From Paracoccaceae bacterium (lineage in GTDB: Bacteria > Pseudomonadota > Alphaproteobacteria > Rhodobacterales > Rhodobacteraceae): 60,413 nt of DNA. Each line of letters opens with the position of its first letter. Positions within the stretch are counted from its first letter, which is position 1. Positions 1 through 60,413 of the stretch are shown piece after piece. The stretch covers positions 1-60,413 of the forward strand of contig JAJEBQ010000055.1 in NCBI GenBank assembly GCA_022822495.1, read 5' to 3'. The position numbers were made by a program, and so were the translations under genes. A model generated the notes under the pieces. It did no database searches. It had not been told where the DNA came from and saw nothing but the letters and a program-made list of their open reading frames with translations.

Positions 1-1
1 T

Positions 2-946
2 TCGCTGGTTCCCTATGGCAGCTGGCACGCAAGCAACGGTCTGGCCTATTGGGGGGCGGCGGGTCTTGGCTGGGGCACCATGACCGTGACCCCTGAGGGG
101 AGGGATCCGTTTGAGGGGCCGATTGATTGGCATATGGTGTCAGGCGGTGTTGAGGGGGGTCTGTCGGGTATATCCCTGCTCCCGGAGGCCCGGTTGGTCT
201 GGCATAGTGATGTTTTGTGGACCCGTACAACCTCGGAGCCTGTTGCCGATTTGCCAAGTCTTGGCGGCGAGACCACGCGAATGCGTCTTGGTGTTGATGC
301 TACCTGGCCGGAGCGGTCTTTGCTTGATGGTTTTGTCACCCCGAAGGTGGGTATAGATCTTCGGTATGATGGCGGTGATGCGGAAACCGGTTTTGGTTTA
401 GAATTGCAGAGTGGTCTGCGTTGGCGTGATCCACAGAGTCATCTTGAGCTGAGCCTGACGGGCCGCACGCTTGCTGTTCATGACGATGGCGATTTTGAGG
501 ATTGGAGTGTGCGTTTTGGAGTAATCTGGGATCCACATCCGACAACGAAGAAAGGGATTTCGGCGGCGTTTAATTATGATCTTGGCGATGGATCTGTCGA
601 TAATAATGCCCTGCTTGGAGCGGCGGTTTTTCCTGATCAACGCGCGAATGAAGGCGCAACTAGCTGGCGCTCTGAAATGGCTTATGGCATCAGCCGTGGA
701 GGGGGTATGGTGGGCACGCCATATGGTGGGATCGGAGGCACCTCGGCGGTGATTGATGAAGCCCGGGTGGGGTATCGGATTGAACCGGATACATCGCAGG
801 CCGAGAACATGCGTGTTGATGTCTGGACGGACCCGGTGGCTGGGAATGAAGAGAAGCGTGCGGGTGCCGGTTTGACCTGGGTGGTGGTGATCTGTGATCA
901 GGCGTGCACCGCAAACATTCGTTTTGGGGCGGTTATTCCCGCTTGA
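2..946 (+). CDS. C-terminal part of a large outer-membrane beta-barrel (autotransporter-like) protein, 5' end outside window
   Basis: The frame is open from the first bases of the window, so this is the 3' end of a longer gene. The 314 visible codons alternate hydrophobic and polar residues in short strands rich in Gly, Trp, Leu and Asp, such as LELSLTGRTLAVHDD and KKGISAAFNYDLGDGS. This is the pattern of a C-terminal transmembrane beta-barrel like those ending autotransporters and large alphaproteobacterial surface proteins. The last residue is Ala rather than the usual terminal Phe, so insertion by the classical Bam signal is not obvious. Base composition is clearly more GC-rich than the rest of the window. 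The passenger domain, and therefore the function, lies upstream and cannot be seen. Confidence 0.6.
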   Translation, partial: SLVPYGSWHASNGLAYWGAAGLGWGTMTVTPEGRDPFEGPIDWHMVSGGVEGGLSGISLLPEARLVWHSDVLWTRTTSEPVADLPSLGGETTRMRLGVDATWPERSLLDGFVTPKVGIDLRYDGGDAETGFGLELQSGLRWRDPQSHLELSLTGRTLAVHDDGDFEDWSVRFGVIWDPHPTTKKGISAAFNYDLGDGSVDNNALLGAAVFPDQRANEGATSWRSEMAYGISRGGGMVGTPYGGIGGTSAVIDEARVGYRIEPDTSQAENMRVDVWTDPVAGNEEKRAGAGLTWVVVICDQACTANIRFGAVIPA

Positions 947-1495
947 CATTGCGGTGTCCTAAGAGGATGATGGTTTGTATTGTGTAAAGGGCGGGCTTTT
1001 TGTTTTCCCGGCCTTTTCGGGACGACCCCGGGGGAAGCGGAGGAGAGAGACCCGCTCCTTTCTTCGGAACAAGAAGCGGATACTGGACAATGACTTCAGT
1101 ACATCCGATCCCATTGGATGCTTGAGAACGCGCTTCATGGGGTTCTGGATGTGACCATGAACGACGATGATTGACGCAACCGTCCGGCGCCGGTTCGGCC
1201 TCAATCGGGCCCAGATGTTCGGAGATAAGAGGACGTCATTCATTCGGGGAAGACTTGAAAAAGCCGGATGGAATCACAATGAGGCGTTGCAACGCATCCG
1301 TTTGGCTGGTCTTTTACATAAAAATAGGGCCGTTCAAAAGCGATAGCCCTGTCTATTACCCTCAATCTGCTTTCTAGGATCATTTTTTGTGTACAAATGA
1401 AGACCAGAATTAGGTTGATTGACAACAATTGATCTCCCCACTTATTGGACATCTCATTTTTTTGTATTCGGTTTCAAAGAACAGTTTAACAAATT
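947..1495. other. Intergenic stretch with one doubtful small ORF; composition shift
   Basis: No recognisable gene. A 59-codon plus-strand ORF at 1167-1346 starts with ATG and encodes a very basic peptide (begins MIDATVRRRFGLNRAQMFG, ends HKNRAVQKR). It has no convincing ribosome binding site and no family I recognise. The GC-rich composition of the left end fades at about 1250-1350, and the following sequence is AT-rich like the rest of the window. The stretch separates the beta-barrel gene from the end of a long minus-strand operon, so both genes converge here. Confidence 0.4.
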
Positions 1496-3205
1496 TCATT
1501 TGAGTGGAAGCAAAAATTCAAAATCACATCCTTTATCTGCCTGTAGAATTTGTTCATTATACAATTTTTCGTAACCCCTTAAGGGATCAACGGAGGCCGG
1601 TATCAAGTCCAGTTTCTCCCGTCTTGCTTCTAACTCCTCTGGTGAAACCAACAAATCAAGTTTCTTCTCAGATACAGAAAGTTTTATCATGTCCCCATTC
1701 GCTACCAAAGAAAGTGGTCCCCCCACAGCGGATTCAGGTGTAACATGAAGTATGACAGTGCCAAAGGCGGAGCCAGACATTCTTGCGTCAGAAATTCTAA
1801 CCATATCTTCTACTCCCTGTGCAAGCATTTTCTTTGGTATGGGCAGGTAACCTGCTTCAGGCATACCAGATGGGCTGGCTGGCCCTGCATTTTTTAAAAT
1901 TAGAAAATCTTCTGGAAATACATCGAGGTCAGGATGATCAATTCTGTTAGATAAATCCTCTAATGATTCAAAGACAACCGCTCTACCAACCGTTTCAAAT
2001 AATTCTTTGGTCGCTGCGGAACGTTTAAGGATGGCACCTTTGGGAGCCAGGTTGCCAAAAAGTGATATCAATCCTCCTTTGGCGTCAAATGGTTTATTTC
2101 GAGAGGCTATTACTGAACGGTCAACATAATCGCATTTATAGTCAAGACGCTCTCCTAGAGTTTCACCCGTAACGGTAGGGCAATCGAGATGTAAGAGTGG
2201 TTTTAGTTCACGCAATACAGCCCCCAACCCCCCAGCAAAATAGAGATCTTCCATATAGTGATTACCAATTGGCTTCAAATTTACCAATACGGGTGTGGTA
2301 TCTGATAGTTCATTGAACCTGTAAAGGGAAACATTTATACCAGCTCTGCCAGCAATTGCTGTCAAATGAATGATAGCGTTAGTTGATCCCCCCAAAGCCA
2401 GAATTGTACGTAAGGCGTTTTCTACCGATCTCATCGTAATGAGATCCTTTGGTAATATGGGATTACTGGCAATTTCTACTGCCGTTTTACCGGTTAGTTC
2501 TGCTGCCCTTAACCTATCTGAATTAACCGCAGGTATGGTTGCACTGCCAGGGAGGGCCAACCCAAGGCTTTCAGCAACACAAGCCATGGTCGAAGCAGTT
2601 CCCATAATTGGACAGGTTCCTGAAGTTGTCGCCAATCGGCTCTCAACATCATGGATTTGGTTTTCGGAAACAGCTCCTGCCCTGAATTTAGTCCAAAACC
2701 TCCGACAATCAGTACAGGCACCAAGCCGCTCACCTTCGAATTTCGAGGTCATCATTGGACCACCAACTAGCTGTATGGAAGGGATATTCGCTGAAATCGC
2801 TCCCATCAGTTGAGCGGGTATTGTTTTGTCACATCCTCCCATCAGTATGACCGCATCCATTGGTTGAGCCTTGATCATAACTTCTGTATCAAGGGCCATA
2901 AGATTACGAAATTTAAGGCTGGTTGGATTTAGATAGACTTCACCAAGGGATATTGTTGGAAATTCCATTGGTAGAGCTCCGTTGGCGATGATTCCCCTTT
3001 TGACCGCTTCAAGCATTTCAGGGAAATGTCTGTGACAATTGTTGAATCCAGATCCTGTATAAGCAATGCCGATAATTTTATGGTCAAGCATTTCTCGGGA
3101 ATATCCCATAGATGAAGCAAAGGATTTTCGAAGAAAGATCGAAAAATCCGGATCGCCATAATGCGTTAAATTTCTTGCCAAACCTGTCTTGTGCTGTTTA
3201 TCCAA
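1496..3205 (-). CDS. IlvD/Edd-family sugar-acid dehydratase (arabonate/xylonate dehydratase type)
   Basis: A 569-residue dehydratase of the IlvD/Edd family. These enzymes use an Fe-S cluster and Mg to convert a sugar acid, or dihydroxy acid, to a 2-keto-3-deoxy product. The three expected cluster cysteines are visible: C57 (GFNNCHRH), C125 (MGGCDKTIPA) and C198 (SGTCPIMGTAS). The family's SLGE and GSTNAI segments are also present. Position as the last gene of a sugar ABC-transporter operon favours a pentonate or hexonate dehydratase over biosynthetic IlvD. The best start is TTG at 3205, because an in-frame TAG lies a few codons upstream and the next ATG would delete conserved sequence. The exact substrate cannot be read from the sequence. 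Confidence 0.88.
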   Translation of the reverse strand: MDKQHKTGLARNLTHYGDPDFSIFLRKSFASSMGYSREMLDHKIIGIAYTGSGFNNCHRHFPEMLEAVKRGIIANGALPMEFPTISLGEVYLNPTSLKFRNLMALDTEVMIKAQPMDAVILMGGCDKTIPAQLMGAISANIPSIQLVGGPMMTSKFEGERLGACTDCRRFWTKFRAGAVSENQIHDVESRLATTSGTCPIMGTASTMACVAESLGLALPGSATIPAVNSDRLRAAELTGKTAVEIASNPILPKDLITMRSVENALRTILALGGSTNAIIHLTAIAGRAGINVSLYRFNELSDTTPVLVNLKPIGNHYMEDLYFAGGLGAVLRELKPLLHLDCPTVTGETLGERLDYKCDYVDRSVIASRNKPFDAKGGLISLFGNLAPKGAILKRSAATKELFETVGRAVVFESLEDLSNRIDHPDLDVFPEDFLILKNAGPASPSGMPEAGYLPIPKKMLAQGVEDMVRISDARMSGSAFGTVILHVTPESAVGGPLSLVANGDMIKLSVSEKKLDLLVSPEELEARREKLDLIPASVDPLRGYEKLYNEQILQADKGCDFEFLLPLK

Positions 3206-3245
3206 AGTCTCGCTTTCAAGCCCCTATTCTAACTCGTTGACCAAA

Positions 3246-4316
3246 CTAAACTATTTTGCCGTTTCTATCAAAGAAATGAAGATGGTGCTCTGGAAAATTC
3301 AAACCAACTATATCTCCTACACCGGCGGAAATGATTGGGTCAGCACGAACAGTCAATAATGAATCAGAAACTTCTGTTTGCAGGTGAAACAATGATTCAG
3401 CCCCAAGTTTCTCAATTATATCAACCTTAGCTGTCAAATGGCTTTGTGAGGGTGATAAAATTTCAATATGCTCCGGTCTAATTCCTACTTCCAGGCAGGT
3501 ACCTGCTTGCAGGGTTGAATTCTTCACTCCAATTTTGAGTGGTCCCATGCTGACAGCGGGTTTACCTTCTACGCTTCGCACAACGCCATTAATAAAGTTC
3601 ATTGCTGGTGAACCAATAAAACCTGCAACAAATTTATTCGCAGGCTTTTCATAGAGATCCAGAGGAGTTCCAACTTGTTCAACCTTGCCCTCATTCAAAA
3701 CGACGATTCTGTCAGCTAGGGTCATAGCTTCAGTTTGGTCATGAGTCACATATATCATGGTTGCACCGATTCTTTGATGCAGTCGGTTAATTTGAATCCG
3801 CATGACTACCCTGAGGGCAGCATCAAGATTGGACAGGGGTTCATCAAATAGAAAAACCTTGGGATCCCGTATTATTGATCTGCCTATTGCTACCCTCTGT
3901 CTTTGACCGCCAGATAACTGCCGCGGTTTTCTGGCAAGCAGGTCATCAATCCGTAACACTTTGGCTACTTCCTGGACTCTCGTTTCTATTTCATCCTTGG
4001 GAACTTTTGAGAGCTTCAAGCCAAAGCCAATATTCTCCGCAACCGTAAGATGTGGAAACAACGCATATGATTGGAAAACCATCGCAACTTCCCTCCTTGA
4101 GGGTTTCAAGTGAGTTACTTCCTTGTCTGCTATGATAATTTGACCTTCGGAAACACTCTCTAAACCTGTGATAAGCCTCAATAGTGTAGATTTTCCACAT
4201 CCAGAAGGGCCAACAAACACCACAAACTCACCATGCTCAATCGCAAGGTTAACGGAATTAATCACTTTAGTGTTTCCGAACGATTTTGAAACATTCCTGA
4301 GAATTAAACTGGCCAT
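3246..4316 (-). CDS. Carbohydrate ABC transporter ATPase (MalK/UgpC type)
   Basis: A 356-residue nucleotide-binding subunit that would power the two permeases encoded just upstream. The N-terminal ABC domain has Walker A (GPSGCGKST), the signature LSGGQRQRVAIGRS, Walker B (VFLFDEPLSNLDA) and the switch His in VTHDQTEAMTLADR. The C-terminal third matches the regulatory OB-fold of MalK-like subunits, with VGIRPEHIE. The start ATG lies 3 bases after the permease stop, so translation is probably coupled. It is the nearest ATPase to the polyol operon at 11.9-14.9 kb that lacks one, so it may serve two transporters. Confidence 0.93.
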   Translation of the reverse strand: MASLILRNVSKSFGNTKVINSVNLAIEHGEFVVFVGPSGCGKSTLLRLITGLESVSEGQIIIADKEVTHLKPSRREVAMVFQSYALFPHLTVAENIGFGLKLSKVPKDEIETRVQEVAKVLRIDDLLARKPRQLSGGQRQRVAIGRSIIRDPKVFLFDEPLSNLDAALRVVMRIQINRLHQRIGATMIYVTHDQTEAMTLADRIVVLNEGKVEQVGTPLDLYEKPANKFVAGFIGSPAMNFINGVVRSVEGKPAVSMGPLKIGVKNSTLQAGTCLEVGIRPEHIEILSPSQSHLTAKVDIIEKLGAESLFHLQTEVSDSLLTVRADPIISAGVGDIVGLNFPEHHLHFFDRNGKIV

Positions 4317-4319
4317 GTG

Positions 4320-5180
4320 TTAACCTTTCACTGCTCCCATGGTCATACCCTTGATAAAGTATCTTTGAAAGAATAAAAATACCACTAAAGTCGGAAGACT
4401 CGCGATAAGAGACAAAGCCCCCTGAACACCCCAGGCAACAGAGTATTGGCCCTTCAGGTTTACGATACCCACCATTATGGTTCTCTTTTCATCAGATTGC
4501 GTGAATATAAGTGGCCATAGAAAATCGTTCCAAATCCAAGTGAATTGTAGGGTCGCCAGAACCGCTAGTGCAGGAAGGCTCAAGGGCAAGGCAACACGCG
4601 TCAAAATTTGGAATTCATTAGCACCTTCGAGTATGGCAGCCTCTCTTAGGGTGTTGGGAACTGTTGCAAAAAAATTTCTCATAAGGAGGGTGCAAATCGG
4701 TATACCCAAGGCAGTGTGAATAAAAATAATTGGCCAAAGGGTGTCAATAAGGCCCAAATAGTTAAAAAACTGGAATAGGGGTATGAGAATAACCTGGGGT
4801 GGAAAAAACATACCCGAAATTATCACCAGAAAAAGTAAATTGCTTCCCCAAAAGGGAAGTTTGGAAAAAACATATCCACCCAATACACCCAGGGCAATTG
4901 AAGCAATTGTGGCCGGGGCTGTAACGAGTAGGGTATTTAAAAAATATCTGTGAACAGCAGGATTACCCAGCACCTCAGCGAAATTGCCAAGAAATAGGTG
5001 GGTGGGAAAATTCCATAAACCGCCTTCAGATATCTCCTTGGTTGTCTTGATGGAGGACAACAGGACACCAATAGTGGGCGCCAGGAATAATGTAGCCAAA
5101 ACCAAAAGTGCGATGAAAATAACAACCGGCCAGGGATTGAATTCCCTTGGAGTCTGAATGAAAACTGCACGATCAGCCAT
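4320..5180 (-). CDS. Sugar ABC transporter permease (MalG/UgpE type)
   Basis: Inner-membrane permease of about 286 residues with six predicted hydrophobic segments. The cytoplasmic EAA loop, which contacts the ATPase, is visible as REAAILEGANEFQILTRVALP. I chose ATG at 5180 rather than a TTG 12 bases upstream; ATG gives an 8-nt overlap with the end of the preceding permease gene, typical of coupled translation. It forms the membrane channel with the 5173-6054 product and is driven by the 3246-4316 ATPase. Substrate is probably a sugar or sugar derivative, inferred from the dehydratase and oxidoreductase neighbours. Confidence 0.92.
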   Translation of the reverse strand: MADRAVFIQTPREFNPWPVVIFIALLVLATLFLAPTIGVLLSSIKTTKEISEGGLWNFPTHLFLGNFAEVLGNPAVHRYFLNTLLVTAPATIASIALGVLGGYVFSKLPFWGSNLLFLVIISGMFFPPQVILIPLFQFFNYLGLIDTLWPIIFIHTALGIPICTLLMRNFFATVPNTLREAAILEGANEFQILTRVALPLSLPALAVLATLQFTWIWNDFLWPLIFTQSDEKRTIMVGIVNLKGQYSVAWGVQGALSLIASLPTLVVFLFFQRYFIKGMTMGAVKG

Positions 5181-6054
5181 AAATCTCGTCAATCCGTTTC
5201 AATTCCCTGAAATAGATCCTGATAATGACTAAGGCCAAAAGGAACAGAACCACCGAAATGGCACTTCCATAACCCATCAGATATTTTTTGAAGGATTCAT
5301 TGTACATGTGCATGGCGAGAGTATCGGAACTGTGAAAAGGGCCGCCTCCAGTCATAATATAAAGAATGTCAAAACCCTTCAGCGAGTTGATCACGCTCAG
5401 GGCGATAACAACAACTGTGGCCGGGGTTAAAAGTGGCACGAGTACCATACGGATTTTTTGCCATGTACTTGTGCCTTCAATTTCGCATACCTCAAGCAAT
5501 TCTTCTGGAATAGAAGTTAAGCCGGCAAGGTAGATTACCATAGACAACCCGGTTTGCTGCCATGACCACGCCACAATCACAGACCCAAGAGAAGTATCAG
5601 GTTTGGCCAGCCAGGCAAAATTCATTGACTCATTGAGGAAGAAATTTATCAAGGTGTTGAGTAACCCCCAATCAGGTTGGTAAATCCATGTCCAAATCTG
5701 GCCAACCACAACTGCCGATAAACAAATTGGCAGATAAAATATGGACTTGAAGATCTTGCCTCCTGGTACATTGCTGTCTATTAGCAGGGCAAAACCAAAT
5801 CCCAATAGTGTTGGTAAAAGAATGGCCGATACCATCCAGATAAAGGTATTGATTATGGCATTAAGGAAAAGCCGGTCAGTAATTATCTTGGCATAATTGT
5901 CAAAACCAACGAACTTGTAATTGGGATTAAAACCATTCCAGTTGGTAAAACTATAGAAAAATGAGCTGCATAAAGGCCACAACACCAGCAAAGAGAATAC
6001 TGCCACCGGGGCTGCTAGAAAAACAACCCGCCAAACCCAATTAGATTTTTCCAC
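5173..6054 (-). CDS. Sugar ABC transporter permease (MalF/UgpA type)
   Basis: Inner-membrane permease of 293 residues. It has an N-terminal membrane segment, several further helices and an EAA-type loop (CEIEGTSTWQKIRMVLVPLL). GTG at 6054 is the start; no better ATG precedes the first membrane helix. It is the second gene after the solute-binding protein and is separated from it by a strong hairpin at 6072-6099. Together with the next permease it forms the translocation pore. Confidence 0.92.
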   Translation of the reverse strand: MEKSNWVWRVVFLAAPVAVFSLLVLWPLCSSFFYSFTNWNGFNPNYKFVGFDNYAKIITDRLFLNAIINTFIWMVSAILLPTLLGFGFALLIDSNVPGGKIFKSIFYLPICLSAVVVGQIWTWIYQPDWGLLNTLINFFLNESMNFAWLAKPDTSLGSVIVAWSWQQTGLSMVIYLAGLTSIPEELLEVCEIEGTSTWQKIRMVLVPLLTPATVVVIALSVINSLKGFDILYIMTGGGPFHSSDTLAMHMYNESFKKYLMGYGSAISVVLFLLALVIIRIYFRELKRIDEIYG

Positions 6055-6071
6055 AATTTAATTTGGTATTT

Positions 6072-6099
6072 CAGTTCCCGAAATTGATTTCGGGAACTG
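6072..6099 (-). promoter_or_regulatory. Intercistronic hairpin after the binding-protein gene
   Basis: A near-perfect palindrome: the arms CAGTTCCCGAAAT and ATTTCGGGAACTG are separated by two bases. It lies between the stop of the binding-protein gene (6114) and the start of the first permease (6054). No long U-run follows it on the minus strand. Hairpins here are known in ABC operons to stabilise the binding-protein mRNA or attenuate downstream transcription, so that the binding protein is made in excess. The sequence shows the fold; the role is inferred. Confidence 0.65.
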
Positions 6100-6113
6100 A
6101 TTGGATTTTAAGA

Positions 6114-7385
6114 CTATTCAGAAAAAGCGCTCTGAGCGCTATCTTGAGCTCGGGACAGAATGGCACCGTAATCGTCAGGATTTTCCATTAATTCCTGGAA
6201 CATGGAAAGTCCAACTTCGGCAACAGGTGGTGGGGTGGCCAAGTCATAGTTGAAAGCGAAGTTGCTTGCACCGTCTACCGTTGTAATAACCCTTTGAATG
6301 AGATCGTTATAGACACTCGGGTCAACATTTACATTGGCCGAAACAGCACCCACGGCATTTGTCCATTCAATTTGATTATCTACGTCTGAAACAAAGAAGG
6401 AAAGGAATGCTTCAGCACCCTCTTTATTCTGAACATTGGCTGAAATCACCAAGCCATCGATGGGCCCTACAACTGAAACCGGAGCATCTGGATTTATGGT
6501 TGGGAAGGGGAAGAAATCATAATCTTCACCGGGGGTAAGACCATTACCATTCCAATAGCCGGTAATCCATGTACCCATCAAGGTCATAGCTGCTTCACCA
6601 TTGGCAACTTTATCAGAAGCATCGGTCCAAGTATCAGCATTTGCATTGGCAACAAAGTAACCGTTGTTAACCATATCCATCCAAATCCCAACAGCAGCCA
6701 TTACTTCGTCACTGTCATAGGCTGCCGAGCCATCCATGACAGCAGCTCTAACTTCAGGGCCGGCCGTATTCAAAATTAGATAGTCAAACCAGAACTGGGC
6801 AGGCCACCTGAACTTGGATCCCAAGGCTATTGGTGCAATACCCATACCCTTTAATTTTTCACAGAGTGCCATGAAACCTTCCCAATCAGTGGGCATATCA
6901 GTTACGCCGGCATCAGCCATTACCTTCTTGTTATAGAACATTCCGGAATAATGGTATTGCATGGGAATCAAATATCTATGCCCATTGTATAGTGTGGCAC
7001 TGTCGGCTACAGCCTTAGCAACCACATCGTCTAGACCACTATCTGCCCACATGTCATCAATCGGTGAAAGGTCACCTGAATCAACTACGAACTGCACTCT
7101 GGCACCAGCCCAGTAGCTGAATACATCCGGCAAACTGTCACTGGCTCCTCGAACCAGAATATCTGTTTTAAAGTCTTCGTGCCCAACAGGACTTTCCTTC
7201 ATCTGAAAACCTGTGACAGCCTCAAACCTATCGAAAACCTTTCCCATATTCTCCTTGCCGAATTCATCAGAAAAATAATGCGAAATTGTAACTTCACTGG
7301 CATGGGTTGTGGCACTAAGGCAAAAAAAACCCAAACAACTCACCAGAAAAATTTTGAAATATTGCAATGAAATTAAATGTTTCAT
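6114..7385 (-). CDS. Sugar ABC transporter extracellular solute-binding protein
   Basis: A 423-residue periplasmic binding protein (family 1). ATG at 7385 is chosen because a strong ribosome binding site (GGGAGAG) precedes it and a clear Sec signal follows: positively charged start, hydrophobic core LVSCLGFFCLSA, cleavage near THAS-E. The mature part has typical features such as VMADAGVTDMPTDWEGF and ANGEAAMTLMGTW. An open frame continues more than 100 codons upstream but is AT-rich non-coding sequence. It captures the substrate for the permeases encoded downstream and is the first gene of the operon. Confidence 0.93.
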   Translation of the reverse strand: MKHLISLQYFKIFLVSCLGFFCLSATTHASEVTISHYFSDEFGKENMGKVFDRFEAVTGFQMKESPVGHEDFKTDILVRGASDSLPDVFSYWAGARVQFVVDSGDLSPIDDMWADSGLDDVVAKAVADSATLYNGHRYLIPMQYHYSGMFYNKKVMADAGVTDMPTDWEGFMALCEKLKGMGIAPIALGSKFRWPAQFWFDYLILNTAGPEVRAAVMDGSAAYDSDEVMAAVGIWMDMVNNGYFVANANADTWTDASDKVANGEAAMTLMGTWITGYWNGNGLTPGEDYDFFPFPTINPDAPVSVVGPIDGLVISANVQNKEGAEAFLSFFVSDVDNQIEWTNAVGAVSANVNVDPSVYNDLIQRVITTVDGASNFAFNYDLATPPPVAEVGLSMFQELMENPDDYGAILSRAQDSAQSAFSE

Positions 7386-7578
7386 TTTTTCTCTCCCTAA
7401 TTTACCTATCAACAGTAGAAAAATACTATAAAGTAAATTTACAATTACAAAAGAAAAATTTACTCCGGCTCGAAAATATTTGGTGATTTTTAAATTTGGA
7501 GGTAATTTTTTGTAATTTTGTAGCTTAAAGAAGGAAAACCGGATGGACAAAATGCTGAGTATTAGGGGGAAATAGTTC
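7386..7578. promoter_or_regulatory. Divergent promoter region with an inverted repeat
   Basis: A 193-bp AT-rich space between the minus-strand sugar ABC operon and the plus-strand oxidoreductase gene, so it must hold both promoters. ACAATTACAAAA at 7441-7452 and TTTTGTAATTTT at 7508-7519 form an inverted repeat matching at 11 of 12 positions, which could bind a dimeric regulator. No regulator gene is adjacent. AT richness makes chance repeats more likely, so this is a weak call. Confidence 0.3.
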
Positions 7579-8643
7579 ATGAAAACACCAATCGGAGTAG
7601 GCATATTAGGTACTGGCAGAATTTCTGATCTACACGTCATTGAATACTTGCATAATCCTGCCACAGAAATAAGAGCTCTTTGTGATCTAAATGTAGATCT
7701 GGCCAAAAAGAGAGCAACTTCTTGGGGTTTGGATAGCATAACCATAACGGAGGACATGGATGAGTTTTTCAAGAATCCAAACATTGATCTTGTAGAAATT
7801 CTCCTTCCACATGATTTTCACTTGGCGGCTGCACTCAAGGCCATGACTGCCGAAAAAATTATATCCCTGCAAAAACCCATATGCAGTACCCTGAAGGAAG
7901 CGGATGAACTGGTTGCGGCAGCGGCGAAATATGACCGCCCCTTTAAGGTATTTGAAAATTTCCTGTTTTACCCACCAATAGTTAAAGCAAGAGAACTAAT
8001 TAAAGAGGGTGCAATAGGTGAGCCTATTTCAATTCGAATCAAAAGCCATGCTGGATATAGTCAATCCGAGTGGGATGTTCCTCAAGGTGCTCAGGAATGG
8101 AGACAAAGTGTTGATAGGTCTGGGGGAGGCCCTTTGGTATTTGATGATGGTCATCATAAATTTGCAATTGCCTGGTCATTTATGGGAAATCCTGAAGCTG
8201 TACACGCCTTCATCAGAGAGGTTCAAAGGGATGATGGGTACATATTTGACGCTCCGGCGATGATTTCCTTCCTTTTCCCGGGTAACAAGGTAGGAAATCT
8301 GGAAATAGTTTACTCTCCACAACTAAAGATTGATACTGTTTATTATGCTCAAGATGATCGGGTTGAAATTACGGGTGAGAAAGGAATCATCTGGATTAAT
8401 GGCGGGCACGGACATTTGGCTAATACTTCTCCCCTTATCCTTTATGATGGGAACAATTTTACCGAGTATACTGATATACCAAGAGGTTGGGAACAAAGCT
8501 TCATTCTCTCCACAAGGGATTTTATACAAAAAATTCTTCATGGAGGCGAACCGGTTCTTACGCCTCACGAAGCTAGGGAAATTTTAAAATTTGCCTCAGC
8601 TGCCGAGCAATCAAACCAGGCGGGGCAGGTAATTCACATTTGA
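7579..8643 (+). CDS. Gfo/Idh/MocA-family NAD(P)-dependent oxidoreductase
   Basis: A 354-residue protein with an N-terminal Rossmann fold (GVGILGTGRISDLH) followed by the Gfo/Idh/MocA C-terminal sheet domain. The family's catalytic E-K-P segment appears as LQKPICST: the Lys is kept but the usual Glu is Gln. The start ATG follows a strong ribosome binding site (AGGGGGA). Enzymes of this family oxidise or reduce sugars and polyols. Divergent placement next to a sugar transporter and sugar-acid dehydratase suggests it oxidises the imported sugar toward the lactone or acid. The substrate is not readable. Confidence 0.88.
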   Translation: MKTPIGVGILGTGRISDLHVIEYLHNPATEIRALCDLNVDLAKKRATSWGLDSITITEDMDEFFKNPNIDLVEILLPHDFHLAAALKAMTAEKIISLQKPICSTLKEADELVAAAAKYDRPFKVFENFLFYPPIVKARELIKEGAIGEPISIRIKSHAGYSQSEWDVPQGAQEWRQSVDRSGGGPLVFDDGHHKFAIAWSFMGNPEAVHAFIREVQRDDGYIFDAPAMISFLFPGNKVGNLEIVYSPQLKIDTVYYAQDDRVEITGEKGIIWINGGHGHLANTSPLILYDGNNFTEYTDIPRGWEQSFILSTRDFIQKILHGGEPVLTPHEAREILKFASAAEQSNQAGQVIHI

Positions 8644-8750
8644 TTTGAAATGTGATGCAATGTTTACCAGGAACATTCGTGTCCCGAAAGTGGTGTTATA
8701 GGGAGTAATAAAAGCACAATTCGTTATCGGAAGATAAATCACAAGACGAA

Positions 8751-10181
8751 TTAATTAAACCTGTTTTGTAACTTACCGATTTCAGCTGCTACCAGCTGTG
8801 GAAAAAGCGGATATTTTTGTGGTAAATCGCACCAGATTTCTGAAATTTTTGCAAATTCGTGTTCATTTCCTTTGTTTAGGTAAGTTTTAAGAGTTGAAAA
8901 ATAAGGATCTTGATATTCGAATTTTGATTTTCCTTCCACGATCTTTTGCATCAAAACATACCAACTAGCTACCGAAATGATAGTATATTTGGGAACAAGC
9001 CCCATTTCAAAGCATGCTTCAATGGTAGGAAGCAGAAAAAGTCTGAATTTATTATAACCATCCATTGCAATCCGAGGTAAACCGTCTGCAATCTGCCAAT
9101 TTTGAAATCGATTCTTAATGGTACGAGTATAACTCAGCAAATTCACGGGGCCGTGTTGATCTAGGGAAGGAAGAATTTCTGTTTCTTCAAGTTTATCAAA
9201 AAAGGTGCTTAATTCTGGATCCATAATGGTTTTATCAAAGGTATCAAATCCTTTTAGAGCACCTAAATAGGCCAAACCCAAATGGGACCCATTCAGAATT
9301 CTAATCTTGGCGTCCTCATAGGGTGAAACATCTTTGACCAGGGACACGTCAACCATCTCCAAATCCGGTCTTTCACCTCTGAAATCATCTGTAATCACCC
9401 ACTGGGTAAAATCTTCGGAATGAATGGTAAAATCGTCTCTTACACCAAATCTTTTCTCTACCTCAAGCGAATGACAGTGTCTGGGTCTTGGAGTTATCCT
9501 ATCAACCATTGTACACGGAAATGAAACCTGGTCATTGATCCAGGAGATTAGGTCATGGTCCTCCTGAGCTTCGAGATAAAGGGTCAAGTTTTTACTAAGA
9601 AGGTTACCATTATCTCTTAAATTATCACAGCAAAGGATTGTTATAGGGTAGTTACCCTGATCTTTTCGTTTCCGTAAGGAATTCCTCAGGTAGCCATAAA
9701 CAGTACTCACATTCCCACCCTGAATTTCGTTTCTAATGACAATATTTTTTAAATCCAAAATACTGTCTAACCCGAGGTAGTAGCCACTCTCAGTTATTGT
9801 TATGGTCATTAACTTGACAGAAGGCTGTGCTACTAATTCCTCAGCTTGCTGAGAGTCTTCGGCCCAATCATAAAAAAACTTATGTGACCGTACCAATTGA
9901 TACTGTGAATCTGCTTGGGACGTCAATGTCTTGAGAAAATACTCACCATTGCGCTTTCTAAGTTTCCTTAAATCAGAAGATGTTTCCTTTCGTAAATTTA
10001 CTCCAGCAATGGCCCAGTTCAGTTGCCCGCTTTTTTCCATGAAGTTATCCAAGTAAACAGCTTGGTGCGCACGATGAAACGAACCTACCCCCAAATGTAC
10101 AACACCCACGGAAGTATTTTTCCGGTCATAACCGGTTTGATGAAATCCTGTTATTTCAGTTCGAATTTTATGATCAGACAT
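8751..10181 (-). CDS. Mannitol dehydrogenase family protein (polyol 2-dehydrogenase or fructuronate reductase)
   Basis: A 476-residue long-chain mannitol dehydrogenase. The N-terminal Rossmann region reads VVHLGVGSFHRAHQAVY, CCDNLRDNG is present, and the catalytic Lys/Asn/His set falls at K292, N297 and H300 in KIRILNGSH. The family includes mannitol 2-dehydrogenase, arabinitol dehydrogenase and the uronate reductases UxuB/UxaB. The neighbouring polyol-type ABC genes, SDR and AraC regulator favour a polyol such as mannitol, sorbitol or arabinitol, oxidised to a ketose with NAD. It is the last gene of the 14.9-8.7 kb minus-strand cluster, 18 bp after the regulator. Confidence 0.88.
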   Translation of the reverse strand: MSDHKIRTEITGFHQTGYDRKNTSVGVVHLGVGSFHRAHQAVYLDNFMEKSGQLNWAIAGVNLRKETSSDLRKLRKRNGEYFLKTLTSQADSQYQLVRSHKFFYDWAEDSQQAEELVAQPSVKLMTITITESGYYLGLDSILDLKNIVIRNEIQGGNVSTVYGYLRNSLRKRKDQGNYPITILCCDNLRDNGNLLSKNLTLYLEAQEDHDLISWINDQVSFPCTMVDRITPRPRHCHSLEVEKRFGVRDDFTIHSEDFTQWVITDDFRGERPDLEMVDVSLVKDVSPYEDAKIRILNGSHLGLAYLGALKGFDTFDKTIMDPELSTFFDKLEETEILPSLDQHGPVNLLSYTRTIKNRFQNWQIADGLPRIAMDGYNKFRLFLLPTIEACFEMGLVPKYTIISVASWYVLMQKIVEGKSKFEYQDPYFSTLKTYLNKGNEHEFAKISEIWCDLPQKYPLFPQLVAAEIGKLQNRFN

Positions 10182-10199
10182 GAGTTTATCTTATCTGAA

Positions 10200-11075
10200 T
10201 TACTTGGCTAGTTCTTGTCTGGCTTCATTACGAAAAACTCTTGGTGATACTCCTTTTATCCTTAAAAACTGGCGATTGAAATTGGCCAAATTCCGGAAAC
10301 CGACATCATAGCAGATCTTTGAAATATTTTCGTTGGTTTGATAAAGTTTGGCGCAGGCTTGACCAACTCGTATACGGTTCAAAAATTCACAATAATGATT
10401 ACCGGTTGTATTGTAAAAATGCCGAGAAAAAACACTTTGGCTCATACAAGCCATTTCAGCCAACTTTGACGACCTCAAGTCTTCATTATAATTGGCAACA
10501 ATATATTCGATCACATTGGTCATATTGTTGTAATTTTTTGACCAACTGTCGTTGGTGAGGTGGGAAGCGGAAAGAATTTTGATGGCACTCCAATCACTTA
10601 GACGAAGTAAAAAGTCCAAACAGAGTAATATTCTTTTCAAACCTCTGGCTTTGTGGATTTTCTCAAACCTTTCAAGAGATTCTTTCTGGTCAAAACCGAT
10701 AAATTCAATACCACTCTCAGCTTGTGACAGTAAAACTTCTAATTCCCTAAACTCAGGGTAGGCTGATTGAGATACTTCAATGCTTTTTGGATTGAATTGG
10801 ATCAAAACATCTCTCACTTCAACAGGGTCATAAAGGTTATCATCAGTAACCCAGTTATGTGGAAGTAAAGGCCCCGTGAGAAAGAGCGAGCCAGGTTCAA
10901 AAGTACCAATATGATCACCAACAAATGCCTTACCTCTGGTTTTGACGATGAGATGAAGTTCATACTCTTCGTGAGAATGCCAGCGGCACAGATTGGTTGG
11001 CCAACCGTGTTCCAGATACCTGATACTATTCGTTGACCTATCAACAATTTCAATTTCCGGATTGATAATTGACAT
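10200..11075 (-). CDS. AraC-family transcriptional regulator
   Basis: A 291-residue regulator. The N-terminal half is a cupin-type sensor domain with the metal/ligand-like motif WHSHEEYELHLI. The C-terminal about 100 residues hold the two helix-turn-helix units of AraC proteins (SSKLAEMACMSQSVFSRHF and ISKICYDVGFRNLANFNRQF, ending in GVSPRVFR). It is encoded inside the polyol uptake cluster, 6 bp after the SDR gene, and most likely activates that cluster in response to the polyol. Its binding site was not identified. Confidence 0.9.
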   Translation of the reverse strand: MSIINPEIEIVDRSTNSIRYLEHGWPTNLCRWHSHEEYELHLIVKTRGKAFVGDHIGTFEPGSLFLTGPLLPHNWVTDDNLYDPVEVRDVLIQFNPKSIEVSQSAYPEFRELEVLLSQAESGIEFIGFDQKESLERFEKIHKARGLKRILLCLDFLLRLSDWSAIKILSASHLTNDSWSKNYNNMTNVIEYIVANYNEDLRSSKLAEMACMSQSVFSRHFYNTTGNHYCEFLNRIRVGQACAKLYQTNENISKICYDVGFRNLANFNRQFLRIKGVSPRVFRNEARQELAK

Positions 11076-11081
11076 AATTAA

Positions 11082-11873
11082 TTAACTCATAACGGTTCCG
11101 CTATCAACATTGATAGTCTGACAAGTAATATAATTTGAAAGTTCTGACGCCAGAAACAAGGCAACTTTGGCAACACCAGTGGGTTTCTCCATCCTACACA
11201 TTGGTACTTGCTCAGCGACCAAACGCTTTTTTTCTCCGATTTCCCTATTTTCAAATTGGGCAAAGAATGCATCAACCTTTTCCCACATCGGAATATCAAC
11301 AACCCCTAGGGAAATTGCATTAACCCGAACACCTTTGTCTGCCAACTCCAGGCCAGCTGATTGGGTATAACTGATGACAGCTGCTTTGGATGCGCAATAA
11401 TGAGTAACTAAGGCCTCACCTCGGTGTCCCACTTGGCTCGCAAGGTTAATTATGCTACCTGAAATTCCCTTTGAAATCAGAGATTGAGCTGTTTCCTGCA
11501 TTATCTTGTACATTGCCCTGACGGTGACTACAAAAATTCTGTTATACTGGTTTAAGTTAGTTTCCAATATTGACCCCATATCGAAAATGGCGGCATTATT
11601 GAATAGAATTTCCGGTGCAAAATTTTTTATCTCTTCAGAACATTGTCCCGAACCTGAATCTGATGTCAGGTCAGTGGGTTTGAATTTTATTTGATCGGGG
11701 TAGTTATCAAGAAGAGTTTGAAGGGAAGGGCTTACCTCTAGGTCCGGTGCTACCAAAGTGGCACCAGATCGGATATAACCTTCACAAACGCTTGAATCTA
11801 TACCTCCTGAAGCGTCAGTAACAAATGCTCTTTTGTTTGCCAATGAAAAGTTGCCCAAATTAGCTGAAATCAT
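11082..11873 (-). CDS. Short-chain dehydrogenase/reductase with an altered cofactor motif
   Basis: A 263-residue classical SDR. The NNAA segment, the catalytic Ser (NLASQVG), the YCASK active site and C-terminal conserved blocks (VRVNAISLG) are all present. The N-terminal cofactor loop is unusual: the expected T-G-x-x-x-G-I-G reads TDASGGID, replacing two of the three glycines with Asp. Start ATG at 11873 overlaps the permease stop by 4 nt (ATGA), so a longer frame beginning upstream is rejected. In similar polyol operons an SDR oxidises sorbitol or another hexitol. The motif change casts doubt on normal NAD(P) binding. Confidence 0.82.
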   Translation of the reverse strand: MISANLGNFSLANKRAFVTDASGGIDSSVCEGYIRSGATLVAPDLEVSPSLQTLLDNYPDQIKFKPTDLTSDSGSGQCSEEIKNFAPEILFNNAAIFDMGSILETNLNQYNRIFVVTVRAMYKIMQETAQSLISKGISGSIINLASQVGHRGEALVTHYCASKAAVISYTQSAGLELADKGVRVNAISLGVVDIPMWEKVDAFFAQFENREIGEKKRLVAEQVPMCRMEKPTGVAKVALFLASELSNYITCQTINVDSGTVMS

Positions 11874-12694
11874 TTTACAGCACCAAAAGTCAATCCTTGG
11901 ACCAACTGCTTTTGGCAGAACCATCCGAAAACAACGATAGGTGCACAGGCCAAAGTTGATACAGCTGAAAGTTTGGCCCAAAACAAACCCTCGGGGCTGG
12001 AGTAGGATGCAACCAGAGCTGTAAGAGTTCCGGCATCTGAAGCAGTCAGATTAATTGACCAAAAGGCTTCATTCCAGCAAAGGACAATACTTAAAAGAGC
12101 TGTTGACAAGATGCCTCCTTTGGTTAGGGGTAGTAAAACCCGAGTAATTTCTTCGATTGTTGTAGCGCCATCCATCCGGGCAGATTCCAATATTTCCCTA
12201 GGAACTTCTTTGAAATAACTAAACAACATCCAAACGATTATCGGAAGATTGATCATGGCAAATATGATCACCAGGGCAGTTCTGGTATCAAGGAGACCAG
12301 CTTTTTGAACGAGGAGATAAATTGGCATAAGAACACCTACCGCAGGGAGCATTTTTGTCGATAGCATCCATAAAAGAATATCCTTGGTAAATCGTGAAGG
12401 CCAAAAGGCCATTGCATAGGCACCTGGAACGGCTATCAACAAAGCTAACAAAGTTGCCCCGAAGGAAGTGATCACCGAATTAATGGCATAAGTAAAATAG
12501 TCACTTCTTTCCTGAACCAGAATAAAGTTCTCCAGTGTGGGCTCAAAAAAGAGCAGTGGGGGAACAGAAATGGCCTGTAGTTCAGTTTTAAAGCTGGTTA
12601 ATACAACCCAAAATATCGGGAAAAACATAATTATTCCAGCGAACCAGGACAGAATGACACGGAGTAGATGTTTTTGTTTTACAGACAGCCCCAT
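11870..12694 (-). CDS. Polyol/sugar ABC transporter permease (SmoG/MalG type)
   Basis: A 274-residue inner-membrane permease with about six hydrophobic segments and the EAA loop ESARMDGATTIEEITRVLLP. It lies 4 bp after the companion permease and overlaps the following SDR gene by 4 nt. Sequence style and the neighbouring mannitol-type dehydrogenase match the sorbitol/mannitol SmoEFGK and MtlEFGK systems. Unlike those, no ATPase gene follows. Confidence 0.9.
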   Translation of the reverse strand: MGLSVKQKHLLRVILSWFAGIIMFFPIFWVVLTSFKTELQAISVPPLLFFEPTLENFILVQERSDYFTYAINSVITSFGATLLALLIAVPGAYAMAFWPSRFTKDILLWMLSTKMLPAVGVLMPIYLLVQKAGLLDTRTALVIIFAMINLPIIVWMLFSYFKEVPREILESARMDGATTIEEITRVLLPLTKGGILSTALLSIVLCWNEAFWSINLTASDAGTLTALVASYSSPEGLFWAKLSAVSTLACAPIVVFGWFCQKQLVQGLTFGAVK

Positions 12695-12698
12695 TAAT

Positions 12699-13559
12699 CT
12701 ATACCACTAAGGTCTTGCCTACCAACCGAATGAGAAAGATTGCAACGATATTTGCAAGGATGATAGCAAACACCCCGCCTGCAGAGGCAACACCAGCATC
12801 AAATTGTAACAGAGCTTGAGAAAAGATCAAAAATGCCATGTTGGTACTGCTGAAGCCCGGACCTCCGCCGGTTGTTACAAAAATTTCGGCAAAAATTGAA
12901 AGATGAAAGATCGTTTGGATCATGATTACAACGGCAATGGATCTATTAAGATGGGGTACGGTCATATGCCTGAATTTTTGCCATGCATTGGCTCCATCCA
13001 ATTCAGCGGCCTCTAAATGTTCAGGATTTTGTGACTGCAAGGATGTCATGAAAATCAGAAAGGCAAAGGGTGTCCATTGCCAACTAAGCATGATTACGAT
13101 GGATCCCAATGGGAAATTTGCAAGCCAATCAAGCGGTTCAAGACCGAAAAAAGAAAATATCACGGAAAAGAGCCCATAAACCGGGTTCATGAACATGTTT
13201 TTCCAAAGTAGGGCGTTCACCGTCGGCATGATAAAGAAAGGTGAGATAAGCAATACCCTAACGATACCTCGGCCCCGAAAGGAAAAGTTGACAAGAACAG
13301 CCAGTGCCAGCCCCAGAACCACTGTTACGACTAGAACGGAAAGGACCAAAACCAGGGTATTGATTACAGCTGATACAAAACCTGGATCAGTTATGAAAAA
13401 TTCGTAATTCGATAGACCGATAAACCCTGTACGTTCGGGGTATAACAGGTTAAACCGGATTGTCGAAAAGTAAATGGTCATACTCAGAGGTATGACCATC
13501 CAAAGAAACAGCAGAACTATACTTGGCGCCTGTAAGAGACTGATAGTCCTGCTATTCAT
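12699..13559 (-). CDS. Polyol/sugar ABC transporter permease (SmoF/MalF type)
   Basis: A 286-residue inner-membrane permease with an N-terminal helix (PSIVLLFLWMVIPLSMTIYF) and the EAA loop AAELDGANAWQKFRHMTVP. It heads the permease pair, 45 bp after the solute-binding protein gene. The ATG start at 13559 is well placed. Its substrate is inferred to be a hexitol or related polyol from the dehydrogenases in the same cluster. Confidence 0.91.
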   Translation of the reverse strand: MNSRTISLLQAPSIVLLFLWMVIPLSMTIYFSTIRFNLLYPERTGFIGLSNYEFFITDPGFVSAVINTLVLVLSVLVVTVVLGLALAVLVNFSFRGRGIVRVLLISPFFIMPTVNALLWKNMFMNPVYGLFSVIFSFFGLEPLDWLANFPLGSIVIMLSWQWTPFAFLIFMTSLQSQNPEHLEAAELDGANAWQKFRHMTVPHLNRSIAVVIMIQTIFHLSIFAEIFVTTGGGPGFSSTNMAFLIFSQALLQFDAGVASAGGVFAIILANIVAIFLIRLVGKTLVV

Positions 13560-13604
13560 CGTTTTGTTTTGCTTCGCTACATATTGTTGTAGTGAGTGGT
13601 TGCC

Positions 13605-14906
13605 TTAATAGTAACCAGCCTTGGACATTTCTCTGTCAGCGGCTTCCTGCGCATTGGCCAGAGCCTCCTGAACAGAAATATCACCTGCAAGCGCAGCACT
13701 CATTTGCTGGCCAACGGCAATACCAATTGCTTGGAATTCAGGAATTGCGGCAAACTGGACACCGGTGTAAGGTGTTGGATCCTGTGTGCTGTTGGAAGGG
13801 TTGGCTGAAAGAATGGCTTTCAATTCGGCATCAGCAAAAACGGCAGCATTCTGGAAATTTGCATTGTCATAGGTGCTTTGGCGTGTGCCTGTTGGGACTG
13901 AGCCCCAGCCATTTGTTGCTGCAACCAATTCTATATATTCCTTGGATGTTGCCCACTCAATGAACTTCTTGGCATCGTCAGCCTGTTTGGTTCCAGCAGG
14001 AACTGCGAGGGCCCAAGCCCAAAGCCAGTTGGCACCACGATTGGTGACTGCAACAGGTGACTGCGCAAAAGCAACTTGATCAGCAACCTTAGATTGCCCA
14101 GGGTCAGAAATAAAGGACGCAGCAATTGTTGCATCTATCCACATACCGCATTTACCTTCATTGAACAAAGCCAGAATCTCGTTGAAACTGTTACCACTAG
14201 AACCCGGAGGACCATAGTTGTTCAACAGGTTGATGTAGAAGTCAATTGTGTGATGCCATGCGGCACTATCCAATTGCGGCATCCAGTTTTCGTCAAACCA
14301 GCGAGCACCAAAGGAATTGGCCATTGTTGTAATAAAAGCCATGTTATCACCCCAACCAGGTTTCCCTCTGAGGCAAACACCATAGACACCTTCATCCTTA
14401 TTGGTAATTGCTGCAGCCACATCTTGGATATGACCCCAAGTGGGGTTGTCAGGCATAGACATTCCGGCTGCTTCCACCAAGTCCTTACGATACATGATCA
14501 TGGAACTTTCACCATAGAATGGCGCGGCATACAATTTGCCATCGGAAGATAAACCGCCTCGCATGGCAGGAAGAATATCATCAACGTCATAAGAAGCGTC
14601 AAAGGTCAACTCTTCAAGCCAACCTCTGCTACCCCAAATGGGTGCTTCGTACATGCCAATGGTCATAACATCAAATTGTCCCCCCTTGGTTGTAATGTCG
14701 GTTGTAACTCTTTGTCGCAAAACCCCTTCTTCAAGCGTTACCCAGTTGACAGTGATACCAGGATTGGCTTCTTCAAAATTCCCTGTCAACTTTTGCATTT
14801 CAATCATATGGCCATTGTTGACCGTAGCGATTGTCAATTCGCCAGCTGATAATGACCCAGCGGCCATAGCAAACATTGTCAGAGGTAATATTCTAAAAAA
14901 TTTCAT
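13605..14906 (-). CDS. Polyol/sugar ABC transporter solute-binding protein (SmoE/MtlE-like)
   Basis: A 433-residue periplasmic family 1 binding protein. It has a short Sec signal (MKFFRILPLTMFAMAAGSLS, cleavage near SAG-E) and a mature start typical of polyol-binding proteins (ELTIATVNNGHMIEMQKL). Tryptophan-rich segments such as RGANWLWAWALAVPAG resemble ligand-pocket regions of mannitol/sorbitol binding proteins. First gene of the minus-strand polyol cluster; its promoter should lie in the AT-rich region upstream of 14906. Confidence 0.92.
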   Translation of the reverse strand: MKFFRILPLTMFAMAAGSLSAGELTIATVNNGHMIEMQKLTGNFEEANPGITVNWVTLEEGVLRQRVTTDITTKGGQFDVMTIGMYEAPIWGSRGWLEELTFDASYDVDDILPAMRGGLSSDGKLYAAPFYGESSMIMYRKDLVEAAGMSMPDNPTWGHIQDVAAAITNKDEGVYGVCLRGKPGWGDNMAFITTMANSFGARWFDENWMPQLDSAAWHHTIDFYINLLNNYGPPGSSGNSFNEILALFNEGKCGMWIDATIAASFISDPGQSKVADQVAFAQSPVAVTNRGANWLWAWALAVPAGTKQADDAKKFIEWATSKEYIELVAATNGWGSVPTGTRQSTYDNANFQNAAVFADAELKAILSANPSNSTQDPTPYTGVQFAAIPEFQAIGIAVGQQMSAALAGDISVQEALANAQEAADREMSKAGYY

Positions 14907-15224
14907 AATGAACTCCCTTATAAATTTTATGTTGATATCAGATTAGGAATAAATTATGTTCATTTCCAATAGGTTTTCATTTTATATCAATACTTTAATT
15001 CACAATATACAACAAAAATACAAAAATTATATCAAAAAATGTTATAAAATTAAATATTCCAATATTATTTTGTAGTGAACCTCTTTGGCTGAAAGTGTAT
15101 TTGTGAAGGCAAGAAATTACAGGTGGAGTTTCAATATTTTTGAACCTTAACATGGCTAGAGGTTTAACATTGGAGCCGCAATTACTCAGTGGTTCCAGCG
15201 AAAGAAGAAAAATCCGGTGAAAAT
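14907..15224. promoter_or_regulatory. Divergent, very AT-rich intergenic region
   Basis: No gene seen. It must carry the promoter of the minus-strand polyol operon and that of the plus-strand SRPBCC gene. The part from about 14985 to 15075 is extremely AT-rich, with A- and T-tracts that could be an AraC-type activation region. No confident operator was found. Confidence 0.35.
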
Positions 15225-15680
15225 ATGACTGCAAACGAAATGACTGCCAAAGCACAAATATTGATACACAAACCATGCTTGGAGGTTTTCAATGCCATCA
15301 TAGACCCCAAAATCATGAGCAAATATTGGTTTGCAAGGAATGATAAGGGTTTAGGTGCAGGTAAAAGGGTCATATGGTACGTAGGCACCGGTAAAAATGC
15401 TTTTGAAATCGAGGTTCATGTAAAATCAATCAAGGCCCCTTCGCTTCTCCTTTTTGAGTGGGGTTGTGGTGTTAGTTTCACTGAGGTATCCTGTGTTTGC
15501 GAACAACAAACTTCAGAGCAAACAAAGTTGGTGATTGAAGAACGAGGTTTCAAAGGTTCCCATGACGAAATTGTATCGCAGGCTCTGGATTCAACCTGTG
15601 GATTTAATCAGGCCATTGTGGCGTTGAAAGCCCTTTTAGAGCATAACGTCACAATAAATGTTGTTGAAGACCATGTTTAG
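15225..15680 (+). CDS. SRPBCC/AHSA1-like domain protein
   Basis: About 151 residues with the layout of START-like SRPBCC proteins of the AHA1 type. It opens with AQILIHKPCLEVFNAIIDPKIMSKYWF, where a conserved Trp follows the domain entry, continues with beta strands (EVHVKSIKAPSLLLFEWG) and ends in a long C-terminal helix (FNQAIVALKALLEH). Such proteins bind hydrophobic ligands or act in stress responses and detoxification. ATG at 15225 is preferred over an upstream in-frame GTG because the domain begins right after it. It stands alone, so no pathway can be assigned. Confidence 0.75.
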   Translation: MTANEMTAKAQILIHKPCLEVFNAIIDPKIMSKYWFARNDKGLGAGKRVIWYVGTGKNAFEIEVHVKSIKAPSLLLFEWGCGVSFTEVSCVCEQQTSEQTKLVIEERGFKGSHDEIVSQALDSTCGFNQAIVALKALLEHNVTINVVEDHV

Positions 15681-15831
15681 GTGGTGCACCAAGAGTTGCT
15701 CAAAATAGTACCACTACCAGATTGGAGATAAAATTCCTTGCTTATAGATCAAGATCATCAAGTATGATTTGATGCTACTGCAATCATACAAATCGAAATG
15801 TACCGGATTTGGTTAGAAACTCTCCGGCAAG

Positions 15832-16622
15832 TCAATTTTTAGTTCCCTTTGCGGTCCATTGTAGGAAGGTTGATTTCTTCGGGTACCTGAAGACGGACGA
15901 GGCGGTCCAACCTGATCCTTTTTTGGTACATTTTTTGTGATCAGATTCCCTATCACCTGCAGCATTTTTTTGATCCAGAGAAAATCCCGTATTGTGGCGT
16001 CGGCGAGAGGTGTAATCCCGTGTATTCATTGCTGCAGCCCTGAAGGCAGAATGGGGTTCATCTCTCCCCTTCTTATAGGCTAATATTTGTTCTTTTTTGA
16101 ACCTCATATCTGCGCCATGGCCATAGGTATCCATTTCGTATCTCATAAAGAGAAATTCCCATTCCTTGGCTTCTTTTTCAGCAATCAGATTTCTAACATC
16201 TTCCAATTTTGTATGGCGAGATGTGTTTTCATAACCATCAGTCTGAATGGCTACAACAACGCTAATATCCTCTTTTCCCTCGACCGAGCTTTCAACTGCT
16301 TTGACAGTCAATGCTATGGCATTATAAAGAGGTGTCATGCCATGGACAAAAATCATCATATTGCATGCCGGGATATTTAAAGGTTCAGCCATATATGTTA
16401 TATTGAGATTGATCTCTGACCCGCTTGAAAAGGTAATTAGGAAAAACGAATACTATTGGTTTCATTAACCTCCTCACGTAAAGTCCCGACATATTCGTTA
16501 TAAGAGTCAATGGTGGCCTCTTTATGCCTATGCATAGATCCTGATTAATCAAGCAAAAAGGTAACGAGGGACTTGTTCATTTCCGTTTCTTCTAATTTTA
16601 CTAATTGTTCTGAAGTGCTCAT
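15832..16622 (-). pseudogene. Broken von Willebrand factor A (VWA) domain gene
   Basis: Reading the minus strand from ATG 16622, which has a good ribosome binding site (AAGGAAATTAC), gives MSTSEQLVKLEETEMNKS then VTFLLD, a TAA stop (complement 16545-16547), and SGSMHRHKEATIDSYNEY. This is the metal-binding DxSxS motif of a VWA domain with one residue turned into a stop. About 100 bases on, a frameshift falls at an A5 run (16442-16446). After it the frame recovers as FSSGSEINLNITYMAEPLN and continues through TPLYNAIALTVKAVE and VVVAIQTDGYENTS to 15832. Two independent lesions make this a pseudogene unless the sequence is wrong. Confidence 0.75.
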
Positions 16623-17174
16623 GTAATTTCCTTTCTTGATGGGCATTGATTTAATGGTTGGGATATTTTGAATTTACATATGTCACCTCCATTACATTGG
16701 TCCAACTTGGCAAATGGCTCCTTCAAGGGAAAACTGTTCGGTTGGGGTTAACCTTCGGAAAAATCTTGTAACAGTTATCGGAAGATGTTGCAGTTGTTTG
16801 AGCTAAAACTTGAACCTGACCACCTTAAATCACCCTGATCAGGCGTGGCAAAAAAATGGATTTATAATTTGGCGGATATAAAACCGCCTCTCATTAACAG
16901 CCGAGAAAACAAAATCCGTAAAATCAGAGTTTCATGAATGTCTTATATTTGGATAACCAATATATGGGATTTAATTGGACTTGTTTCTAAAGAGGTGATA
17001 CAACAAACAGCTAAGTTTAGATGGTTCAACAGCCTTTAAAAATGGTATGAAGGAAAGATCGTATATTCCCATTTTTTCTGATTGGTTTAACCCAACTTGC
17101 AAAATAACTCACCCAAATATTTTTCAATTTCTGTATTGTTCGACTGTGTTTATTTATTTTTTTTGGAGCAATGA
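16623..17174. other. Gene-free stretch with one small hairpin
   Basis: No gene recognised on either strand. GGCGG and CCGCC at 16871-16888 form a 5-bp GC stem around an AT-rich 8-base loop, but no U-run follows, so a terminator role is uncertain. The last part is AT-rich and should include the promoter of the CoxG-like gene, whose ribosome binding site (TTGGAG) ends just before 17175. Confidence 0.4.
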
Positions 17175-17627
17175 ATGGAATTGAAGGGTGATAGAGAAAT
17201 TGCCGTTCCCAGGTCACAAGTTTGGGAGGGTTTGAATGATCCAGAGGTCCTATTAAAAAGTATTCCTGGTTGTCAGGAATTTACAGGCAGCATGGAAGAG
17301 GGTTATACGGTCAAGGTAACCCAGAAAATTGGCCCCGTAAAGGCAACCTTCAAGGGACGTGTCGAAATGGAAGATATTAACCCTGAAAACAGCTATACTC
17401 TCAAAGGGGAAGCCAAGGCTGGCGCAGCAGGTATGGGGAGTGGAAAAGCCCGAGTTAAACTTACTGATACGGATTCGGGGACTTTCCTGGAATATGATGT
17501 GGACGCCAAGGTTGGAGGAAAAATTGCTCAACTTGGTTCCAGATTGATTGGTGGTGTTGCTAAAAAATTGGCTGATAAGTTTTTTACCGAATTCCAAAAA
17601 GTCGTTGAAGAGAAAAATCCGCAGTAG
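17175..17627 (+). CDS. CoxG-family SRPBCC protein
   Basis: A 150-residue protein matching the CoxG family almost end to end: the domain entry AVPRSQVWEGLNDPEVLLKSIPGCQEF, KVTQKIGPVKATFKGRVEM, and the C-terminal helix LIGGVAKKLADKFFTEF. CoxG is encoded with aerobic carbon monoxide dehydrogenase and helps anchor the enzyme at the membrane. Here there are no coxL, coxM or coxS genes nearby, so a CO-oxidising role cannot be assumed. Stand-alone CoxG homologues are common in alphaproteobacteria and their role is not established. Confidence 0.85.
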   Translation: MELKGDREIAVPRSQVWEGLNDPEVLLKSIPGCQEFTGSMEEGYTVKVTQKIGPVKATFKGRVEMEDINPENSYTLKGEAKAGAAGMGSGKARVKLTDTDSGTFLEYDVDAKVGGKIAQLGSRLIGGVAKKLADKFFTEFQKVVEEKNPQ

Positions 17628-17646
17628 CCAGAAGAGGCGTCAGAAT

Positions 17647-18522
17647 TTATCCTATCTTTGAACATACCTTGTGAGCCCAATCCCAATATAGTTTTTTCGC
17701 TTGTCTGGCGATAGGGCCTGCTTGGTAGTGGGTATCCTCAAAGCGGGTAACAGGAATGACCTTGGCCATGTTACCTGTTGTGAACACTTCATCAGCCTTA
17801 TGGAAATCTTCGAAGGTAAGGACAGATTCCAAGACTGTATAACCAGCCTCCTTTAGAAGCGAAATAATCCTTTTTCTGGTAACACCTGCCAGGAAGGTAC
17901 CATTTTCGATTGGTGTTTGAACAACACCATCTTTAACCAAAAATACATTGGAAGTTGCAGTTTCCGCTACATTGCCCATCGCATCATTAACCAGGGCATT
18001 ATCAAAACCCTTGTTTATGGCTTCTCTAAGCATTCTCCCGTTATTTGGGTACAGACAACCTGCCTTGGCATTGACCAGAGCTGTTGCCAGGATTGGTCGA
18101 TAGAACTGGGTAGTCGTAAGCGAAAGAGTTGTCTCCTCGGGTGGCATCGGAATTTCTTCCAGGCAAAGGCAAAAACCGGTTGAATCCTCCTTGGGAATGA
18201 CAGCCATATGCCCCCCGTCAAGAGCCCAATACATGGGTCTGATATAGACAGCTGCGTCGGTAGGGTAAAGTTTTAACCCTTCAATGGCTATGTTGTGGAT
18301 TTGTTCTGGTGTATATGTGGGAGTTATGCCCAAGGCAAGGGCCGAATGATTAACCCTCTGACAATGAAAATCCAGGTCTGGTGCAATACCGAAGGCATAG
18401 CGGGCACCATCAAATACATTTGACCCCAACCAGGCGCCATGGTCAGCCGCCCGCATAACGAAACTGTTTTCATTATGCCATTGACCCTTAAAGTAGGTTT
18501 TTATGTTCGTCCCAGCTACCAT
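17647..18522 (-). CDS. ilvE: Class IV aminotransferase (branched-chain amino acid aminotransferase-like)
   Basis: A 291-residue PLP enzyme of fold type IV. The catalytic Lys sits in LVNAKAGCLYPN. The cofactor-binding Glu is in NVAETATSNVFLV, and the phosphate-binding loop is near FLAGVTRKRI. These match branched-chain aminotransferases, which make Leu, Ile and Val from their keto acids; the related D-amino-acid aminotransferase and ADC lyase are less likely given the N-terminal ADHGAWLGSNVFDG. The gene lies 13 bp downstream of trpS on the same strand and may be co-transcribed with it. Confidence 0.82.
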   Translation of the reverse strand: MVAGTNIKTYFKGQWHNENSFVMRAADHGAWLGSNVFDGARYAFGIAPDLDFHCQRVNHSALALGITPTYTPEQIHNIAIEGLKLYPTDAAVYIRPMYWALDGGHMAVIPKEDSTGFCLCLEEIPMPPEETTLSLTTTQFYRPILATALVNAKAGCLYPNNGRMLREAINKGFDNALVNDAMGNVAETATSNVFLVKDGVVQTPIENGTFLAGVTRKRIISLLKEAGYTVLESVLTFEDFHKADEVFTTGNMAKVIPVTRFEDTHYQAGPIARQAKKLYWDWAHKVCSKIG

Positions 18523-18535
18523 ATATTTTCCTTGA

Positions 18536-19558
18536 TTATCTTGTTTCTTTTAGACCTACAATTTCGTAAGTTTTTTGCACAATAGGTTCAGCAATTTTTC
18601 TTGCCCTTTCCGCCCCAGCATCCAATATCTGATCCAATTCCTTTCCATCATTCATAAGTTTATTTACCTCCGTGGTAATGGGTGAAATCTTTTCTACTGT
18701 CACTTCAGACAAATGCGGCTTAAATTCGGAAAACATTTTCCCTTCAAATTGATTCAATACATTATTAAGGGAGGTTTCTGAAAGAGCAGCAAAGATATTC
18801 ATCAAATTCTTGGCTTCAGGTCTTTTTTCCAATTCCTTGATCGAACCTGGGAGTGGATATTGGTCAGTCCGGGCCTTGCGGATTTTTTTGACAATCAGAT
18901 CTTTGTCATCGGTTAGATTTATACGACTTAAATCAGACTTGTCAGATTTTGACATTTTCTTGGTCCCATCACGGAGACTCATAATTCGGGTCGCTATACC
19001 CTCAATTACCGGTTCAATAACAGGAAAAAATTCTGTACCATAATCGTTGTTGAATTTATTTGCGATGTCTCTGGTTAACTCAAGATGTTGCTTTTGGTCC
19101 TCCCCCACGGGGACATGCGTGGCATGGTATACGAGTATATCAGCTGCCATGAGTGTGGGATAAGCAAATAGCCCAACTGAAGAATTCTCTCGGTTGGAAC
19201 CAGCTTTTTCCTTGAATTGAGTCATTCGGTTCATCCACCCCATTCGGGCAACACAATTGAAAATCCAGGCAAGCTCGGCATGGGCTGAAACAAGACTTTG
19301 GTTGAAAAGTATGGACTTTTCTACATTTATACCTGAAGCTATAAAACAGGCGGCAGCGTGTCTTATGGCATTTCTCAACTCGTTTGGATCCTGCCATACG
19401 GTAATTGCATGCAAATCAACGACGCAGTAAATACATTCAGTTCCTGCTTTCTGGAGCTGAACAAAATGTTTCAAAGCACCAAGGTAGTTGGCAATGGTTA
19501 GTTGCCCACTAGGCTGTATGCCCGAGAATACCCGCTTCATTTCAGTTTTATCGCTCAT
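18536..19558 (-). CDS. trpS: Tryptophanyl-tRNA synthetase
   Basis: A 340-residue class I aminoacyl-tRNA synthetase, the usual length for bacterial TrpRS. The N-terminal [17 protein letters not shown] holds the HIGH-like signature (here T-I-A-N) and the KMSKS loop is intact in [27 protein letters not shown] is also characteristic. It charges tRNA-Trp in the cytoplasm and is essential. ATG at 19558 is directly followed by conserved sequence. Confidence 0.97.
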
Positions 19559-19646
19559 TCATAACCCGCGGTAATAAATTAATGTATTTTTACTCACCTT
19601 TAATTATTCTCAATCCGTTCAGTTTAAAGATTTTGTTGCAGGTTAC

Positions 19647-20330
19647 ATGATGTTGTTTCAAAAACTGCCTAAGAGTGTTGTTGTTTTGGCTGCCTTTATC
19701 GGGGGTATTGAAATTTTGTTCAGTTTGAGTGAGAGTGCTTCACTATTTGGGTTTGCCGGTGATCAATTAAGGCTTGTGGCCATTAGGGATTTTGGTTTTT
19801 GGGATCCCATATTTTCTGCTCAAATTGCCACCTTTAACTTTATCAATAAGGAAAGTTTACGTTTTTTTACGTATACGTTTATCCATTTTCATTTTGTGTC
19901 GGCACTCATAAGTGTGGTATTAACCCTAGCCTTTGGTAATCTGCTGGCCCGATTTGTCAATAATCTGCAGATAATCACTTTTTTTGTGCTATCTGCTTTT
20001 TTTGGAGCCTTGGGGTATAGCCTACTCTTAAACGAACAATTCCCCTTATTAGGTTCTTCCCCCGGTTTTTTTGGATTTATAGGGGGGGTTATTTTTGTTC
20101 TGTCGTTTCAATACCTTGAAGGAAATTACGACTTTGATGGCATGTTTGCGATTCCAGTCTTTTTGTTGAGTGCTCAAATCGGTTTTCAGTTGGTATTAGG
20201 TGGTCCCAGTTATTGGGTCGCGGATTTGATTGGCTTTCTTACAGGCTTCTTACTGTTTCCACTACTCCAATTTGGTTTTGTCAACACTCTGAAACTTTTT
20301 CACAGATTGATCAAAAAACTAATTTCCTGA
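19647..20330 (+). CDS. Rhomboid-family membrane protein, probably proteolytically inactive
   Basis: A 227-residue protein with about six membrane helices in the rhomboid arrangement (TYTFIHFHFVSALIS, then the serine-loop helix, then a helix ending in GFLTGFLLF). In an active rhomboid protease the Ser lies in GxSG and the His in a late A-H-L-x-G segment. Here the first reads GSSPGFFGFIGG, with Pro for the Gly, and the second VADLIGF, with Asp for the catalytic His. This points to a pseudo-rhomboid acting in membrane-protein handling rather than cleavage. It sits between trpS and murJ. Confidence 0.72.
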   Translation: MMLFQKLPKSVVVLAAFIGGIEILFSLSESASLFGFAGDQLRLVAIRDFGFWDPIFSAQIATFNFINKESLRFFTYTFIHFHFVSALISVVLTLAFGNLLARFVNNLQIITFFVLSAFFGALGYSLLLNEQFPLLGSSPGFFGFIGGVIFVLSFQYLEGNYDFDGMFAIPVFLLSAQIGFQLVLGGPSYWVADLIGFLTGFLLFPLLQFGFVNTLKLFHRLIKKLIS

Positions 20331-20343
20331 AACGGGTCCGTTC

Positions 20344-21882
20344 CTAAAAAAAGAGGGATCTTAACCTACTTAATTCCCAAGTTCCCAGCAGAAGGTGGGC
20401 TAGGCCATAAACAAATAATCCTCCCAGGATTAATAACATCAGACCGACATACCTGATAACAGGTTGGTAGAGCCAGTTTCCCAAAATAAAGTCTCCAAGA
20501 ATCAATCCGCTGCCCATAATGACAGAAGCTATAATGATTTTGGTTAAAGCAGTTCTTAATTGCCGGTCAAAATGGCAAGCTCCTGAATATTTTTGAGCGC
20601 CAATCATGAGGAGGACCAACATTGACCACCCTGCAACGGTTGTGCCTATGGCAGCGGCTAGGTAGCCGAGTGTAGAAACCAAACCTAAAGCAACCGCTGC
20701 ATTTACCAACATTGAAATTAAGGCAAAATTAAATGGTGTCTTGGTATTTTCTCTGGCGAAGTAAATTGGTTGATAAACCTTCTGAAGAACAAAGGCAGGT
20801 AAACCGAAGGCATAGATTATGAGAGCCTGAGAAGTGAATTGGCTATCCTGTTGTGTAAAAGCCCCCCTTTCAAACAGAACACTTACGATAGGATAAGATA
20901 TGGTAATCAGAGCAATTGTTGCTGGGATAGTCAGGGCCATGGAAGCCTCAGTTGACCTGTTAAAGGCATAATTACCTCCCTTGAGATCTCCTACAGCAAG
21001 TTTTTTGGAAAGCTCTGGAAGTAATACTATCCCTACGGCGATTCCTACTACACCCAATGGTAATTGGTATAACCGGTCTGCATAATTTAACCACGCTACG
21101 GCACCGTCAGTAAAACTGGCGACCTGTCTTCCTATCAACAGATTAATTTGAACCACACCACCTGTTAGGGCAGCTGGTGCGGCAACAATCAATAGTTTTT
21201 TGATTTCAGGTGAGAACCTTGGCAACCTGATGCGGAGATTAAAACCTGCTTTGGAAGCGGCAAACCATACGAATGTAAGCTGGGCTATACCTGCGATTGG
21301 AACCGCCCATGAAAGAGTTAAACCAATATCCCACTGAAGCCAATCTGCACCAAATAAACCGAAGATGAAAAAGGCATTCAGGAGGACTGGTGCAGCCGCT
21401 GCAGCAACAAAACGACCCAATGAATTTAATAATCCAGAAAACAGGGCAGCCACAGATATGAATATTACATAAGGAAAAGCAATACGACCAAAAAGGACAG
21501 CCATATCAAACCGCTCATCTCCGGAAAACCCACTGGCCATAGCCAGTACCAGGTAGGGCATGATTATTTGGGCCAGTATTACAAGCCCCAAAAGGAAGGC
21601 TAGCAAAACTGAATAGGCATTTTCGGCAAATTCCTTGGCTTGAACTTGATTATCCAGTTTTTTCGAAAACAAAGGAACAAAGGCAAGGTTAAAGGCACCC
21701 TCAGCAAATATTCGGCGAAACATGTTGGGGAGTGTAAAAGCTATGAGGAAAGCTTCAGCCAATGGGCCCGCACCTAAAAAAGCCGCGAATAGAACATCCC
21801 TGATAAAGCCGAGGACCCTGCTTACAAGTGTCCAAAACCCAACGGTGAAGAAATTTTTCAACAGTTTGAACGGTTTAACCAT
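20344..21882 (-). CDS. murJ: Lipid II flippase MurJ (MviN)
   Basis: About 512 residues with 14 predicted membrane helices of the MOP superfamily. The N-terminus FFTVGFWTLVSRVLGFIRDVLFAAFLG is a hallmark of MurJ, followed by AEAFLIAFTLPNMFRRIFAEGAFNLAFVPLF. It flips the peptidoglycan precursor lipid II across the inner membrane and is normally essential. ATG at 21882 is preferred because the family signature begins soon after; a frame open 25 codons upstream adds non-conserved sequence. It converges on the rhomboid-like gene with a 13-bp gap. Confidence 0.95.
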   Translation of the reverse strand: MVKPFKLLKNFFTVGFWTLVSRVLGFIRDVLFAAFLGAGPLAEAFLIAFTLPNMFRRIFAEGAFNLAFVPLFSKKLDNQVQAKEFAENAYSVLLAFLLGLVILAQIIMPYLVLAMASGFSGDERFDMAVLFGRIAFPYVIFISVAALFSGLLNSLGRFVAAAAAPVLLNAFFIFGLFGADWLQWDIGLTLSWAVPIAGIAQLTFVWFAASKAGFNLRIRLPRFSPEIKKLLIVAAPAALTGGVVQINLLIGRQVASFTDGAVAWLNYADRLYQLPLGVVGIAVGIVLLPELSKKLAVGDLKGGNYAFNRSTEASMALTIPATIALITISYPIVSVLFERGAFTQQDSQFTSQALIIYAFGLPAFVLQKVYQPIYFARENTKTPFNFALISMLVNAAVALGLVSTLGYLAAAIGTTVAGWSMLVLLMIGAQKYSGACHFDRQLRTALTKIIIASVIMGSGLILGDFILGNWLYQPVIRYVGLMLLILGGLFVYGLAHLLLGTWELSRLRSLFF

Positions 21883-22045
21883 AACCCATTCAAATAACTT
21901 TTTTTGAATTAAAGGTGAATCGTATTGTTTGAATATAATCTTGGTCCAGGGTGCCAAATCCCTTTAGTGGTCAAAAACCTTGGATATAACAGCTATTTCC
22001 CGACTTTGCTTACATTATCCCAAATTTGGGTAAAAGTGAGTTCGA

Positions 22046-23233
22046 TTAGTTATCCGGAAAAACCACAGGGTTGGCAAGACTTCTTGGTGCTTTATCCAAA
22101 ATGATAACCCGTCGGTTTTCAATCTCGGCTACTGCCAATGATCTTTCAATCGTGCCCTTGTTGGTAAACTTGAATGGTCCCGTAGATCCAAAGAACTCAC
22201 CACTATTGAGAATGGCTCGGCGAGAAACCATGCCAGATTCGTTTTCAGTCATTAACTGATTTATGGCGATGATCCCATCAAAAGGCAATCCAGCCAGGGG
22301 ATGGGGGATTTCATCATATTCATATTGGTAACGATTGCTGAAAATTAAACTTTGGTTTGGGTCGGGTATTGGGAATATAGCGCCTTGTAATCCTTTGACA
22401 GAAAGAGCGACTTCGGGAATATCCCATCGTTCTATGCCAACAAGCAGGATATCTTCCGAAAGATTACGTTCCTCCAGCAATTCGGCAATGAGAGTAACGG
22501 CTCCTGCAGTATTGCCAGTTAAAAAAATGACCTCAGGTGAATACACTTCAACTGCTAGCATTATTTGTTCAACGGCATTCAGGCTGCCGGGTTGAGACAA
22601 TTCATAGGTTACTGTTTCAACGATATTAAATCCGGTTCGTAAAGTTGCTTCTTCCAAAGCTTCCTTAGCTCTGATTTCAGAACGAGAATTCGAACTCACA
22701 ATCATGCCTGAAACTTTACCTTGGTCAATAATATACTGAACCATTCTATTGGCAGAATTTTCAAAGGACTGCCCCAATACAAAAATATTGCCCCCGGCCA
22801 CTCTTGTATCGTTTGAGAAACTGAAAACAGGGACACCTCTGATATTTGCAAGGGGAGCAATCGCTTGGGTCGATTCTGAAAATAATGGTCCAAGAATAAT
22901 CCTGTTTCCATCACCGATGGCTAAATTTGCCGCTTGGAAGGCACCCTCTGGTGTTCCCAAAGTGTCATAGGTTGTCACCTCAATGGGGGAGGCTGTATTT
23001 CTTGTCAAGGCAAGTTGGGTGCTTTTTTCCAAATCATTGGCAAGCTGTTTAATGCCAGGGTCTTCGGAAGAGGCAGGAATTAACAAGGCTATTTTGTTGT
23101 TGGTTTCGTACTCCACCTGATCGGGCACTTCCTGCTCCTTAGGAACAAGTTCCGGTTCGACACATCCGATGAGAAAGGCGACCGGAAATAAAAGCGAAAA
23201 AGTTATTCGCAGCCTTGAGATTTGTTTCTGCAC
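22046..23233 (-). CDS. LpoA-like penicillin-binding protein activator lipoprotein
   Basis: A 395-residue lipoprotein: the signal ends in the lipobox FLIGC (Cys about residue 24) followed by a flexible acidic stretch and a periplasmic-binding-protein fold (IALLIPASSEDPGIKQLA, NRIILGPLFSESTQAIAPLA, GVPVFSFSND). This matches the penicillin-binding protein activator family (LpoA C-terminal domain, Peripla_BP_6 type), which stimulates peptidoglycan synthesis from the outer membrane. The start is GTG at 23233. The divergent neighbour is rsmI, a pairing conserved in many proteobacteria, which supports the call. Confidence 0.85.
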   Translation of the reverse strand: MQKQISRLRITFSLLFPVAFLIGCVEPELVPKEQEVPDQVEYETNNKIALLIPASSEDPGIKQLANDLEKSTQLALTRNTASPIEVTTYDTLGTPEGAFQAANLAIGDGNRIILGPLFSESTQAIAPLANIRGVPVFSFSNDTRVAGGNIFVLGQSFENSANRMVQYIIDQGKVSGMIVSSNSRSEIRAKEALEEATLRTGFNIVETVTYELSQPGSLNAVEQIMLAVEVYSPEVIFLTGNTAGAVTLIAELLEERNLSEDILLVGIERWDIPEVALSVKGLQGAIFPIPDPNQSLIFSNRYQYEYDEIPHPLAGLPFDGIIAINQLMTENESGMVSRRAILNSGEFFGSTGPFKFTNKGTIERSLAVAEIENRRVIILDKAPRSLANPVVFPDN

Positions 23234-23459
23234 TAAATTTCAGTTTCTGCTTTGGTTTATTAAACGAGACCTACTGTGAATTTGGTTTTTATTGACCTCC
23301 ATAAGACTTAAGAATTATTATACCGTTTTAAACCGTATATCTGACTCGAACTATCTTTTCAAAGCCATAAAAGATAAATTTAGTTAAATTAAGAAATGAT
23401 AATGGCAATATTTTGTATCCTTGAAAAGTGTGTCACATTCCAACCACAGGTTTTCTGAA

Positions 23460-24311
23460 ATGCATGTATTGACAACAGGGTTATATCTGGTTTCTACACC
23501 CATCGGTAATGCCCGGGATATAACCCTTCGCGCACTGGATGTTCTCAAGGATGCTGATGAATTGTTAGCCGAAGACACCCGAACACTGGGAAAATTGCTT
23601 AATATTCATGGTATAGCAAGGCCATCAGGGACCATAAGGTCATACCACGACTTCAGCAACCCCAAGCGAATCGATACTATTTTGAATTCTTTGGAAAAAG
23701 GAAAAAGTATAGCCCTGGTATCAGAGGCAGGAACGCCTTTAATTTCTGACCCGGGCTATAAGCTTGTGAAAAGTTGCATATCCAATGCATATCCAGTCAT
23801 ATCAATACCCGGACCTTCGGCACCCATTGCAGCTCTGACTGTAGCTGGAAGGGACCCTGATCGATTTGTCTATTTGGGTTTTTTACCACAAGGGAATAAT
23901 GCCAGAAGGAAGGTGCTTGCAGACTTCAAATACACTCCAGCAACCTTAATTATATTTGAATCACCCAATCGATTGGCAAAATCCCTCAATGATATGATAG
24001 AGGTTCTGGGTAGAAAAAGAAATGCTTCGATATGTCGAGAAGTGACCAAAATGTTTGAGGAGATCAAGCGAGGTAAACTTGGTGAGTTGCTTGAGTACTA
24101 TCTGGACCGAAAGGTCAAGGGGGAAATAGTCATAGTAATTGAACGTGATAAATCTGAGGTTTCAGAGTGTGACATTGCTGAAATCCTATCGGAAGCTTTA
24201 ATGAATAAAAGTTTAAAGGATGCCGTAGCAGAAGTTTCAGCGATGTTGAATAAGAGTCGAAAAGAAATCTACAGTTTGGCTCTAAAATTGACAGCAGGTG
24301 AAGAAAAGTAA
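23460..24311 (+). CDS. rsmI: 16S rRNA (cytidine-2'-O)-methyltransferase RsmI
   Basis: About 283 residues of the tetrapyrrole-methylase fold. GLYLVSTPIGNARDITLRAL, EDTRTLGKLL and SEAGTPLISDPGYKLV are the family's SAM-binding signatures, and PGPSAPIAAL follows. RsmI methylates the 2'-O of C1402 in 16S rRNA. I prefer ATG at 23460, just before conserved sequence; a TTG 13 codons upstream is also possible. The gene lies back to back with the LpoA-like gene and 72 bp before gshB. In many relatives a yraN nuclease-like gene sits between rsmI and gshB; it is absent here. Confidence 0.95.
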   Translation: MHVLTTGLYLVSTPIGNARDITLRALDVLKDADELLAEDTRTLGKLLNIHGIARPSGTIRSYHDFSNPKRIDTILNSLEKGKSIALVSEAGTPLISDPGYKLVKSCISNAYPVISIPGPSAPIAALTVAGRDPDRFVYLGFLPQGNNARRKVLADFKYTPATLIIFESPNRLAKSLNDMIEVLGRKRNASICREVTKMFEEIKRGKLGELLEYYLDRKVKGEIVIVIERDKSEVSECDIAEILSEALMNKSLKDAVAEVSAMLNKSRKEIYSLALKLTAGEEK

Positions 24312-24383
24312 TTCTTGTTGATTGAGCATTCGGTGCTATTTCATAAACAAAACCATAAACAATCTGATTAGGTGGGCTTTCAT

Positions 24384-25322
24384 ATGACGATCAAAATTGC
24401 CTTTCAAATGGATCAAATCGCATCCATAGATATCCATGGAGACAGCACATTCAGATTGGCCCTCGAAGCCCAGGATCTTGGTTATGAATTGTTCTATTAC
24501 CTTCCTGAGGATTTGTATTATCAAGGCGGCATGGTACTTGCCTTGGGGCATACCTTGCGAGTCGATAGGGACCCATCTGATTTCTACAAGTTAGGTCCAA
24601 AACAAGAGATAATTCTGAAAGACCTTGATGTTGTCTGGCTTCGTCAGGACCCCCCTTTTGACATGTCTTACATTACTACGACTCACCTATTGGACCTGGT
24701 AAGGGAAGATACCTTGGTTGTTAACAATCCCTTCTGGGTCAGAAATTACCCAGAAAAGTTGATTGTATTGAACTTCCCTGACATTATCCCGAGTACGTTG
24801 ATAACAAGGAACATTGATGAAGTAAGAAAGTTTCGAAGCAAACATGGTGATGTGATCATCAAGCCTCTTTTTGGCAATGGTGGAGCGGGTATTTTCAAAA
24901 TTGGATCTGAAGATGGTAATTTGAACTCTCTTTGTGAGATGTTTTTTCAAAGCAGTCGGGAACCAATAATTGTCCAGGAGTTTCTTCCGGAAATTTCTGA
25001 GGGTGATAAAAGGGTTATACTTGTTAATGGCAAACCGATTGGTGCAATTAATCGCATGCCCCAAAAGGGAGAAACAAGGTCCAATTTACATGTTGGTGGG
25101 AGCGCCAATCCATCTGAACTTACTGAGGCAGATTACCAGATATGTTCTCGGATTGAGAACATATTGGCTGATAATGGCTTAATTTTTGCTGGTATAGACA
25201 TAATAGGAAACAAATTGACCGAAATAAATATTACCTCCCCCACCGGAATCGTTGAATTGGAGAGATTTGACGGCACAAATGTAGCCCGTTTGATTTGGGA
25301 CTCGATTATCCCAAAAATATAA
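24384..25322 (+). CDS. gshB: Glutathione synthetase
   Basis: A 312-residue ATP-grasp ligase that joins gamma-glutamylcysteine and glycine. Visible blocks are IAFQMDQIASIDIHGDSTFRLALEA, WLRQDPPFDMSYITTTHLLD, VVNNPFWVRNYPEKL, the ATP-binding KPLFGNGGAGIFKI and the C-terminal FAGIDIIGNKLTEINITSPTG. All are typical of bacterial GshB. ATG at 24384 follows AGGTGG at good spacing and is preferred over an in-frame GTG 4 codons upstream. The rsmI-gshB neighbourhood is normal for alphaproteobacteria. Confidence 0.96.
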   Translation: MTIKIAFQMDQIASIDIHGDSTFRLALEAQDLGYELFYYLPEDLYYQGGMVLALGHTLRVDRDPSDFYKLGPKQEIILKDLDVVWLRQDPPFDMSYITTTHLLDLVREDTLVVNNPFWVRNYPEKLIVLNFPDIIPSTLITRNIDEVRKFRSKHGDVIIKPLFGNGGAGIFKIGSEDGNLNSLCEMFFQSSREPIIVQEFLPEISEGDKRVILVNGKPIGAINRMPQKGETRSNLHVGGSANPSELTEADYQICSRIENILADNGLIFAGIDIIGNKLTEINITSPTGIVELERFDGTNVARLIWDSIIPKI

Positions 25323-25356
25323 CATAACTCGGATATATCAGCATTTGATATTCGTA

Positions 25357-25938
25357 TCAGGCTAGTTTGTTAAAATAGTCTAAAACCAGTTCATTGTTTC
25401 GTTGGGTGATCTTGGTAAGAGAAAGGTTACTGATTCTTCGATGCATTACATCAACGGAAGGCACTCCCAAAACCTTTTGAATCTGGGTTAGAATAACTGC
25501 GTAATGAGCAACAAAAATCAAATCGTTCGTGCGATAGATTTGACATAAATTATCAACAAACTTGTTAACCCTCAGGCTGAGGTCGTTCCAACTCTCTCCG
25601 CCCGGTGCTTTTATATTGCCTGGTTTTTCCCAAAATTCTATTGAAAGCACCTTGTCAATTTCAGCTACTTCTTGTGGGGTTTTGCCTTCCCACGTGCCAA
25701 AATGCAATTCTCTCAAATTTCGCTCATTAGGCAGCCTTCTTCTTGCGCCCTGAATTGCATCTGCTGTAAGGCTTGCTCTTTGTAAATCCGAGGAAACCAC
25801 CAATGCACCCTGAGGCAAGGTCTCATTTAACCACGCAAGACTTTCCTTATCTGACAAATCTACCCCAACATCATTCCAACCGTTTAACCCGTCTGCCACG
25901 GTTGCTGCATGCCGAATCCAATAAAGGCTTCTTGTCAT
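25357..25938 (-). CDS. cobC: Histidine phosphatase family protein (alpha-ribazole phosphatase-like, CobC)
   Basis: A 193-residue phosphoglycerate-mutase-like phosphatase. The catalytic RHA (YWIRHAAT) and second His (FVAHYAV), plus ELHFGTWEGKTPQEV and GGESWNDLSLRV, are the family signature. The usual R-H-G is R-H-A. The start overlaps the stop of the adenosylcobinamide kinase gene by 4 nt. That context makes alpha-ribazole-5'-phosphate phosphatase, the last step of B12 nucleotide loop assembly, the best guess. Other histidine phosphatases have near-identical motifs. Confidence 0.82.
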   Translation of the reverse strand: MTRSLYWIRHAATVADGLNGWNDVGVDLSDKESLAWLNETLPQGALVVSSDLQRASLTADAIQGARRRLPNERNLRELHFGTWEGKTPQEVAEIDKVLSIEFWEKPGNIKAPGGESWNDLSLRVNKFVDNLCQIYRTNDLIFVAHYAVILTQIQKVLGVPSVDVMHRRISNLSLTKITQRNNELVLDYFNKLA

Positions 25939-26474
25939 TGTGGCAAATGCCCCTTGAGGGTTAAAGGCAGACCGGCAGTTACCAAAACAACGAGGTCGGA
26001 AACCTTGACAATTGACTGATTTAAACAGCCCAGTTCCTTAACAAAAGTTCGCGAAGCATCATTCAATGGGATAACGCCCGAACCAGATTCTACCGAAACT
26101 ATCACGATGGAAGCTTTTGACCCTTGCAGGTTTTCCAGAAAATTTCTCATATGGTCTTTGAGATTGATTTTTTTGTAAAGCAAATTTCCCAACCAGGTGG
26201 AAAGACATTCGAAAAGGATGATATCGCCCTCACCATAATCTGATAGGATTTTTCCATCAGTGTATGGATCTTCCAGTAGTCTCCAATCACTTCCCCTACG
26301 AGACCGGTGTAGTTTGATCTTTTCACGGAGTTCATTGTCAATAGGTTGCGCTGTTGCCAAATAGATCTTCGATTTATTTGATGTATTAACAAAGTCCTCA
26401 GCCCAAAGGGATTTACCCGAGGATATACCACCAGTTACAAATGTACATTTGGGATAATCTATAATTTCAAACAT
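25935..26474 (-). CDS. cobU: Bifunctional adenosylcobinamide kinase / adenosylcobinamide-phosphate guanylyltransferase
   Basis: A 179-residue enzyme (CobU/CobP). The N-terminal P-loop FVTGGISSGKSLWAED, the H-R-x-R-R segment in KLHRSRRGSDWRLLEDP and LFECLSTWLGNLLY are characteristic. It phosphorylates adenosylcobinamide and adds GMP in late cobalamin synthesis or salvage. Translationally coupled to the phosphatase gene by a 4-nt overlap. No other cob genes are in the window. Confidence 0.93.
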   Translation of the reverse strand: MFEIIDYPKCTFVTGGISSGKSLWAEDFVNTSNKSKIYLATAQPIDNELREKIKLHRSRRGSDWRLLEDPYTDGKILSDYGEGDIILFECLSTWLGNLLYKKINLKDHMRNFLENLQGSKASIVIVSVESGSGVIPLNDASRTFVKELGCLNQSIVKVSDLVVLVTAGLPLTLKGHLPQ

Positions 26475-26566
26475 TTCTTAATGCTTATAAATTTCGAAAA
26501 GTGATTAATTCGTATTGGCCTTTTGGAATCAAACAGACAAACTTCTCGAAAATAACAATCTACTAA

Positions 26567-26800
26567 TTAAGGTCGAGGGCGCAAACCCTCAACATCATGA
26601 TGGTTATAGACCATGATCCAATCACGAAGGGTCTGGGGTGTAACTCTCTAGGAACGGGCTACCTCCGTGCGTGATAAACCGTACATGGCCATAACAATCC
26701 CCCTTATTCGACAAGAACAGTGTTCGTCCTTGCATTTGCGGTCTATTTGCTCTAGTTCTTCCCTCGTGTGGTGGTATTTGTTGCTAGGTATGGCTTTCAT
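26567..26800 (-). pseudogene. N-terminal remnant of an IS630-type transposase
   Basis: The minus strand from ATG 26800 encodes a helix-turn-helix region: REELEQIDRKCKDEHCSCRI, then VMAMYGLSRTEVARS, an in-frame TAG (complement 26648-26650), then VTPQTLRDWIMVYNHHDVEG and LRPRP before a TAA at 26567. The LRDWI-x-x-YN-x-x-x-x-EGLRPRP pattern is the DNA-binding head of IS630-family transposases. The catalytic DDE part is missing and no terminal inverted repeats were found. It marks old mobile-element activity beside the Doc module. Confidence 0.7.
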
Positions 26801-26921
26801 ATTCGCTACTCCTCAGCTATTGGAATCGTTTTTGGTATAGGAGTCTTCGGATATTACTGCGCCATTTTATTTATGCACGTACCGCATGAGTCATTTAATT
26901 ACTGGTTTTGGTATTACCTTT

Positions 26922-27299
26922 TCAAACCGGTCGTTGCAAATGGACGCGGAACCAGTCGACAAGTTCTTCATTGTTCGTTTTGCCCTCAGCTACGCCGATC
27001 AACATGGCCTCGATCTCCCCATGGGTTGCATCGATCATATAACCGCTTCTTATTGCCAACAACCTAACCAGACAAAAGGCCGTACGCTTGTTGCCATCAA
27101 CAAAGCCATGATTTTTAACAACTCCATGAACCAGAGCGGCTGCCTTTTGGTGGATACGGTGATGATATCCATGGTAAGGCCGTGCAAGGGCTGAACGAAG
27201 TGCGTTTTCATCGCTAATGCCTTCAGCACCACCGCTCAAACGAAGTGCCTCGTCATGGCAGAATAAAGCGTCTGCAAGGGTAACGCGATAATTTTTCAC
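26922..27299 (-). CDS. doc: Doc-type Fic-domain toxin
   Basis: A 125-residue death-on-curing protein. The Fic active site reads NHGFVDGNKRTA, matching HxFxDGNKR with the catalytic His and the phosphate-binding Asn, Lys and Arg. The N-terminus ALFCHDEALRLSGGAEGISDENALRSAL is typical of Doc. Characterised Doc proteins phosphorylate elongation factor Tu and stop translation. The GTG start overlaps the stop of a 55-residue upstream gene by 4 nt, the usual antitoxin-toxin arrangement. The motif is intact, so the toxin is probably functional. Confidence 0.93.
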   Translation of the reverse strand: MKNYRVTLADALFCHDEALRLSGGAEGISDENALRSALARPYHGYHHRIHQKAAALVHGVVKNHGFVDGNKRTAFCLVRLLAIRSGYMIDATHGEIEAMLIGVAEGKTNNEELVDWFRVHLQRPV

Positions 27300-27463
27300 T
27301 TATCGGCCAAGGATAACATCAGGTCTTTATGTTTTTTTACGGTTTCCTTGATAATTCGTTCCGACCAAGGGGTTACATCTTTCCCCTTGGGAGAATTTTT
27401 GGGTAGCCCGGTTGTTGCGTTGCCCACCTTTTTGAGGTCAATATTGTTTTGTATCTTGCCCAT
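27296..27463 (-). CDS. Small putative antitoxin gene preceding doc
   Basis: A 55-residue, basic, Lys-rich peptide beginning MGKIQNNIDLKKVGN and ending KKHKDLMLSLADK. The ATG at 27463 is preceded by GAGAAAG. Its TGA overlaps the GTG start of doc (GTGA), so the two are surely co-translated. It does not look like Phd, which has a recognisable DNA-binding fold. The C-terminal part (WSERIIKETVKKHKDLMLS) is predicted helical and could insert into the Fic active-site groove as Phd's C-terminus does. The antitoxin role is inferred from position only. Confidence 0.65.
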   Translation of the reverse strand: MGKIQNNIDLKKVGNATTGLPKNSPKGKDVTPWSERIIKETVKKHKDLMLSLADK

Positions 27464-27553
27464 TTTACTTTCTCAATAACAATTTATTTCCTGAGGAGGC
27501 AGTATATAATGTCATCTAGGGTTTAGGCAAGGAATATTCCGTTTTGTCTCCAA

Positions 27554-27817
27554 TCATCCTTGTATTGCCTGTTTAACCTGATGAGGTATTGAGACCCCCG
27601 CCACTCGGTAAAGCAATAAGGCAAACACAAGTTTTAGCTCGTCCCCTTCTTGGTCAAGGCGATTTGGATTATTTTGATGACCCAGGATGTTCCTTACAGC
27701 CCAGGGCAGGGGCACCTTTTTCCATTTATCGGGTTCATTGCTTCCCTTGTATCGTTTCAGGTATTTGTCTTCACCGTTTATGAATTCCTGTATCTTGTCA
27801 ATAGTTTTCTTTGGGAC
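27554..27817 (-). pseudogene. Remnant reading frame without a start codon
   Basis: An 87-residue frame with coding-like composition (TIDKIQEFINGEDKYLKRYK, then VPLPWAVRNILGHQNNPNRL, then ELKLVFALLLYRVAGVSIPHQ). A stop immediately upstream and no ATG, GTG or TTG at the front mean it cannot be translated as it stands. Probably the 3' end of a truncated accessory gene. I do not recognise the family. Confidence 0.35.
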
Positions 27818-28185
27818 TTATATACTTAAGTTGACAAAGCAATGTTTGTGTTCATTTCATACTTCAACGGCATAGCTTCAACTGATGGCAAGGCCGTCAA
27901 CCCATCCAAAATAACTATTTTCCGTATTCCTTTAGTCAGGGTGATTCAAGAGTGGCTTGGTGATGGGTAGAATCCCATGAAGATTGAAATTCAAGTCCCT
28001 AGTAAGTAAACAAAGCATAGCGAATTTCCACGTGTTCTTTTTTGTGTCGAATAAGGAATTGAATTCAAAAAATCGGTGTCTTTAAGTAGCTTATTAGACA
28101 TTTCTTGAAAGCAAGAATGGCAGGACAATCTGGATGATAACACAGTTTCAATCTGAGTGACAACTTATTGACGTGATAATGCACA
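27818..28185. other. Gene-free stretch downstream of the sarcosine oxidase gamma gene
   Basis: No gene recognised. Several short frames exist on both strands but none has a good start and ribosome binding site together. This is the left edge of the accessory patch (IS630 remnant, Doc module, decayed frame) where it meets the minus-strand sarcosine oxidase genes. Confidence 0.4.
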
Positions 28186-28701
28186 TCAGAACTCACCCTC
28201 GAAAATGGTCGCAGAATTTAAACAATCTGTATAATACTGCAAATATGGAGCCTCAACAAAGAGAAAATAACCAGTTTCTGATTTTACCACAATTGAGGTT
28301 TTGCCAAATATCTGGGTGATACATGAAGGTGATGTCAGATTGTGTGCTATTCCCTGTGCGAGTACCATTCTCGTTGCATGCCCTTCAAGTGACAATTGCT
28401 TCCACTGAAAGTCAACGGAAGACATCATAAATCCCCCGTTATGCCACCCATTCTGGACTTCAATTTGTTTCTGCGTTGAAACGAGAACCTTATTCCGGCC
28501 GACTGCCAAGGCAAAGTTTTCTTGAGCAGGACCTTCCATCCCAAGTATAGGAAGGTCCAGGCCAAGATGTCGGAAAGCCGTTTTCAAGTTTCCAGTCACA
28601 AGGAGAGTACCCCTCTGGGGCATCAGTTTTACCCGAAACCCTTCCTTGGAAATAACATTACCTACCCTGATTTCATTCCATGTCCATCGCTTTTCATACA
28701 T
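28186..28701 (-). CDS. soxG: Sarcosine oxidase gamma subunit-like protein
   Basis: A 171-residue protein with the compact GcvT-like fold of heterotetrameric sarcosine oxidase gamma subunits: GTLLVTGNLKTAFRHLGLDLP, FALAVGRNKVLVST and the C-terminal VEAPYLQYYTDCLNSAT. In the intact enzyme gamma helps assemble the complex that oxidises sarcosine to glycine and passes formaldehyde to tetrahydrofolate. Its start overlaps the end of the alpha subunit gene by 8 nt. The beta and delta genes are not in the window. Confidence 0.78.
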   Translation of the reverse strand: MYEKRWTWNEIRVGNVISKEGFRVKLMPQRGTLLVTGNLKTAFRHLGLDLPILGMEGPAQENFALAVGRNKVLVSTQKQIEVQNGWHNGGFMMSSVDFQWKQLSLEGHATRMVLAQGIAHNLTSPSCITQIFGKTSIVVKSETGYFLFVEAPYLQYYTDCLNSATIFEGEF

Positions 28702-31564
28702 TTAAACGATCTCTCTTGATATCGAAAAAACAGGGGTGACAAAGTTCCGCCCGATAAATTTTGTCTTTGTTAAATACGCTAATTCTCTCACCCATTCGGT
28801 TCAAACCATTTTCACAAAGGGCGAGTGCGATGGGGTGATTTAAATTGGGACTGAAATAACTTGACGTGATAAACCCCAAGGATCGTTTTGGACCCGTAGG
28901 GGGGATTAGATGAGCACCAGTTGGAAGTACAAGTTGATCAGAACCTACCATCCTGACTCCAATCAATTGCCTGCGATCAGGCCTTTGTGCCTCAAGAGAA
29001 AAAAGCGATCTTTTTCCGATAAATTCATCTTTTCTTGAGTTCATAGGGCCTGACATCCCTAAATCCTGGGGCATGGTTAATCCATCAGTATCCTTGCCGA
29101 CAAGTATGTACCCCTTTTCAGCCCTTAACAGAGAAGAAGCTTCCAATCCTATACATGAACCTCCCAGTCGGGTCACGAGAGGATAAATGTTCTTCATTAA
29201 ATGAGCCACATGGCCTGAAGGAATTGAAATTTCGTATGAAATTTCCCCCGTAAAACTGACTCGGGCAATTCTAAGGTTGATATCACCTATACGCGTTTCC
29301 AGTAGGGACATGTGAGAAAGTTTCTTGATGAGAGTTTTATCCAGTAATTCAGATGAATAAAGAACCTCAGGAGCTAATGGACCTGCAATCGTCAAGGTTG
29401 ACCAATTGCAAGTTGTATCATGGATAGCGAGGGGAGATGTTAGAAATCTGTCTTGTCTTGCTTCTTCAAGGTTCAACCTTACAGCGTCGACATGGGAGCT
29501 TGAGGCAGAGACAATGTAGCGATTTTCATCCAATTTAATGACAATGCCATCATCCATAATAATGCCATTTTCTGACAACATGAAATTGTATCGAATTTTA
29601 CCAGGTTGCAAGTTCGAAGTACGAATGTAAAAGCAGTAATCAAGGAGCTTCCCGGCATCAGGACCAATGACTTCTATTTTACCCAGAGGTGAGGCATCAA
29701 AAACCACAACTTTTTTCCTTGCAAGTTTGGCTTCGTTTCGTGTGGCAATTAATTCATCACCACTCAAATATTTTGCAGGGCGCAACCAGCCACCATATTC
29801 ACGGAAATCTGCTCCAAGATTTTTATGAAAGGGTTCCAACTCCAATCGTTTCAGAGGATTGAACTTGCTACCATAACATTGACCAGTAATTACATCCAAT
29901 GGGACGGGTACGTAGGGTGGTCTGAAGGTCGTCGTTCCTATGTTTTCAATTGAGTCTCCCGAAAGTTGCGATAAAGCAAAAATGCCTGCCAGGTTTGAAG
30001 TCTTACCTTGGTCAATTGCCATCCCGAGCGTTGTATAGCGTTTCAGGTGTTCAACTTCCGAATACCCCTCATCATAAACAGATTGAATATCGGCTAGGGT
30101 GACATCGTTGAAATAATCAACCCAAATACGATTAGTATTAATTTTGGTTTGTTGTGGTCTAAACGGGAAATGAAAACCTGATTTGCCGCTTTGAGGTAAC
30201 AATTTCTCAATGTCCTTACCTCCACCCGCTCGGTATCCTTCGGCCAATACCTCCATGAGTTCAAAACTTCCATTAGCAGCCCCGACCGTTTGAATGTATG
30301 GAATATTGTTTGCAGGAATCAGTGCATCAGATTGTGAATCCCATTGTAAGTTTCCACCCGCTTGCATCCACAAATGGACTGAGGGTGTAAATCCGCCTGA
30401 AACAAGTAGAGTGTCTGTTTCCAAGCTACGGGAGTTGGTTCTTAGTGCTTCCAATTTTTTTGAACCATGCGCTTCCATAACCTGTTCACCAAGGTGTACA
30501 TTTACTGCTTCTGGAGTGTCGTCCGTAGGATTATCTCTCGCATCAATTAAAGTTACATTGCAACCCGTTTGAACCAATTCCCTGGCAAGGGCATAGGAAG
30601 AATCGTTTCCTGTGGCGATGACAATATTTTGACCTGTCACCACTCCAAATTTCATTAGGTAAAAGTATGCTGCTTCGGCAGACATGATGCCCGGCAAATC
30701 GTTATTGGCAAACCAAAGGGGCCTTTCAATAGCTCCCGAGGCTAAAACCATTCTATCTGCCTTGATTTGCCATAAACGATCTGGACCTTCCGAACACCGT
30801 TCCCAAGCTGCAAAATGCTGGTGATCAAAAACGCCCCAAACGACAGTATTGGTTAGGATTTTCCCCCCAGCAGACAGAATTTTCCCAACAACTTTACTTA
30901 TCCATTCTTGCCAGGGCATATCGAATGATGAGTTGCCCCTCCACTGGAGGGAACCTCCCAATTCAAAACCATCATCAATTAACCATAGGGGTATACCATC
31001 ATCGGCTGCGGCTTCTGCCGCCGCCAACCCTGCAGGGCCACCTCCAACAATCATCAAAGGGCACTGATGGGTTATTTTGACGGGGTGTTGGGCTGTTGGA
31101 TAATTTTCTGGGTCAAGGTACCCAATACCCGCCAATCGTCTGATTAGCGGCTCCCAAAATAACCAATTGGGTGACATAAATGTTTTGTAATAAAAACCAG
31201 GGGGAATAAACTTGCGAAGTAAATCCAATACCCCCAACCAATCCTTTCGAGCGTTTGGCCATGAATTAGAGGACCTTAGAGAGAGGTTATTTGTTAGTGT
31301 TACCAGTGGAGCTCTAAGATTTGGCGTGGTTTTACCGTCTTGGGTAACATCAAAAAAAATATTAGGTTCTTCATTCCCCATCCCCCAGATGCCTCGTGGT
31401 CGATGTCGTTTGAAACTTCTACCAAACAATTTTTCTCCTGATGCCAACAAGGCAGATGCTGCCGTATCACCTTCGAATCCAGAATAGTTCTTGCCATCAA
31501 GTTGGAAGATAAGGGGAGATTTGTGGTCTATTGAGCCTTTACCAGGTGCCCTCCAGCCACTCAT
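28694..31564 (-). CDS. soxA: Sarcosine oxidase alpha subunit
   Basis: A 956-residue subunit in the usual order: an N-terminal domain with EGDTAASALLASGEKLFGRS and FKRHRPRGIWGMGNEEPN, a dinucleotide-binding core with MIVGGGPAGLAAAEAAADDG, and a C-terminal aminomethyltransferase-like folate domain. ATG at 31564 follows GGAGAGAGAACA; an upstream TTG frame contains that ribosome binding site and is rejected. It oxidises sarcosine with the other subunits. The standard soxBDAG order is reduced here to A and G, so it either pairs with beta/delta encoded elsewhere or works in a different complex. Confidence 0.9.
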   Translation of the reverse strand: MSGWRAPGKGSIDHKSPLIFQLDGKNYSGFEGDTAASALLASGEKLFGRSFKRHRPRGIWGMGNEEPNIFFDVTQDGKTTPNLRAPLVTLTNNLSLRSSNSWPNARKDWLGVLDLLRKFIPPGFYYKTFMSPNWLFWEPLIRRLAGIGYLDPENYPTAQHPVKITHQCPLMIVGGGPAGLAAAEAAADDGIPLWLIDDGFELGGSLQWRGNSSFDMPWQEWISKVVGKILSAGGKILTNTVVWGVFDHQHFAAWERCSEGPDRLWQIKADRMVLASGAIERPLWFANNDLPGIMSAEAAYFYLMKFGVVTGQNIVIATGNDSSYALARELVQTGCNVTLIDARDNPTDDTPEAVNVHLGEQVMEAHGSKKLEALRTNSRSLETDTLLVSGGFTPSVHLWMQAGGNLQWDSQSDALIPANNIPYIQTVGAANGSFELMEVLAEGYRAGGGKDIEKLLPQSGKSGFHFPFRPQQTKINTNRIWVDYFNDVTLADIQSVYDEGYSEVEHLKRYTTLGMAIDQGKTSNLAGIFALSQLSGDSIENIGTTTFRPPYVPVPLDVITGQCYGSKFNPLKRLELEPFHKNLGADFREYGGWLRPAKYLSGDELIATRNEAKLARKKVVVFDASPLGKIEVIGPDAGKLLDYCFYIRTSNLQPGKIRYNFMLSENGIIMDDGIVIKLDENRYIVSASSSHVDAVRLNLEEARQDRFLTSPLAIHDTTCNWSTLTIAGPLAPEVLYSSELLDKTLIKKLSHMSLLETRIGDINLRIARVSFTGEISYEISIPSGHVAHLMKNIYPLVTRLGGSCIGLEASSLLRAEKGYILVGKDTDGLTMPQDLGMSGPMNSRKDEFIGKRSLFSLEAQRPDRRQLIGVRMVGSDQLVLPTGAHLIPPTGPKRSLGFITSSYFSPNLNHPIALALCENGLNRMGERISVFNKDKIYRAELCHPCFFDIKRDRLNV

Positions 31565-31597
31565 TGTTCTCTCTCCATGTGTAAGCAAGTCACATTG

Positions 31598-31714
31598 TTA
31601 CCTCATCTTGCGGGAGCGGTGCATATCTTTTTTGGTCAATTCAAACTTACCAACCATTTCTAAAGGTCTTTGGAAATTTTCTCCAGTCAATTCTAGTGAA
31701 TATTTTTCTCTCAA
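31598..31714 (-). CDS. Possible 38-residue leader ORF upstream of soxA
   Basis: A short frame starting at TTG 31714, 5 bases after a good AAGGTG ribosome binding site, and ending TAA 34 bp before the soxA start. The peptide begins MREKYSLELTGENFQR and ends KKDMHRSRKMR. Codon use looks coding-like and no start other than TTG exists, because a stop lies directly upstream. It could be a small protein, a regulatory leader or the tail of a decayed gene. Confidence 0.3.
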   Translation of the reverse strand: MREKYSLELTGENFQRPLEMVGKFELTKKDMHRSRKMR

Positions 31715-31783
31715 TTGGTCACCTTAACATTTTACCCATATTGATATAATTTATAATAATCACAAACAGGACATGATAGGGAA

Positions 31784-32992
31784 ATGACTGCTCAGAAAAA
31801 AATCTTGTTGATTATCGGTGGAGGGATTGCGTCCTACAAATCCCTGGATTTTATCCGTAAACTCAAGGAGAAGAATTTTGAAGTCAAGGGTGTTTTAACC
31901 AAGGCCGGAGAGCAATTCATAACACCTCTTTCTGTAGCTTCGATTACGGGTAATAGTGTCCCCACAGATTTGTTTGACCCAGATAACGAAGCCCATTTCA
32001 GTCATATTGAACTCGCTCGATGGGCCGATTTGATAGTTGTGGCACCTGCCACGGCTGATTTCATCGCGAAAGCAGCCAACGGTTTGGCTAATGATTTGGC
32101 CTCAACTATTCTGTTGGCAGCTACGTCCAGAGTTGTTTTCGCTCCTGCGATGAATGTCAGAATGTGGGAAAATCAGGCAACACAGGACAATATCAGGCAA
32201 CTTGAGTCTTATGGTTATGCATTCATGGGGCCAACTCATGGTTCAATGGCTTGTGGTGAGTATGGAATGGGGAGAATGCTGGAACCACTTGATATGGTTT
32301 CCAAGGTTGAACAAATCCTTCTTCCAATCATCACCAGCAAATTCAAGGCCATTGTAACTTCTGGGCCAACCAGGGAAGCTATAGACCCTGTGAGGTATAT
32401 TTCCAATTTATCATCAGGAAAGCAGGGGAGTGAAATCGCCAATGCACTTTATAACAAGGGCGTGGATGTTGTCTTTGTTACTGGACCGGGGAGTTCTTTA
32501 CCACAGGCGGGTATGGAGATTATTGAAGTTAACTCTGCAGAGGATATGCTTGAAGGGGTTCTGAAGTCCTTACCCGCGGATGTATTTATATCAGCTGCCG
32601 CAGTATCCGACTGGAAGGCTGTTGCGTATTCTGAACAAAAATTGAAAAAGAGCGATCAGGATCAGAATTTACATCTCACATTTGTACAAAACCCGGATAT
32701 ACTTCAAACCATTTCAAAATCGGGTAAAAACAGACCTAAATTGGTTGTTGGATTTGCTGCTGAAACCAATGACTTGAGAAATAATTCCAACCAGAAACTC
32801 ACGCAGAAGGGATGCGATTGGATTTTGGGAAATGATATAGGTGAGGGGACTAACGTAATGGGTGGCGATTATAATCAAATCCTGTTCCTGAACCAAACTG
32901 CTTCAGAAAACTGGCCCAGAATGACAAAAAAAGATGTTGGCGAAAAACTTGCTGATAAAATTCTTGCTTTCCTAAACGATAAAGGGTCTTGA
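31784..32992 (+). CDS. coaBC: Bifunctional phosphopantothenoylcysteine decarboxylase / phosphopantothenate-cysteine ligase
   Basis: A 402-residue fusion for two steps of coenzyme A synthesis. The CoaC half has the flavin fold IGGGIASYKSLDFIRKL, the active-site His in HIELARWADLIVVAPATAD, the APAMN motif and the Cys loop MACGEYGMGRM. The CoaB half has VTSGPTREAIDPVRYISN, SSGKQGSEIA, AAAVSDWK and the Lys-Leu-Lys-Lys segment. ATG at 31784 follows AGGGAA. dut follows within 2 bp, a common alphaproteobacterial pairing. Confidence 0.96.
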   Translation: MTAQKKILLIIGGGIASYKSLDFIRKLKEKNFEVKGVLTKAGEQFITPLSVASITGNSVPTDLFDPDNEAHFSHIELARWADLIVVAPATADFIAKAANGLANDLASTILLAATSRVVFAPAMNVRMWENQATQDNIRQLESYGYAFMGPTHGSMACGEYGMGRMLEPLDMVSKVEQILLPIITSKFKAIVTSGPTREAIDPVRYISNLSSGKQGSEIANALYNKGVDVVFVTGPGSSLPQAGMEIIEVNSAEDMLEGVLKSLPADVFISAAAVSDWKAVAYSEQKLKKSDQDQNLHLTFVQNPDILQTISKSGKNRPKLVVGFAAETNDLRNNSNQKLTQKGCDWILGNDIGEGTNVMGGDYNQILFLNQTASENWPRMTKKDVGEKLADKILAFLNDKGS

Positions 32993-32993
32993 T

Positions 32994-33458
32994 TTGGTAT
33001 CTTTAAGAGTAACAAGATTACCTGAACGTGACCCCTCTGTTGCATTACCCGCAAGGGCCACTCCCCAAGCAGCCGGATTGGACTTGCGTGCTAATCTGGA
33101 TAGGAAAAATCGTGAAAAAGGGCTTGTCCTCAAACCTGGTGAGAGAAAACTGGTCACAACCGGTTTAAGAATAGAACTGCCTCAGGATTATGAGGGTCAA
33201 ATTCGATCAAGGTCAGGCTGGGCCTTAAAGCATGGTATATCCGTTTTGAATTCTCCCGGTACAATTGATAGCGATTATCGAGGTGAAGTTGGAGTGATCC
33301 TTATTAATCATGGAGAAGAAGATTTTCAGGTTTTCCATGGAGACAGAATTGCCCAACTAGTGGTCAGTAAAGTGGTGTCGGCTAGCATTGAGGAAACAAC
33401 AGAGTTATCGCAAACAAAAAGAAGTCAAGGAGGATTTGGTTCAACTGGCAAGCGGTAA
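32994..33458 (+). CDS. dut: Deoxyuridine 5'-triphosphate nucleotidohydrolase (dUTPase)
   Basis: A 154-residue trimeric dUTPase that hydrolyses dUTP to dUMP. All five family motifs are visible: AAGLDLRAN, RSRSGWALKHG, LNSPGTIDSDYRGEVGVILIN, GDRIAQLVV and the C-terminal P-loop-like RSQGGFGSTGKR. The start is TTG at 32994, 1 base after the coaBC stop; no ATG precedes motif 1. It probably shares the coaBC transcript. Confidence 0.95.
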   Translation: MVSLRVTRLPERDPSVALPARATPQAAGLDLRANLDRKNREKGLVLKPGERKLVTTGLRIELPQDYEGQIRSRSGWALKHGISVLNSPGTIDSDYRGEVGVILINHGEEDFQVFHGDRIAQLVVSKVVSASIEETTELSQTKRSQGGFGSTGKR

Positions 33459-33673
33459 TATCATTTATATGAAATGAGACTGTGGAAGTATTCCAGTGCC
33501 TAAGGCGGGAAGTAACTTTTAACTGTTATTTGCCCCTGGCTATGTGTCCTTCCAAGACATTTATTTGTTGTTTTTGGGATTTTCGTTTACAATAAATAGC
33601 CCAAAGGGGCATTTCTTGGTGTATAAATCACCTTTTGAAGAAATCGTTTGAATACTTTCACAGTCTCGGGAGC

Positions 33674-33701
33674 TAATTAATAGAGGTTCCCTTAATTATC
33701 T
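33674..33701. repeat. Left copy of an imperfect direct repeat flanking the HicBA-like pair
   Basis: TAATTAATAGAGGT followed by CCCTT after one base. The same sequence recurs at 34693, about 1.02 kb away in the same orientation, with 14 identical bases and then further partial identity (about 28 bases in all). The two copies bracket the RhuM remnant and the HicB/HicA-like genes, like target-site or att duplications. The region is AT-rich, so chance is not excluded. Confidence 0.45.
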
Positions 33702-33920
33702 ACCAGACAGAAGATGGGCTTGCTCAGATTAACTTGACCACTATCGATGGTACGGTCTCTGGTTAGCGCAGGATGAAATAGCAGACCTGTTCGATAAAGG
33801 CAGGTCACCGTTACAGAGCACATTCAAAACATCCTCTCGGAAGGCGAATTGGACAAAAATTCAGTTTGTCGGAATTTCCGACGAACTGCCAAGGATGGCA
33901 AAGATTACAGTGTTTTACCA
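33677..33920 (+). pseudogene. Frameshifted remnant of a RhuM-family gene
   Basis: Three pieces in different frames reconstruct the start of a RhuM (virulence/phage-related) protein: EVPLIIYQTEDGLAQINLTT then IDGTV; next LAQDEIADLFDKGRS in another frame; then VTEHIQNILSEGELDKNSVC and RNFRRTAKDGKDYSV. In intact RhuM these are contiguous (QTEDG ... GTVWLTQ ... ADLF ... STITEHI ... GELDENSVCREFRHTAADGKTY). At least two frameshifts are needed and the C-terminal two thirds is absent. RhuM genes are common in defence and mobile islands. Confidence 0.72.
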
Positions 33921-34037
33921 GTAATTACTGGTAAGATTAGTACAGTTTTCATCTATAGAATTGACAAGTTTTCTCATTTATACATATATTGTCCCATATA
34001 TTGAATTCGAAATTCAGTATCTTTAAGGAGATGAACA

Positions 34038-34403
34038 ATGGGGTCAAAAAATCAGTATATTTCGGGCACTGAAAAAATAGCTAAAATCGGACTGGATGCA
34101 GAGATTAAGTTTGATACCGTATGTATAAAGGAAACAGGGAAATGGATCGGCCATTGTAAGTCTCTTGGTATTATTGTTGAGGGGGATAGCCTTGATGCGG
34201 TTCATGGTTCCGCCAAGGAATCACTATCATTGTTATTTTATGATTTGATTACCGATGGAGAACTTGAAAGTTTTCTTCATGAGTTTGGTTGGTCCTTAAC
34301 TGAGCCGGTACCTGATGCAGTAGATAAACCCGATCATATACAGGTACCATGGACATTGAGTGCAAGGGAGACATATGAAAATTTCGAGGGAATTTCTGCT
34401 TAA
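34038..34403 (+). CDS. HicB-like antitoxin
   Basis: A 121-residue protein with the HicB degraded-RNase-H-like fold: KFDTVCIKETGKWIGHCKSLGIIVEGDSLDAVHGSAKESLSLLFYDL. The start ATG follows TAAGGAG at ideal spacing. The C-terminal part (SLTEPVPDAVDKPDHIQVPW) may contact the toxin. It overlaps the following small gene by 29 nt. Gene order antitoxin-toxin is the reverse of classical hicAB but is also found. Autoregulation is likely but no operator was identified. Confidence 0.75.
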   Translation: MGSKNQYISGTEKIAKIGLDAEIKFDTVCIKETGKWIGHCKSLGIIVEGDSLDAVHGSAKESLSLLFYDLITDGELESFLHEFGWSLTEPVPDAVDKPDHIQVPWTLSARETYENFEGISA

Positions 34404-34593
34404 TGAGCTCAGAAAATCGGGATACAATTTTAAACGAGAAACAAAAAAAGTAGAGATCTGGAAGCAAAAAGGCCAGACCAAACGTGTTACAATATCTAAG
34501 GGCAATTCTTATGAACCGGAATTTGTCAAAATGGTTTTGCGTCAGGTAGGTAGGTCTGATGAAGACATAAATAAAATCTTATCAGAGAAGTAA
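34375..34593 (+). CDS. HicA-like small protein lacking the catalytic histidine
   Basis: A 72-residue basic protein. MKISREFLLNELRKSGYNFK and the strand KRVTISKGNSYEPEFVKMVL-RQVG match the HicA double-stranded-RNA-binding-like layout. In active HicA toxins a Gly-Ser-His-His segment holds the catalytic His; here the place reads RETKKVEIWK with no His anywhere near. ATG at 34375 follows AAGGGAG; an upstream in-frame GTG at 34360 is less likely. It overlaps the HicB-like gene, so the two form a module. It may be inactive or use another mechanism. Confidence 0.65.
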   Translation: MKISREFLLNELRKSGYNFKRETKKVEIWKQKGQTKRVTISKGNSYEPEFVKMVLRQVGRSDEDINKILSEK

Positions 34594-34692
34594 AGTTTTC
34601 AAGAAGTATTTGTCATATCTGAGCAGCTACGAATCACAACACAAACGAAAATGCCAGGAATTGAGGGTTATTTTTTAAAAATGTGGCCGAAT

Positions 34693-34720
34693 TAATTAAT
34701 AGAGGTGCCCTTTAGTTTCT
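34693..34720. repeat. Right copy of the imperfect direct repeat
   Basis: TAATTAATAGAGGT then CCCTT, same orientation as the copy at 33674-33701. It lies between the HicA-like gene and the Mrr remnant. Confidence 0.45.
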
Positions 34721-34745
34721 GAGCATGAGAAAGCCCTGAAAAAGA

Positions 34746-34844
34746 ATAGTCCTGATAGACGGAAAAGAGCTGGCTCGCCTTATGGTTCGGTATAAAATCG
34801 ACGAAGAGTACTTCGACATGGAAATACCCGAAATTTTGGGATGA
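34746..34844 (+). pseudogene. C-terminal remnant of an Mrr-like restriction endonuclease
   Basis: A 32-codon frame reads IVLIDGKELARLMVRYKIDE then EYFDMEIPEILG before TGA. This resembles the end of Mrr-type restriction enzymes, where the nuclease fold finishes with a V-L-I-D-G-x-x-L-A-x-L-M segment and a short D-x-D-Y-F tail. The residues that normally separate these two parts are deleted. No start and no nuclease catalytic residues remain, so it is a fossil. Confidence 0.6.
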
Positions 34845-34998
34845 ATAATTTAGAATTGGGATTAGCCAATAAATGGAAAACAGAAAAGTTTTGAAGGTAA
34901 ATTGATTCAATCAATTAAAAGTTCTTTAATGATAGGTAAAAATTTTTAACATTTTGTAATGAGATCCGTTGCCTGCATCACATAAAAAAATTTCTGCA

Positions 34999-35736
34999 AT
35001 GGAATCACAGCGATATGCACGGCATATCGTTCTTAGGGAGATAGGTGGAACCGGCCAGAACAAGTTAAAAAATTCCACCGTCCTTGTGATTGGAGCGGGG
35101 GGCTTGGGCTCACCGGTTCTACAGTACCTGAATGCCGCCGGAGTAGGGAAAATCAAACTGGTTGATTTTGACCAGGTCTCTCTGCCAAATCTTCAACGTC
35201 AGGTAATCTTCAATGAAGACGATTTGGGGTTATCTAAAGTTGCAAGAGCAAAATCAAGACTGTTGCAGCAAAATCAAAATACCAATATCTCTGTTTTTAA
35301 TTATCCAATAGATGAAGAGAATGCTCACTCTTTGGTGCATGATTGTGATGTTGTCGTTGATGGTACCGACAGTTTTGAAGTAAGGAAAATTGTTAATCGT
35401 TATTGCTTTCAAAACAACAAACCATTGGTATTTGGTGCGATCAGCCAATGGGAAGGACAGGTTTCAGTTTTTACAGGACAACCTTGTTATGAATGCATAT
35501 TTCCCGAAGAACCTATCGGAGAAATGGCACAGACATGCTCAGAATTTGGAGTCCTAGGTCCCTTGCCAGGTATAATCGGTACGATTATGGCAACTGAAAC
35601 GATAAAAATCATAACTGGTGCTGGCGAAACCCTACAAAACAGACTTTTGATTTGGGATGCGCTTTATGGTGAAAGCCGAGTTATTAGAACAGCTCCAAGG
35701 AAAGATTGTCCAATTTGTAAAGATAGAAATCCATAA
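34999..35736 (+). CDS. moeB: ThiF/MoeB/HesA-family adenylyltransferase
   Basis: A 245-residue E1-like enzyme that adenylates the C-terminus of a small sulfur-carrier protein such as MoaD or ThiS. The nucleotide site is GAGGLGSPVLQYLNAAG, followed by DFDQVSLPNLQRQVIF and the acceptor-loop region TCSEFGVLGPLPGIIG. Two Cys pairs (CYEC and CPIC) bind zinc. ATG at 34999 is preferred; the frame extends upstream to a TTG but the conserved RYARHIVL begins just after this ATG. MoeB and ThiF cannot be separated by sequence alone. Confidence 0.9.
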   Translation: MESQRYARHIVLREIGGTGQNKLKNSTVLVIGAGGLGSPVLQYLNAAGVGKIKLVDFDQVSLPNLQRQVIFNEDDLGLSKVARAKSRLLQQNQNTNISVFNYPIDEENAHSLVHDCDVVVDGTDSFEVRKIVNRYCFQNNKPLVFGAISQWEGQVSVFTGQPCYECIFPEEPIGEMAQTCSEFGVLGPLPGIIGTIMATETIKIITGAGETLQNRLLIWDALYGESRVIRTAPRKDCPICKDRNP

Positions 35737-35746
35737 GCAACTGTAC

Positions 35747-36733
35747 TCACATCATACTTGGAACGACCAGATCAGGTGGACGATGGCCATCTTCAAAAGT
35801 TTTAATGTTTATGAGAACTTTCTCGCCCATTTCAATTCGCCCTTCCAAAGTAGCCGAACCAATATGTGGCAAGAGAACAACATTATCCAGATTCATCAAT
35901 CTTGGATTGATTTCGTTGCCCTTTTCAAACACATCCAAACCTGCTCCAGCTATTTCTTCCTTCCGAAGCATTCTGGTAAGAGCATTTTGATCAATGACCT
36001 CCCCTCTGGAAGTATTTACGATAATTGAACCCGTTTTCATCAGCTTTAAGCGACGTGAGTTCATCAAATGGAAAGTTGATGGTGTATGAGGGCAATTGAT
36101 GGAAATAATATCCATTCTGCTTACCATCTGATCAAGACTTTCCCAATAGGTTGCCTCAAGTTCCTCCTCAAGGTCCTTATGAACGTGCTTTCGATTATGA
36201 TAGTGAATTTGCATTCCGAACACTTTAGCCCTCCGGGCTACCGCAGTACCGATACGACCCATACCCAGGATACCCAAGCGTTTGCCTCCGAGGCGAGTGC
36301 CCATTAATGCCGTTGGTGCCCAGCCTTGCCATTCACCAGTCTGCATTTGTCTGAAACCTTCCCGCAATCTTCTTGTCACAGCGAGCATCAAGCACATGGC
36401 CATGTCTGCCGTATCCTCTGAATTTACACCTGGTGTGTTGGTAACAAGAATATTTCTTAGTCTGGCAGTATGAATATCTATGTTGTCAAAACCAGCGCCA
36501 TAATTCGCAATCAAGCCGAGTGACTCACCTGCGTGAGCCAATAGGGACTGGTCTATGTTATCGGTAATTGTAGGAACCAGTACATCACACCAGGCCATGG
36601 CCGCGGCCAATTCATTTCTTGTCATGGGATTATCATCATCCCTTACACTTACATTAAAGAGTTCTGACATTCGTGTCTCCACGATATCAGGCAGTTTTCT
36701 GGTGAGAACAACATTCAACTTTGATTTGGCCAT
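35747..36733 (-). CDS. D-2-hydroxyacid dehydrogenase (glyoxylate/hydroxypyruvate reductase type)
   Basis: A 328-residue NAD(P)-dependent enzyme. The substrate-loop GLIANYGAGFDNIDI, the cofactor motif GKRLGILGMGRIGTAVARRA, catalytic Arg in NTSRGEVIDQ, Glu in GLDVFEKGNE and His in LLPHIGSAT are all present. These fit glyoxylate reductase or D-glycerate dehydrogenase. It converges on the ThiF/MoeB gene with a 10-bp gap. The cofactor preference is not clear. Confidence 0.92.
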   Translation of the reverse strand: MAKSKLNVVLTRKLPDIVETRMSELFNVSVRDDDNPMTRNELAAAMAWCDVLVPTITDNIDQSLLAHAGESLGLIANYGAGFDNIDIHTARLRNILVTNTPGVNSEDTADMAMCLMLAVTRRLREGFRQMQTGEWQGWAPTALMGTRLGGKRLGILGMGRIGTAVARRAKVFGMQIHYHNRKHVHKDLEEELEATYWESLDQMVSRMDIISINCPHTPSTFHLMNSRRLKLMKTGSIIVNTSRGEVIDQNALTRMLRKEEIAGAGLDVFEKGNEINPRLMNLDNVVLLPHIGSATLEGRIEMGEKVLINIKTFEDGHRPPDLVVPSMM

Positions 36734-36848
36734 TGGTAAGTCCAGGATGGAAAAAGTAAACGCAATAAATTATATTATTTCGGTGTAACCCTGCATAATG
36801 AATAGGTGTATTTTTTAAACTTTTAACCAATTTTTACGATTAAAATTA

Positions 36849-37376
36849 ATGATTGTCTTTCTAAAAGTATTGCTTTCCGCTATTTTTATTGCTGGCATCA
36901 CGAGTACTACGTATTCTCAGGAAACTGAGGACAGGAAAGAAGAAACCAGTGTTGGTGAAGTTACCGGCTTGGCCATTCCAAGATATGTGTCCATGAAAGC
37001 TTCCCGAGGTTATGCACGCAAGGGAAGTCACCGCAATTATGCCGTGAATTGGGAATTTACCAAAGCTGGAATTCCCTTTCGTGTGCTTGATGAAGATGGG
37101 AGCTGGAGGTTAATTGAAACACAGGGAGGTGTGGGTGGTTGGATGTATCATGCCCTGTTGTCAGGCAAAAGAACTGTTTTAATTACAAACGACAATACCC
37201 CCCTCATGGCACTCCCCGAAGAAAATTCCAAGATACTTGCTCTGGCTGAAGCAAAAATTATTGGTACAGTCTTAAAGTGTGAGTTGCATTGGTGTGAGAT
37301 AGAGGTAAAGACGTTCAACGGATGGGTTCACAAAAATAATCTTTGGGGTGTAGACCCGGATGAAGTCATCGAATAA
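36849..37376 (+). CDS. Secreted SH3-domain protein
   Basis: A 175-residue protein with a signal peptide (MIVFLKVLLSAIFIAGITST, cleavage near TYSQ-E) and bacterial SH3-like segments: YVSMKASRGYARKGSHRNYAVNWE, FRVLDEDGSWRLIETQGGVGGWMYHALLSGKRT and CEIEVKTFNGWVHKNNLWG. Such periplasmic SH3 proteins are common in alphaproteobacteria, and often sit beside a 2-hydroxyacid dehydrogenase gene as here. They probably bind peptidoglycan or envelope proteins. No enzymatic motif is seen. Confidence 0.85.
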   Translation: MIVFLKVLLSAIFIAGITSTTYSQETEDRKEETSVGEVTGLAIPRYVSMKASRGYARKGSHRNYAVNWEFTKAGIPFRVLDEDGSWRLIETQGGVGGWMYHALLSGKRTVLITNDNTPLMALPEENSKILALAEAKIIGTVLKCELHWCEIEVKTFNGWVHKNNLWGVDPDEVIE

Positions 37377-37387
37377 GACACTCTCAA

Positions 37388-39415
37388 CTATGTACTAAGG
37401 AAACCTCTTTTCTTCAACAAAGCATCTGCAGTTGGCAATTTCCCCCTAAATGCAATGTAGAGATCATCGGCTTCTTTTGAACTTCCCGCCGATAATATAT
37501 GCTTCTCAAGTCTTTTCGCAGTTTCTTGGTTGAAGGGTCCCCCTTCCTCAAGAAAACATTCGAAGGCATCAGCATCCATGACTTCCGACCACATATAACT
37601 ATAATACCCTGATGAATACCCATCGGTTGCAAATACGTGCGAGAAGTTACTCGTACCATGTCGCATTTTGATTTCCGGCGGCAAGTTAATTTTCTGGAGT
37701 ATTTCTTCCGCTTTTTCCAAGGTGTTTGAAGGGGGGAGATTGTCGTGTAATTCCAGGTCAACAAAAGCACTGGCCAAGTATTCAACTGTAGCAAATCCCA
37801 TATCAAAATTTCTGGCCTTGAGAATTTTATCCAAGAGGGAGGCGGGTATGGGTTCTCCTGTTTCGGCATGCAAACCGAATTTGGTTAGAATTTCAGGAAG
37901 CTCCATCCAATGCTCAAAGAGTTGGCTTGGCAACTCGACAAAATCGCGGGCAACTGATGTTCCAGAAATATAACCATAGGTGACATCTGATAACATGGAA
38001 TGCAAGGCATGACCAAATTCATGAAAAAGGGTTCGGGTATCGTCAAAAGACAAAAGGCATGGCTCACCAGCGTCCGGTTTTACAAAATTACAGACATTAA
38101 CGGTAATTGGTCTAATGCGACCGCCAAAATTCCTCTGTGATCGAAAAGATGAACACCAAGCGCCAGACCGCTTACCTGGTCGGGCGTAATAATCACCGAT
38201 AAATACCGCCATGTGCTGACCATTTTTAAGGACCTCCCAAGCCCTGCAATCATCATGATATAAGGGAACATCCAACTCCTTGAAAGTAAGACCAAATAAC
38301 TTGTTGGCACAATCAAAAGCGGCTTCAAGCATAAAGTTCAATTGAAAATAATTCTTGGCCTGGGCTTCATTATAATCATATTCAATCACACGACGCTTCT
38401 CGGCATAATATCGCCAATCCCATGGCTTCAGGTTATCGTTTATTCCATCCTCATGAAGCATCTCCTGGAGAACATCCCTGTCTGCTAAGGCTTGTTTGCG
38501 AGCAGGCTCCCAAACCTGTTCAAGTAAATTCCGAACCTGATCAGGTGATTTCGCCATTTCCACTTCAAGTTTGAATTCGGAATAATTGTCATAGCCCAGT
38601 AGTTGAGCCAACTCAAAGCGGTATTTCAAAATCTGGTCAATTAATGCTTCGGTATTATTGTCATTTTTATTGGCACCCCGACCAACCCAGGCATTATAGG
38701 CAATTTCTCTCAACTCTCTTCGATTGGAAAATTGCAGGAAAGGCACAATAAGAGATCTATTCAAGGTGATGACATGACCCATCAAATCCCTTTCAAGAGC
38801 GGCATTTTTCATACCTTCAATCAGGAATTCGGGCAGTTCATCATGCTTGTCTTCGGGAATTTCGAGGTACCAATCATTCTCTTCTTTAAGGATGTTCTGT
38901 GAAAAACGCGTTGTGAGTGAAGCAAGTTCTTCCCGTAAATATCTTAACCTGTTTTTTGCCTCTTCATCTAAGGCACATCCAGACCTAATGAAGCTACGGC
39001 GATTGAGTTCCAAAACTCTTAATTGTTCTTGTGTTAGTGATAATTCACTTTGCATTTGCCATAGGTGATTGACCCTTTGAAAGAGTTTGGCATTGAGGCT
39101 GATATCTGATGAAAATTTTGCAAATTTTGGGGAAAATTCAATTTCAAGTTTTCTTCTTGCCTCATTGCTGCATGATCCCAGAAGATTAAAGAACACACCC
39201 ACGACATCATTCAATTGTTCTTCGGCTTTTTCCATCGCTTCAATGGTGTTTTCAAAGGTTGGCGGGAGATCGCTTTCCGCGATGCGGTCAATTTCTTCCA
39301 GAGTGTTCTCTAATGTGTGATCAAGCGCTTCACTGAAGTGATCATCTTCTATTCTATCGAATGGGGGTAGTTTAAAGGGTGTACTCCATTTTTGGAGGAG
39401 GGGATTTGAAGTCAT
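37388..39415 (-). CDS. M3-family zinc oligopeptidase (oligopeptidase A / Dcp type)
   Basis: A 675-residue soluble metallopeptidase of thimet-oligopeptidase type. The zinc motif HEFGH is at residues 465-469 (RTLFHEFGHALHSML) with the third ligand Glu in VARDFVELPSQLFEHW, and the C-terminal substrate region is FATDGYSSGYYSYMWSEVMDADAF. It cleaves short peptides in the cytoplasm, for example degraded signal peptides. The length and the GYYSY segment are typical of PrlC/Dcp. No signal peptide. Confidence 0.95.
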   Translation of the reverse strand: MTSNPLLQKWSTPFKLPPFDRIEDDHFSEALDHTLENTLEEIDRIAESDLPPTFENTIEAMEKAEEQLNDVVGVFFNLLGSCSNEARRKLEIEFSPKFAKFSSDISLNAKLFQRVNHLWQMQSELSLTQEQLRVLELNRRSFIRSGCALDEEAKNRLRYLREELASLTTRFSQNILKEENDWYLEIPEDKHDELPEFLIEGMKNAALERDLMGHVITLNRSLIVPFLQFSNRRELREIAYNAWVGRGANKNDNNTEALIDQILKYRFELAQLLGYDNYSEFKLEVEMAKSPDQVRNLLEQVWEPARKQALADRDVLQEMLHEDGINDNLKPWDWRYYAEKRRVIEYDYNEAQAKNYFQLNFMLEAAFDCANKLFGLTFKELDVPLYHDDCRAWEVLKNGQHMAVFIGDYYARPGKRSGAWCSSFRSQRNFGGRIRPITVNVCNFVKPDAGEPCLLSFDDTRTLFHEFGHALHSMLSDVTYGYISGTSVARDFVELPSQLFEHWMELPEILTKFGLHAETGEPIPASLLDKILKARNFDMGFATVEYLASAFVDLELHDNLPPSNTLEKAEEILQKINLPPEIKMRHGTSNFSHVFATDGYSSGYYSYMWSEVMDADAFECFLEEGGPFNQETAKRLEKHILSAGSSKEADDLYIAFRGKLPTADALLKKRGFLST

Positions 39416-39513
39416 TATTAAGGTTCCTGATAAAATCCATTAAAGTATCACTTGCCACTTGCCAGAAGTAATCACCTCATAAATTAGAATTTTAGGAGAG
39501 AAATGAAACCTGC

Positions 39514-40521
39514 TCAAAATTGTGTGTTCAATCTATTTCCATTACTGAATCTATGGACATGTTTTTTATCAAAACGCAGATGAATTGTGTCCCCGATTTT
39601 CATTTCCAAGTTTCCGACAACCCTGGCCGTAATGGTATCATAGCCCTTAATTTCTGAGTACACCAAGGTATCAGCACCAAGTTTTTCAATATGTCTGATG
39701 GAACCATTGAGTAGCCCTTCCTCTTTCGAAATTTCCATATGCTCTGGTCGAACACCGAGTTTCTGACAAAAATACTTTTCAGCAATTTCGCCTTCCATTA
39801 TGTTCATTTTGGGTGACCCGATAAATCTGGCAACAAAAAGACTATCGGGAAAATCGTACAGATCCATTGGAGTGCCAACTTGCTCAATTACTCCCTGGTT
39901 CAAAACAACTATTTGATCAGCCATGGTCATGGCTTCTACCTGATCGTGAGTTACGTAGACCATGGTGGCTTTTATTTGTGCGTGAAGTTCTGTTAATTCC
40001 ACACGCATCTGGCCTCTAAGTGAGGCATCCAGGTTGGAAAGGGGTTCATCAAAAAGGAATACCTTGGGATTACGTGTGATTGCTCTCCCAATGGCAACGC
40101 GCTGTCTTTGACCTCCCGAAAGCTGTTTTGGTTTGCGTTGCAACAGTTTTTCAAGTTGTAATATTTTAGCCACTTCACTTACCCGTTTCTGAATATCTTT
40201 CTTGGATACTTTGGCCAGAGTCAAACCAAATCCAATATTTTCAGCCACGGTCATATGCGGATAGAGGGCATAGCTTTGAAACACCATGGCAATTTTTCGT
40301 TTGGAGGGTTCAAGGTGGGTGACATCAATGTCATCAATTATGATTTCACCACCTGTGGCATCTTCCAACCCGGCGATCAGTCTCAGAATTGTTGATTTGC
40401 CACAACCTGAGGGACCCACTAATACAGTGAAAGATCCTTTTGGTATGATCAAAGACAAGTTTGGGATGACTTCAAGATCACCAAACTTTTTTTGTACTGA
40501 TTTAAGAATAACTTGTCCCAT
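39514..40521 (-). CDS. Carbohydrate ABC transporter ATPase (MalK/UgpC type)
   Basis: A 335-residue nucleotide-binding subunit with Walker A GPSGCGKST, signature LSGGQRQRVAIGRA, Walker B VFLFDEPLSNLDASL, VTHDQVEAMTMAD and the C-terminal MalK regulatory domain with LGVRPEHME. It is the last gene of the third sugar ABC operon (binding protein 43.8 kb, permeases 42.5 and 41.4 kb), 4 bp after the second permease. The ATPase could be shared with transporters that lack their own. Confidence 0.93.
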   Translation of the reverse strand: MGQVILKSVQKKFGDLEVIPNLSLIIPKGSFTVLVGPSGCGKSTILRLIAGLEDATGGEIIIDDIDVTHLEPSKRKIAMVFQSYALYPHMTVAENIGFGLTLAKVSKKDIQKRVSEVAKILQLEKLLQRKPKQLSGGQRQRVAIGRAITRNPKVFLFDEPLSNLDASLRGQMRVELTELHAQIKATMVYVTHDQVEAMTMADQIVVLNQGVIEQVGTPMDLYDFPDSLFVARFIGSPKMNIMEGEIAEKYFCQKLGVRPEHMEISKEEGLLNGSIRHIEKLGADTLVYSEIKGYDTITARVVGNLEMKIGDTIHLRFDKKHVHRFSNGNRLNTQF

Positions 40522-40525
40522 TTGG

Positions 40526-41395
40526 CTATCCTTTTATGCCTGTGCTTGCTATCGAAGCAATAAAGGCCTTTTGTAAGAGTAGATAAAAAATCAATACGGG
40601 TATGGTAATGATTGTCAAATAGGCCATGATTTCACCCCATTGGGTATTGAGTTGAAAGAAATATTGTAACCCCAGCATGACAGGTCGATAAGATTCCTCC
40701 TGCACAACCATGATGGGCCATAAAAGTTGATTGTTATACATCATCAGAAACTTGAGTATAGCTGCAGTGGCGATAATCGGACCCGATAATGGCATGATCA
40801 CTCGCCGATAGACCTGAAACCAGGTTGCACCATCAATCCTTGAGGCCTCAATCAGATCTTTTGGAAGGTCCCGGAAATATTGTACAAAAAGAAAAATGGT
40901 CAGGGCATCGGCAATAAAGGGAATAATTTGAACATGATAACTGTTAATCCAGGAGTTTTTTATTCCTTCCAGCCCAATCCAGGGGAGGTTGTTTACAATA
41001 AGAAGGAGAGGTACGGCGATCGTTTCAAAGGGAACAATGAATGTTGCCAAAATGATGGCAAATATTACCCCTTGTCCCCGCCATGATAAAAAAACAAAGG
41101 AAAAAGCCGCCAATGAACACAAAAACAAGGAAAAAACGATGGTAATTCCTGTAATCAAAACAGAATTGAAAATAAATAATAAAATCGGTGCCCGATCAAA
41201 GGCACTTAGGTAGTTGGTCGGCGAAATATCCCCAACGGGTAGGAAAGCTCTAAGGGAGGAGCTGTCACTCAATAACTGTAAATCCGGTTTGAGTGAGGAG
41301 ATCACCATAAATACGATGGGAAAGATGAAAATCATCGCAATCCAGATAAGCAAGAGGTACCTTAGGGCCATGCCCAGTAATTTATGGGCAGGCAT
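40526..41395 (-). CDS. Sugar ABC transporter permease (MalG type)
   Basis: A 289-residue inner-membrane permease. Hydrophobic helices begin at YLLLIWIAMIFIFPIVFMVI and the EAA loop is EASRIDGATWFQVYRRVIMP. Its start overlaps the stop of the preceding permease by one base (TGATG-type junction), so translation is coupled. It works with the 41395-42480 permease and 39514-40521 ATPase. The substrate may be a fructan or sucrose breakdown product if the divergent glycosidase is co-regulated. Confidence 0.91.
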   Translation of the reverse strand: MPAHKLLGMALRYLLLIWIAMIFIFPIVFMVISSLKPDLQLLSDSSSLRAFLPVGDISPTNYLSAFDRAPILLFIFNSVLITGITIVFSLFLCSLAAFSFVFLSWRGQGVIFAIILATFIVPFETIAVPLLLIVNNLPWIGLEGIKNSWINSYHVQIIPFIADALTIFLFVQYFRDLPKDLIEASRIDGATWFQVYRRVIMPLSGPIIATAAILKFLMMYNNQLLWPIMVVQEESYRPVMLGLQYFFQLNTQWGEIMAYLTIITIPVLIFYLLLQKAFIASIASTGIKG

Positions 41396-42480
41396 CAGTT
41401 CTTCTCCCTGGTCAAGTAACGCTGAAAAAGGGATATGGATAATACAAGTAGAAAAAGGATAACCGATATTGCGGATCCACCGGAAATATCCTGTTTTTCA
41501 TATCCTCTTATGACGGCCTGAAAAACCAGACTTTGGGTTGAATCCAGCGGCCCTCCCCGTGTCATGACCTGGATTTGTGGATAGAGTGTAAATGCCTGCA
41601 TGGTGATAATGACCATGACCAAAATGGCGGTGTTTCGTAAGCTTGGCCAGGTTACATATCGGAAGGTTTGCCATCTGGTAGCACCCTCAATGCGGGCAAC
41701 CTCATAATGAGATAATGGTATGGTTTGCAATCCTGATAACCAGATGACCATATGGAATCCAACCCCTTGCCACACTGACATCGCCATAATTGCCGGAAGG
41801 GCAGTGCTGGTGTTGCCTAGCCAATCAATGGGTTCAAACAAACCAAAACTGAACATCTGCATAAGGGTATTGAGCAACCCGTTCTGGCCGTCATAAATGA
41901 AACGCCAGAGCATTGAAACAACAACCATGGATATAACCACAGGAGCAAAATAAATGGTTCGAAAAATATTAATTCCACGCAATGGCTGATTGATCAGCAA
42001 AGCCAAAAACAAAGCTAGACCAGCCTGAACAGGACACACTACGAGAGCAAATAACATAGTATTGGCAAGGGCCTTGAGGAAGACAACATCCTGGGACAGG
42101 ACCACAAGAACTTTGCCATCCTGAAGCCCAAGCTGAAACCATTCCCTTTTCTTGTAGAATTGTGGAAAATCTTCCTGATTACGGGTGAAATTTCTTACTC
42201 TGGGATAAATTGGATTGCCTTCGTTGTCCAACTTGATGTGCCCCGCTTCATCCATCTCGGGTTCAATAATCAAAAAGCTGACCCCAAGCATCTTTTTAAA
42301 ATTATCCAGCCCCACGAACTCGGTCGGATTTGGTGACACCAACCTCTGGTTGGTAAGGGATAATCCAAAAGCCATAAAAAATGGCAGGATAAGGAAGGTA
42401 AAAACCAACAGACAGGCTGGTAAAGCCATTGCCCAACCGGTAATGTTTTGTCTTCTGAGGGTCAGATGTCTAGAGGGCAC
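41395..42480 (-). CDS. Sugar ABC transporter permease (MalF type) with an extended periplasmic loop
   Basis: A 361-residue permease, about 65 residues longer than its counterparts at 5.2 and 12.7 kb. The extra length is a polar, charged insert after the first membrane helix (about residues 60-115, with EPEMDEAGHIKLDNEGNPIY), which should form a periplasmic loop facing the binding protein. The EAA loop is EVARIEGATRWQTFRYVTWP. The MalF family is known for such an insert. The substrate is not identified. Confidence 0.9.
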   Translation of the reverse strand: MPSRHLTLRRQNITGWAMALPACLLVFTFLILPFFMAFGLSLTNQRLVSPNPTEFVGLDNFKKMLGVSFLIIEPEMDEAGHIKLDNEGNPIYPRVRNFTRNQEDFPQFYKKREWFQLGLQDGKVLVVLSQDVVFLKALANTMLFALVVCPVQAGLALFLALLINQPLRGINIFRTIYFAPVVISMVVVSMLWRFIYDGQNGLLNTLMQMFSFGLFEPIDWLGNTSTALPAIMAMSVWQGVGFHMVIWLSGLQTIPLSHYEVARIEGATRWQTFRYVTWPSLRNTAILVMVIITMQAFTLYPQIQVMTRGGPLDSTQSLVFQAVIRGYEKQDISGGSAISVILFLLVLSISLFQRYLTREKN

Positions 42481-42515
42481 TATTGGTTATCACTCCATCC
42501 TTAACCAGTAGAGTA

Positions 42516-42533
42516 GGGCCAGAGAACCGGCCC
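42516..42533 (-). promoter_or_regulatory. Small GC-rich hairpin between binding-protein and permease genes
   Basis: GGGCC and GGCCC, 8 bases apart, form a 5-bp GC stem in the 80-bp space between the binding-protein gene (stop 42561) and the permease start (42480). The position mirrors the stronger hairpin at 6072-6099 in the first sugar operon, suggesting the same role in setting subunit ratios. No U-run follows. Confidence 0.4.
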
Positions 42534-42560
42534 CACCAAATTTAGTGTATTGACAAACTA

Positions 42561-43817
42561 TTATTGATAGCCGCTATTTTGATCAATATCGGCATCAATT
42601 TCATCTGCCGCGGTATCAAGTGTATCAGCAACATCCGCACCATTGGCGATATCTGCCATGGCTTTTTCAAAGACCTTTCCGGCGACAACATAAGCAGGAG
42701 TAACGGCACGTAGAGTTGCTTGCTCATTCGAAAGACCATAAAAGACTTCTAACGGACCACCTGCGGAATAGTTGGGTGTCATCGCGGATGCCTCTGCAGT
42801 CGGTGGGATAAGCCCTATACCTTGGGAGAAAGCCGAAAGATATTTATCTTGTATGGCAAACTCAATAAAGGCACTTGCCCCATCCTTGTGCTCAGACGTA
42901 GCAGATATACCAAATTGCCAGCTGGCAGCGCCAATTTTGGGTCCTGTACCAAAATCTGGTGCAGGGAGAAAGAGCATGTCATCCCCGAAGGCATCCAAGG
43001 CTGGTAATGCGGCCCAGTTTCCATTCCATTGCAAGGCATATTGTCCTTCAATAAAACCGGTTTCCCGATCGGCTCCATCCTGGCTTGTACCGGGTACAAG
43101 ATCTCTGGCAAATAGCGATTGCCAAAACTCACCAAAAGCTATGCCAGCATCGCCGTTCAAGGCATCATTGGCCATGTTGGTCTCAACATTGATTATGTCA
43201 CCGCCAAAACTTTGAAGAAATGGTCCAAAGGCATAAGGATACCATTCACCAGTCCAGGCCATTCCCAAATCAAGGGCATATTCAAAATCACCAGATCCTT
43301 GCAAAGTAACCAGGGCCGCATCAAATTCTTCCTGGTTCCAGGGGTTATCCAATGTTGGTATTCTGATTCCATTGGCTTCCAATACTGATTTTCTGGCAAA
43401 AATTGCACAGGCAGCGTCCCACAGACCAACAGCATACAATTCACCATTCCAACGTCCGAGTGCACCCGGAAGGAAACCATCCAATTTAGATTCATCAATG
43501 CTGAGTGGAGCCATGTAGCCCGCCCATGCCTAGTTCGGTAAAATTGGACCATCAACATCAATAATATCAGGGAGATTACCGGCCAAAGCTGCCGCAGTTA
43601 CAGAATCGTTATATGATGCTTGAGGAAATGATTCCAGGACAACTTCCCAATCGCTCTGGCTACCATTAAAGTCAGAAATAACTTGCTGGACGATCTCGCT
43701 CTCAACTTGGTTACCAGCCCCATGATACCACATCGAAAGTTGTGTTTGGGCCAAAACACTACCGCTTGTGAGTATCACACAACATGTAATAATCTTTAAC
43801 ATGGCAAAAATTTTCAT
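42561..43817 (-). pseudogene. Sugar ABC solute-binding protein gene interrupted by one in-frame TAG
   Basis: From ATG 43817 the gene encodes a signal peptide (MLKIITCCVILTSGSVLAQ) and a family 1 binding protein. At complement 43530-43532 a TAG interrupts it: ...DGPILPN-stop-AWAGYMAPLSIDE... Both sides are in the same frame and belong to one protein; a TGG (Trp) to TAG change explains the lesion. Without the stop the product would be 418 residues, a normal length. It is the first gene of an otherwise intact ABC operon, so the system lacks its binding protein unless the stop is read through, repaired elsewhere or a sequence error. Confidence 0.85.
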
Positions 43818-43928
43818 ATTATCCTCCGAAAAGTTAATTTAAGTAGAAGGGGAAGTTTATTTCCAATGGTACAAAAGTTCAAACAATAGATTTGGTAAGG
43901 GTTTTTGATACGAACCAAGGAATTTATT

Positions 43929-43940
43929 GAAAACGTTTCT
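43929..43940. promoter_or_regulatory. Candidate LacI-family operator
   Basis: GAAAACGTTTCT contains the 8-base palindrome AAACGTTT with a central CG, the core of many LacI/GalR-family operators. It lies in the 279-bp space between the divergent binding-protein gene (start 43817) and the glycosidase gene (start 44097), the place expected for a shared sugar-responsive repressor. No LacI-family gene is in the window. Confidence 0.4.
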
Positions 43941-44096
43941 GGTAAGATTTACTTGGGGCATTTAAGTTAGACGAGCAATCAATAGGATTTATTTTGGGAC
44001 CTGTATGAACTTAATATCTGGGTTTCAATGCAATCACCAGAATCGATAATCGGAAACAATCATATTTGCCAGTTAACAGTTTCAAGGAGAGGAAAT

Positions 44097-45059
44097 ATGT
44101 TCGCAATCAAGGATAAATGGGTCTGGGATTTCTGGTTTGTCCAGGAAAATGATATCTGGCATATGTATTATCTGATGGCTCCTAAATCCCTGCCTGACCC
44201 TGATCTCCGCCATTGGAATGTTTCCATTGGTCATGCAACATCCAAAGACCTGATCAATTGGGAAGATCGAGGAAAATGTTTTGAACCATCATCCGGCCCC
44301 TCTTGGGATGATTATACAACCTGGACCGGTTCCGTAATAAGAAACGGAAATGAGTGGCATTTATTCTATACAGGTACTTCCAAAGCAGAACAGGGAAAGA
44401 AGCAACGGATCGGGCATGCCATAAGTAAAAATTTGCACAACTGGCAAAGAGTGGGGAAAGGATTGGCACTTGACATAGACCCCAATCATTACGAAGAATA
44501 TACACCAGGATGGTGGCATGACAGAGCAATGAGAGACCCCTATGTCATCAAAAATCCTAATGATAACGGATGGCTTATGTACTATACAGCCAGGATTCCA
44601 GGTACAAATGAAACTAACGAGGGCGGGGCTATCGGGCTAGCAAAATCCAGCAATCTTAACGATTGGGAACATCTCCCTCCAGCATTTGCCGGGGGATTCG
44701 GGCAACTTGAAGTTCCGCAGGTTTTGGAAATTAATGGTAAGTGGTATTGTCTGTTCACAACCATGAAAGATCATTGGTCTGAAAACTATAAAATGTCATA
44801 CAACAAAAAAGGTGTTACAGGGACACACTATCTTATAAGCGATCATCCCGAAGGCCCCTGGAAGATCGCACCGGGGGAATTTTTAGATGGGCAAGACCCA
44901 TGTAGACGATATTCAGGAAAAATAGTTCAAGTGGGTGGCACCTACCTCTTTATTAGTTTTCTAGATCAGGGACCCAATAATGAATTTCTAGGAGCAATTG
45001 ACGACCCACTTTCAGTTACAATTACAAATGATGGTCTATTGAAGGTGAATGATGTTTAA
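44097..45059 (+). CDS. Glycoside hydrolase of the GH32/GH68/GH43-like five-bladed propeller fold
   Basis: A 320-residue intracellular glycosidase, with no signal peptide. The start ATG follows AAGGAGAGG, so the longer upstream frame is rejected. The three acidic residues of clan GH-J can be placed: D11 in WVWDFWF as nucleophile, RDP at 146-148 as transition-state stabiliser, and E205 in QLEVPQVL as acid/base. WNVSIGHATSKDLINWEDRG is a typical blade repeat. Substrates in this group are fructosides or arabinosides. It is divergent from the third sugar ABC operon and probably acts on what that operon imports. Confidence 0.82.
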   Translation: MFAIKDKWVWDFWFVQENDIWHMYYLMAPKSLPDPDLRHWNVSIGHATSKDLINWEDRGKCFEPSSGPSWDDYTTWTGSVIRNGNEWHLFYTGTSKAEQGKKQRIGHAISKNLHNWQRVGKGLALDIDPNHYEEYTPGWWHDRAMRDPYVIKNPNDNGWLMYYTARIPGTNETNEGGAIGLAKSSNLNDWEHLPPAFAGGFGQLEVPQVLEINGKWYCLFTTMKDHWSENYKMSYNKKGVTGTHYLISDHPEGPWKIAPGEFLDGQDPCRRYSGKIVQVGGTYLFISFLDQGPNNEFLGAIDDPLSVTITNDGLLKVNDV

Positions 45060-45273
45060 CCGCTCCATTTCAAAAAGTTGTGAATTCTTGATATGGAGTG
45101 CTGCTAACTTGATGGAATCAAACGAGAAACAAGATGAAGAAGTTTGTTCCGCATCTGAGATTTGCAATTATTTATCCACAATAAAATGTGGGTTGCAGAT
45201 ATTTAACGGTATGAAGTTTCACACCTTACTGGTAACTGGAAATCAAAATTTGAATGTTTAGAGAGGTATTCTG

Positions 45274-47760
45274 ATGAAGTCAAATGTTAGGGCTTTAGTG
45301 GTTGGAGGTGGTGCAGTAGGTACGGCAATTGCTTATCATCTGGCCAAGGCAGGGTGGGAGGACATTGCACTACTCGAAAGGGATTCCCTGACATCTGGGT
45401 CAACTTGGCATGCCGCAGGCTTATTGCCGTTGTTCAACATGAGCTATGCAACGAGTCATATCCATGATTATTCGGTCAAGTTTTACAAGGAACTTGAAGA
45501 AGAAACTGGTTTGAATCCAGGTTTTTCAATCGTAGGTAACCTTCGCATGGCCCAGTCTCAGGACAGAATGGATGAATTCATGCTGTACGCCTCAACCGCC
45601 GAAACTGTTGGAATTCCATATGAGTGGCTCACTCCCAGTCAAATCAGTGACAGGTATCCACTGGTTAGAACTGATGATTTAAAAGGAGCACTTTATCATC
45701 CCACCGATGGTTACATCAATCCAGCCGATGTTACTCAAGCCATGGCCAAGGGAGCGAGGCAAAGAGGTGTATCGATTGAAACCAAATATCAAGTAGATTC
45801 CTACACTTGGACAGGTGGAGATTGGTTGGTGCAGGGATCCATTCTGGAAGAAAAGGGTGGAAACCTCGTGAAGAGTGATGATAGGTTTCGAATAAGAGCC
45901 GATCATGTGATTACAGCAACTGGAAATTATGCCCAACTGACTGCCAGGCAATTGGGAATCAAGATACCCGCCATACCGGTAGAACACCAATATATTGTAA
46001 CGGAACCAGATCCAAAACTTGTTAAGTGGAGACAAACACATCCTGAACATCCGGTCCTTCGAGATGCAGATGCCAAATGGTATGTACGTGAGGAGAGAGG
46101 AGGTTGGATACTTGGTCCTTACGAAAAGGGTGCTCCGTCCCGATTCGAATATGACGTTCCCTCAAGTTTCCGAGCTGATTTGTTTGAGTTGGATTTGGAT
46201 CGAATTGAGGTTGAATATGAATCCATGATTCACCGTATTCCTTCAACAGAAACAGCCGGTCTTAAGGATGATTTCAACGGTCCAATTTGTTATACCCCTG
46301 ATGGCAACCCCTTGGTAGGACCTGCTCCAGGTTTGCGAAACATGTGGTTGGCAGAAGGTTTTTCCTTTGGCATAACAGCTGCTGGTGGTACTGGATATTA
46401 CCTGGCTCAAATGATAGTTGATGGTGAAGCCGAAATTGATATGGCCTCCCTTGATCCAAAACGATACAGCGACTGGATAACAACGGAATACTCGGCCAGA
46501 AAAAACGAAGAATGCTACGAGCATGTCTATGTTCTTCATCATCCGGATGAAGAAAGAGAAGCGTGTCGACCGTTACGAACAACACCTTGTTATGACAGAA
46601 TGAGAGTAAGAGGTGCTCAATTTGGGCAAGTTAATGGATGGGAAAGACCAAATTATTTTGCACCACCAGATTTTGATGATAAGAAATCCAGATCCTTCCG
46701 GAAAGGTGGATGGGTTCAATATGCAATTGAGGAAGCCAAGGCCGTACGAAACCAGGTGGGTTTGTTTGATGCGTCGGCCTTTACCAAGCATCTGGTAAGA
46801 GGACCTGGTGCGACTGATTTTCTGGATTGGTTCACCTGCAACAAACTTCCAAGGGTTGGGCGGGTCAACCTAACCTATGCTTTGACTTCCTTTGGAACAA
46901 CGAGAACAGAATACACCATCGTCCGTTTGGACAGGGATGAATATTATCTGATTTCAGCTGGCGCTTGGTCTGCCTATGATGGTGACTATTTGCGAAAAGC
47001 TGCCCAGAAATGGGAACAGGAATTTGATCATGTGGATATCCATGAAATTACCAATCAATGGGGGGTTTTTGTCGTTGCAGGCCCCGATTCCCGCAATGTC
47101 TTGGCTGAAATTGTTTGTGATGCCGAAGAGCCTCATGCAGTTTTGGGAAACGACAGGTTCCCCTGGTTATCCTACCGGGACATTGAACTTGGTATGTGTC
47201 CAGTTAGAGCCTTGCGCGTATCCTATACGGGGGCACTTGGATGGGAACTGCACCACCCCATGGAAATGCAAAATTACCTTTTTGACCTTCTGGAGAATGC
47301 GGGCCGAAATCATGGCATGAAATTTTTTGGAGCCAGAGCTCAAAATTGGCTCAGATTGGAAAAAAGTTATAAAGCTTTTGGCAATGAGTTGGGTCGTGAT
47401 GCAACTCCACTCGAAGGAGGGTTGGAGCGATTCATTGATTTTTCGAAGGATTTTTACGGCAAAGAATCCATGCTTGAGATTGGAATCAGGTCTAAATGTG
47501 CCACTTTTTTAATTGACGGGCCGGATGATGCAATTCCATGGGGACGGGAGGCGCTTTACCACGATGGTAAGATGGTTGGCAGGCTTACTTCAGGAGGTTG
47601 GTCCGTCCAATTCAACCGGTCAATAGGACTCGGTTATACCAATCCCGAACTTACCGTTCCAGGTACCAAATTGAAGGTAAAAATGCTGGATAAATTATGG
47701 GATGCAATAGTTACCAACGACAGCCCGTATGATCCAAAAAATCAGGAACTCAGGTCATGA
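45274..47760 (+). CDS. FAD-dependent dimethylglycine/sarcosine dehydrogenase-like protein with GcvT domain
   Basis: An 828-residue flavoprotein with three parts: an N-terminal DAO-type FAD fold (VVGGGAVGTAIAYHLAKAGW), a middle linker domain, and a C-terminal aminomethyltransferase-like folate domain (VSYTGALGWELHHPMEMQNYLFDLL, ATPLEGGLERFIDF). H46 in SGSTWHAAG is the residue that covalently carries FAD in dimethylglycine dehydrogenase. It would demethylate an N-methylated glycine and pass the C1 unit to tetrahydrofolate. ATG follows GAGAGG. It may work in the same C1 pathway as sarcosine oxidase. Confidence 0.88.
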   Translation: MKSNVRALVVGGGAVGTAIAYHLAKAGWEDIALLERDSLTSGSTWHAAGLLPLFNMSYATSHIHDYSVKFYKELEEETGLNPGFSIVGNLRMAQSQDRMDEFMLYASTAETVGIPYEWLTPSQISDRYPLVRTDDLKGALYHPTDGYINPADVTQAMAKGARQRGVSIETKYQVDSYTWTGGDWLVQGSILEEKGGNLVKSDDRFRIRADHVITATGNYAQLTARQLGIKIPAIPVEHQYIVTEPDPKLVKWRQTHPEHPVLRDADAKWYVREERGGWILGPYEKGAPSRFEYDVPSSFRADLFELDLDRIEVEYESMIHRIPSTETAGLKDDFNGPICYTPDGNPLVGPAPGLRNMWLAEGFSFGITAAGGTGYYLAQMIVDGEAEIDMASLDPKRYSDWITTEYSARKNEECYEHVYVLHHPDEEREACRPLRTTPCYDRMRVRGAQFGQVNGWERPNYFAPPDFDDKKSRSFRKGGWVQYAIEEAKAVRNQVGLFDASAFTKHLVRGPGATDFLDWFTCNKLPRVGRVNLTYALTSFGTTRTEYTIVRLDRDEYYLISAGAWSAYDGDYLRKAAQKWEQEFDHVDIHEITNQWGVFVVAGPDSRNVLAEIVCDAEEPHAVLGNDRFPWLSYRDIELGMCPVRALRVSYTGALGWELHHPMEMQNYLFDLLENAGRNHGMKFFGARAQNWLRLEKSYKAFGNELGRDATPLEGGLERFIDFSKDFYGKESMLEIGIRSKCATFLIDGPDDAIPWGREALYHDGKMVGRLTSGGWSVQFNRSIGLGYTNPELTVPGTKLKVKMLDKLWDAIVTNDSPYDPKNQELRS

Positions 47761-48604
47761 GACGGGAAACTTTATAATGGGACTTTAAAAAGGCATGGAT
47801 TAAATCCAAACTTTCCCATTCGTCAAGGAAGGGTACATGACCTCTTAGCGAGACTTCTTTATACATCCCATCAGGGAATCTTTTCAACATTTTTTCTACC
47901 GTTTCTGCAGATAAAATGTCTGAGTTTTTACCTCTGATTATGCCATAGTGTGTATGTCGCAGGATTTCGAATTCTTGCCAGAGGTTCACATTTCCTGAAG
48001 CAAGGTATTGTTTGAATCCTTCACGCAATTTGGGATCGTAGTTAATTTTCAACCCTTCAGGTGTTTTGATATAATGTTTATTGGCTTCCTCGTACCAGCG
48101 TTTTTGAAGAACTCCAGTAAATCCTTCCGAGAATAGTTTTAAATTCTCTGCAGCTTCGGAAATGGTTTTTGCAGCAGGTTTTCGCCCGATATATTCGTTG
48201 ATTCTTTTTAAGCCGGTTCTCTCTATTTCGGGTCCAATATCATTAAAAATGATGCCAAGTACTCGCTCGGGGTCCAGATTAGCCATGATTACGGCGATAA
48301 TTCCTCCCCGTGAGGTTCCTATTATTGGAGCAGAGCCAATATCCAGCAGATCCATCAATTGCAGAATATCCTTAGCTTCAGTCAAGGCATTATAGTTCTC
48401 CGGATCCTTATCCCAATCGGACATGCCTCGTCCCCTGTAATCGGGGCAAATTAAAGCGTATTTATTGAGGTGTGGGGCTAGATAGTCAAAATCAGTTGAG
48501 TTACGCGTTATCCCAGGAAGGCAAATGACAGGTGCGCCGGTAAACTTCCCCATTATTCTGTAAGCTAACTTCAAGCCATCATGTGATATATAGTATGAAA
48601 CCAT
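47750..48604 (-). CDS. Alpha/beta hydrolase
   Basis: A 284-residue serine hydrolase. HDGLKLAYRIMG opens the fold; VICLPGITRNSTDFDYLAPHL holds the oxyanion region; GTSRGGIIAVI gives the nucleophile elbow (Ser in GxSxG); and the C-terminal SLRGHVPFLDEWESL carries the catalytic His. PDYRGRGMSDWD is the usual fold landmark. It overlaps the end of the convergent flavoprotein gene by 11 nt. Substrate unknown; an ester or lactone is likely. Confidence 0.88.
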   Translation of the reverse strand: MVSYYISHDGLKLAYRIMGKFTGAPVICLPGITRNSTDFDYLAPHLNKYALICPDYRGRGMSDWDKDPENYNALTEAKDILQLMDLLDIGSAPIIGTSRGGIIAVIMANLDPERVLGIIFNDIGPEIERTGLKRINEYIGRKPAAKTISEAAENLKLFSEGFTGVLQKRWYEEANKHYIKTPEGLKINYDPKLREGFKQYLASGNVNLWQEFEILRHTHYGIIRGKNSDILSAETVEKMLKRFPDGMYKEVSLRGHVPFLDEWESLDLIHAFLKSHYKVSRLMT

Positions 48605-48924
48605 GGTAGTCCCCTTGATCAGTGTCTTCGAAAGCCAGGACAGAATTTATTTATTGACACAGATAGCCGTAGAGGTCGTCAAACCAAATTTTGGTCACTA
48701 TTGCATGGTCAGAAAAACCAGAGTTCAGACAATCACAGCAGTCAATCAATCTTTAAAATTTTTTCAATCTGCAATGTAGTGGGGGACTGACCACATTATA
48801 ACCCTTCAATACATTAATGCACCAGCATAAGATATTCATTGGAATTCAAAACGGATGGACTTACTGCCTTCACTTGGTTATTTCTTATCCAATGCGCTCA
48901 ATTCAATTACAACCTGGTGTCTGA
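48605..48924. other. Intergenic stretch, nothing recognised
   Basis: About 320 bp between two minus-strand genes. No coding frame with a credible start and no RNA structure was noticed. It should carry the alpha/beta hydrolase promoter at its left part and the end of the haloacid dehalogenase transcript at its right. Confidence 0.4.
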
Positions 48925-49614
48925 CTATACCCTTTTTACCAATCCTGGTACCTTGATCAAGGATGACAAGATAAAATCTGGTGTCCAGGGAAAGCGGTCA
49001 ATGGGATCATTGGCACGGTTTGCCCAAGCGGTTAAAAATCCAAACCCCTTGGCTGCCGCAGCATCCCACCCATTAGAGGAAATAAACAACACCTCTTCGG
49101 GTAGACAGTTATATCTCTTTAACACCAATTCATAAACTTTCGGCGATGGTTTGAATATCCCGACCTCTTCAACACTCAAAAGATCTTCCAGGTATTTCCC
49201 AATATGAGAAGCTTCAACAGCAGATTTTAACATTTGGGGAGATCCGTTGGAGAGAATTACAGCAGGTATGGGTAGGGTATGCAATTCGGCCAGAACCTTT
49301 GGAACTTCTGGATAAACCTCCAACTCCCGGTAAAGGTCAAGCAGGCGGGTTCTTAATTCCGTATCATTGTGGAGATTGGATTTTTCAAGAGACCAATCAA
49401 GACTTTCACAAGTTATCGTCCAAAAATCGGCATGCTCACCGGTGATGGCTCGTATCCAAGTATACTGAAGCTGTTTCAAACGCCAGTTTTCAGCAACTGT
49501 TCGACTGTAATTTCCGCCAGTTTTCTTGTCATAATCCTTAAGCGCTATACGAGCTGCTGATGACAAGTCAAATAAAGTTCCATAAGCATCAAACGCACAG
49601 ACCTTAATAGTCAT
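48925..49614 (-). CDS. HAD-superfamily haloacid dehalogenase, type II
   Basis: A 229-residue enzyme of the L-2-haloacid dehalogenase type. The nucleophile Asp is in VCAFDAYGTLFDLSS, Ser/Asn in VILSNGSPQM, Lys in GIFKPSPKVYELV and the C-terminal Asp region FISSNGWDAAAAKGFGFLTAW. The S-S-N-G-W-D segment is diagnostic of the type II group, which hydrolyses 2-haloacids by inversion. ATG at 49614 is preferred, directly before the domain; an upstream in-frame start adds 11 residues. It may handle halogenated metabolites, but nothing links it to the halogenase 9 kb away. Confidence 0.9.
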   Translation of the reverse strand: MTIKVCAFDAYGTLFDLSSAARIALKDYDKKTGGNYSRTVAENWRLKQLQYTWIRAITGEHADFWTITCESLDWSLEKSNLHNDTELRTRLLDLYRELEVYPEVPKVLAELHTLPIPAVILSNGSPQMLKSAVEASHIGKYLEDLLSVEEVGIFKPSPKVYELVLKRYNCLPEEVLFISSNGWDAAAAKGFGFLTAWANRANDPIDRFPWTPDFILSSLIKVPGLVKRV

Positions 49615-49834
49615 TAACAGCCCTTTCATATAAGTATCCCGAAACAACGTGGGAGAATAAGGAGATTATTTACTGGTATATGTTTTAACTTTCGGCTTAA
49701 AAATTACAAACATATAACCCATGATTGGGAGATAACTTACTCAGAAGTGTTTGGTCATTTGAAACAAGAATCGTATAGGTTGAAGAGCCGTTAAATGTTT
49801 GGTATTGAACTGGTCATATTGACTAACCAATTTT

Positions 49835-50659
49835 ATGAATACTGAACGAAAAAGTTGGCGGGACGATGAAATCGAAATCATCGTTATGGATTACTTTGCA
49901 ATGCTCCAGCTTGAGCTAACTGGAAAGAAATATGTCAAAGCGGAACGAAACAGAATGCTCCAGCGTCAATTGGATCGTTCCAAAGGATCAATTGAATTTA
50001 AACATCAAAACATAAGTGCTGTTTTGGAAATGCTAGGCTTCCCTTACATTGAGGGATATAAACCAAGAAAAAATTTTCAGACAAAATTATTCGAGATAAT
50101 TGACCATCATTTAAGCGCTAGCAATTTGCTGGAGGTCATTTTCCAACCCGCATCATTTAAAATCCCAAGACAGGGTATGGAGTTTGTTGAACCGCCATCA
50201 AAGAATATCTTGCCGGATATAGTTGATCAAAAAATAACCCAAATGAAAAGGAAAATTGATTACGCAGGCCGAGATGCTCGTGCCAGAGCACTGGGAAAGG
50301 CGGGTGAGGAATACTTCTATCAATCGGAGCAAAACAGATTGTCAGAGATTGGGCGTGATGATCTTGCTGATAAAGTACGCTGGATATCGGAGGAGGATGG
50401 AGATGATGCCGGTTATGATATTCTGTCCTATACCGCAAATGGTGAAACGAGGTGTATGGAAGTCAAGACGACTAACGGTTTGATTAGGACACCATTCTAT
50501 ATAACCCGAAATGAATTGCGAGTGTCTGAAGAGAAATCAGATGTTTTCCGATTGGTAAGGCTTTACGATTTTGCCAGAAAGCCAGGGGCTTACCAGCTGA
50601 TACCGCCATTAAAAGATCACATTAATCTGCAAGCAACTCAATATCTCGCAAGTTTTTAA
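49835..50659 (+). CDS. DUF3883-domain protein with a PD-(D/E)XK-like motif
   Basis: A 274-residue protein. The N-terminal half (SWRDDEIEIIVMDYFAMLQLEL, then MLQRQLDRSKGSIEFKHQN) is a conserved helical domain seen in restriction-associated proteins. The C-terminal half is DUF3883: GKAGEEYFYQSEQNRL, GDDAGYDILSYTANG and CMEVKTTNG. Asp in GYDI and Glu/Lys in EVKT fit a PD-(D/E)XK nuclease fold, so DNA cleavage is possible. No methyltransferase or helicase partner lies nearby. It stands alone between a dehalogenase and a broken oxygenase gene. Confidence 0.8.
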   Translation: MNTERKSWRDDEIEIIVMDYFAMLQLELTGKKYVKAERNRMLQRQLDRSKGSIEFKHQNISAVLEMLGFPYIEGYKPRKNFQTKLFEIIDHHLSASNLLEVIFQPASFKIPRQGMEFVEPPSKNILPDIVDQKITQMKRKIDYAGRDARARALGKAGEEYFYQSEQNRLSEIGRDDLADKVRWISEEDGDDAGYDILSYTANGETRCMEVKTTNGLIRTPFYITRNELRVSEEKSDVFRLVRLYDFARKPGAYQLIPPLKDHINLQATQYLASF

Positions 50660-50771
50660 AGGTCGGAATTTCTACTATTTCGTTTCTTCAGATGTTGAAC
50701 AGACCAGATTCATTCTCAGCACCGGCGCTTAAAACTGTTTCCTTATATCCCATGGTATCACCGTACAGGTC

Positions 50772-51200
50772 TCACTCCTCCTTCTCAAAAAAAGTTGTAG
50801 GTGGTGGTGCTACATTAATCCAGTTTTTAAAGGAATCGAGACCTCTGACCAGCATTGCATAGTCAGAACCTAGAGTGTCTCGAACGCGCTCAGGTGTGAC
50901 ATACCTGATAACTATGGCCATGCGTCGGTCATCAGAATTATTGGGGCCTGATGCATGAAACATTCGTCCATGGTGAATTGACATCTCACCGGACTTCAAT
51001 GTGTTCAGAACCGCATCGTCTTCATTAACATCGACTGCAATTTCCTGACCTCTTGACAGGAGGTTATTTTCACTGAAAGTATCATTATAAGGAACAGGTT
51101 ACTGTTTATGAAAACCCGGTACAAAACGCATGCATCCAGCGGCTTTAGTTACATTTGCACTTTTACTTACGCCTCAGATGGCAAGCACAAAATCGTTCAA
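50772..51200 (-). pseudogene. Broken phytanoyl-CoA dioxygenase (PhyH) family gene
   Basis: The minus strand retains the second half of a PhyH-type iron/2-oxoglutarate oxygenase: VLAI, TGA (complement 51174-51176), VSKSANVTKAAGCMRFVPG then FHKQ, TAA (complement 51099-51101), PVPYNDTFSENNLLSRGQEI, then SGEMSIHHGRMFHASGPNNS ending at 50772. GCMRFVPG and H-x-G-x-x-x-H-x-S are family landmarks. Two in-frame stops and a missing N-terminus make it a pseudogene. The 5' boundary is uncertain. It lies just before the end of the RiPP operon. Confidence 0.75.
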
Positions 51201-51239
51201 GGAAGTCGTCTTGTTTGACTCAGGACTGTCTTGCTGTTG

Positions 51240-52592
51240 TTAGTGATCTAGGACTTCCAAAAGACAGACTAAGGCCTCAATACAAAAAGCTGTGGTCAAG
51301 GATTCTGATCCATGCACGAACTGGCCAAAGTTACCCCACATCAATTTTTGGTCTCCAAAGGCATAGAATTCGGGCCAACTTCCATCCTTGTGACGTGAAT
51401 TCAAGATGAATCTCGTATAATGTTCAGGGTCGATCAAGTCTAGCTGATTAACCGCATGCAATGAACTAATAGCTTGCGCCGTGAGAAGTACATTACCAAA
51501 ACCCACTTCAGGGTGATGGGATGCCATTATGTTTTCACCTAGAATTGGTCCCCAGTTGGCAAGCAAGGGGTTCGTTCGCTTGATTGCTCTGGCAATAGCG
51601 TAACAAATAGCAATAGTATCGGTATACCATTTGGAGGAATCATCCAGTTTCTTTTGTGCTAATAAGGATTCGAGCCAAATTTGAACATATTTGGTTTCCT
51701 CGCAATCGCCTAATAATGCAATGATATTGGCATTCACAACCGGATCCGCTTCCATGCGAAACTTTGACGCAACATCAGGTTCCTCTGGATTAAGTATCCA
51801 TGTATTGAATAATTTATCCTCATTCCGGTAAGTCAGGATCTTAGCCAAGTTTTGTCCAAGAGAAATCCACGGGTGATCTCCGACAACCAAGGCGCATAGG
51901 GTCGTGGAGTCCAAATCCGGGGGAAGGTGAAGATAATATCGCCACAAACCAGGAAACTCCATCATTGCAGTTATATACCGTTTTGCTGAAGCACAAAGCC
52001 GCTTGGCTTGGGGATGATCACAACTTTCCAAAGCCAAGGCAGCATACGCCGCTACAAACGGAGGTCTCTCGTAATGTCGAGGTACATCCGGTTTGGCAAT
52101 ATTGGTACGAATACAATACCAAGCCCCATGTTCGTTTATGGTTGTTTCCAGAAACTCCAAACCTTGGTCTATCGCTTGATAAATCCTTCTGATCAGAACT
52201 TTCCTGGAAACTTTATCCACCTTGGTCATCTTACGTTTCTTGACTGGGGATGGTACCGGATCGAACATTGTCCTCTGGAGAAATTCAAGTGAGGCCATTC
52301 CTGTTCGAGCGGCCTCTCTTTCCTCTTGTGAGGCCTGGCATTTTGGCGGAATGACCAAGTGGGAAATATTTTTAGCCTTTTCATGAATGTAAATTTCATG
52401 ATCATTGGGCAGTTTTATTTTTAACTCCTTTTCGATTGTTTCCTTCGGATTTACCAGCAGTCGAGATCTCAACGGGTCATCTTTTTCAGATTTATTAATG
52501 AGTATACTCAATGCCTTCATATTTTCCTTGGCTTGGGTATTTTTGACCGCGGTTTGCATGAAGGGATTTATGTGTTTTTCCTCTTGTGTCAC
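51240..52592 (-). CDS. NHLP-type RiPP leader domain fused to a terpene/squalene-cyclase-like alpha-alpha barrel
   Basis: A 450-residue protein with two parts. Residues about 26-98 form a nitrile-hydratase-like leader: LRSRLLVNPKETIEKELKIK, LPNDHEIYIHEKAKNISHLV, then IPPKCQASQEEREAARTG. This matches the precursor leader at 60168 block by block, including the residual terminal Gly. Residues about 130-450 look like a prenyltransferase/squalene-oxidase-repeat barrel: QGLEFLETTINEHGAWYC, LPPDLDSTTLCALV, DPVVNANIIALLG and a QW-like DGSW...SESLTTAFCIEAL. DLDSTT (226-231) resembles the DxDD acid motif of class II cyclases with the middle Asp kept. The gene overlaps the exporter gene by 4 nt. Function unknown; a maturation enzyme for the exported peptide is the best guess. 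Confidence 0.85.
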   Translation of the reverse strand: MTQEEKHINPFMQTAVKNTQAKENMKALSILINKSEKDDPLRSRLLVNPKETIEKELKIKLPNDHEIYIHEKAKNISHLVIPPKCQASQEEREAARTGMASLEFLQRTMFDPVPSPVKKRKMTKVDKVSRKVLIRRIYQAIDQGLEFLETTINEHGAWYCIRTNIAKPDVPRHYERPPFVAAYAALALESCDHPQAKRLCASAKRYITAMMEFPGLWRYYLHLPPDLDSTTLCALVVGDHPWISLGQNLAKILTYRNEDKLFNTWILNPEEPDVASKFRMEADPVVNANIIALLGDCEETKYVQIWLESLLAQKKLDDSSKWYTDTIAICYAIARAIKRTNPLLANWGPILGENIMASHHPEVGFGNVLLTAQAISSLHAVNQLDLIDPEHYTRFILNSRHKDGSWPEFYAFGDQKLMWGNFGQFVHGSESLTTAFCIEALVCLLEVLDH

Positions 52593-55534
52593 GTATCTTG
52601 CCTATCGATTAGATTTTTGAAGACGCCAGCACTTCCTTTAAGTTCATTAAAGGTGCCGGTTTGGACAACTTTACCGGCTTTAAGAACATAAATTCGATCT
52701 GCCTTCTCGAGCGTTGATAGCCGGTGTGCGATGACAATTCTTGTTGATAACAACTTGGCCAAATTTTGCATAACTTCGGCTTGATTTGTATTATCCAGCC
52801 AATTGGTTGCCTCATCAAGGAGCAATACTCTTGGATTCCCAAGGAGAGAACGGGCCAGGGCAATGCGTTGACTTTCACCTCCTGACAAAACGGCACCACT
52901 GGATCCTACTATTGTCATCAATCCCATGGGCATGGCCTTAATTTCATTTTCTATTTGCGCCGCCCGAGCCGAGTCCCATACCATTTCAGTTGTTGTTTCC
53001 TCTTGGTTGATGGCGATATTATCCCAAATATCCTGGGTATGCAGACGTATTGATTGAGGTACTGCCCCAACCTGCCGTCGTAGTTGCTTGAGATTTAGGT
53101 GACGTAAATCTTGACCATCATAGAGTATTGCCCCAGAAGTTGGTTGATCAATACCCAAAGCAAGTTTGAATAAGGTGCTTTTGCCCGCCCCGGATTCACC
53201 AGCTATTGCAATAAATTCTCCTGGTCTTGCATGAATGGTTACATCATCCAATATCAAGGGCCCGTCCTGTTCATACCGAAAGGAAACACGATCAAAAAGA
53301 ATATCTCCATTTAGATGCTCAACGGTCTCCATCCCATCAGATATTTCAGTTTCAGCCTTAAGAACAGGACTGAGTTGTTCCATAGTTTTAACACCCAGGG
53401 CCAAAGTTCCTATGGATTCTCCAAATTTGGTTGTAACCGAAAGAAAGGTCAAAAAAACAACATAAACAATGAGGAAGTCGCCGACAGGTGTGGATCTGTT
53501 GTTATCAATCGCTATAAAAAAGAATAATGTTGCTCCGGCTAAAAAGGGTAAAGCAACACTTAGTGCCTGTGCGTGCCGCTCCAGGGTTCCAAGTTCAACT
53601 TCAGCTTTTTTTTGACTGCGATAATCTCGCGCCCAAATAGCATAGGCCGATCCTTCCGCCCTTTCTATTCTAAGTTTAACAATACCCTCAATAATTTGAA
53701 ACAACTTGCTTGAGGTTTTTTGGGTCGCTCGAATGACCTTACCATGGGGCTCAATTTGCAGCAAGCCGACAAGCACCGTCAACACTAGGGCAACAATACA
53801 AAAACCGAGTGTAACCAGACCAAGGGTAAAATCGAAGAAACAGATAAAAATGATTATGGGCAGAATAAATATCAACGAAAGAAAATTTTCGATAAATTCC
53901 AGTTGTTCACCATTACGAAGATGTTGGAAAGTCATTCCAGCAATAGCAATTTCACTTGTTGGTCGATTATTCAGGGTACGACTAGGAAGACGCAAGACAC
54001 GATCCCAAAAGGCAGCCTCAAGGCGAGATATCGCCCGATCCTTAAGGTGCATCAGAGATTTGTCCTGAAGCACATGTAAAAGTGCCGCAATCACACCGAA
54101 AGCAATGACTGCCAAACTTATTGATAACAAACTGTCCTGATCTCCACCCTGGAAGATTAGGGCTACTGTTATTCCCAACGCCAAAGCAGGTACGATATTC
54201 AGTATACCTCCTGGTATACCTGCGATAATCATTCGTATAACATTACCTGTGGCGTGTTGAAACGCCATTTGAACTAAGTCGTAAGCTTGAACCTTCCTGT
54301 CAGGAAATGGGCGATAAAACATCCAGGCTTCCTGCTTCAATAAGGAAGCTTTTTGAGGATTCATATTTGTTTTGGTTTTCTTGACGGGATCAATCATATG
54401 ATAACGACCAAAAAGGCCAGGCAATAGTACCACCGGTTGGTCATCCACTTGCATGAAAGCCAGGATTGCATTGCCGTCGGTTTTCCACCATTGATCAGAG
54501 TTCCTCAGACTAATGCGTCGTGACCTGATACTGGAGGTGTCAAGGATGGCATTAAGGCCAATGGAATTCTGAGTTGGATCTGTACGAGAGGGGAACTTAA
54601 AATCTATACCTTCATGTTTCCCAATAATATTCATGGCATCAACAAGGGAAGTGTCGCCGATACGGAACGTTTTATCTATAGGCAAATCATAGATATTGAA
54701 TAATTGTTCCCTTGAAATTCTTTGGGCGGTGTTTCGGCTTGCCTTCCGAACCCGTTCAAGGTTGGCATCATCAACGAGAGCCAGCTTGCGGTTAAGATGT
54801 TCCAGGTAAAAGGCAAGGGAATGAAATCCTGACAACGCCTGATCCAACGACCCCATTTCAATCAAATCCAAAGTATTACGCAACGTAACGGAAGTATTTT
54901 GAAGAACAGTTAACCAGGTTGTCCAGGTCAGAGGTGTCATGGAGACTTCCAAGTCCTTTTTGTCAGAAAACTCAGCTCCATCAACAATTCCCATGAATAA
55001 ACTTGTGCCCTGAGGTAAACCGGAAAGCCAAAGCACTCCCCTTTGAATCGAAAAGGTTCCGGGCTCAATCGTTTGTTCTGAACCAGATTCAGTCAGCATT
55101 TGTGCACGGGGTAAGTGGGGGACAAATCTGGAAAGAACTTTAGAGAAGGCAAGAACCCAGGAATCGATCTTTTCTGCTACTTCTGAAGGCTTGACCTCGT
55201 TCAAACGAGAAAAGGGTATTTTTCTGAGTACAGTTCCAGTAATCCCCTTGGCGATGATAATAAATTTAGTTTCTTCGGTTTCTTGATTTTTATCGGCACC
55301 AACTCCAGGCATCATAAACCCTGCTTCACAATGCATGATATGCTGACGCAGGGACTGTTCTACCCCATCTCTGATTTCTACCAGAAAAAGATTGACACTG
55401 CCTCTCTCAATATACCAGACAGATTCCGGGTCATCCAGGGTTAGGGGCAGATTACCTGCACAGGGCACAACTTCCCCATAAGTTGTGGCAAGTTGGTATA
55501 GCGACGTATTTTCTGCTTCGGCTTGTATCATCAT
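52589..55534 (-). CDS. NHLM-system ABC transporter, second (non-peptidase) half
   Basis: A 981-residue protein matching the NHLM bacteriocin-system ABC transporter type that lacks a peptidase. A long N-terminal region, including a cyclic-nucleotide-binding-like sheet (ESVWYIERGSVNLFLVEIRD), precedes six membrane helices (IVPALALGITVALIFQGG onward) and an ABC domain: Walker A GESGAGKST, signature LSGGESQRIALARSLLG, Walker B VLLLDEATNWLD. It probably pairs with the C39 exporter or moves the modified peptide across the inner membrane. Four-nt overlaps on both sides tie it to its neighbours. Confidence 0.92.
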   Translation of the reverse strand: MMIQAEAENTSLYQLATTYGEVVPCAGNLPLTLDDPESVWYIERGSVNLFLVEIRDGVEQSLRQHIMHCEAGFMMPGVGADKNQETEETKFIIIAKGITGTVLRKIPFSRLNEVKPSEVAEKIDSWVLAFSKVLSRFVPHLPRAQMLTESGSEQTIEPGTFSIQRGVLWLSGLPQGTSLFMGIVDGAEFSDKKDLEVSMTPLTWTTWLTVLQNTSVTLRNTLDLIEMGSLDQALSGFHSLAFYLEHLNRKLALVDDANLERVRKASRNTAQRISREQLFNIYDLPIDKTFRIGDTSLVDAMNIIGKHEGIDFKFPSRTDPTQNSIGLNAILDTSSIRSRRISLRNSDQWWKTDGNAILAFMQVDDQPVVLLPGLFGRYHMIDPVKKTKTNMNPQKASLLKQEAWMFYRPFPDRKVQAYDLVQMAFQHATGNVIRMIIAGIPGGILNIVPALALGITVALIFQGGDQDSLLSISLAVIAFGVIAALLHVLQDKSLMHLKDRAISRLEAAFWDRVLRLPSRTLNNRPTSEIAIAGMTFQHLRNGEQLEFIENFLSLIFILPIIIFICFFDFTLGLVTLGFCIVALVLTVLVGLLQIEPHGKVIRATQKTSSKLFQIIEGIVKLRIERAEGSAYAIWARDYRSQKKAEVELGTLERHAQALSVALPFLAGATLFFFIAIDNNRSTPVGDFLIVYVVFLTFLSVTTKFGESIGTLALGVKTMEQLSPVLKAETEISDGMETVEHLNGDILFDRVSFRYEQDGPLILDDVTIHARPGEFIAIAGESGAGKSTLFKLALGIDQPTSGAILYDGQDLRHLNLKQLRRQVGAVPQSIRLHTQDIWDNIAINQEETTTEMVWDSARAAQIENEIKAMPMGLMTIVGSSGAVLSGGESQRIALARSLLGNPRVLLLDEATNWLDNTNQAEVMQNLAKLLSTRIVIAHRLSTLEKADRIYVLKAGKVVQTGTFNELKGSAGVFKNLIDRQDT

Positions 55535-57723
55535 CCTGACGTTACCAGTTTGTAGTAGGTGCCATTTTTATCAGCTATGAGTTCTTCATGCGTACCACGT
55601 TGGACTTCGTTTCCCTTGTCAAGAACAACTATCAAGTCACAATCGCGGATTGTACTTAACCTGTGTGCAATTATCAGGCATGTTACCCCACGACGACGAA
55701 GCGCATTGTCTATCTCGACTTCAACCAGAGGGTCAAGGGAACTTGTCGCTTCATCAAGGATAAGCATTGCCGGATTACCCACCAATGCACGGGCAATTTC
55801 CATGCGCTGGCGCTGGCCACCACTGAAGTTTGCACCACCTTCCTGTACATTGGTAGAATACCCTTGAGGCCTGATCAGAATTTCGTGGTGGATACAGGCA
55901 TCCCGTGCGGCAGAGAAGATAATGTCGTCGGACACCTCGGAATTCCATAAAGTGATGTTGTCCCGGACGGTAGCCGGAAAAAGGACTACATCCTGATCGA
56001 CCATCGAAAGTGACCGTCGTAGAACTTCAATAGGAATGTCTTCTCTTTTATGGTTGTCAAAAAGAATTTCGCCTTCCCATGGTTGAACTATACCCGTTAG
56101 AATTTTTGCGATTGTTGATTTGCCGGAACCGCTTGATCCAACCAGTGCAACCCGCTGACCAGGTTTGATCAGAAGGTTAAAGTCCTTGATTATGGGAGGA
56201 CGGCTTTTGTTAAAGCCAAATGAAATATTTTTTAACTCAAGTTGTCCCGCAAGTTGCAGGCTGCCCTTGAAGGTAACTATGGAATCAGAGCCCGTTTCCT
56301 GATGCTTGAACGTAATATCTTCGGGTGTATTGGTAATGTCATCTATACGTTGAAAATCGGTCTCAATGTCGGAACGCTTTTCGGTAAAATTCAGGATTTT
56401 GCTGATGGGAGACATGAACATTTCAGCCAGGATATAAAATCCCGCAAAGGTCCCCAGAGTCATTTCACCGGACAGAACCATACTTCCTCCAAGGTAGATT
56501 ATCGCAGCATTCCTGAAGGCAGCTATAATGAGGGGGAGAGCCGAGTTATAGTGAACGAATTCCATAAATAATTGGCGAGCTTTCAACTCCAGAGCCTGTT
56601 GTCCTGACCAGCGTCTGAAGAATCTGTCATCAGAACCTGTCATGCGCAAACTATCGACTTGGCTCAGCAATTGCATACCGAGACCCAACATCATTCCCTG
56701 TTCACGGCTCAGAATTTCACCCTTGTATCCTTTAAGAGAATTAAGGTATTTAATTAATCCCCAATGAACGAGACTTAGCAGGGCGACAATCAAGGCGAGC
56801 CATACATTCAACAGAAGCATCGCAACAAGCATTATGGCTGCAATCGTTATTTCGATGAGAAGGGCAATGTAATGTTCAGCCAGACGTTTTCCAACGCGGT
56901 CATTTGATGACACTCGGTCCATAATATCGCCGGACATACGACGTGTAAAAAATTCCATGGGTAACCGCAGCAGACGCGTGATACCCTGATCAAACCCAAC
57001 TATGGAGATCCGAATTGATATCCGTTGGAGCATACGGTGCTTGAATATTGTCATTAGGTAAGCAAATATGCCCCCCATAAGCAGGGCTGTGACAACAAAC
57101 CACCAGTTATTCTGACCTGCAAATATGGCATCAATAAAAATTTTAAGAGCGGCAGGGATAACAAGCAACAACAAACCCGTTAAAACTGCACAGGTCATAA
57201 TCATGGCTATATCGGTGCCCGTACCTGCGAGAAGAGGTTGCAATTTGTTGAATAATCCCAACTTACGACCACCTGTTTTGAAACCTTCACCACGCTTGAA
57301 TTCCAGAGCAATACCACTGTATCCCCTCAGAAAATCGTCCCTAGTGACAGCTCTGCGTCCAATAGCTGGGTCATTGAGAAAAAAATTGTCGTTTTCAAAT
57401 CCTTCCAGTACAACGAAATGGCTGTATTGCCAGAATATGATCAGTGGGAGCTTTAATTTGTTGAGTAGGTCTGCTCCAACCCCAAATCCTTTGCATTCAA
57501 GATCATAACCTTTGGCTGCCCGTAAAATGTTGGCTGCCGTGCATCCATCACGACTAACACTACACTCTTCTCGCAATACCGTCAGGGGCACCCACCGATC
57601 GTAATAGCCCAAAACCATACCTAGGCAGGCGGCACCACATTCCGTGGCATGCATTTGCAAAAGAACAGGGGTTGTAACGCGTTTATTCAATTCTGACATT
57701 GGTTCTAACGGCCTGTGGGTCAA
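55531..57723 (-). CDS. NHLM-system ABC exporter with N-terminal C39 leader peptidase
   Basis: A 730-residue exporter. The N-terminal C39 domain has catalytic Cys29 in LLQMHATECGAACLGMVLGY, His103 in YSHFVVLEGF and Asp119 in LNDPAIGRR. Membrane helices follow, then an ABC domain with Walker A GSSGSGKST, signature FSGGQRQRMEIARALVG and Walker B MLILDEATSSLD. C39 peptidases cut leader peptides after a Gly-Gly-type site during export; the precursor at 60168 has such a site (VSAG). It is the second gene of the export block and overlaps the next by 4 nt. Confidence 0.95.
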   Translation of the reverse strand: MTHRPLEPMSELNKRVTTPVLLQMHATECGAACLGMVLGYYDRWVPLTVLREECSVSRDGCTAANILRAAKGYDLECKGFGVGADLLNKLKLPLIIFWQYSHFVVLEGFENDNFFLNDPAIGRRAVTRDDFLRGYSGIALEFKRGEGFKTGGRKLGLFNKLQPLLAGTGTDIAMIMTCAVLTGLLLLVIPAALKIFIDAIFAGQNNWWFVVTALLMGGIFAYLMTIFKHRMLQRISIRISIVGFDQGITRLLRLPMEFFTRRMSGDIMDRVSSNDRVGKRLAEHYIALLIEITIAAIMLVAMLLLNVWLALIVALLSLVHWGLIKYLNSLKGYKGEILSREQGMMLGLGMQLLSQVDSLRMTGSDDRFFRRWSGQQALELKARQLFMEFVHYNSALPLIIAAFRNAAIIYLGGSMVLSGEMTLGTFAGFYILAEMFMSPISKILNFTEKRSDIETDFQRIDDITNTPEDITFKHQETGSDSIVTFKGSLQLAGQLELKNISFGFNKSRPPIIKDFNLLIKPGQRVALVGSSGSGKSTIAKILTGIVQPWEGEILFDNHKREDIPIEVLRRSLSMVDQDVVLFPATVRDNITLWNSEVSDDIIFSAARDACIHHEILIRPQGYSTNVQEGGANFSGGQRQRMEIARALVGNPAMLILDEATSSLDPLVEVEIDNALRRRGVTCLIIAHRLSTIRDCDLIVVLDKGNEVQRGTHEELIADKNGTYYKLVTSG

Positions 57724-57750
57724 AAAAGAATGATTGAAGGAGTATCAAAG

Positions 57751-58305
57751 TTAACTCAAAAGGAAATATTGGAATGGAGAGACGGTGCCAACCTGGAAAT
57801 CAATCTGGCATTCCTTGTCCAGCATTGAGGCATTGTTAATCTTATCTACTAGGGTAATTCCAATTTTATGGAGATTCCCCCCTGACAGATCAGCAATTAC
57901 AGGTATGAGGTCTGGTTGCATGATGGTATTTTGGGATATGAGAGTTATAACCCCATTATGGGTACTTTTAGTATCTGACTCCCCGTGACAGATCAGATTG
58001 GCTGGAGTTCCAACAATAATTTGGGGGGCGTCTTCTTTCCTGATCCAAACATATACTTCCACTGATTTTAACTGATTGTCGCTATCTGAAGCAGTGTCTA
58101 CTTCAACGAGCATTGCCTTGCTGGTAAGGACTTGCTTTATATCACCGAAATAGAGCCAGAAACCAATAATAAGGAATGCAAGTGTAATGGCCATGATAAG
58201 CAGGCGTTCGCCAGGAGTGGAAATGGTAAGTAATTTATCGTGTTGATCACGCTCCGCCTTAGACTCTGCTACTGTATTATGAAAAGAATTCAGATTACCA
58301 AACAT
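57751..58305 (-). CDS. Short HlyD-like NHLM secretion (adaptor) protein
   Basis: A 184-residue membrane-fusion protein. A cytoplasmic tail and one membrane helix (LLIMAITLAFLIIGFWLYFG, about residues 34-53) lead into a periplasmic beta-barrel (VYVWIRKEDAPQIIVGTPAN, then THNGVITLISQNTIM). NHLM secretion proteins are usually about 400 residues and carry a long coiled-coil hairpin and lipoyl domain between the helix and the barrel. Both are absent here, while start and end look intact. It could still link the inner-membrane exporter to the periplasm, but not reach a TolC tunnel in the usual way. Confidence 0.72.
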   Translation of the reverse strand: MFGNLNSFHNTVAESKAERDQHDKLLTISTPGERLLIMAITLAFLIIGFWLYFGDIKQVLTSKAMLVEVDTASDSDNQLKSVEVYVWIRKEDAPQIIVGTPANLICHGESDTKSTHNGVITLISQNTIMQPDLIPVIADLSGGNLHKIGITLVDKINNASMLDKECQIDFQVGTVSPFQYFLLS

Positions 58306-58598
58306 ACAAAAACCATTTCACATTTTTATTAAATCGGACAAGTCATTTCGTGGAATTCAAAGAACAAATGTTCCCTCATTATCATTACTTGCTGGGAATG
58401 TTTATGGAAACGCAAATCCTTGGGAGAGTTGGTGTTCATTGTGATTAATCTCAGATTATTTCCTTTAACTTTTGATGACAATACACAGTACTTGGTTACT
58501 CCTACAAAAACAACCAAACTACTATTACCAGATATATGAATTGAAAACATACATAAAGTTGTTCCTATGACGGCGAACTCTGTTCGAAGGTCGTATCA
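58306..58598. other. Intergenic region between the halogenase and the export operon
   Basis: No credible gene; the frames present are AT-rich and lack good starts. The space of 293 bp suggests that the export genes have their own promoter rather than only a transcript from the halogenase. Confidence 0.4.
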
Positions 58599-59891
58599 TT
58601 ATCCCATGGGGTAACAACCAAGGCCTTGTGAAATCTGGGCATAACTCGTTAGCGGCAGGATCCTGTTTCGATCTAACTCGGCCGATTCAACAACAGGCTT
58701 TTTTAACAACTCAAGCATTATCTTGAATTTTTTCAAAGCCTTTTTTTCGCAATCTCCATCATATTCCATCAGGTGGTGCTGAGGCCAAACTTTGTTTTTT
58801 GCAAAGCGCCAAAATTCAGTGTCATAATTAGAACCACAACTGTAATGCCAACCAACAAAAAGGCCGAATCCCAACATGCTGCTGATCAGAAAGTTGTTTA
58901 CGGCACCAATATCACCTTGCCAATATTCAACGGGACGATTTTGCCGCATTTGAAGTACCATTCCAATTTGAAGTTGGGCAGAAACGATCGCTGTAGCTTC
59001 GAGCGGTTCCATAAATGCTCCGGCGTTACCTATGCGGGCTATGGATCCTTCATAAATATGCCTGTGTACAAAGTTTGGGAAGTGCAGAATTGATCTTTGT
59101 TCAAAATCCTTGACTCCGTCAATCGCTAGCAAGTCATCAAAATCAGACTGCACCTCAGCAATATCCGAGCAATCACGATTGAATATATAGCCATAGGAGG
59201 TGTGGGTTGTCAACGGTATGACAAAAACCCAACCATGAGGCCTGGCAACTGCACGTGTATAGGTTGGTGGTAGATAGGGGTTACCATTATGGTTTATAAT
59301 CGAAGGACATCGGCGAATAATGGCTGTGTTGGTCGGTATAAATGGAATGCTAATATGTTCTTCCTGATTGATTTCCTTGGGGAATCCTCTGGCATCGAAT
59401 ACCAGGTCATAATCTTCAGCCTGTAAATTCTCAAATTCTATTCTTGCCCCGCCCTCTCCCTCAATGTTGGATATGCTAAGAACCTTGGCATCAATGTATT
59501 GCGCGTTTGAGGCCTCCTGAAGCAGTTCGGTTATGTTATCAGCTGAGAGATGATATGAATATCCAACTTGCTGTGGGGTAAAAAAGTGGGTAAAGTTGTG
59601 ATTCATTTTACCCCACCCTTCGAAGCTCACCCCATATTTGCGTGTTGCATTCAAGCGCATCTGGATATTTTCATGAGGTATAGTTGTTAATTCGTGCAAT
59701 TGGGTGACGAGTGTTGGCCATCCACCTTCTCCAACACCAATAACCGGTATCTTTGAATCATATATATGGTGAAGTTCAAAGTCCTGCGTTTTAGCAAATT
59801 TACTGGTAACTGATGCCGCAGCAAGCGAACCAGCTGTACCTCTTCCTACAACTGCAATTTTGTTTATCTGATTATTTTCAGTTATCGGCAT
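58599..59891 (-). CDS. Tryptophan-halogenase-like flavin-dependent enzyme
   Basis: A 430-residue protein of the flavin-dependent tryptophan halogenase family. The FAD motif is GRGTAG at 16-21, VIGVGEGGWPTL follows, the catalytic Lys is K85 (ATRKYGVSFEGWG) and the catalytic Glu is E298 (FMEPLEATAI). The usual W-x-W-x-I-P halogenase motif reads WVFVIP at 221-226, with Phe for the second Trp. It is about 80-100 residues shorter than free-tryptophan halogenases. In this RiPP locus it probably halogenates or oxidises a residue of the precursor core. Divergent from the precursor gene. Confidence 0.85.
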   Translation of the reverse strand: MPITENNQINKIAVVGRGTAGSLAAASVTSKFAKTQDFELHHIYDSKIPVIGVGEGGWPTLVTQLHELTTIPHENIQMRLNATRKYGVSFEGWGKMNHNFTHFFTPQQVGYSYHLSADNITELLQEASNAQYIDAKVLSISNIEGEGGARIEFENLQAEDYDLVFDARGFPKEINQEEHISIPFIPTNTAIIRRCPSIINHNGNPYLPPTYTRAVARPHGWVFVIPLTTHTSYGYIFNRDCSDIAEVQSDFDDLLAIDGVKDFEQRSILHFPNFVHRHIYEGSIARIGNAGAFMEPLEATAIVSAQLQIGMVLQMRQNRPVEYWQGDIGAVNNFLISSMLGFGLFVGWHYSCGSNYDTEFWRFAKNKVWPQHHLMEYDGDCEKKALKKFKIMLELLKKPVVESAELDRNRILPLTSYAQISQGLGCYPMG

Positions 59892-60167
59892 AGAATTGGC
59901 ACTTACAAAAATTTCTTTTGTTGGGGAACATAATTGTAAAATTTAAAATTGACAATTTTGTTATCAATAAATGTCAATTCCCCTAATTTATACATCAGCA
60001 GTATTTTCCTTTTGGCAGGCTAAAACCTCTGATGACAAGGATAATTAAGCCCAATCGAATCATAAGGTTCATCAAGGATTATTCATTGCCATAATTAAGT
60101 TGAAAAATTTATAAAATTGATTTATGTAGGGTATCCATAAAAGTAACTGTAAAGGAGTTTTTATCTT
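59892..60167. promoter_or_regulatory. Divergent promoter region of halogenase and precursor genes
   Basis: A 276-bp AT-rich space. On the plus strand TTGAAA (60100-60105), a 17-base spacer and TATGTA (60123-60128) form a plausible sigma-70 promoter, followed by the ribosome binding site AAAGGAG (60151-60157) 10 bases before the precursor ATG. The halogenase promoter must be on the opposite strand. No operator was identified. Confidence 0.55.
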
Positions 60168-60413
60168 ATGAGAAGTGGTGATGAAATGCTGAAACAGATT
60201 GTGGACAAGTCTGCAGTCGATGCGACTTTCCGCCAACAACTGTTGGCAGAACCCAAGGGTACTATTTGCTCGGAATTGGGCATAACCATGCCTGAATCCA
60301 TGTCCATCCATGTCCATGAGAGTGACATGCAGAGTATTCATATTGCACTACCCCCTGATCCAAATATTTCAGAGGAACAATTGGAAGCAGTCTCAGCCGG
60401 ATTGTGTTGTTGC
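60168..60413 (+). CDS. NHLP-leader RiPP precursor peptide, 3' end outside window
   Basis: An 82-codon frame open at the right edge. The leader is nitrile-hydratase-like: DEMLKQIVDKSAVDATFRQQ, LLAEPKGTICSELGITMPES, MSIHVHESDMQSIHIALPPD, then SEEQLEAVSAG. It ends at Gly78 in VSAG, the usual C39 cleavage site. The core begins LCCC and continues out of view; Cys runs right after the leader are common in thiazole-forming NHLP peptides. ATG at 60168 has an ideal ribosome binding site. It is the probable substrate of the halogenase, the cyclase-like protein and the C39 exporter. Its full core sequence is the main missing information. Confidence 0.93.
   Translation, partial: MRSGDEMLKQIVDKSAVDATFRQQLLAEPKGTICSELGITMPESMSIHVHESDMQSIHIALPPDPNISEEQLEAVSAGLCCC

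Follow-up and report, generated by a model that had tools for sequence, protein, structure and literature searches.

An NHLP leader-like domain precedes a predicted class II terpene cyclase

The window analysed here, the whole 60,413-nt stretch of contig JAJEBQ010000055.1 from a Paracoccaceae bacterium, carries a minus-strand gene (51240..52592) with a GTG start codon that encodes a 450-aa fusion of an NHLP leader-like domain with a predicted class II terpene cyclase. This architecture had been proposed in the first-pass annotation of the DNA and was confirmed by a leader profile and by the predicted cyclase fold. The leader-like domain (residues 25-98; 52299..52520, minus strand), delimited by a TIGR03793 match and modelled helices, ends in ...EREAARTG and is followed by a post-leader segment (residues 99-116, S-L-E-F-L...T-M-F-D-P-V-P; 52245..52298, minus strand) in the place that the core occupies in a precursor. 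The cyclase domain (residues 130-450; 51243..52205, minus strand) contains DLDST (residues 226-230; 51903..51917), the counterpart of DxDD/DxDTT, as well as DPVVNAN (residues 283-289; 51726..51746) and DGSW (residues 403-406; 51375..51386), all on the minus strand. A protein search returned 1036 relatives, the best 120 of which are 427-466 aa long with 50-93% identity, and these were aligned with the window protein. Across the resulting 121 proteins DPVVNAN is invariant, as are S101, L105, P112 and P114 of the post-leader segment; DLDST is conserved, and so is DGSW (D in 120, G in 121, S in 117 and W in 121).

TIGR03793, the NHLP leader model, matched residues 30-86 of the window protein (E 2.8e-8) with 33.5 bits against a curated cut-off of 50.9, a value that the relative P0102 exceeded at 55.4 bits. 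The fusion, which was to be sought in other loci, recurs: TIGR03793 matches were obtained for 64/64 family members scanned (E <= 1e-3, the best up to 1.6e-15), and the window precursor aligned with the front of the cyclase gene in all 80 relatives fetched. A 25-sequence profile retrieved 8tb1, the solved chimera of the NHLP MprE7, as well as alpha chains of nitrile hydratases. Helices were predicted at residues 19-34, 39-47 and 49-57, and a three-helix bundle opens the solved NHLP described in the available text of PMC10858898. For residues 61-130 of the model, the block means of pLDDT were 54-69; the position of the leader relative to the barrel was of low confidence, and no placement was obtained. 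The fused leader resembles the NHLP leaders of MprE7 and SrpE in its profile match and helical start, but it lacks a core, an L(X)4L motif and, mostly, an AG/GG junction, and it sits before ~350 aa of enzyme, not before a short core peptide.

For the cyclase domain, the best solved-structure matches were drimenol synthase and MstE, and the model shows the alpha/alpha barrel of class II terpene cyclases. In the AsDMS D333N chain, the mutated residue, Asn, aligns with D228 of DLDST. Pfam SQHop scored 14.8 bits on the window protein, below its gathering score of 26.2, and 28.5 bits on the relative P0079, against a gathering score of 26.1. AsDMS/drimenol synthase and AstC are closest by profile and fold, with DLDTT in 9mhs and the DPVV of DPVVNAN also in AstC; in these proteins, however, a HAD part (by record names) rather than a leader precedes the cyclase, and the ligand is farnesyl diphosphate. 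According to the structure records, the class II cyclase entries nearest in structure are those of AsDMS/drimenol synthase, some with farnesyl pyrophosphate bound. MstE, a monodomain class II cyclase, differs in having no leader domain and a small-molecule substrate.

The neighbouring genes point to an srp-type proteusin cluster

The start of the fused gene overlaps, by four bases (GTGA), the end of a gene for an NHLM ABC2 export ATPase/permease (52589..55534, minus strand; TIGR03797 2e-183, under the equivalog cut-off). In 39/42 measurable loci the fused gene can begin within 300 bp of the ABC2 stop, counted from whichever candidate start lies closest to that stop; the spacing was not measurable in the other 38 of 80. 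An NHLM ABC1 protein with a C39 peptidase domain follows (55531..57723, minus strand; TIGR03796 8e-246, under the equivalog cut-off; PF03412 1.5e-32), and then a 184-aa cluster protein (57751..58305, minus strand) with no useful family match and with relatives in 57/80 loci, provisionally labelled HlyD-like. A SrpI-like tryptophan halogenase is encoded at 58599..59891 (minus strand; PF04820 4e-41), and its K85 and P106-Q107-Q108-V109 correspond, shifted by one, to K84 and P105-Q106-Q107-V108 of SrpI as given in the available text of PMC10858898. Divergent from these genes, a SrpE-like precursor (60168..60413, plus strand; TIGR03793 64.9 bits) ends at the contig edge after ...SAGLCCC. Two further contigs of the genome, C36 and C47, both begin with ...SAGLCCCW followed by a stop, giving LCCCW as the core of the genome's own precursor.

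At the start of C36 lie genes for F2 (the predicted prenyltransferase discussed below), a desaturase-family protein and a YcaO protein, the sole YcaO match of the genome; none of the three occurs within the window. The end of contig C13 overlaps the starts of C36 and C47 equally, by 131 bases that lie within the precursor gene. Because of this equal overlap the C13-C36 join depends on the order of genes in a relative, L014, an analogy that favours continuation of C13 into C36 rather than C47. A second SrpE-like LCCCW gene was seen at other contig ends (G000:C42:96943-97161, L002; G000:C47:1-141, L005), and no srp enzyme genes were recognised nearby, in stretches of 15 kb preceding it (L096) and 12 kb from the start of C47 onward (L094). 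The desaturase-family protein (L095:3921-6290; FA_desaturase 6e-27) has relatives in 34/42 loci with full flanks and is presumably AlkB-like; its second half shows weak similarity to GlnE adenylyltransferase (9.5e-5).

Judged by sequence, these genes form a proteusin cluster of the srp type, with an LCCCW core, a SrpI-like halogenase and a YcaO gene on another contig, and the RiPP context assumed for the fused gene was thereby borne out. Nguyen et al. (2021, JACS) reportedly described the srp proteusin cluster as highly distributed in sponge microbiomes. In srp clusters, SrpE has an LCCCW end, SrpC (YcaO) forms azolines and SrpI brominates Trp, as far as the available text of two reports describes (PMC10286304; PMC10858898). 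The present locus shares with them the LCCCW core, the YcaO, the NHLP leader, a halogenase whose loop and Lys agree with those of SrpI, and the occurrence in unrelated bacteria; the available text of the same reports describes only azolines and bromination and mentions neither a prenyltransferase nor a cyclase fused to a leader.

Among species genomes of bacteria and archaea, 169 confirmed relatives were detected, of which the best 80 by query similarity were kept; because these 80 loci and the 121 proteins were chosen by similarity, a leaderless relative could hide among the remaining relatives. The 80 loci come from Rhodobacteraceae, other alpha-, gamma- and deltaproteobacteria, Gemmatimonadetes, Nitrospira, Acidobacteria, Latescibacterota, Opitutales and others, and their hosts appear to be mostly sponge symbionts, going by isolate names (one record is Spongia_Bin9) and the srp literature. 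Many of these loci end at contig ends; an exporter match was found in 74, a separate LCCCW precursor in 59 and a halogenase in 49, and within the flanks covered, 6/80 were without an exporter match of 80 bits and 21/80 without a separate precursor. The LCCCW ending is present in 59/64 precursors from relatives. A single-protein scan of the genome contigs found no relative, and partial cyclase matches were present in two other phylum-sample genomes (G305 and G266). At L009, in G305, we noted a 409-aa leaderless relative with the motif DMDDTA, whose neighbours by eye are P450-like and glycosyltransferase-like.

A predicted ABBA prenyltransferase accompanies the fused cyclase

Neither Pfam nor NCBIfam gave a match to F2 (~370 aa) at E <= 0.01, and no solved PDB chain matched its sequence at E <= 5, so that its identity rests on the predicted fold. 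In the model (39 sequences, pLDDT 90.4) helix pairs alternate with strand pairs, all 50 Foldseek matches listed were prenyltransferases, with acceptors that by title include phenazine, indole, Trp, Tyr and His, and the VIA-align scores were 17.0 for MpnD, 16.1 for CymD and 15.3 for FgaPT2. With this modelled PT barrel, F2 is predicted to be an alpha-beta-beta-alpha (ABBA) prenyltransferase.

F2 is present in 42/42 loci with full flanks and in 76/78 distinct genomes carrying the fused cyclase (missing from 2/78), and among 398 genomes of the window's phylum it was found in one, the window's own. It is on the same contig as 69/80 cyclases, always <=8.9 kb away and in 12 cases within 300 bp; the 11/80 cyclases with no F2 on their contig are perhaps due to incomplete assembly, and in the window's own genome F2 and the cyclase are on separate contigs. 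No fused F2-cyclase polypeptide was found in the 12 pairs within 300 bp, where the open frames are too short for both. The F2 gene, for the likely maker of the substrate, lay beyond the view of the first-pass annotation, being on another contig, and because the context supplies a likely substrate, the fusion is more telling than that annotation had said.

The same genomes hold five more distant cyclases (205-237 bits; L102, L105, L106, L107 and L108) at sister loci outside srp; three weak cyclase matches (G463:C90, G470:C22 and G468:C3) were not counted as sisters. The leader domain is absent from all five, which speaks against the leader as an integral part of the barrel. An F2-type prenyltransferase lies <=45 bp from four of the five, a separate NHLP precursor is found in every sister stretch, and both exporters are found in four. 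The sister precursors end in ...GDW, ...DSW, ...GGW or ...DSY, and one in ...GCWSYG; the acid motif is DLDST in three cyclases, EVDST (not DxD) in L107 and DLDD in L108. Because the sister loci repeat the set, prenyltransferase, cyclase and aromatic core end tend to co-travel. L102, L105, L106 and L107 also encode a ~290-310-aa protein with no Pfam match, for which a family search gave no name and which is provisionally labelled CmcJ-like.

The fused leader has lost the signals conserved in precursors

The precursor leaders of the same family of loci provided a reference for the fused domain. Counted back from the Gly, 64/64 precursor leaders have I/L/M at -12, L/M at -7 and I/V at -4; a spurious pattern match at L043 was removed before counting, and the search pattern fixed G at -1, A/G at -2 and a CCC core, which partly predetermines what is seen at these positions. 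The fused leaders (n=121) instead all have Glu at -8, Arg at -7 and Gly at -1; position -4 is Ala in 120 of them and position -2 is Thr in 101, with a T-G junction in 101, A-G in 17 and G-G in one. They were located by a pattern containing E-R, which 121/121 proteins fit; E91 and R92 are also invariant in the alignment of the 121 proteins, which is independent of that pattern. The L(X)4L recognition motif is lost, its second Leu being Arg in every fused leader. According to the available text of the respective reports, SrpI requires L(X)4L only (PMC10858898), the YcaO MprC requires L(X)4L plus the alpha1 face (PMC10858898; PMC12455567), and L(X)4L has a place in C39 binding (PMC12715784).

In the 56 loci with both a precursor and a fused leader, precursors conserve the alpha1 face and the beta-hairpin loop, both of which vary among the fused copies, whereas buried-looking positions are largely conserved in both sets; four of the 80 loci (L032, L046, L048 and L091) did not fit the fused-leader pattern and are absent from this comparison. 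Docking on YcaO via alpha1 is disfavoured, given that this face is conserved in the precursors and not in the fused copies, though plain relaxation could also explain the lower surface conservation. In a leader tree built from every second of the 56 loci, with few columns and long branches (tool warnings), the fused leaders of 28 loci group in a single branch that excludes every precursor included (100/98), and since they do, recent capture of each locus's own leader is disfavoured. We infer that the fused domain is an old leader of one origin, uncleaved, with its fold kept and its signals lost as judged from the alignments. The loss of partner-read residues makes cleavage or simple mimicry unlikely; the fused leader is probably a retained tether, or else an internal support, and may dock through a new interface.

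A proposed route to a terpene-bearing peptide

Hubrich et al. (2024) reportedly described the prenyltransferase-terpene cyclase RiPP maturases NctPC and ChrPC. In the available text of a 2026 review, the P part of these enzymes prenylates a peptide Trp and the C part, which in NctPC resembles MstE, cyclises the chain (PMC13290415). Action of a cyclase-fold enzyme on a RiPP, which the first-pass annotation considered new, therefore has precedents. The system proposed here shares with NctPC and ChrPC the prenylation of a peptide Trp followed by cyclisation by a terpene-cyclase domain, but in those maturases P and C form one protein; in the present system the C enzyme bears a leader domain and is a different polypeptide from the predicted P. 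It is thus RiPP prenyltransferase/terpene-cyclase maturation in a new form, the type of chemistry itself being already known.

By analogy with NctPC and ChrPC, F2 would prenylate the C-terminal Trp of ...LCCCW in SrpE, and D228 of the fused cyclase would protonate the far end of the prenyl chain and so start cyclisation. We consider it reasonably probable that the fused cyclase ring-closes, in an srp-type pathway, a prenyl chain attached by F2 to the precursor's C-terminal Trp; as the predicted prenyl-attaching enzyme is usually encoded nearby, the peptide would likely carry a cyclised terpene. The SrpI-like halogenase would also halogenate the product, the desaturase-family protein might hydroxylate it, and the C39/ABC pair would export it. 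Through the E-R...T-G and SLE...DPxP segments, the fused leader may tether the cyclase to pathway partners or substrate via a new interface, the least certain part of the explanation. The full picture, a tri-azoline peptide whose bromo-Trp end bears a polycyclic terpene, made by a stand-alone ABBA prenyltransferase and a cyclase with a once-fused ancient leader, stripped of its signals and now a built-in tether, is tentative, with slightly less than an even chance of being right.

The order of the two steps could be reversed, the cyclase acting like drimenyl diphosphate synthase on a free prenyl diphosphate and F2 then moving the finished rings to the peptide. We regard this as unlikely, while noting that the nearest solved structures, AsDMS/drimenol synthase, include entries with farnesyl pyrophosphate and have, in DLDTT, the motif closest to DLDST. 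That similar DLDTT, together with the invariance of D228 and many other residues in the 121 proteins, also speaks against a non-catalytic binding or chaperone domain, the least probable reading we considered, to which the Ser in place of the last acid of DxDD would lend itself.

The other alternatives concern the leader. Its retained profile match, the largely conserved buried-looking positions and a possible gene start close to the ABC2 stop in most measurable loci would suit a role as substrate mimic, in which the domain brings the cyclase to YcaO, the halogenase or C39 via the normal leader-binding sites; docking and mimicry were among the roles that the first-pass annotation had suggested. 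We disfavour this reading and judge it distinctly improbable, because the fused copies lack L(X)4L and vary in the alpha1 face that precursors of the same 56 loci conserve, and in the available text of the reports the YcaO studied, MprC rather than SrpC, needs both and SrpI needs the motif (PMC12455567; PMC10858898). An export signal, with the C39/ABC pair cutting the leader or exporting the enzyme, would fit the adjoining NHLM transporter genes and the Gly at -1 in all 121 proteins. Cleavage by C39, likewise raised earlier, is nevertheless disfavoured and the export reading very improbable: the residues at -7 (Arg), -4 (Ala) and -2 (mostly Thr) differ from those of all 64 precursors, L(X)4L is assigned to C39 binding in the available text of PMC12715784, and conservation of the segment that follows the Gly speaks for a protein left uncut. 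Against these alternatives, we retain the tethered cyclase acting on the F2-prenylated peptide as the preferred reading.

If this reading is true, mass searches for srp products should include a C15 or C20 terpene in the formula, and the fused leader would be a test bed for leader steering of enzymes. We know of no earlier RiPP leader that is permanently fused to a tailoring enzyme with its own recognition signals lost. We found no description of an NHLP-cyclase fusion, an srp prenyltransferase or the srp end product in the open-access literature, as far as its available text extends; the original srp report may already list the prenyltransferase and fused-cyclase genes.

Additional leader matches and prenyltransferase loci

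Two further NHLP matches of the window's own genome (L097:4999-5646, G000:C48) fall in an apparent nitrile hydratase alpha chain, not in a leader; we take the CTLCSC motif there to mark such a chain. At L100:1281-3306 and L104:336-2049, an F2-type prenyltransferase comes right after an NHLP precursor with the core (S/T)Q(S/T)WQDFANAWNSLNQNS, and there was no cyclase match within the 10-12 kb examined. L101 contains two prenyltransferases, three NHLP-like ORFs, two genes that we would presumptively call CmcJ-like, exporters and a distant halogenase match. L103 (G434:C28) is a second srp-like gene set that shares its contig with the first; it includes two diverged F2-type prenyltransferases in tandem, a YcaO, a desaturase-family gene and a precursor ending in RCCC, and the stretch gave no cyclase match. 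Second precursors were also seen beside the LCCCW one at L072, L073, L074, L077 and L066, with cores MCCCGI (four) or WCCCGN (one) that have no C-terminal Trp.
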